From positions 1 through 23,749 of IMG/VR virus record IMGVR_UViG_3300046459_000159: 23,749 bases of DNA; one strand, given 5' to 3'. This stretch comes from a virus. The translations under genes were made by a program, and so were the position numbers. The notes below the pieces were generated by a model, which was not told the origin of the DNA, searched no databases, and saw only the letters and a program-made list of their open reading frames with translations. Positions 1 through 23,749 of this stretch are shown here, piece after piece; position 1 is the stretch's first letter, and the number at the start of each line of letters is the position of its first letter.

Positions 1-2308
1 GGACGCCCTGGATGATGCCGTCGATGATCGCCTTGCCGATCTGCAGGAACCGGGATCCGATGCCCTTGACGGCACTCCATGCGGCGTTGAGGCCGCTGGT
101 GATCGACCTCTTGATGTTGCCGACCGTGGTGGTGATGCTGCGCCACGCCGCCACGATCGGGTCGATCATCGCCTGCTTGATGCCGCTCCATGCGGCGCTG
201 GCGATCGACTTGATGGCCATCCAGTTGGCGTGGAGGAAGCCCGAAATGGTGCGCCAGACCGATTGGATCTGGTGCCAGATCGCCATGACGGGGTTGATGA
301 TGGCGATCTGGATGCCGTACCACAGCGCGCCAGCAACGGCCTTGATGCCGTTCCAGGTGGACTGGAGGAGCGACTTGATGCCGTTCCAGGCGGCCTTCGC
401 GACGTTGGTGATCTGGGTGTGGAAGTGGTTCCAGGTCGCGACCAGGATGCCGATCGGCAGTGCGAAGATCAGCAACAGGAGCGGCCACCACTTCCGGAAG
501 AATCCGGTGATGCCGTTCCATACGGCGGCGGTGGTGCGCTCGACCCAGTGCCAGGCGCCCACGATGGGGTCGGCGACCATATGCCAGGCGGACGAGAAGA
601 AGCTCGCCACCGAGTGCCAGGCGCCGATCACCCAGTCGGTGATCGAATGCCAGATACTGGCGGTGCCGTCGGCGACCCAATGCCACGCGGCGACGACTGC
701 GTGGGCGACGGCCAGGCCGATGGTCTTGATGAAGCCCCACACTTGCCGCCAGTGCATAGCCAGCATCACAAGTCCCGCGATGAGCAGGGCAATGCCGATG
801 ACGATCTCGGGAACGCCCGTCGCCCACAGGGCCGCGGCCATGTTCCACAGGGAGACCGTGAAGGCGTAGACGGCCGCCACCAGGAGCGTGCCGATGACAG
901 CAGCCAAGGCCGCCGCGACGTCCTTGTGCTTCTCGAAGAACGTGACGGTCGCGAGAATGACCGGGATCAGCTTCAGGCCGAGGGCGATCGCCACGGTGAC
1001 GATGGCTTCTTTGAGCCGGCTCATCTGCACGTTGAAGCTGGCCTGGGTGGTCTTCCAGCCCTCGACGTTCTTCGAGGCGTGATTGAACGACGCGGAAACC
1101 TTGTCGACCCGATCCTTGAAGCCGGCAGTATTCTCGCCGGTGAGCTGCAGGGTCGTGTTGAGGCCGATGGCGCCACCGGTCATCTTCTTGATGGCCTCGG
1201 TATACGTCTGAGCGGACGGGCCTCCGCGCTTGAGTTCCGCGCTGAACCCGTTCGTCTTGTTCTGCAGGGTCGCATACTGGGTCAGAAGGTTGGCCTGCTC
1301 GGGTGGCAGGGTCTTGAGCTCCTTGCGCCAGTCGCTGAGCGAGACGGAGCCCTTGGAGTAGGAAGTGGCGAGCTTCTGAAGGCTGGGCGGCATCGCCTTG
1401 ACCATGGCGTCCGCGTCACGGGCGGCCTGCTTGGTCTTATTGAACGCGTTGAGCAGCAGCGTCCCGGACGGCCCCATCTTCGACAGGACCGTCTGGGACA
1501 GCAGGTCGAGGGTGCCCGTCAGCCCCCGCTTGCCGAGATGGGTCGATACGTCGATGGAGGACAGGCCGAGGCGCTGCATCTCCTGTACGGCGACGTTGTT
1601 GGGTGCGGCGAGCCCCCGGATGGTGGAGGCGAGTTCCTGGGTGGCCTCGGCTGCGCTGGTGCCGTGCTGGGACAGCGTGGCGATGGCGCCGCCGACCTCA
1701 CCGAACGAGATCTTGTTCGCGGAGGCGATGGGGATGACCGTGGACAGAGCGCCCGCGAACTCCTGCATCGTCATCTTGCCCTCGCCGGCCGCGGTCTTGA
1801 GGGCGTTCATGACCCGCACGGAGTCGGTGGCCTTGAGGTGGTAGGAGGCCATGACGGACGTCATGGCGTTGGTGACGTCCTTGAGGTCGGCGCCTTCCTC
1901 GCGGGCTCCCTGTGCGGCGGCGCGCAGCACCTTCAGGCCGTCTCCGGCGCGGTATCCGGCCTTCTCGACCTGGTACATGCCCTCAGAGAGCACATCAGTG
2001 GAGGTGCCGGTCTGGCGGGCCAGCGACAGGACGCCGCTGGAGACCATCTTGAGGTTCTTCGTGGACTCGCCGCAGGCGGTGACCAGCAGGTTCATCTTCT
2101 GCTGGAAGTCGCCCGCCGCCTTGACTCCGTAGGCGAGGAATGCGGCGCCGACCAGGACGGTGGCTCCGCCGAGCTTGGTCATGGCGGCGCGAGCCCCGCC
2201 CATGCTGGCGGTGAACGACTCGCCTTCCGTGGTCGCTCGGCGCATCCCCATTGTGAACGGCGCGGTCTCGGCTCGGAGCCGGACGAATAGGTCGGCGACG
2301 TCAGCCAT
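1..2308 (-). CDS. Tape measure protein (partial, C-terminus beyond the window)
   Basis: This protein sets tail length and lies inside the tail tube until DNA ejection. The frame opens at ATG 2306-2308, preceded by AGGGGG at about five bases, and stays open for 769 codons to the left edge, so the C-terminus is missing. The N-terminal 400 residues are Ala/Thr/Ser/Gly-rich and helical, as in tape measures. Hydrophobic, membrane-like segments lie near residues 468-486, 495-513 and 606-623. The stretch from about residue 535 onward carries tryptophans spaced by exactly 11 residues, a known tape-measure hallmark. It follows the tail chaperones, the usual position for this gene. Its length, hydrophobic segments, repeats and position together make the call firm. 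A C-terminal peptidase or lysozyme domain cannot be excluded because that end is not visible. Confidence 0.93.
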   Translation of the reverse strand, partial: MADVADLFVRLRAETAPFTMGMRRATTEGESFTASMGGARAAMTKLGGATVLVGAAFLAYGVKAAGDFQQKMNLLVTACGESTKNLKMVSSGVLSLARQTGTSTDVLSEGMYQVEKAGYRAGDGLKVLRAAAQGAREEGADLKDVTNAMTSVMASYHLKATDSVRVMNALKTAAGEGKMTMQEFAGALSTVIPIASANKISFGEVGGAIATLSQHGTSAAEATQELASTIRGLAAPNNVAVQEMQRLGLSSIDVSTHLGKRGLTGTLDLLSQTVLSKMGPSGTLLLNAFNKTKQAARDADAMVKAMPPSLQKLATSYSKGSVSLSDWRKELKTLPPEQANLLTQYATLQNKTNGFSAELKRGGPSAQTYTEAIKKMTGGAIGLNTTLQLTGENTAGFKDRVDKVSASFNHASKNVEGWKTTQASFNVQMSRLKEAIVTVAIALGLKLIPVILATVTFFEKHKDVAAALAAVIGTLLVAAVYAFTVSLWNMAAALWATGVPEIVIGIALLIAGLVMLAMHWRQVWGFIKTIGLAVAHAVVAAWHWVADGTASIWHSITDWVIGAWHSVASFFSSAWHMVADPIVGAWHWVERTTAAVWNGITGFFRKWWPLLLLIFALPIGILVATWNHFHTQITNVAKAAWNGIKSLLQSTWNGIKAVAGALWYGIQIAIINPVMAIWHQIQSVWRTISGFLHANWMAIKSIASAAWSGIKQAMIDPIVAAWRSITTTVGNIKRSITSGLNAAWSAVKGIGSRFLQIGKAIIDGIIQGV
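518..685 (-). repeat. 33-base / 11-residue tryptophan repeat in the tape measure gene
   Basis: Six Trp codons (read as cca on the plus strand) start at 518, 551, 584, 617, 650 and 683, exactly 33 bases apart. Downstream toward position 100 the spacing continues mostly as 11 residues with occasional 15 (11+4), around A-W-x-G-I-K units. An 11-residue spacing fits a helix repeat along the tail axis. It is protein-level periodicity rather than a conserved DNA repeat. Confidence 0.85.
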
Positions 2309-2312
2309 GGAA

Positions 2313-2338
2313 GCCCCCTCGGTTCTTGGAGCGGGGGC
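2313..2338 (-). promoter_or_regulatory. Stem-loop covering the tape measure ribosome-binding site
   Basis: On the minus strand GCCCCC (2338-2333) can pair with GGGGGC (2318-2313), leaving a 14-base loop. The second arm contains the AGGGGG ribosome site of the tape measure gene. The stem would hide that site, so it could lower tape measure translation. The pairing is seen in the sequence; the regulatory role is inferred. Confidence 0.4.
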
Positions 2339-2371
2339 GTTGAAGTCCAGGAGAGGGATGGCTCGGGGCGA

Positions 2372-2830
2372 TTACCTCGCGCGCCAGCCGGGGCGGAATA
2401 CCCGCTGGTACAGGGCTGGCGCGACGTGGGTGATGCCGAAGCGGTAGGCGGGCACCAGGAACGGGTACGTGGCCCCGTTGCGGAGGCCCTCTTTCTCCAG
2501 GATCAGGCCGTAGCGGTTGGCTGGCGTGCGGCCGTAGGGCGGCGTGAACCCGACTGCGGTACCGACCTTGGTCTCCCAGCCGCCGCCGACGAAGGTGACC
2601 GGCGAATGGGTGATGGATCGGCGCAGCGTTCCGGAGATGACCGCCGGGCCGGTGCCTGGCCGCGCGGGGGTGGGGGTGCCGCGCCGGTGCGCGCCGACGG
2701 AGGCATTGATCTTGGCCTGGCGTTCGATGGCGTTGGCCAGTTGGGTCAGGAAGGTGCGGGACTTTGCCTGGCCTTCCCGTTCGATCTCGCTGAAGATGCG
2801 CGTGAACACGCCCGGCCGGAGTTCTGGCAC
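2372..2830 (-). CDS. HK97 gp10-like tail/neck completion protein
   Basis: A 152-residue protein starting at GTG 2828-2830, with TGAGG just upstream and only four bases after the stop of the tail chaperone frame. Residues 1-45 form a charged helix. A disordered Pro/Arg/Thr stretch (about 46-62) follows, then V-I-S-G-T-L-R-R-S-I and a beta-rich half ending Y-P-F-L-V-P-A-Y. The 'S-G-x-L-R-x-S-I' element after a long helix, followed by a P-F-L-x-P-A-type end, is typical of the HK97 gp10 family, which caps the tail or joins it to the head. In most siphoviruses that gene sits between the connectors and the tail tube gene, so its place next to the tape measure gene is unusual. It could instead be a minor tail protein of the same fold. 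Confidence 0.55.
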   Translation of the reverse strand: MPELRPGVFTRIFSEIEREGQAKSRTFLTQLANAIERQAKINASVGAHRRGTPTPARPGTGPAVISGTLRRSITHSPVTFVGGGWETKVGTAVGFTPPYGRTPANRYGLILEKEGLRNGATYPFLVPAYRFGITHVAPALYQRVFRPGWRAR

Positions 2831-2834
2831 ATCC

Positions 2835-3116
2835 TCACCCCGCCCCCTGGCGCCTGGCCTTGCGTTCGGCGCGCTCGGCTTCGCGTTCCTCGTGGGTGCC
2901 GATCATGCCGAGGAAGTCGAGGGCGTAGCGGCGCACGTAAGCGGGGGTCTGCTGGAGTTCATCCCACGACCAGTGCATGCGTCGCATGAGGATGAAGTCG
3001 GCCCACTCGGCGGGCGCCCCGTCGCCACCCCATGTGCCCTCGATGATGGCTTCGACGGGCAGGAGGACGTCCTCGTAGTAGGGGCTGCCGGGCCCTACTG
3101 AGGGTCCACGACGCGC
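2835..3116 (-). CDS. Tail assembly chaperone, downstream frame (gpT-like part, made by frameshift)
   Basis: After the upstream chaperone stops at 3095, the -1 frame is open from 3116 down to TGA 2835-2837. It encodes an acidic N-terminal part (P-Y-Y-E-D-V-L-L-P), an acidic stretch and then a motif around W-S-W-D-E-L-Q-Q-T-P-A-Y-V, followed by a charged helix. That W-x-x-D-x-x-x-x-P-x-x-V pattern is characteristic of the C-terminal domain of siphovirus tail chaperones (lambda gpG-T type). The frame has no ATG, GTG or TTG near its beginning, so it is most likely translated as a fusion to the upstream protein after slippage between 3098 and 3116. The stop lies four bases before the next gene. 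The exact slip site is not obvious. The coordinates given are the limits of the open frame, not a true start. Confidence 0.65.
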   Translation of the reverse strand, partial: ARRGPSVGPGSPYYEDVLLPVEAIIEGTWGGDGAPAEWADFILMRRMHWSWDELQQTPAYVRRYALDFLGMIGTHEEREAERAERKARRQGAG

Positions 3117-3499
3117 TCAAGCTCCGCCATGATGCGCTTGATGATGACCATGGGGAGGCGGCCGATGTTCTCGATGGTGATGGCGCCCAGGCGCGGCTGT
3201 TGGCCGCCGCCGAGGGACTCGAAGAGCGCGACCGGATCGGCGTCCTCGGCAATGTCCGGCGTGTCGCCGCCGCTGAATGCCTCGTAGACCTTCCAGGCGA
3301 CGATGATGCGGGCGAACACCGCGTACATGGCTTCGTTGGCGCCCTGCGGGTCGACCGGCTGCCCCTTGTCGTCGAGGGGCACATCCTCCGGGGTGATCTC
3401 CTTGGGCGGCAGGAGCTGCGGGTTCTTCATGAGGATCGAGCAGTCGTCCCCCAGTTCGGGGAACTGGAGCAGGACATACGGCTGACTGTAGCCCGACAT
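3095..3499 (-). CDS. Tail assembly chaperone (gpG-like)
   Basis: A 134-residue acidic protein. ATG 3497-3499 is chosen because AAGGAG lies upstream (about nine bases away); an in-frame start 18 bases earlier has no ribosome site. It opens with Y-x-Q-P-Y-V-L-L-Q-F-P-E-L and has a helical C-terminal half ending I-I-K-R-I-M-A-E-L-E-R. It lies between the tail tube and tape measure genes and is followed by an overlapping -1 frame, which is the standard arrangement of the chaperones that coat the tape measure during tail assembly. Family membership rests mainly on size, position and the overlapping frame, because these proteins diverge quickly. The leader contains a strong stem-loop. Confidence 0.65.
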   Translation of the reverse strand: MSGYSQPYVLLQFPELGDDCSILMKNPQLLPPKEITPEDVPLDDKGQPVDPQGANEAMYAVFARIIVAWKVYEAFSGGDTPDIAEDADPVALFESLGGGQQPRLGAITIENIGRLPMVIIKRIMAELERVVDPQ

Positions 3500-3520
3500 G
3501 GATGGTTCTCCTTGCAATGC

Positions 3521-3584
3521 GAGGGCGTTGAGGGCGTGAACCCCGGCCGTGTCGCGACGCCCTCACGCGCGGGCACGGCCGGGG
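3521..3584 (-). promoter_or_regulatory. Strong stem-loop, possible pseudoknot, in the tail chaperone leader
   Basis: On the minus strand CCCCGGCCGTG (3584-3574) pairs perfectly over 11 bases with CACGGCCGGGG (3551-3541) around a 22-base loop. The loop holds GAGGGCGT (3564-3557), which is complementary to ACGCCCTC found twice just downstream (3537-3530 and 3528-3521). Loop-to-downstream pairing would make an H-type pseudoknot ending about 20 bases before the chaperone start codon. There is no U-tract, so a simple intrinsic terminator is less likely than a translational or attenuation element. Confidence 0.5.
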
Positions 3585-3594
3585 AGTAGAACGG

Positions 3595-3786
3595 CTACAG
3601 GAGTGGTTCGCCAGTCAGGAGGTCGTGACCTCTGGTCCGGTACCAGGCGCCGAGCGCCGCACTGACGACATCGCTGACTTCCGCGTAGACGTCGTCGGCG
3701 TACATCTGCACGCCGTCCTTGAACGGCAGGTGCTCTGGTTTGTTCACGGTGAAGCTGACCGTCAGTTGCCGGAGTTCGCGGCTCAT
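3595..3786 (-). CDS. Small conserved-type phage protein of unknown function
   Basis: A 63-residue protein with no family I recognise. Its ATG (3784-3786) lies one base after the stop of the tail tube gene (TGAGATG), so it is probably translated by coupling with that gene. The sequence has a beta-like start (L-T-V-S-F-T-V-N) followed by a helical, acidic section (Y-A-D-D-V-Y-A-E-V). There is no signal peptide, membrane segment or cysteine. Its position just after the tail tube suggests a tail assembly or tail tip role, but that is only a guess. The strong stem-loop begins 11 bases after its stop, so expression may drop after this gene. Confidence 0.65.
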   Translation of the reverse strand: MSRELRQLTVSFTVNKPEHLPFKDGVQMYADDVYAEVSDVVSAALGAWYRTRGHDLLTGEPLL

Positions 3787-3787
3787 C

Positions 3788-4948
3788 TCAGTACGCGGCC
3801 GAAACGAAATTGCGAAGCACGGCCTGCACGGATCCGGAGTCGGTGGCGTTGTACACGCCGTTGACTTCGAAGTCGGCGGTTACGTAGGTGCCGGACACGT
3901 CGGGCTTGCCCTTCGACCAGCCACCCTGAGTGGTGGTGATCGTCAGCGAGGCGCCGCCCGCGTCGACTCCCGCACCGACGGGCTGGACCAGGGCCATGCT
4001 GGTCGGGTTGCCCTGCAGGGCCTGCAGGTACAGGTTGTAGTCGGCGTCAGACTCGTAGATCGCCTTGTACGTGATGTCCGCGTCCAGGACGCCCGTGAAC
4101 ACCTCGCGCGGCTGCTGGCTGCCGTTGGAGGCGTGGATGGCCTCGCCCGGCCGCTTGAGCGCCAGGTCGTAGGACAGGCCGCGGGTGCTGGTGGCGCCCG
4201 CGTTGGTCATGGCGAGCTGCCAGCCGAGGAACGGTGGCGGCTCGGAGAACGTGGGGGTGGCGGTCTGGACGGCGCCGATCCACCCGATGTACTTGGCGCC
4301 GATAGTGCAGATGCCCTTGGGGTCCACCTTGATGGCGACGTCGGTCAGCATGCAGCCGGGGTAGCCCCACGCCTCGAACCCGTTGTGCTGGGTGAGGGAG
4401 TACGTGGGCTTGACGGTGGCCGCGGACTGCTTGAACGTGTGCGTGGTCTGGCTGACCACGGCCATGCTGATCAGGTGGGTGAAGGTCAGGCCACCCACCG
4501 GCGTGGTGATGGGGATGGTGTACGGGCCTGCTCCGGTCGGGGTTCCGGTGACGGCGTACTCGACCTTCGACCCGGTATCGATCATGATGGTGGACGCGGC
4601 TGGGATGCTCGCCGTCGTCGAGATCGAGGTGGCGCCAGTGGAGGAAACCGCAGCGGCCAGCGTCGTGGACACGCCCGCCGTGACGGTGTCGGGGCCGATG
4701 ATGCGCAGCGCGTACCCGACGGAGTCCGGGTAGGCGTTGAACTCCAGGTCGACGGTGGAGTCGCCGGCGCCCTGGTACAGGCCCTGCAGGTTGGAGTCGT
4801 TGTTGCGGTACGACTCATCGCGCAGCGGGTCGTAGCCGATCTCGAAGTCCAGCTTCGTGCACGGCAGGTAGTAGGTGGGGGTGAGCCACGTCCCCTGGGT
4901 GACTTCCTTGGCCAGGCCCACATATGCGAGCCGTCCCAGCAGGGTCAT
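3788..4948 (-). CDS. Major tail (tube) protein
   Basis: A 386-residue protein that forms the stacked rings of the tail tube. The start at ATG 4946-4948 has an excellent AAGGAGGTGA site and overlaps the previous stop by ATGA. The N-terminal part (L-A-Y-V-G-L-A-K-E-x-T-Q-G-T) and the core with T-x-D-L-E-F-N and V-L-D-A-D-I-T-Y-K are typical of actinophage tube proteins. Residues about 86-178 are rich in Thr, Ser, Ala and Gly, look like an Ig-like beta insertion, and would project from the tube. The C-terminal section returns to tube-like strands (Y-V-T-A-D-F-E-V-N-G-V-Y). Its place after the tail completion genes and before the chaperones supports the call. The strong ribosome site fits a protein made in many copies. 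Confidence 0.8.
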   Translation of the reverse strand: MTLLGRLAYVGLAKEVTQGTWLTPTYYLPCTKLDFEIGYDPLRDESYRNNDSNLQGLYQGAGDSTVDLEFNAYPDSVGYALRIIGPDTVTAGVSTTLAAAVSSTGATSISTTASIPAASTIMIDTGSKVEYAVTGTPTGAGPYTIPITTPVGGLTFTHLISMAVVSQTTHTFKQSAATVKPTYSLTQHNGFEAWGYPGCMLTDVAIKVDPKGICTIGAKYIGWIGAVQTATPTFSEPPPFLGWQLAMTNAGATSTRGLSYDLALKRPGEAIHASNGSQQPREVFTGVLDADITYKAIYESDADYNLYLQALQGNPTSMALVQPVGAGVDAGGASLTITTTQGGWSKGKPDVSGTYVTADFEVNGVYNATDSGSVQAVLRNFVSAAY

Positions 4949-5199
4949 CGCGGCTCACCTCCTTCGGTGTCCGCCGCGGTCGCCCGCCGGGTCTTGGTGG
5001 TGGTCTTGGGCTGCAGCGCCTCGTCGGCGGCAGGCTGCTCGGGTTCGTCCCTGACGGCGGTCCAGCCGTCGAGGAGCACGGGGTGTTCGTGGACCTCGCC
5101 GACCTCGACCCGGACGGGCGGCTCACTGGCGAAGGTCCAGGCACTGCCCGTGGTGTTGCGTTGACGGACGGGCGGCTGTTCGGTGGGGTCGGGGCTCAC
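4945..5199 (-). CDS. Small acidic/basic-tailed protein before the tail tube gene
   Basis: An 84-residue protein starting at GTG 5197-5199 with AGGAG upstream and ending in an ATGA overlap with the tail tube gene. I do not recognise a family. The middle is acidic (V-E-V-G-E-V-H-E-H) with a W-T-A-V-R-D-E-P patch. The last 20 residues are a basic, Thr/Ala-rich tail (K-T-T-T-K-T-R-R-A-T). The same plan, acidic body plus Lys/Thr/Ala tail, is seen in the 102-residue protein at 6455-6763. A role in tail assembly or as a translated leader for the tube gene is possible. Its direct coupling to the tube protein is the only firm clue. Confidence 0.6.
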   Translation of the reverse strand: MSPDPTEQPPVRQRNTTGSAWTFASEPPVRVEVGEVHEHPVLLDGWTAVRDEPEQPAADEALQPKTTTKTRRATAADTEGGEPR

Positions 5200-5218
5200 G
5201 AGGACTCCTGCGACAGGA

Positions 5219-5243
5219 ACGGGGGCATGGGAAAGGCCCCCGT
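5219..5243 (-). promoter_or_regulatory. GC-rich stem-loop upstream of the 4945-5199 gene
   Basis: The arms acgggggc (5219-5226) and gcccccgt (5236-5243) pair perfectly over eight bases with a nine-base loop, in the 78-base gap between the tail completion gene and the tail tube pair. No U-tract follows in either direction, so it may act as an attenuator or an mRNA end-stabiliser rather than a full terminator. Confidence 0.4.
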
Positions 5244-5277
5244 GAGACGGGAGCCGAACGAGGGGGGATAGGCAGAG

Positions 5278-5769
5278 TCAGGACGTGTAGTCCTGGTCGT
5301 CCGCTACGTAGGTGATGACCGCAGTCAGGTCCGCGCGGTCCTTCGTGGACTGCTCGGGGTCGGCAAAGTCCACGGCGATGTCCGCTGGGTTCTCGGCTAC
5401 CGACATGAACCGTGCGCCGTGTGTCTTGTCGAGGAATAGGCCCGCGACGCGCTGCACGACCAGGTCGACGGCGGTGTCGAACGCGGCCTGCACCGACTCA
5501 GCGTCACCGGTCTGCGAGGTCTGCGGCCACGACAGGCGCAGCATGAACGTGTGGTGGTTGATCTTCCGGTTGAAGCCGAACCGCTCCACCCGCAGGTTGC
5601 TCCGCAATACGTACAGCGCCCGCTTGCGCTGTGCCGGAGTGCGCGGGAGGTAGGCATGCACCACATCGAACGGGCCGCCATAGGCTGCCAAGAGCCCAGG
5701 CAGGCCATCCGTAGCGTCGAAGCCAGCCAGCCATTCCGCCTCTCGGGCGACCGCATCCGCTGTGCTCAA
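5278..5769 (-). CDS. Tail terminator / minor tail completion protein (probable)
   Basis: A 163-residue protein. The only plausible in-frame start is TTG 5767-5769, because the next codon but one upstream is a stop. A GGGGGTG ribosome-like stretch lies just ahead. It begins with a helix (A-D-A-V-A-R-E-A-E-W-L-A-G-F), followed by mixed strands including H-H-T-F-M-L-R-L-S-W-P and a C-terminal V-A-E-N-P-A-D-I-A-V-D-F segment. Its size, alpha/beta composition and position, between the head-tail connector and the tail tube, match tail terminator or neck proteins that close the tail before joining to the head. I do not see a diagnostic motif, so the role is inferred from synteny. TTG starts are uncommon, which hints at lower expression. 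Confidence 0.5.
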   Translation of the reverse strand: MSTADAVAREAEWLAGFDATDGLPGLLAAYGGPFDVVHAYLPRTPAQRKRALYVLRSNLRVERFGFNRKINHHTFMLRLSWPQTSQTGDAESVQAAFDTAVDLVVQRVAGLFLDKTHGARFMSVAENPADIAVDFADPEQSTKDRADLTAVITYVADDQDYTS

Positions 5770-5782
5770 CAGTCACCCCCGC

Positions 5783-6451
5783 TCATGTGCGCTGGTAGTT
5801 GCAGAGGATCTTCTCCGCCTGTGCTGCCAGCGCTCCCTGATCGTGGGAGAACTGCGTTCCGGCCGGGTCGATCTCACCCAGCACCAGCGACGCAGCTTGC
5901 AGCTTGCATGCGCGCCCCAAGTCGGCCGGCACGGTCGTGTAGCCGCCGTCGTAATTCACGCGGATCAGCGATCCGACGGGCAGGAAGGTGCCGAGAGTGA
6001 ACCACACGTGCCCCGAGTCGGCTTCGGCACCGATCAGTGACGTCGCGTTCATGACCTGGGATCCGCCATACGACCGCAGGATGGTCACCTGCAGGTTCGC
6101 GTAGGTCCACATGTCGGGGTAACGTCCCGCGAACTCGTTGAGCCACACGTGCCGGACCTGGTCACCGGCTCCGAGCGCGTTGGAGTACGACCGGCCGAGA
6201 GTCCCCTGGAGGTCCATGGGGAGGTTCGCGGCGTCGGTGTACTCGTCGGGGTCAATGCCGGTTGCCCGGTGCGTCTCGGGTAGGCCGGTGAAGGGCGCGA
6301 GTCGTCGCTCGCAGATGCCCTCGCACTGCCGGGTGGCCTCGATCATCAGCTGGTCGAGGGCCTCGGCGCTGTAGTCGCGGACCAGGTCGGCGAACTGCCC
6401 GGTCTGCATGTCCGCCGACGTAGCGAGCGGGACCGGGGAGTCCGCGGCCAT
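5783..6451 (-). CDS. Head-tail connector protein (adaptor-like)
   Basis: A 222-residue protein starting at ATG 6449-6451, with GAGGAG six bases upstream overlapping the previous gene's stop. The N-terminal helices (D-L-V-R-D-Y-S-A-E-A-L-D-Q-L-M-I-E-A-T, then C-E-G-I-C-E-R-R-L) and the later V-N-Y-D-G-G-Y-T-T-V-P-A-D-L motif, followed by a helical end (A-C-K-L-Q-A-A-S-L-V-L), match the plan of adaptor proteins of the gp6/gp15 type. 'Y-x-G-G-Y-x-x-x-P-x-D-L' is a recurrent signature in such connectors. These form a ring under the portal and link it to the neck. Position two genes after the capsid supports this. Confidence 0.65.
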   Translation of the reverse strand: MAADSPVPLATSADMQTGQFADLVRDYSAEALDQLMIEATRQCEGICERRLAPFTGLPETHRATGIDPDEYTDAANLPMDLQGTLGRSYSNALGAGDQVRHVWLNEFAGRYPDMWTYANLQVTILRSYGGSQVMNATSLIGAEADSGHVWFTLGTFLPVGSLIRVNYDGGYTTVPADLGRACKLQAASLVLGEIDPAGTQFSHDQGALAAQAEKILCNYQRT

Positions 6452-6454
6452 CGG

Positions 6455-6763
6455 CTACTCCTCGACGGGTGCGGGCTTGCGGGCGGTCGTCTTGCGGGCC
6501 GCCGTCTTCTTCGCGACAGGCTTGGCGCCCGGCTCGTCGGCCGGTGCGTCCGGGTCGACCTCGGAGAACTCCGGGTCCGGCTCGGGGTCCTGTGCGACCT
6601 CCTCGTCCTCCTCGGCGTCCGGCAGTGCGAGGGTGAAGCCGCCGTCTGCGATGGCGAGGAGTGCCTCGGCTTCCTCGTGCGGCATGTCGACGACCGAGCC
6701 GTCTTCGGGCCAGGAATGGCCGAGCGAGTCGTTGCCCGCCCGGTCCTTGCGGATGAGCGGCAT
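6455..6763 (-). CDS. Small acidic protein with Lys/Ala/Thr tail, downstream of capsid
   Basis: A 102-residue protein with a good start at ATG 6761-6763 (AAAGGAG upstream), ending one codon before the connector start. Residues 1-50 are folded-looking (S-W-P-E-D-G-S-V-V-D-M-P, then a short helix A-E-A-L-L-A-I-A-D-G-G-F). The middle is a run of Asp, Glu and Pro (about 50-80), followed by a histone-like tail with A-K-K-T-A-A-R-K-T-T-A-R-K. Comparable small proteins follow the capsid gene in many actinophages and are usually annotated as hypothetical or head-tail connector. The basic tail might bind DNA or the acidic region of a partner. Function unknown. Confidence 0.65.
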   Translation of the reverse strand: MPLIRKDRAGNDSLGHSWPEDGSVVDMPHEEAEALLAIADGGFTLALPDAEEDEEVAQDPEPDPEFSEVDPDAPADEPGAKPVAKKTAARKTTARKPAPVEE

Positions 6764-6787
6764 GAGCGCTCCTTTCGGCGAAGGGTG

Positions 6788-6819
6788 CGGCGGCGCACGG
6801 TGAGGGCCGGGCGCCGCCG
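6788..6819 (-). promoter_or_regulatory. Stem-loop just after the capsid gene
   Basis: cggcggcgc (6788-6796) and gcgccgccg (6811-6819) pair perfectly over nine bases around a 14-base loop, six bases after the capsid stop codon and before the next ribosome site. There is no U-tract. It could stabilise the capsid message or attenuate transcription into the genes that are needed in fewer copies. Confidence 0.45.
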
Positions 6820-6824
6820 TTGGG

Positions 6825-8201
6825 TCAGCTGGTCAGCGACGAGGAGACGCGGTTGATTCGGCCGGTGTACTTCGGCGCCCGCACCGCGAGTGCGCAGTCC
6901 GAGACGATGGCATACGGCATCTGATCCGGGGCGGCCGTCGTCGGAAAGACGTCCAGGCTTTCCAGCTCGCGGACGTAGGGGCGCAGGAGGAACTGGGGGT
7001 CGCGGGCGATGAGGTAGATGTTCTCCGACCCGGCCGCCTGCGGCTTCATGGCCGCGTTGGTGCCCACGTAGGCGGCCGGGATGCTGGCCGGGGCGGTGGA
7101 GCCGTTCTTCGGGGTGAGCTTCGCGCCGTCGTCCACGATGCTCGTGGTGAGGATCGGGGTGACGCCGTCGGCGGCGATACCGACGGTGGCGTCGACGTAG
7201 CCGAGGAACGTCTCGGTACCGGTCGCGGTGGACCGGAACACCTTGAACAGGTTGGGCTGGGCACCATCGTAGGCCGCCGGGGTGGAGAAGCTGAGCGTCA
7301 CGGTCGAGGTGGCGCCGGTGGTGACCTGAGAGACCTCGGTGGACGGCAGGATCTCGCCCTGGCGGGCGATGACCGGCGCGATCTGGTAGTAGTACGTAGC
7401 CGCCGCGAGGGTGCCGCCGGTGGTGGCGGTCGCGCTGGTGACGGCGCCCATCTGGTACGACCGGGCCGACAGGAACGAGCTGGTCACCATTGGGATGCCG
7501 CGGTAGGCCTGAACGTTCAGGCCAGCGGCGACCTCGGCGGGGCTGAGGTACCTCTGGTTGGCGATGGCGAGCTGCGCGATCCGCGACTCAGCGGTGGAGG
7601 ACATCACGAACATCCACCCCGGGCCGTTGATCTTCATGGCGGCCTGCTGCTCCACCATGTCGATGAGCTTGTCGAGCCAGCCCAGCGACAGCGACGCATT
7701 CGCGGCGTCCACGGCGTTCTGCGTACCGCCGGAGAACGTGGAGACGAGGCTGTCGAGGCCGTCGAACTGCGGGTAGCCGCCCAGCGACGTGGACCCGGTG
7801 TTGCCCCACAGGATGGCGTTCTCGATGTCCCAGTACAGGCCCTGGATGGACCCCTCGATCTCCTGCGCGCGCAGGTCCCCGGCGAGCCCGCGGGTGACGG
7901 CCTGCGCGTAGCCGGTGACGGCACCGACGGACTGCAGGTTGCGGATGGGGAACGAGTTCTGCACGTAGGTCGAGTTGGTGACCGGGCGGGCGCCGCCGTC
8001 GGACACGAACCCGCCGGCCGCGCGGGCGGTGCGCTGGTTGAAGTAGTAGACGCTGGAGTCCCACTTGCGGGACGGGATGGCCCGCACGAGGGGGGCGTAG
8101 CGCCGCTGGTACTCCAGCAGCATCGGGTCGACGATGGTCGGGGTGAGGGCGGCTGCGCCTGCGGCGGTCAGCGCCTCGCGGAGTTCGGCCTGGCTGGGCA
8201 T
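6825..8201 (-). CDS. Major capsid protein (HK97 fold)
   Basis: A 458-residue protein that forms the icosahedral head shell. ATG 8199-8201 is preferred, with AAAGGCGA upstream; an in-frame start 72 bases earlier would add an unlikely Pro-rich leader. N-terminal features are a short helix and L-L-E-Y-Q-R-R-Y-A-P-L-V-R. Typical capsid elements follow: a region around residues 120-150 (W-D-I-E-N-A-I-L-W-G-N-T, then G-Y-P-Q-F-D-G-L) and W-M-F-V-M-S-S-T-A-E near 196. The C-terminal part (I-Y-L-I-A-R-D-P-Q-F-L-L-R-P-Y-V) is also capsid-like. Residues about 254-365 look like an inserted fibronectin/Ig-like beta domain (A-A-A-T-Y-Y-Y-Q-I-A-P-V, L-F-K-V-F-R-S). There is no long N-terminal scaffold region, which agrees with scaffold-like sequence being fused to the upstream protease. 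Position between protease and connectors supports the call. Confidence 0.85.
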   Translation of the reverse strand: MPSQAELREALTAAGAAALTPTIVDPMLLEYQRRYAPLVRAIPSRKWDSSVYYFNQRTARAAGGFVSDGGARPVTNSTYVQNSFPIRNLQSVGAVTGYAQAVTRGLAGDLRAQEIEGSIQGLYWDIENAILWGNTGSTSLGGYPQFDGLDSLVSTFSGGTQNAVDAANASLSLGWLDKLIDMVEQQAAMKINGPGWMFVMSSTAESRIAQLAIANQRYLSPAEVAAGLNVQAYRGIPMVTSSFLSARSYQMGAVTSATATTGGTLAAATYYYQIAPVIARQGEILPSTEVSQVTTGATSTVTLSFSTPAAYDGAQPNLFKVFRSTATGTETFLGYVDATVGIAADGVTPILTTSIVDDGAKLTPKNGSTAPASIPAAYVGTNAAMKPQAAGSENIYLIARDPQFLLRPYVRELESLDVFPTTAAPDQMPYAIVSDCALAVRAPKYTGRINRVSSSLTS

Positions 8202-8236
8202 GGTGTCGCCTTTCGGCAGTGGTGGGTATGACGAAG

Positions 8237-8250
8237 CCCCGCGCACGGGG
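8237..8250 (-). promoter_or_regulatory. Small hairpin in the capsid leader
   Basis: ccccg and cgggg pair around a four-base loop in the 131-base gap between the protease and capsid genes. The gap holds no credible gene. The hairpin is short, and it is listed because it repeats the pattern of hairpins in the late gene gaps. Confidence 0.25.
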
Positions 8251-8332
8251 TGTGGGCGGGGCGGCGTGACCATCTCTGCCGAGCGGCACCAGCGATGGAC
8301 TGGCGGTCAGGGTGAAGCTGAGCGGGGGTGCG

Positions 8333-10144
8333 TCAGGCGCTGGCGCGCGCGCCGAGGATGGCGCTCACGGTCGCCGGGGAGACGTGCTGCCGGAACTCCT
8401 CGTCGGTGTACTCGTGGAGCGGCTTGGCGGGCCAGCCCTCCGGGAGACCCCCACCGGTGACGGGTGCGGTGTGCTCGGTGACCGGGGTGACGAGACCCTT
8501 GCGGGTCGGGCCGCCGGTGGCCTCGACGTGCTCCTGCACGGCCTTCGGCAGGGCGCCGGCGATACCTTCGGCGACGAGGCGCGCGATGCGCTGCTCGTCG
8601 GTCTCGGCGACCTCTGCGGCGGCCGGGGCCGCAGCCTCGACGACGGTCTCAGTCGGCGCGGACTCCACGGGCGCGACGGGCGCCGGAGTCATTGCCGTGA
8701 CGAAGCCCGCGAGGGCATCGCTCAGCTTGTCGATCTTCGCGCCGAGGGCGTGGATGCCGTCGGCGCTACCCGGGGTCTCGGCCGCCGGGGTGGGGGTGGA
8801 CTCCGCCATGGCGGGCTCCTTCTCCTGGGTGGGGGTCTCGGCGACCGGTGTCTCCGGTGCCGGGGTCTGGGTGATGCCGTCGGCCAGTCCGACAGGGACG
8901 GTCGCGAGCTTCTCGGCAAGCCGTGCCTCTGGGGATTGGATGACGGTCTCCATGGCGTCGTCGTCCTCGGCCATGCAGTGGACGCACGATTCGCAGCCGC
9001 ACGGGCATGCGCCGGGGACTGCGGGGATGGCGCAGCCGCAGTTGCAGGGGCACGGCGCACCAGCCGCCGTCGCAGCGCCGTCTCCGTTGCCCATGTCGTC
9101 GTCGGTGTCCTCGGGCTCGGCGCCGGGAACGTCGATGTCGGCGTCCATGTCCGGGTCGAGTTGCAGCAGAGCGTTGCAGGCTCCGGCCATCGCAGCGCGC
9201 CCAACGAGGTCGAGGTCGTGGGGGTCAAGGAGCCGGCTCGACACTGTGACGGTCGTCGGACCGTTGGTCAGGGAGATGTACAGGTCCCCGGCCGGGCGGG
9301 AGTCCATGTCCCAGCACTCCGCGAGCGCCTCCGTCACGGCCGTCGCCGGGTCGATGAGCCAGCCCTCGGCGGTCGCCACCGTGACGCCGAAGCCCTTGAG
9401 GGCCTTCGTGATGCGCTGCTTGATGCGCTTCAGCTGCGCCGAGGTGTACAGACGGGCATTGTCGGCCTGATTCACGTATGACCAGGCGGCCTTGGCGTGA
9501 GTGCGGCTATCGATGGGATAGCGCTTTTTCTTGTCCGCCTGATAGCCGGGATCCGCGAACGGACCGCCAGGCGCCGGGGCGGAGTCGTCGGCTTCGGTCA
9601 CGGTCACACTCGCCTCCGGGGCGCTCTCGACAATGGGCACGCGACTACTGCCGTCGGATTCGCGGGGCTCCGCGCCAGCCAGCGCCACCGATGCGATTCC
9701 GGCGCCGGGTACGCCGGGCTTGCGGGTGTAGTCGAGGCCGTCCAGTTCAAGGTCGTCCGCCGTCTCGACGGTCACCCCGTTCGGGCCCGCTTCCCGCCGT
9801 ACTGGGCCGACCCATGCGCCACGGATGGATACGCCCTTGAGGGCGGGGCTCGGGCCGGAGACCAGAGAGAGGATGTCGCGACCGTGATGCGTGTCGGTGA
9901 TCTCGGCTTGATAGGTGGCCGATCCGTCGGCTTCCTGAGTGATGCGGGTGATGCGGCCGACGATGCGGGTGGAGTCGTCACCTGCCTCGTGATGGGTGAG
10001 AGTGGTGAGGGGCATCTCCCCTTCGTCGAGGCGGCCTTGGGCTCGCTCGACCATGCGGCCAATCGCCTCGGGGGTGTACTTGCGGTTGTTGCGGGAGATG
10101 CCGGGCCGGATCGCGGTCCCTGACACCGTGGCGATGGCGGCCAC
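8333..10144 (-). CDS. Prohead maturation protease fused to a scaffold-like C-terminus
   Basis: A 603-residue protein starting at GTG 10142-10144 with GGAGG close upstream. Residues 1-150 look like an assemblin-type prohead protease: S-R-N-N-R-K-Y (18-23), T-H-H-E (50-53, candidate catalytic His), G-V-S-I-R-G-A-W (104-111, candidate Ser106) and the final D-Y-T-R-K-P-G-V-P-G. Residues 201-255 hold K-K-K-R-Y-P-I-D-S followed by a basic helix region seen in other phage proteins. Residues 365-390 contain nine cysteines (C-x-C-x-C-x-C, then C-x-C-x-C-x2-C-x2-C). The rest is Ala/Pro/Glu-rich with a coiled-coil-like stretch (about 455-530), as expected for a scaffold. The protease would cleave the scaffold during head maturation. 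The protease call comes from motifs plus position just before the capsid gene. Confidence 0.75.
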   Translation of the reverse strand: MAAIATVSGTAIRPGISRNNRKYTPEAIGRMVERAQGRLDEGEMPLTTLTHHEAGDDSTRIVGRITRITQEADGSATYQAEITDTHHGRDILSLVSGPSPALKGVSIRGAWVGPVRREAGPNGVTVETADDLELDGLDYTRKPGVPGAGIASVALAGAEPRESDGSSRVPIVESAPEASVTVTEADDSAPAPGGPFADPGYQADKKKRYPIDSRTHAKAAWSYVNQADNARLYTSAQLKRIKQRITKALKGFGVTVATAEGWLIDPATAVTEALAECWDMDSRPAGDLYISLTNGPTTVTVSSRLLDPHDLDLVGRAAMAGACNALLQLDPDMDADIDVPGAEPEDTDDDMGNGDGAATAAGAPCPCNCGCAIPAVPGACPCGCESCVHCMAEDDDAMETVIQSPEARLAEKLATVPVGLADGITQTPAPETPVAETPTQEKEPAMAESTPTPAAETPGSADGIHALGAKIDKLSDALAGFVTAMTPAPVAPVESAPTETVVEAAAPAAAEVAETDEQRIARLVAEGIAGALPKAVQEHVEATGGPTRKGLVTPVTEHTAPVTGGGLPEGWPAKPLHEYTDEEFRQHVSPATVSAILGARASA

Positions 10145-10168
10145 GCGTCCTCCAGGGTGTCGGGGCCG

Positions 10169-10576
10169 TCAGCGGCCGATGAGGCAGATGGATGTCTGCG
10201 GGTAGACCGGCGCGGTGCCGCCGAGAGTCCAGGTGACGCGGCCGGCGTTCGGCAGTACGAGGGCGGCACTGGTGGACGCCACGTTCGGCATGTTCAGGCC
10301 GGCGTAGGCCGATCCGCGTCCGGCCGTGGTGGTCAGCTGGGTGATTTTCGCGACGGCCGGGTACCAGTTGCCGTCCGGGTCCTGGATGTCCAGGCCGACG
10401 TCGAGTGTCGGCGTGGTGCCCGTCGGGGTGCCGGTGACATTGACGGCCAGCCATACGTCGCTGATATCCGTCAGGCTGAGGACCGGGCTGCTGGACGTCG
10501 CGGCGCCGGACAGGGTGAGGATCGTTCCGGACGGGGTCAGGTTCCACAGGACCCGGGCCGGCTTGTAACTGCTCAT
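10169..10576 (-). CDS. Small beta-rich virion protein (possible head decoration)
   Basis: A 135-residue protein. ATG 10574-10576 has GGAGA upstream; a longer in-frame reading would overlap the previous gene and lacks a ribosome site. It is rich in Thr, Ser, Ala and Val with predicted strands throughout: a W-N-L-T-P-S-G-T-I-L-T-L-S-G start, D-V-W-L-A-V-N-V-T-G-T-P-T-G, then D-P-D-G-N-W-Y-P and a W-T-L-G-G-T end. This looks like a beta-sandwich structural protein. It lies between the MuF-type protein and the protease, where actinophages often encode a head decoration or fibre-like protein. No known family is recognised with confidence. Confidence 0.6.
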   Translation of the reverse strand: MSSYKPARVLWNLTPSGTILTLSGAATSSSPVLSLTDISDVWLAVNVTGTPTGTTPTLDVGLDIQDPDGNWYPAVAKITQLTTTAGRGSAYAGLNMPNVASTSAALVLPNAGRVTWTLGGTAPVYPQTSICLIGR

Positions 10577-10589
10577 GGAATCTCCGGGG

Positions 10590-12062
10590 TCAGGTGAACC
10601 AGTTGGCGAAGTGCGAAAGGGAAATCGAGGCCGAGATACAGCACCTGCACGCCGGATGAAGGGGCATTCGGGGTGCATCGCCGATCTGCCACGGGCTGCC
10701 CGCTTCGGCGTCGAGGCAGCTAGGACACACCCTGCCGTCGCCAGCCGAAATGATGTCGACCTGCTGCACGCCCTCGGATCGGTACAGGCTCAGCGCGCCC
10801 TCATCTGCTGCGGTGGTCATGGCCCAGTCGACGACGAATGCGACCGATTCCACGTCCGTGTCGGCGAGGACGTTCATCGCGTCCTCGATCATCTGGTCGC
10901 GGCTGGCCCCGTCTTCGGCGTCCTGAGCGAGTACCCGACCGAGGTCGGCTGCAGCCCGGTCGATGGTGCGGCCGAGCCACCCGCCCGTGTCGGCCCAGAT
11001 TTCGTCAAGGCGTTCCAGGGAGCGGTAGGCGTCGTCGAAGGCGATGTTCCAGTCGAGGCCGATGTGGTTGGCGCGCTCGGCGGCGATGGCGACCGCGTTG
11101 ACCATGCCCTCCGCCCGGCCGGCTGCGATGGCGTCCCTCAGTGCGGTGCGCAGGACATCCCATCCGGCACCAGCCGCGGCGGCGAGTGCGTGCAGCATGG
11201 CCTTTGCTGCCGCGAGGGCTTCAGCGCGGATGCTGGGCTTGTCGTGGTCGGCTTCGGTGAGTCCGGCCTGCTGCCGGAACCGGTCGACCATCGCGGCGAC
11301 CGCATCCCGGTCGATGAGGTCTCCCCACGCGGCGGCCACTAGCGGTACGTGCTTGGCCTGCTGCTCCTCTCGGCGCTGGAAGAGCAGCGCCCACATGCCC
11401 TCCAGCTTCCCAAGGTCGATGGTGACTTCGAGGATGCGCGGGTCGTCAGCGTGTTCGACGGCGAGGTGAACGGCGGCGGTGCAGGCTGCCCGTACCCGCT
11501 CGGTCATCGGACCGCCGGAGACGGCCCAACCGGCTGCGAATGCCTCGCGGGCCGGATCCTCGATCGGATGCTCGGGGGCTGCGAACGGGAGGTCGGTGCG
11601 ATCGTTGCCGTGGACGACCGACAGGGCCGCGAACTCGACCGGTGTGGACGCGATTCGGTCGACGGGTGCGTCCGCATCCGGGTCGATGTACGACTGCGTG
11701 AGATGGCTGGTGTAGCCGTGGTCGCGCGGTATGTCGATCCCTGCGGCGTTCAGCGCTTCCAGAAGGTCCCGACGGAGGTCTTCGAGGTCCGCCGAGTCGA
11801 TGAGGGCGACGGCGACATCCATCTCGCCGCCGGTGAACCGGGCATGGCCGGCGACACTGCCCGCGATCGATGCCCGGTCGGCGAGTGCCTTCACTGCGGC
11901 GAGCAGCCGCTCCGGGTCGACGTCGCCAGCGCTGCCGCAATAGGCGACGGTGACGTGCAGGTCACTCACGGGAAGTCCGCCATCGACTGCGAGGAGCGCG
12001 GCAACGTCGGATGGCGGATAGAGGGCGATCATGCAGCCGTCGGAGAAGTCCGGGGATGCCAC
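10590..12062 (-). CDS. 2H phosphoesterase fused to MuF-like minor head protein
   Basis: A 490-residue two-domain protein. GTG 12060-12062 is preferred because GAGGGGG lies five bases upstream; GTG 12068 directly abuts that site. Residues 8-160 form a 2H phosphoesterase (2'-5' RNA ligase/cyclic phosphodiesterase superfamily), with both signature motifs: H36-V-T-V and H120-L-T-Q. Residues about 190-430 are long helices typical of MuF/SPP1 gp7 minor head proteins. The end (about 435-475) carries the MuF zinc-like signature G-D-G-R-V-C-P-S-C, then P-L-H-P-A-C-R-C. MuF proteins bind the portal and are packaged in the head. The extra enzyme could act on RNA ends or cyclic nucleotides after injection. 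Its place right after the portal and its small genes is the normal MuF position. Confidence 0.8.
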   Translation of the reverse strand: MASPDFSDGCMIALYPPSDVAALLAVDGGLPVSDLHVTVAYCGSAGDVDPERLLAAVKALADRASIAGSVAGHARFTGGEMDVAVALIDSADLEDLRRDLLEALNAAGIDIPRDHGYTSHLTQSYIDPDADAPVDRIASTPVEFAALSVVHGNDRTDLPFAAPEHPIEDPAREAFAAGWAVSGGPMTERVRAACTAAVHLAVEHADDPRILEVTIDLGKLEGMWALLFQRREEQQAKHVPLVAAAWGDLIDRDAVAAMVDRFRQQAGLTEADHDKPSIRAEALAAAKAMLHALAAAAGAGWDVLRTALRDAIAAGRAEGMVNAVAIAAERANHIGLDWNIAFDDAYRSLERLDEIWADTGGWLGRTIDRAAADLGRVLAQDAEDGASRDQMIEDAMNVLADTDVESVAFVVDWAMTTAADEGALSLYRSEGVQQVDIISAGDGRVCPSCLDAEAGSPWQIGDAPRMPLHPACRCCISASISLSHFANWFT

Positions 12063-12078
12063 GCTCACCCCCTCGCGA

Positions 12079-12309
12079 TCAGCAGGGACAGCCTGTCGCC
12101 AGGTGCGCCGCTACGTGGCCAACCAGGGAGCAGGGACACTCGTCGTGCTGGTGCCAGCAGGTGCACAGGTTGTTGTTGTGGGCCCACCACGGGTCCGCGC
12201 TGTGGATTTCCGGGTACGGATTGGGCCCGCATGGTGGCCCGGGATCTGGCTTGGGCAGCGCGGCTCGGGGTCCGCGCGGCTGTCGGTTGGGCGGCTTGCG
12301 CTTCCTCAT
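12079..12309 (-). CDS. Small Cys/His-rich protein downstream of portal
   Basis: A 76-residue protein. Its ATG (12307-12309) overlaps the stop of the 31-residue gene by ATGA, so translation is coupled. The first half is basic and proline-rich (M-R-K-R-K-P-P-N-R-Q-P-R). The second half has C-T-C-W-H-Q-H-D-E-C-P-C and ends H-V-A-A-H-L-A-T-G-C-P-C. Six cysteines and several histidines suggest metal binding. No family is recognised. A role as a small head or portal accessory factor is possible but is inferred only from position. Confidence 0.6.
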   Translation of the reverse strand: MRKRKPPNRQPRGPRAALPKPDPGPPCGPNPYPEIHSADPWWAHNNNLCTCWHQHDECPCSLVGHVAAHLATGCPC

Positions 12310-12401
12310 CCGACGCGCTTCTTGATGAGCGGCAACACGTCCTTGGCGCGCAGCGGATGGTTCGGAGGATCGGGCGGCAGCGGTTCAGGCGGCACGCTCA
12401 T
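12306..12401 (-). CDS. 31-residue micro-protein between portal and the Cys/His-rich gene
   Basis: A short frame with ATG 12399-12401 inside the end of the portal gene and AGGAGG five bases upstream, one of the best ribosome sites in the window. The protein is proline-rich at first (P-P-E-P-L-P-P-D-P-P-N-H-P-L) and ends with K-D-V-L-P-L-I-K-K-R-V. It ends in an ATGA overlap with the next gene. The strong ribosome site and tight linkage argue that it is translated. It may be a true small protein or a leader that couples portal translation to the next gene. Function unknown. Confidence 0.6.
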   Translation of the reverse strand: MSVPPEPLPPDPPNHPLRAKDVLPLIKKRVG

Positions 12402-13953
12402 CGACACCTCCTGGCAACGTGGCCAGCGCCTCCCGCAGCCGCGCCCTGTACCGGGCGTGCAGCGACTCGACGGGCGGCGGCTCCTTCTCCGGCTCAGCTG
12501 GCTCCTCCGATTGCCCCGGTGGCGCGTTGCCCGCGAACGCGGCGAGCTGGGGCGGCACGGGTGCGGGCTCGGGCTTCTCCACCGCGATCGGCTCGCCGTG
12601 CTCCGGCGCGGCCGGCTCCAGAGCGGTGCCGCGGAGCCTGTTCGCGATGAACGCCTTGGATGCGGCGTCCATGTCGGCCCACTTCACCAGGTTGGTGCGG
12701 TCGATCAGGACGGGCTGGTCGCCTCCGTCGACGGGGGGTTCGCCGATGTCGGCTCGGGCCCGGTTGAGGGTCCATTCGCCGTTGCGGATCCGCATGTCCC
12801 GGATGTCCTCAACGGTCTTGGAGTCTCGCATGTCGACGTCACGGAACTTGAGCTTCCAGCCCTCGACGCCGAAGCCGTTCTTCGCGAGGTGGAAGTTCAG
12901 GGCCTCCAGTACGAGCTCGGCGAGGGGCTGGCAGGTGTTAACCATGAACGTGCGGTCCTGCGCTTCCCCGGTGCCGCCGCCGAGGTTGCCGGACTCGATG
13001 ATGCCGACCTTGGATGGCGGAACCCCGTAGGCGGCGATGATCTCGTCACGCTTCTGGTTGAGGAACTGCAGGTAGTCCATGGTGCGGGACTGCGAAAGTT
13101 CGTTGACCCCGGCGCCCCCCTTGGTGTTGATCGGGTTGCCGATGTTGCGCGGCCCGATGTTGCGCTGCTGGTACTGGGCGTTCCAACGGTTGATGTCCGA
13201 CGGGGAAGCGCCCGCCGGGTGATCCACGTGGAGGACCGGGGGGCAGCCCTTCCGGAAGATCTCCTTCGAGGTCGCGGCGGAGAACAGCCACGACACGATC
13301 GGCAGCATCGCCGCCTGCGTTGGGCTGACGCCGAACACCCCGGACCGCGGCGAGTCCAGCGAGATGTGGATGACGTCGCGCGGTTCGAACGTCGCCCGCT
13401 GGCCGAGTTCGGTGACCTGCACGTAACTGGTGATCGTGCCGTGCTCATCAGCGATCGGCAGCATCGACGGGCAGTCCAGCGAGTACAGGGCGACGGGCTG
13501 CTGGCCGAGCCAGACGACCTCGATGAACGCGTCACCGAACACGAGCAGGTCGGTGATGACGCCGCGGAGGATCTGCCGGACGTTCTCCCGCGGGTTGCAG
13601 TAGGCCAGCATTCGCTCCAGCAGGAGCACCTGCTGTGGCTTGTCCGGCTGCTCCTCGTCGCCCTCGCCGTTGTCGTTGTCCCAGTCGGTGACGAGGCCGC
13701 CCGCGGTGATGGTGCGGGCGATGGCGTTCACGGACGCCCACGACCACGGGCAGGCAAGGTACGCCTCGTAGAGCTGGTTGAGCATCGAACGGCGGTCGGA
13801 CTGGGTGGCCGCGCCGATGCCCTGATTGGACTCGGTCAGGCCACCCGGGCTGATCCCGTACTCGAAGCCCGAGCGCTCCGGCAGCTTCGCCGATGCCGTC
13901 TCCAGCACCTCGGTCTCCGACCGCAGACTGTTCCACCAGGTGCGCAGACTCAC
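12385..13953 (-). CDS. Portal protein
   Basis: A 522-residue protein that forms the dodecameric ring through which DNA enters the head. It starts at GTG 13951-13953 in a four-base overlap with the terminase stop. Portal hallmarks include W-S-W-A-S-V-N-A-I-A-R-T-I near residue 71, the central block Y-L-Q-F-L-N-Q-K-R-D-E-I, and A-Y-G-V-P-P-S-K-V-G, which is the classic HK97/phage_portal signature, followed by G-N-L-G-G-G-T-G-E-A. The C-terminal 80 residues are Pro/Glu-rich and end with a charged helix, common in actinophage portals. Length is normal for the family. Its location directly after terminase confirms the call. Confidence 0.92.
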   Translation of the reverse strand: MSLRTWWNSLRSETEVLETASAKLPERSGFEYGISPGGLTESNQGIGAATQSDRRSMLNQLYEAYLACPWSWASVNAIARTITAGGLVTDWDNDNGEGDEEQPDKPQQVLLLERMLAYCNPRENVRQILRGVITDLLVFGDAFIEVVWLGQQPVALYSLDCPSMLPIADEHGTITSYVQVTELGQRATFEPRDVIHISLDSPRSGVFGVSPTQAAMLPIVSWLFSAATSKEIFRKGCPPVLHVDHPAGASPSDINRWNAQYQQRNIGPRNIGNPINTKGGAGVNELSQSRTMDYLQFLNQKRDEIIAAYGVPPSKVGIIESGNLGGGTGEAQDRTFMVNTCQPLAELVLEALNFHLAKNGFGVEGWKLKFRDVDMRDSKTVEDIRDMRIRNGEWTLNRARADIGEPPVDGGDQPVLIDRTNLVKWADMDAASKAFIANRLRGTALEPAAPEHGEPIAVEKPEPAPVPPQLAAFAGNAPPGQSEEPAEPEKEPPPVESLHARYRARLREALATLPGGVDERAA

Positions 13954-15314
13954 GGGACGTTCACCGTCCCCCCAGCGCGCGGCGCCTCGTCTTCATCGAA
14001 CCACCAGGCGTCGTCGCTCGGCGCGGACTCGGACGGGCGCACGGCCATCGTCGGCCCGAGCGGCTTCAGAACCTCGGCGCTGGAGGCTGGCACGGCCTCG
14101 TCGTCGAGGATGACGAACTCTGGACCGGTGCCGAGGTTGGCCAACAGATACCTGACGGCGTCGGCAAGGTGATCGTCTGCGGTGGTGTCAGCGTCTTCCG
14201 GGTCGCCCTTGGTGGCGTGCGGTAGATCCGACAGTTCCCGATAGAGGTCGGGGCACGTCGTGAAGATGTGCATTTTCGGGCAGGTGTCCCAGCCCTGCGC
14301 CCGGTGATGCGGGCAGGCCGGCGCCTCGGCAAGGTAGGAGCGGACCCGCTGCCAGCCGTTGACGCGGGATCCCGCTCCCTTGCCGGCGGGTGCCAGGTGC
14401 ACGCCGTTGTCGGCATATACCGCGGCGATGGGTTTGGCGTCGCCGCGGGTGGCCCACATGGCGTCGTCGGCGTACCGCACGGCGATGTGCTCACCAGCCG
14501 CTTCGGCGGCGAGGATGCTCTGGGCCTGCTCTGCTTCTCCGACGCCGCGCCGGTATATCTCGCGGTAGACCCAGACGCGCCCGTCTTCGTCGACCGCGGC
14601 CCACAGGACGGCCCAGGGGGCGGCGAAGCCCCAGTCGATGCCGTTGTACCGCTTCCATGTGGCGGGCAGCGTGATCGGTTCGATGACGTGCCGGTCGCGC
14701 TTGAGCTGGAACATCTGGCCTTGGAACACGTCCCAGTCCCCGTCCAGGAATGCGGCCCGCAACTTTTCGGGCAGCGCCTTGAGGTCGGCGGCGTATTCAG
14801 GGTTGACGTGGGGGTTGTCGGACAGCTTCGACGGGATGAAGCGCACCGTGCGCCCGCGCTCATCGACGATGACCTTGCTGCCGTAGCCAGTGGGCTTGAT
14901 GTAGCGGGTCTTCACCGCGCCGTGTCCCGGTCCGCCCGGGTTGGTGCCAGAGCGGATGCCGAGAACGGGGATGTCGCGGCGTCCGGACCGCAGCCGTGAT
15001 TCGAGGAAGCTACACACGTCGGGCGGGGTGAGGGTCCGCTCGTCGAAGATAAGCAGCTGGTACTGGCCGCCCTGCCGGCGTGTGGCGTCCTGCACGGTCT
15101 CGGCGTACCGAAACATGATCAGGCTGCCGTTGGGGAACCGGAGCTCGTACTCGGTACCGTTCCAGCGAGCCCCGAGGTCTTTGGCGAAGTTGAGGTTCAC
15201 TAGTTCGGCGATCAGTGACTCTTTGAGTTCGCCGTAGGTGCGGCGGAAAGCCCCGACGCGCAGCCCCGGGTAGCGGACGCATTCCCGGATGGCGTGCGCG
15301 GTCAGGGCCCGGCT
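13950..15314 (-). CDS. terL: Terminase large subunit, main frame (N-terminus out of frame)
   Basis: The ATP-driven DNA packaging motor and nuclease. This frame carries 454 residues from just after the Walker A lysine to the end. It begins S-R-A-L-T-A-H-A-I, then F-R-R-T-Y, then Y-Q-L-L-I-F-D-E (Walker B), R-S-G-T-N-P-G-G-P-G (motif III-like coupling region), R-Y-N-G-I-D-W-G-F (first RNase H-like nuclease aspartate), Y-A-D-D-A and D-D-H-L-A-D-A-V-R-Y near the end. The first in-frame start codon is GTG at about 15200, which would omit the P-loop. The missing 51 residues lie in the other frame at 15302-15466. Joined by a -1 shift at 15314-15320, the product is a normal 505-residue terminase. The stop overlaps the portal start. 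Confidence 0.85.
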   Translation of the reverse strand, partial: SRALTAHAIRECVRYPGLRVGAFRRTYGELKESLIAELVNLNFAKDLGARWNGTEYELRFPNGSLIMFRYAETVQDATRRQGGQYQLLIFDERTLTPPDVCSFLESRLRSGRRDIPVLGIRSGTNPGGPGHGAVKTRYIKPTGYGSKVIVDERGRTVRFIPSKLSDNPHVNPEYAADLKALPEKLRAAFLDGDWDVFQGQMFQLKRDRHVIEPITLPATWKRYNGIDWGFAAPWAVLWAAVDEDGRVWVYREIYRRGVGEAEQAQSILAAEAAGEHIAVRYADDAMWATRGDAKPIAAVYADNGVHLAPAGKGAGSRVNGWQRVRSYLAEAPACPHHRAQGWDTCPKMHIFTTCPDLYRELSDLPHATKGDPEDADTTADDHLADAVRYLLANLGTGPEFVILDDEAVPASSAEVLKPLGPTMAVRPSESAPSDDAWWFDEDEAPRAGGTVNVP

Positions 15315-15466
15315 TTTCCCCCGCCCGCAGCGCCGCCGAACAGGACGTCGAACTCTTCTGCACTATGGAAGGTCCGCTGCTTCGGGGTGGGGGTGTAGCC
15401 GAGGGCGCCGAAGACGTCCTGTGGGGGTGCCTCCAGCATCTGGGCAGCGAGGAGGAGGGCGTCCAC
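15302..15466 (-). pseudogene. terL: Terminase large subunit N-terminal piece ending in the Walker A loop
   Basis: This frame starts at GTG 15464-15466 with AGGAAGGGG upstream, 17 bases after the small subunit stop. It encodes 54 residues: a helix, then L-G-Y-T-P-T-P-K-Q-R-T-F-H and D-V-L-F-G-G-A-A-G-G-G-K, the first seven residues and lysine of the P-loop. It then reads three wrong residues and stops at TGA 15302-15304. The correct continuation (Ser-Arg-Ala-Leu) is one base back, in the frame of the main open reading frame. Either one base is missing from the G5-A4 run at 15314-15322 (sequencing error or decayed gene), or ribosomes shift -1 at G-GGA-AAA. Listed as a broken-gene fragment because a lost base is the simplest explanation. 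Confidence 0.8.
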
Positions 15467-15483
15467 GACTCACCCCTTCCTGA

Positions 15484-16197
15484 TCAGACGGCGCGGAGGT
15501 GGCGGGCGGCGACTTGCTTGGCCGCGGCAGCAGATTCGCCGGTCACGCCAGCCGCGATGAGTGCCGCGTCGATGGCCCGCAACACGGTCTCGGCCTGCTT
15601 CTCGGTGATTGCCGCAAGCCTCTCGTCGATGTTGAGGCGGGCGATGTTGGCGAGGAGGTTCCCGGCCTGGTTGACGGCCCGCTCGTACAGGGCGACTTCG
15701 GCGCGGAGTTGCTCGCCGGCGCCGCCCTTGTAGCGGATCTCTTCGAGTTCGTTGACCTTGGCGCCGAGTGCGTTCTTGAACGCGAGGACTTCGCCAGCCA
15801 ACTCGCTGAGCGCAGTGAGCGGGTTGTCGACGGGGCTGGCGCCGACCTGGACAAGCAGCTTGTTGGCTTCCTTCATCAGCTTCACCTCCGCGATCCGCTT
15901 GGCTGCCGCTTTGAGGGCGTTGGGTGCTTTGCCGCCGTGTGCTTTGCAGACGTCCTGGCCTCTCATGGCCCAGTCGGTGCAGCGCTGTCCGGCGTTGTGG
16001 CCGTTCTTGGTGGTGCCGGTGCAGCGGCGTTCGTCGGGTGCTTTGCCGATGAGGCCTTGGCCGCTGTGGCGGTGGCAGACGTCGTATCCGGGGAGCGTCC
16101 AGAGTCGGCAGCGTCCTCGGGGGTCGCCGCTGGGGTAGAGGCGGATGGTGACGCATTGCCGGTCGGGGGGTGGCTTGCGGGGGCCGGGGTGCGCCAT
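15484..16197 (-). CDS. Terminase small subunit (probable), duplicated CCCH motifs
   Basis: A 237-residue protein. ATG 16195-16197 is chosen because it overlaps the previous stop as TAATG; the upstream in-frame extension is Arg-rich shadow sequence. The N-terminus contains two tandem metal-binding-like units: C15-x14-C30-x10-C41-x2-H44 and C59-x13-C73-x10-C84-x2-H87, the second ending K-A-H-G-G. A long helical region follows (about 95-200, with K-L-M-K-E-A-N-K-L-L and E-V-L-A-F-K-N-A-L), then a helical C-terminus. Small terminase subunits bind the packaging site and recruit the large subunit. The 'R-C-T-x-T-x-K-x-G' plus 'H-G-G' pattern and position directly before the large subunit support this. 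A nuclease or other DNA-binding role is possible. Confidence 0.65.
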   Translation of the reverse strand: MAHPGPRKPPPDRQCVTIRLYPSGDPRGRCRLWTLPGYDVCHRHSGQGLIGKAPDERRCTGTTKNGHNAGQRCTDWAMRGQDVCKAHGGKAPNALKAAAKRIAEVKLMKEANKLLVQVGASPVDNPLTALSELAGEVLAFKNALGAKVNELEEIRYKGGAGEQLRAEVALYERAVNQAGNLLANIARLNIDERLAAITEKQAETVLRAIDAALIAAGVTGESAAAAKQVAARHLRAV

Positions 16198-16622
16198 TAG
16201 CTGCTGCCGGCGGTCCAGTGCTCGGGCAGCAGTGTCGGCGCGGGTTCGTCGGCCGGCTCGGGTTCGGGTAGCGGTTCGGGGGTGCAGTCGCAGCCGGGCA
16301 GGTCGGCCTCGTTGGGTGCGGTGCAGCTGCTGGCGTGGACGTGGGCGGCGGCGTCCATGTCGATGGCGTGCGGTCCGCAGGAGAACACGGGGGTGGTGCA
16401 CTCGTCGGCCTGCGGAAGCGGCCCGAACTCGGGCGCCGGGAGTTGCGGGTCGGCGAGCAGGAGTCGTTCGTCGCGCTTCTCCTGCTCGAGGGTGATGTGC
16501 GCGGCGAGTTCGGCGTCGGTGAGACGCCGCTGCCACTGCACGATGGCCCGGTCGCCGCACGCTGCGCACCGCGGTCCTGCGGGCGCCTGGCTGGCCGGGG
16601 TGGTGTCGGTTGGGGTGCTCAC
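16197..16622 (-). CDS. Cys-containing acidic protein upstream of terminase, unknown function
   Basis: A 141-residue protein. GTG 16620-16622 is chosen for its AGGAGG at five bases; a longer in-frame reading starts further up without one. The N-terminus is Thr/Pro-rich, then C-A-A-C-G-D-R (a CxxC knuckle) is followed by W-Q-R-R-L-T-D-A-E-L and a charged helix. The second half has F-S-C-G-P-H-A-I-D and C-D-C followed by a Pro/Glu tail. It may bind zinc. Its stop overlaps the terminase small subunit start, so it is part of the packaging operon. I recognise no named family. Confidence 0.65.
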   Translation of the reverse strand: MSTPTDTTPASQAPAGPRCAACGDRAIVQWQRRLTDAELAAHITLEQEKRDERLLLADPQLPAPEFGPLPQADECTTPVFSCGPHAIDMDAAAHVHASSCTAPNEADLPGCDCTPEPLPEPEPADEPAPTLLPEHWTAGSS

Positions 16623-16641
16623 GGTGGCCTCCTCAGGCGGG

Positions 16642-19107
16642 TCAGACGGCATACCAGCCCCACGCGGTGCCGTTGTAGAGGGCCTGGACGCGCAGGGTTA
16701 CGCCGGTAGCGACGGTGGCGGTGGTGGCCCCGGTGCCGCTGGTCGTGTAGATGAGTTGGCTGCTGGTCGTCCCGACGGTGAGGGTGTTGGCGCCGACGTT
16801 CTTGAAGACGTACTCGACGGGGTTGTAGTCGGCGGCCGGGAGCGTCCCGGTGAACCCGGCGGACGTGGTATCGCAGACCAGGGTGCGGTCGATGGGGCTG
16901 CCCGTGAACGTCGTCGTCTTCCGCTTGATGGCGCGCGGTACCTGGCCGTTGACGAGCTCGAGACCGGTCGGATTCGACACGCTGACACCGGACTCGGTGA
17001 ACAGGCCCGTGAGAACGACCCGACCGAGCGCGGCATTCATGGCCCCGGCCGAGTTGCCAGCCACGTTGGGCGTGCTGGATTCGGTGGAGATCCCGATGTA
17101 GATCGTAGGACCGACACCTTGGGAGCCAGGGCCGACGATGTACAACTCGTGCGTGCACGCCTCGATGGACGCCGAGATGACGTTCATGGCATGGACGGAG
17201 CCGACCGATCCCGCATAGGTGCCAACGGCGCACAGGCCAGCCCAGCAGTACAGGGCCATGTAGCGATCTGTCACGGCGTGTTCGGTGAGGAACATCGCGT
17301 AGGTGTAGCCGCCGCCGCAGGAGACGTTGTTGGCGACAACGTAGTCGTTGTTACCGGGCGCTGGCAGCAGGAGCCCGACCGACAACCCGGTGCCGAAGAC
17401 GCCCGGCGAAGAGTAGTCCGTGGATGGGCTCGCGACGGTGCCGAGCGTGCCGTAGCCGACGTTCTCCACATGCGCGTTCGCGCAGCCCCACAGGTTCAGC
17501 GCCCCATAAGTGAGGCCGTAGGCGGAGTGCGTGGTGAGGATCGCCAGATTCTTGACGACCACCATCAGGTTGCTGAAGTTCGCGTTCACGCCGTACCCGG
17601 AGGCCTCATTGGGCCCGCTGATCACAGCCGGGTTGCCGTGCGCGTTGATATCAGTGATCTGAGCGCCGGTCGACGCGTAGACGCCGGCGGAGATGATGCA
17701 CGACCCGGTCAGCTGCGGCACCCCTTGCAGCCAGTGCCGCACCGCCGCCGCGCCGTCACCCACGCCGACGAACGCGAGTTCCTTCTTGCCTGCCGAGGCC
17801 GCGTAGACGCCGAACGCGGTCTGCCCGTTGCCGCTCTTGGACGCGTTGAGGGCTCCGGCGTGCATGTACGGAAGCGGCGGATAGAACACCTCTGCGTAGC
17901 TGTGGCCTGCTGCCAGGTACGCCTCGGCGGCGTCAGTGGCAGCCTGGAAGGCCGTACTGTCGCTGGTGCCCCACACGACCTTTGCGCCCGTGACGGTGCC
18001 GCCGGAGGCGTTCACCAGCGACAGGGTGATCTGCGTTGAGCTTTGCCGGGACTGTGCGACCGCGACCAGGCTGGTGACGCCGAGGGCGCCCGCCCCGTTG
18101 ACGATGACGGTCTTGCCGACGATGTCGGACTCGAACTGGCCTGAGGCGCTGGTGAGGATCGCAGATCCGGTGCTCATCGCTCCGTCGGCGACCACCTTGG
18201 AGTCGCCGACGGCCCCGTATTTGGTGACGTCGAAGATCCACGGCGTTGAGGTGAAGCGACTGTCGTTGCCAGCTGCCACTGTGCCGGCGGTCGTGCCTAC
18301 CGGCAGGACCGTGCCGATGGCTCCGGATGCCGAGCGGGCCTTGAGGACGCCCCCCTCGGCATATACCACCGCACCCGATGCCGGGTTGCTGCTAGGCACG
18401 GTCGCGGCGTTCGGGACGTGGACGACTCCGACGCCGCTGCCGAAGTCTGTGCCGCCGTCGAGGAGTGAAAGGTTCGGCCCGGTCACCCCGGGCTGGATCC
18501 GCAGGACGGGCAGGCCGTTGGCCGAATCGACGAGGTACAGGTCCTGGCTGCCGGGCTGCATCTGCCAGGCGAACCGGTCGATGCCCGCGGTCCTGAAGGC
18601 GTAGGCGGCGTAGTTGGTGGTGGCGCCACGGTCGACGGCGTTGATGGCCGTGCCGGTGGAGTCGACGACGACGTTGCCGTCGGCGATCGTGACGTTGCCG
18701 GTGACGGTGCCGCCGCCGGCGAGGGCGAGGTACTTGGTGACGGCGTCGGCGATGGCTGCGGCCTGTGCGGCTGCTGCTGCTCCGGACGCGTCGAACGCGC
18801 TGCTCGCCTGGGTGGCCGCGCTGCCGAGGCCGAGGCTATTGCGGGATGTGGCGGCGCTCTGGACGTCGGACAGGTTGTTCGCGGCGAGCAGCGCCCCGGT
18901 GACACCGCCACCGAACGTGATGCCGCTACCCGGCCACGCGCCGCTGGCCTTAGGTCCGTAGAGGACCGCGGAGGTGGGGTAGCTGGTGGTGTTGATCCAG
19001 TAGTCGCCGTCGATGCCATCGGAGGACAGCGGGGTGCGGGCCCCGTTGAGGACGGCGTTGCCTCGGGGGCCTTGGACGCCGGTCGGAGAGACGATGACGT
19101 TCGGCAC
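16642..19107 (-). CDS. Tailspike / tail fibre with beta-helix module
   Basis: An 821-residue receptor-binding or capsule-degrading tail protein. GTG 19105-19107 is preferred because AGGGGG lies five bases upstream, overlapping the previous stop; GTG 19113 abuts that site. The N-terminus has a short collagen-like V-Q-G-P-R-G and G-D-Y-W-I-N, then an Ala-rich helical stretch (about 75-125), then G-G-G-T-V-T-G-N-V-T-I, a motif common in phage fibres. D-V-T-K-Y-G-A-V-G-D (293-302) is the start signature of pectate-lyase-like beta-helix domains in tailspikes. Many Gly/Ser/Thr/Val strands follow to about residue 740, and the end is beta-rich (F-K-N-V-G-A-N-T-L-T-V-G). Catalytic residues cannot be assigned. 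It lies before terminase, away from the tape measure. Confidence 0.75.
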   Translation of the reverse strand: MPNVIVSPTGVQGPRGNAVLNGARTPLSSDGIDGDYWINTTSYPTSAVLYGPKASGAWPGSGITFGGGVTGALLAANNLSDVQSAATSRNSLGLGSAATQASSAFDASGAAAAAQAAAIADAVTKYLALAGGGTVTGNVTIADGNVVVDSTGTAINAVDRGATTNYAAYAFRTAGIDRFAWQMQPGSQDLYLVDSANGLPVLRIQPGVTGPNLSLLDGGTDFGSGVGVVHVPNAATVPSSNPASGAVVYAEGGVLKARSASGAIGTVLPVGTTAGTVAAGNDSRFTSTPWIFDVTKYGAVGDSKVVADGAMSTGSAILTSASGQFESDIVGKTVIVNGAGALGVTSLVAVAQSRQSSTQITLSLVNASGGTVTGAKVVWGTSDSTAFQAATDAAEAYLAAGHSYAEVFYPPLPYMHAGALNASKSGNGQTAFGVYAASAGKKELAFVGVGDGAAAVRHWLQGVPQLTGSCIISAGVYASTGAQITDINAHGNPAVISGPNEASGYGVNANFSNLMVVVKNLAILTTHSAYGLTYGALNLWGCANAHVENVGYGTLGTVASPSTDYSSPGVFGTGLSVGLLLPAPGNNDYVVANNVSCGGGYTYAMFLTEHAVTDRYMALYCWAGLCAVGTYAGSVGSVHAMNVISASIEACTHELYIVGPGSQGVGPTIYIGISTESSTPNVAGNSAGAMNAALGRVVLTGLFTESGVSVSNPTGLELVNGQVPRAIKRKTTTFTGSPIDRTLVCDTTSAGFTGTLPAADYNPVEYVFKNVGANTLTVGTTSSQLIYTTSGTGATTATVATGVTLRVQALYNGTAWGWYAV

Positions 19108-19116
19108 GGGCACCCC

Positions 19117-19485
19117 CTATGCGGCTGCGACGAGTTGCGTGTTGAACACGCCGTCGACCCATGTGGTCGCAGTCGTGGTGTTGGGGTTCGACCACAGCGC
19201 GAACGGCCGGGCGCCTTTCCCGAGCAGGCTTGTTGCGGCGGGGCTCAGGACCACGAGGACGGTCGACGTGGCCAATGTGACGGCGATGTAGCCCTGACTG
19301 CTCGGGACTGGCGTGACCTTCACGAGCGGCGTCGGGGAGGCGTCCGTCACCGATTGACGGATGGCGAATTCCCAGTCGAGGCCGGTGATGTCGATCAGAG
19401 TGCCGTCATCGTTCGCGGGCTGGAACGCCTGGACCCATTGCGAGCCAGAGGGGGCCGAGGTGTTCCACTGCTCCGACTTGGCCAC
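19117..19485 (-). CDS. Small beta-rich protein, probably a fibre-associated virion protein
   Basis: A 122-residue protein beginning GTG 19483-19485, ending with TAG that overlaps the fibre gene's ribosome site. It has alternating hydrophobic strands: W-V-Q-A-F-Q-P, I-D-I-T-G-L-D-W-E-F-A-I-R-Q (resembling the 'L-x-G-x-x-x-x-x-Q-I-R' pattern of N-terminal fibre-adaptor domains), Y-I-A-V-T-L-A and W-V-D-G-V-F-N-T-Q-L-V-A at the end. The D-L/T-G-W-E-F-x-I-R pattern is typical of small beta-sandwich proteins encoded just before fibre genes (BppU-like N-terminal fold). Fold and role are inferred. Confidence 0.6.
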   Translation of the reverse strand: MAKSEQWNTSAPSGSQWVQAFQPANDDGTLIDITGLDWEFAIRQSVTDASPTPLVKVTPVPSSQGYIAVTLATSTVLVVLSPAATSLLGKGARPFALWSNPNTTTATTWVDGVFNTQLVAAA

Positions 19486-19514
19486 CAGTCACCGCCTCTC
19501 CAGGTCGATCGCGG

Positions 19515-19685
19515 CTACTGGTCTGTCAGCGGATCGACGTTGGGCCACGTGTGGTCGTCCATGACGGCCGGGGTGTGGACGAGGTGGTCGCCGTCGTGGC
19601 GACCGTCGTCGCCCCAGTAGACGCAGCGCAGTTCGAGCGGCTCGTCGTCGATGGTGACGGTGTCGGTAGCGGGGCAGCGGATCAC
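19515..19685 (-). CDS. 56-residue acidic protein with Cys pair, unknown
   Basis: A short frame starting at GTG 19683-19685 with GAGAGGA upstream and stopping at TAG 19515-19517. The protein reads I-R-C-P-A-T-D-T-V-T-I-D-D-E-P-L, then R-C-V-Y-W-G-D-D-G-R-H-D-G-D-H, and ends W-P-N-V-D-P-L. It is acidic and His-rich with two cysteines, and lies tightly between two other small genes. Its natural-looking composition and ribosome site argue that it is real. No family recognised. Confidence 0.55.
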   Translation of the reverse strand: MIRCPATDTVTIDDEPLELRCVYWGDDGRHDGDHLVHTPAVMDDHTWPNVDPLTDQ

Positions 19686-19736
19686 GGCCTGGTCCTCTCG
19701 GGGTCAGCGGCGGTAGTTGCCACGGTCCCACCGCCC

Positions 19737-19898
19737 TCAGCTGAGGTGCTGGCCGGCGTGAATCACGAACGGGATCCCGAAGGCGACGAGCCCGACGGCG
19801 ACCATCCGTACCCGGTCGAGGGCCGGTGTGGCGTTGGGGGCGATCGCGGCGAGCCCCCAGATGACGACGGCGATCAGGTAGCAGATCAGGTCAAGCAC
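19737..19898 (-). CDS. 53-residue small membrane protein (two hydrophobic segments)
   Basis: A short frame at GTG 19896-19898 with GAGAGGG upstream, 12 bases after the previous gene. It encodes two hydrophobic segments: about residues 2-19 (I-C-Y-L-I-A-V-V-I-W-G-L) and 31-47 (V-A-V-G-L-V-A-F-G-I-P-F-V), separated by a short polar turn with P-N-A-T-P-A-L-D-R. The two-segment hairpin topology and small size are holin-like, but no endolysin is present nearby, so lysis function is unproven. After its TGA stop the same frame continues for ten codons (G-R-W-D-R-G-N-Y-R-R) to another TGA. Confidence 0.65.
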   Translation of the reverse strand: MLDLICYLIAVVIWGLAAIAPNATPALDRVRMVAVGLVAFGIPFVIHAGQHLS

Positions 19899-19910
19899 GG
19901 GGCGGCCCTC

Positions 19911-20687
19911 TCAGCGGCGGTAACGGAGGTGGTTGCCACCGCCCCAGGCGCGGCGGAGGGCGTCTTGGATCTCTCGCTGCACGGCGTCGCGCAGGTCGCG
20001 TTCGTTGAGGGCGCCGCCGTGGACGTGAAGGGTGACCATCACGGGCTGCGTGTCCGGGTCGGGCTCCATGGGGGCCCCGGCCTTGTCGCACGGCCAGTGC
20101 CAGGTAGAAGCGGTTCGCGCTGCGGGGTCCTCTTCAACGGCGTCGGCGAATGCTACGCCCGAAGCGCGGTCCAGTAGGTCGAGGTTCAGTCGTGTGCCGT
20201 CGGTCTGGATGCCGCCCACGCGTGCCGGGAAGCAGTGAAGAGGGCCGCCGCCTTCTGCCCACAGGTAGTGAACAGTCTCCCCAACCTCGGGGACGTCACT
20301 CGGCGACGCCACACCGAGGTCGGTGCGCTGCTCGTTGATGGCCTTCTCGCCGCGCGCCACCTCTCCGGAGATAATGCGGCGGACCTGGTCAACGAGCGAG
20401 ACGAGCGCATAGGTGACGTGATCGGGCACGACGTCGACCTGCTGCGGGCTCCAGTTGAGCTGTTCGGCCGCCGCGTTGTAGAGGGCGGCCTTCGGGGAGC
20501 CTGTGGACGCGAACGGTACGCCAGTGGGGCGCTCGCTGTGGTGGGCCGCATCGATGTGCCTGCGAACTTCGGAGGCGATCGCACCGTCGGGGATGCGGAG
20601 GTTGCGTTCGTCGCCGCCGTCGATGAGGACGCTCAGCGAGGAGTCGCAGACGGGGCACAGGACGCGGATCGCGCGAATGTCGGTCAT
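19911..20687 (-). CDS. Phage protein with N-terminal CxxC and His pair, unknown function
   Basis: A 258-residue protein starting at ATG 20685-20687 with GGAG six bases upstream. The N-terminus has a zinc-finger-like C-P-V-C (11-14) followed by H-I-D-A-A-H-H about 30 residues later. The middle includes a helical block (A-L-Y-N-A-A-A-E-Q-L, V-V-P-D-H-V-T-Y-A-L-V-S-L) and a beta segment with V-G-E-T-V-H-Y-L-W-A-E and G-G-P-L-H-C-F-P-A-R-V. The C-terminus has V-M-V-T-L-H-V-H-G-G and L-N-E-R-D-L-R-D-A-V-Q-R-E-I, then ends G-G-G-N-H-L-R-Y-R-R. I do not recognise the family. It follows the noncoding block and is the first gene of the fibre/terminase operon. Confidence 0.7.
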   Translation of the reverse strand: MTDIRAIRVLCPVCDSSLSVLIDGGDERNLRIPDGAIASEVRRHIDAAHHSERPTGVPFASTGSPKAALYNAAAEQLNWSPQQVDVVPDHVTYALVSLVDQVRRIISGEVARGEKAINEQRTDLGVASPSDVPEVGETVHYLWAEGGGPLHCFPARVGGIQTDGTRLNLDLLDRASGVAFADAVEEDPAARTASTWHWPCDKAGAPMEPDPDTQPVMVTLHVHGGALNERDLRDAVQREIQDALRRAWGGGNHLRYRR

Positions 20688-20710
20688 GCAGGTCTCCAGG
20701 GTGTGCGGTA

Positions 20711-20999
20711 GCCCCGGCGCCTGGAACGCCGGGGCCGCCTACCCGCCGGGATCAACGGCGGGCGTCGGGGGTGTTGGGGCCCGCTGCCCGGCGGGCTCGG
20801 TGAAGTACCGGGCAGCGGGGTTCCGGCACGCTCGGGGGGACGTGAGCGCCGGTTGTGTCCTCGCGGCCAGGAGCGACCCGCCTCGGCGCTACGACCAGCC
20901 GCGAGGAGTGGAGGGTGGGCCGGGGACGCGCCGCGTGTCTCCCGGCCCACAGGGCGAGCGCCTCCGCAAGACGCCGCCCAGCCCCGGAACCAGCGGGGC
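20711..20999 (-). other. Gene-free block with six perfect inverted repeats (candidate structured RNA)
   Basis: The 318-base gap 20688-21005 has no credible gene. Perfect inverted repeats are: 20711-20719 with 20727-20735 (9 bp, 7-base loop); 20742-20748 with 20756-20762 (7 bp); 20780-20791 with 20808-20819 (12 bp, 16-base loop); 20858-20867 with 20898-20907 (10 bp, 30-base loop); 20916-20924 with 20941-20949 (9 bp); 20981-20986 with 20994-20999 (6 bp, 7-base loop). A further 6-bp match, 20845-20850 with 20885-20890, would make a pseudoknot with the 10-bp stem. Strand is inferred from flanking leftward genes. Alternatives: tandem terminators, a packaging/cos region or an origin. Confidence 0.5.
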
Positions 21000-21005
21000 A
21001 GTCAG

Positions 21006-21224
21006 TTAGGCCGCCGCGTAGGAGCGGCGAGCCTTCTCCCGGGTGGAAGCTTCAGCCCGGAGAACATCCATGGCGCGGTAGCGGGGCCAGCCCTTGCGGT
21101 TGACCGGAGTGAGCTTTCCGCGCCGCTTCCACTGGTAGATGACGTCCGGAGTGACGCCGGCAGCCTCGGCTGCTTCGGCTGTCGTCCACGTGATGCGCTC
21201 GAGGTCCCCGTCGATGGTGACCAT
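21006..21224 (-). CDS. Small helix-turn-helix DNA-binding protein
   Basis: A 72-residue protein. ATG 21222-21224 is chosen because GGGAGG lies five bases upstream; a longer in-frame reading to 21284 would run through the terminator hairpin. It has W-T-T-A-E-A-A-E-A-A-G-V-T-P-D-V-I-Y-Q-W (13-32), a classic helix-turn-helix of the MerR/excisionase kind, then K-R-R-G-K-L-T-P-V and W-P-R-Y-R-A-M-D-V-L as wing and final helix, and a basic tail. Such proteins act as excisionases, repressors or activators. It sits between a strong terminator and the structured block, so it may control the late operon. The exact role cannot be read from sequence. Confidence 0.75.
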   Translation of the reverse strand: MVTIDGDLERITWTTAEAAEAAGVTPDVIYQWKRRGKLTPVNRKGWPRYRAMDVLRAEASTREKARRSYAAA

Positions 21225-21246
21225 GGGCGCCTCCCTTGGTACGCAA

Positions 21247-21274
21247 AAGGCCCCGGACGTGAGCCCGGGGCCTT
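21247..21274 (-). terminator. Intrinsic terminator after the zinc-ribbon gene
   Basis: Arms aaggccccgg (21247-21256) and ccggggcctt (21265-21274) form a perfect 10-bp stem with an eight-base loop. On the minus strand the stem is followed by TTTT, and the plus strand also has a short T-containing end, so it may work both ways. It separates the 21325-22035 gene from the helix-turn-helix gene. Confidence 0.75.
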
Positions 21275-21324
21275 CTGTAAGCATGGTTGTTGTGGCCCAA
21301 ATCTGACACGCCTGTGGATCAGAG

Positions 21325-22035
21325 TCAAGCCGCTCTCAGAACCTGGCATTCAGAGGCGAGCTTCTGCGTGTGTTCGAGGTACTCGCCGGGCGTCAGCAGC
21401 AACTGACAGGCGATGTTCCGGCACTCGATGTAGTCGTCGCCGTCCTTACGGAACAAGGTCAGCAACTGGCAGCGCGGGCACGGGATCCGGTGATGCTCGA
21501 GCCGGTCGTCCCGCCGCGTGAACCGTTCCGCCGCCCGGTGCCAGGTGTGGATCTGTGCGGCCGGATTACCCGACAGTCGGTCGTGTGGTTCGTCCGCCAG
21601 GGGATGCTCGACGAGAGCCCAGTCGAGGTGCGCGGCGAGGAACCGGGTGCTGGCGGTCACGGTCACGCCCTCGATGCGGTGCGCCGGCCGGGTATTCAGA
21701 CGCCGCAGTTCACGAATGTCGTCCTCGAGCGTGAGCATTCCCTCGAGGATGTGGTCGGTCATGAGCCGGGAGGACTGGCCGGGCCATGCGGGGATGTGGA
21801 CGCGGCCGATCGTGCCGGTCGTCTTGGCGGGGGTGCCATTGACGGCCTCCAGCCAGATCGCGGCAACGAGCTCGGGAAGTTCGGCGAGTTCGGCGCGGGC
21901 CCGGTCGGTGCAGCGGGAGCAGTGGGTGGGCTGGCCCCATGTGGGGGTGAGGTCGTGTGGGGTGCCGTGATCGGCGAGCTTCTGCTCGGCGGTGCGCCAG
22001 GCGTTGTTGTGGGATCCGGGGCAGGCGAGCGGCAT
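21325..22035 (-). CDS. Zinc-ribbon phage protein of unknown function
   Basis: A 236-residue protein. ATG 22033-22035 has GGAGG six bases upstream, so it is preferred over an ATG 45 bases earlier. It has an N-terminal C-P-G-S-H and H-C-S-R-C (about residue 45), helical middle sections (L-A-E-L-P-E-L-V-A-A-I-W-L, D-H-I-L-E-G-M-L-T-L-E-D-D-I) and a C-terminal zinc ribbon: C-P-R-C-Q then, 16 residues on, C-R-N-I-A-C. It ends L-T-P-G-E-Y-L-E-H-T. This architecture is common in Streptomyces phages, where it is labelled hypothetical. DNA or RNA binding is likely from the ribbon. It is followed by a strong terminator and preceded by an 87-base gap containing a weak 7-bp inverted repeat. Confidence 0.75.
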   Translation of the reverse strand: MPLACPGSHNNAWRTAEQKLADHGTPHDLTPTWGQPTHCSRCTDRARAELAELPELVAAIWLEAVNGTPAKTTGTIGRVHIPAWPGQSSRLMTDHILEGMLTLEDDIRELRRLNTRPAHRIEGVTVTASTRFLAAHLDWALVEHPLADEPHDRLSGNPAAQIHTWHRAAERFTRRDDRLEHHRIPCPRCQLLTLFRKDGDDYIECRNIACQLLLTPGEYLEHTQKLASECQVLRAA

Positions 22036-22122
22036 GCGGGGCCTCCGGTGCGCGTGCGGGTGCTGCTCACCATTGTGCACACTGTGCGTGACAACCCTGG
22101 GGTGAACGTCACGCGGCGTGGC

Positions 22123-22506
22123 TCACATTCCCTCCGCCCGAGGTCGGCAGCAGTGCACCGAGTCCCCGCATTCGTCGGCGGGGTGCCAGTCGCCTCGGCA
22201 TCCGCAGTCGCAGCCGCCCATCTTGCGTGCGGCGATCAGCTTCCGCGCTTTGGCGATGAGCAGCTTCCCCGGGATCGGCCCGAGCGTCTTCTCCAGCTCC
22301 GTCTGTACGTTCCACCGCATCCGCCACGAGCCCACCGCTCCGGCGCGCCGGACCGCGTCGAGGAACGCCTCGTCGGGGATGTCCTTGCACTGCATGCGGC
22401 GGTCGCCGACCATGCGGATCGTGACGGGCGGCTCAGGCTCGGGGGCGGCGACGGACTGGGGTGGCAGCCAGAGGATGCCTACGCGCCGGAAGTCGAACGT
22501 CGTCAC
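22123..22506 (-). CDS. Cys-rich conserved-type phage protein
   Basis: A 127-residue protein. Start GTG 22504-22506 overlaps the previous stop (GTGA) and has GAGGA upstream; a further 151 residues in frame are an Arg/Ser/Pro-rich shadow and are rejected. The body has I-P-D-E-A-F-L-D-A-V-R-R, then W-R-M-R-W-N-V-Q-T-E-L-E-K-T-L-G and a basic helix L-L-I-A-K-A-R-K-L-I. The C-terminus carries C-D-C-G-C-R-G-D-W-H-P-A-D-E-C and H-C-C, likely a metal site. It may bind nucleic acid. The function is unknown. Confidence 0.7.
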   Translation of the reverse strand: MTTFDFRRVGILWLPPQSVAAPEPEPPVTIRMVGDRRMQCKDIPDEAFLDAVRRAGAVGSWRMRWNVQTELEKTLGPIPGKLLIAKARKLIAARKMGGCDCGCRGDWHPADECGDSVHCCRPRAEGM

Positions 22507-22832
22507 GGCGCATCCTCGGCTTTGCCACGCCCATCTACGAGCCGCAGTACAGCGGCTTGGAGCCGGTGGATCTCGTCGGGGCTCGCGCCGGGCTGCGTAC
22601 TCAGCGTGTCCATCGATTCCTGAAAATCTTCGCCAGCTTGCCACACGCTCAGCATCTGGTATCGGACTGCCCGGTCGGCTGGCGTGGTCAGGTCTGGGTG
22701 GAAGCCGAACATCAGTGACGCCTGGGTCCGACGGATGGCGTCCGTGATGCCGCTGGTGTCGGCGGTCAACTCGACCGTCAGGGGTTTCGGCTCGTCGGGT
22801 TCGCCCTCGACGGCGGGTTCTCTGGTGCTCAT
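22503..22832 (-). CDS. Small phage protein, unknown function
   Basis: A 109-residue protein at ATG 22830-22832, with GGAGG five bases upstream and ATGA overlap with the previous gene. It has an acidic Pro-rich start (E-P-A-V-E-G-E-P-D-E-P-K), then L-T-V-E-L-T-A-D-T-S-G-I-T-D-A-I and helical segments (Y-Q-M-L-S-V-W-Q-A-G-E-D-F, E-I-H-R-L-Q-A-A-V-L-R-L-V). No family is recognised. It belongs to a three-gene coupled set (49, 109 and 127 residues). Confidence 0.65.
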   Translation of the reverse strand: MSTREPAVEGEPDEPKPLTVELTADTSGITDAIRRTQASLMFGFHPDLTTPADRAVRYQMLSVWQAGEDFQESMDTLSTQPGASPDEIHRLQAAVLRLVDGRGKAEDAP

Positions 22833-22978
22833 CGCCGCCTCCGCTTGACCCGGTTGCGCTGCCGCTGCCGGTATTTGTGGCCGTCGACCGCGAGTACGAG
22901 CCCGACGTGCTTCGGCTTGAGACGGTAGGCGCGCAAGATCTGCCGGACCAGCGGATCATTCGGATGCGGGATTGCCAT
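22829..22978 (-). CDS. 49-residue basic micro-protein
   Basis: A short frame from ATG 22976-22978 to a TGA that overlaps the next start (ATGA). The protein has P-H-P-N-D-P-L-V-R-Q-I-L-R-A-Y-R-L-K-P, H-V-G-L-V-L-A-V-D-G-H-K-Y and a strongly basic end (R-Q-R-Q-R-N-R-V-K-R-R-R-R). The overlap and natural composition support a real gene, although its ribosome site is weak. The basic tail suggests nucleic-acid binding. Confidence 0.6.
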   Translation of the reverse strand: MAIPHPNDPLVRQILRAYRLKPKHVGLVLAVDGHKYRQRQRNRVKRRRR

Positions 22979-23024
22979 GCGCCCAGTATGCGACCGGGCG
23001 CCGACAGTCCCCGCAGGTTAAGCG

Positions 23025-23540
23025 TCAGCCCAACTTCGCCGCTGCCGCCTTGTAGTCGCCTGCCTGCGCCGGAGTGAGGAACCGCGAGACCCGCACGACG
23101 ACAGAACCGTGAACGTAGTCGTACTCGGCGAGGGCGGGCATGCTCTTCCCGATGGCCTGGATGTATTTCGCGCGCGCCTCCGCGCCACTCGCATCGCCGA
23201 ACACCTCGATCGCACCCCCGAGCTCCACGTCACCCTTGTCGAAGCTGTCGGCGTCGCTCTTGGAGATGCGGGAGTCGGTGAACGTCACCTTCGACGTGTA
23301 CTGGTTGGGGCGGCCGAGCAGGTGGTTGGGGTCGCTCTCCGCCGTGACTGTGCTGGAGAGTTTGGCTGACGACACCGACCCGGCGATGGCTTCGAGGGCG
23401 GTCGCGGCGGTGAGCGGCTTGGCGGCGCTCGACTTCTCTGCGGCCGGACTGGCGGGGGTGCTGGACGTCGTGGTCGTACTGGAGCAGCCGGCGAGCAGGA
23501 TGACGGCGGCGCATGCGGTAGCAACAAGGGCGTTTCTCAT
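23025..23540 (-). CDS. Predicted lipoprotein
   Basis: A 171-residue protein from ATG 23538-23540. The signal sequence (M-R-N-A-L-V-A-T-A-C-A-A-V-I-L-L-A-G-C) ends in a lipobox L-A-G-C at residues 16-19, so Cys19 should be lipidated and anchored outside the membrane. A Thr/Ser/Ala-rich linker (20-45) precedes a domain with beta strands (Y-T-S-K-V-T-F-T-D-S, G-S-V-V-V-R-V-S-R-F) and a helix (E-A-R-A-K-Y-I-Q-A-I-G-K-S). No clear ribosome site is seen. Phage lipoproteins often block superinfection; if this is an integrated prophage it may be expressed from the lysogen. A host-derived gene at a prophage edge is the alternative. Confidence 0.75.
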   Translation of the reverse strand: MRNALVATACAAVILLAGCSSTTTTSSTPASPAAEKSSAAKPLTAATALEAIAGSVSSAKLSSTVTAESDPNHLLGRPNQYTSKVTFTDSRISKSDADSFDKGDVELGGAIEVFGDASGAEARAKYIQAIGKSMPALAEYDYVHGSVVVRVSRFLTPAQAGDYKAAAAKLG

Positions 23541-23630
23541 GACGGCAGATCATTCACCCAAGTGGGGCCGGACTGGGGCATTCCCGCAAATCCGTGACCT
23601 CACCGTGTCGCTCCCGCCACACTCGACTCC

Positions 23631-23749
23631 ATGGCGGTCGCACTGTGGGCGTTGGGTGATGACGAGGCGGAGCTGGCTGAGTGGCTGGCTGCTCACGGCA
23701 TGCTGCCGGTGGGGCAGCCGGTGCACGGGATCACGGCGCGGGCCCGCCT
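23631..23749 (+). CDS. Start of a rightward gene (partial, runs off the window)
   Basis: The only plausible plus-strand gene. ATG 23631-23633 opens a frame of 39 codons to the right edge with no stop. The visible protein (A-L-W-A-L-G-D-D-E-A-E-L-A-E-W-L-A-A-H-G) looks like a natural helical, acidic start, then G-Q-P-V-H-G-I-T-A-R-A-R. There is no ribosome site upstream, so it may be leaderless or start elsewhere. It diverges from the lipoprotein, and the 90 bases between them would hold promoters, none of which I can define. Confidence 0.5.
   Translation, partial: MAVALWALGDDEAELAEWLAAHGMLPVGQPVHGITARAR

Follow-up and report, generated by a model that had tools for sequence, protein, structure and literature searches.

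The window, a virus record of 23,749 bases with a G+C content of 68% that was analysed over its whole length, carries its late genes on the minus strand, as judged by PHROG and Pfam assignments, and these include the genes for the terminase large subunit, the portal and the major capsid protein (Table 1). A MerR-like helix-turn-helix gene is followed on this strand by a gap of 318 nt (20688-21005) and then by gene 1, which heads an operon reaching the terminase and portal genes and whose protein has no match in Pfam or PHROG. The first-pass annotation had described a gene-free block between a helix-turn-helix gene and the first gene of this operon, and both the block and its placement are borne out. 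The six perfect stems that it listed, of 9, 7, 12, 10, 9 and 6 bp, are all present, the fifth being 10 bp rather than 9. No tRNA was found in the window, and Rfam 15 (4227 models), run against the whole window, gives no match at the gathering threshold; the best sub-threshold match in the gap is the speF leader (E 0.018, 17.8 vs 37 bits), which covers hairpin B alone. Also on the minus strand, 2'-5' RNA ligase-like and head-morphogenesis-like domains are fused in one protein (10593-12068).

Table 1. Genes, leader parts, stems and upstream hairpins of the window.
Feature	Position	Strand	Basis
MerR-like helix-turn-helix gene, 5' of the gap	21006-21224	-	PF13411 above cut-off; PHROG 2474
Upstream hairpins H1-H3	20910-21005	-	module common to L004 (90%) and L084 (75%)
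Upstream hairpin H4, 10 bp	20858-20907	-	module common to L005, L095 and L071
Upstream hairpin H5	20825-20857	-	common to L005 only
Upstream hairpin H6, 12 bp	20780-20819	-	module common to L005, L084 and L095
Leader: hairpins A and B and Shine-Dalgarno strand, directly 5' of gene 1	20688-20764	-	covariance-model matches, covariation
Hairpin A: 7-bp stem, 7-nt loop UUGAUCC; palindrome GAUC at 20750-20753	20742-20762	-	
Hairpin B: loop UUCCAGG (20720-20726) above a perfect 9-bp stem that weaker pairs extend at its base	20707-20739	-	
Gene 1 Shine-Dalgarno strand CCUGGAG, complementary to loop B (20720-20726)	20694-20700	-	
Gene 1, 258 aa, first after the leader	19911-20687	-	
Terminase large subunit, about 5.5 kb 3' of the leader	13950-15200	-	PHROG 2
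Portal	12385-13953	-	
Major capsid	6825-8273	-	
Perfect stem, 9 bp	20711-20719/20727-20735		
Perfect stem, 7 bp	20742-20748/20756-20762		
Perfect stem, 12 bp	20780-20791/20808-20819		
Perfect stem, 10 bp	20858-20867/20898-20907		
Perfect stem, 10 bp (9 in the earlier annotation)	20915-20924/20941-20950		
Stem, 6 bp	20981-20986/20994-20999		read from sequence
6-bp match	20845-20850/20885-20890		read from sequence

Compared with 100 dinucleotide shuffles per strand, the whole gap lies outside the shuffled distribution on both strands, folding better than every control with a z of -3.85 on the minus strand and -3.04 on the plus strand. When the minus strand is scanned as 315 windows of 150 nt, the five around the gap take ranks 4, 9, 10, 27 and 66, and three places, one of them within a long coding frame, fold with a lower z than the gap. 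The density of stems had been called exceptional for the window; the gap does fold beyond its shuffles, but equally unusual folding is found elsewhere, and thermodynamics as the sole argument was set aside as suggestive for the gap but not unique to it. The lowest minus-strand values, both outside the gap, are -5.7 near 6151 and -5.2 near 18301, the latter place falling inside an 823-aa frame (16642-19113). That the stems are chance products of a G+C-rich gap is compatible with these unusual windows and with the mean folding energy of the shuffled gap, which is already -168.9 kcal/mol. The 77 nt 5' of gene 1 give on their own a z of just -2.28, with 3 of 200 shuffles folding equally well, so that strong evidence for a leader is comparative and not thermodynamic. 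Tandem terminators, one of the roles offered for the block, receive no support from a consensus scan, which finds no U-tailed terminator in 20600-21350; the scan is insensitive, missing an obvious hairpin at 21247-21276, and stems without a U-run could therefore still affect transcription. This strong hairpin has TTTT behind it on the minus strand, lies 5' of the MerR-like gene and resembles a terminator for the preceding gene.

Relatives were gathered from 80 terminase-neighbour loci and 7 MerR-neighbour loci. The contig L002/L005 encodes a relative of the gene 1 protein and is 92% identical to the window over the last 221 nt of the gap, while the genes before and after the element differ. 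The part adjoining gene 1 recurs in L002, L084, L080 and L015 with four different first genes, and a pattern scan added L092 and L094 and, among genome contigs, L095 and L096, the latter identical in sequence to L092. A plain descriptor scan for a hairpin loop complementary to the start-site region returned true members along with many chance matches, and covariance models were chosen for this reason: R1, built from 8 sequences, and R2, built from 21 members, which score 96.2 and 88.8 bits, respectively, at 20691-20764 of the window. With 12 candidates scored per genome, the genome counts are lower bounds. In the genus of Streptomyces aidingensis, R1 finds matches at E 1e-3 in at least 14 of 392 genomes, at least 10 of them with places above 45 bits, and R2 exceeds 50 bits in at least 5 of 394 genomes of the family (one already known) and at least 7 of 394 genomes of the class (two already known). 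Further viral contigs came from two extra pattern scans. The total is 45 matches representing 42 distinct members, from 42 of 46 sources comprising phage contigs and actinomycete genomes; the sources L212, L213, L219 and L224 have no model match at E 1e-6. The leader RNA is thus recurrent in many actinobacterial phages and prophages.

Matches below about 45 bits were excluded, including L114-L117 and 23 of the 30 places of the R2 family scan, and sixteen low-scoring matches that were inspected were judged to be non-members, many of them ordinary terminators. Rfam 15 reports only tRNA genes over twenty member loci, none overlapping the element. Ten named phage records and one plasmid contain no strong model match, the best reaching 27.3 bits in phage VWB. 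When the leaders of two members were compared by BLAST with named phages, no match spanned 80% of the query (E 0.6 and 0.2 at best), and phage Dubu, the better BLAST match of the two, has no model match at E 0.01.

Hairpin A of the members has 7 bp with a loop of 7-8 nt and is followed, after a spacer that measures 2 nt in the window, by hairpin B with up to 13 bp; the Shine-Dalgarno strand lies about 6 nt beyond. The model-fitted alignment of the 42 members, A6, has 97.8% of its stem cells paired, a value to which none of 500 shuffles is comparable and which no slid register comes near. Both sides have changed in 17 of the 20 stem pairs, comprising all seven pairs of hairpin A and 10 of the 13 of hairpin B. 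As A6 leans towards the structure, a sequence-only alignment of 40 members, A7, was made, omitting L201 and L223, which have no pseudoknot, the duplicates L216 and L217, and the second copy in L162. RNAalifold, run on A7 with no structure supplied, recovers both hairpins, and of their 18 pairs 15 have changed on both sides. Compensatory changes in hairpins A and B, and in the pairing of loop B with the Shine-Dalgarno strand, across unrelated contexts refute chance stems for A and B, and an accidental origin is left with almost no probability. The first-pass annotation had named two findings that would speak against its reading, stem energies within the shuffled distribution and no compensatory changes in relatives; the gap folds outside that distribution, and the covariance check across relatives finds such changes in both hairpins and the pseudoknot.

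The pairing between loop B and the Shine-Dalgarno strand was encoded in neither R1 nor R2. Loop B pairs with the Shine-Dalgarno strand of its own gene over at least 5 nt in 40 of the 42 members, the pseudoknot being absent from L201 and L223. Own combinations average 6.57 Watson-Crick pairs against 4.26 crosswise, with none of 10,000 permutations as good; a run on 26 members with a cruder hairpin finder, which missed hairpin B in L094, L120 and L162, gave 5.62 against 4.03, also with 0 of 10,000. The two strands change together, from UUCCAGG/CCUGGAG in the window to CUCCUGG/CCAGGAG in L105, CUCCCGG/CCGGGAG in L107, CCUCUAG/CUAGAGG in L199 and CCGAG/CUCGG in L137. In A7, six of the seven pseudoknot pairs have changed on both sides (4 of 500 shuffles are as high) and 87.6% of the pseudoknot cells are paired (0 of 500), with 73.8% still pairing when the register is slid by one column. 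The central pair takes all four Watson-Crick forms (AU 12, UA 9, CG 4, GC 3) and is unpaired in 12 of the 40 rows in that register. Of the five measures one, the count of pseudoknot pair types, does not rise above the shuffles (284 of 500). The start codon lies 4-8 nt 3' of the pseudoknot in 32 of 40 members, and L109 has no open frame of 70 aa behind the element. The conserved pairing therefore includes the Shine-Dalgarno strand, with the start codon at ribosome-binding distance. From these comparisons, the supported pseudoknot of the window is that of 20694-20700 with 20720-20726. It looks sterically tight, as about 6 nt must span up to 13 bp, so that it may compete with the complete stem B, as would suit a switch.

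The same features bear on whether the element acts on transcription instead, with B as a terminator or pause hairpin, A and B together as an attenuator or, like put of phage HK022, a processive antitermination site for the late operon, and the Shine-Dalgarno complementarity as secondary. Hairpin B does resemble a G+C-rich terminator stem, many of the low-scoring model matches are ordinary terminators, and the element stands at the head of long operons; however, no U-run follows B in the window, and the loop pairs specifically with the Shine-Dalgarno strand of its own gene, which makes a transcription-level leader improbable. A site acting as DNA, in which the nested inverted repeats are recognised, as an operator, cos or pac, by a regulator or the packaging apparatus and the symmetry serves a protein, also appears unlikely. 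Its location upstream of terminase genes would suit such a site, and hairpin A with TGATCA or TAGCTA is a DNA palindrome as well, but one pseudoknot strand is the ribosome site itself, with the start codon close behind. Overall, G-U cells outnumber A-C cells by 51 to 29, although the cells are not independent of one another. This excess, seen in stem A (10 to 3) and in the pseudoknot (28 to 14), favours symmetry at the level of RNA over that of DNA; stem B (13 to 12) lacks it, as a DNA site would allow. Two copies of the element occur within the single contigs L218 and L222, and in the genomes G392 and G490. As the element keeps its place relative to the ribosome site and start codon, and a contig may carry two copies, a packaging site (cos or pac) in particular is unlikely on the sequence comparisons.

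The position of the element in the genome is more constant than the gene behind it. A terminase large subunit gene lies 3' on the same strand, 0.76-7.7 kb away, in 27 of 33 elements, and further reading revealed three more terminases, in L084, L204 and L208, where in L208 it is the first gene that encodes the terminase. Two of the remaining elements are on sequences of 1.2 kb, and the third, L206, is a degenerate copy with no recognised terminase. As the window-type phage loci were collected by searching for terminase, MerR or gene 1, their set favours terminase neighbours; of the 23 elements that only the RNA model brought up, 21 have a terminase 3', and L133, found by a pattern scan, is not among these 23. 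In this tally, to which the contigs L210-L224 do not belong, L092 equals L133 in sequence, L195 and L196a are near-identical, and the pairs L126a/b and L196a/b each share a terminase. The members include terminases both of the type found in the window (PHROG 2) and of PHROG 9. Among the proteins scanned, the first gene after the element has a Pfam HNH (nuclease) domain in 12 of 33, and others have HTH, Dam, IS605 OrfB or MUG113 domains, the last of which we take to be a GIY-YIG relative; many have no Pfam match. As the first genes are unrelated, the RNA goes with position and not with one gene. The leader role that had been among the suggestions for the whole block is thus upheld for the 77 nt adjoining gene 1, where compensatory changes and loop/Shine-Dalgarno pairing are found before many different genes.

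Loop A carries a self-complementary tetranucleotide in all 42 members, GAUC in 36 and AGCU in 6. All four bases differ between the two, and no intermediates are seen among the 42, which suggests selection for self-complementarity. The two leader copies in each of L218 and L222 are one of GAUC and one of AGCU type; the copies in G392 and G490, two or more in each, are of GAUC type. The AGCU-type leader of L222 (503-580) precedes a gene with an IS605 OrfB-type helix-turn-helix domain. The palindrome suggests, from its sequence, that loop A may serve a loop-loop contact between two RNAs or contact with a symmetric protein. Pairing of loop A with its own flanks shows a weak excess (own 4.71 vs cross 4.53, permutation p 0.018). 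This pairing was set aside, loop type showing no link to AGCT or GATC in the flanks: AGCT occurs in those of 4 of 6 AGCU-type against 14 of 36 GAUC-type members, and GATC in 4 of 6 against 24 of 36.

The upstream stems of the gap behave differently from the leader and, in a comparison resting on few relatives, are a mosaic of exchangeable intergenic hairpins, with each module held in common with its own set of loci (Table 1). Modules that adjoin in the window are separated in L084 by a tRNA, a tRNA-like stretch recognised by eye and a small open frame. The 6-bp match that had been proposed to interlock with the 10-bp stem is present, with one side in the loop of H4, but a longer counterpart was seen by eye in L005 only, and the match competes with hairpin H5; a pseudoknot at this place is weakly supported. 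The upstream hairpins are most simply interpreted as transcript-end or RNA-stability structures. Other loci have a different common hairpin in the place of H1-H3 (L013, L015, L021, L087 and L088; TCGTCCGCCG...GAGGGTC...CGGCGGA, by eye), so that in many of these phages a strong hairpin of one kind or another seems to occupy this site next to the MerR-like gene. In the interval that leads from the MerR-like gene to the first late gene, either tRNA genes or tRNA-like stretches were noted by eye in L084 (5356-5560), L087, L004 (about 5140-5210), L095 and L062, the tRNA-like stretches having a T-arm-like GGTTCRANYCC within an acceptor-like stem, and that of L087 following the MerR-like gene. ARAGORN calls one tRNA in L084, and Rfam places tRNA genes 5' of the members L111, L135 and L162.

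Taken together, the data make it likely that the 77 nt act in cis as a leader RNA, hiding the ribosome-binding site and so controlling how the first gene of the packaging operon is translated. Hairpin B and the pairing of its loop with the Shine-Dalgarno strand, for which covariation is the evidence, would form a pseudoknot that hides the ribosome-binding site and lowers translation of the first gene, and perhaps through it of the operon. Hairpin A, with its GAUC or AGCU loop 2 nt upstream of B, is a likely docking site that would receive a signal, and its partner, which may be a phage or host protein or a second copy of the RNA, would open or stabilise the leader. While the leader stays unopened, read-through transcripts would yield little of the gene 1 product, which in relatives is often a nuclease, and the ribosome site would open late in infection. 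The leader thus probably controls when the packaging gene block is translated. A more specific version, to which we give a low probability, is that the leader counts its own copies, the kissing of palindromic A loops serving to sense mRNA dose with no protein or ligand required. Dimers formed at a high level of late transcript would shift hairpin B and free the Shine-Dalgarno strand, and the packaging operon would be translated once its transcripts exceed a threshold.

The leader defines an RNA family, supported by covariation and unmatched in Rfam 15, at the head of packaging operons with differing terminases and first genes. If it gates translation, it would constitute a post-transcriptional checkpoint on the late genes of actinobacterial phages. 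Weinberg and colleagues reportedly surveyed structured RNAs in 2017. No title or opening of an abstract in the literature covered, which lies mostly outside subscription journals, describes the element. A term search of the main texts of two structured-RNA surveys (PMC2864571, PMC11109978) finds neither "terminase" nor "HNH". Among the first genes scanned, no metabolic theme is apparent downstream of the leader.

Several known systems share parts of this arrangement. The put RNAs of HK022 are processive antitermination RNAs in which two adjacent hairpins head phage transcripts, and the leader is like them, by description only, in having two adjacent hairpins at the transcript head; we know of no pairing with the ribosome site in put. 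Like the preQ1 translational riboswitch (PMC9410914), the element studied here is a pseudoknotted leader that partly overlaps the Shine-Dalgarno sequence, but it differs in its extra hairpin with a palindromic loop, its phage context and its lack of an Rfam gathering-score match. The leader of T4 gene 32 likewise has an mRNA pseudoknot 5' of a phage start codon that acts in translational control; that pseudoknot, however, lies about 67 nt upstream and nucleates gp32 binding, whereas here the Shine-Dalgarno strand is part of the pseudoknot (sections of PMC3014915). The same sections of this 2010 review regard the T4 gene 32 pseudoknot as possibly the sole viral example in autoregulation of translation, so that the leader, if it gates translation, would join the few viral mRNA pseudoknots in translational control, of which perhaps one was known to that review. 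Homing endonuclease genes of T4-type phages, namely I-TevI, I-TevII, I-TevIII, segB and mobE of Aeh1, are silenced by RNA structures over their ribosome sites, according to the portions of PMC2988022 that deal with them. The likeness is a phage mRNA structure that hides a ribosome-binding site, often that of a nuclease gene, and the difference is that those are hairpins of single genes, whereas a two-hairpin pseudoknot family is found here before many packaging-operon genes. The leader would work like these T4 examples but constitutes a separate conserved family.
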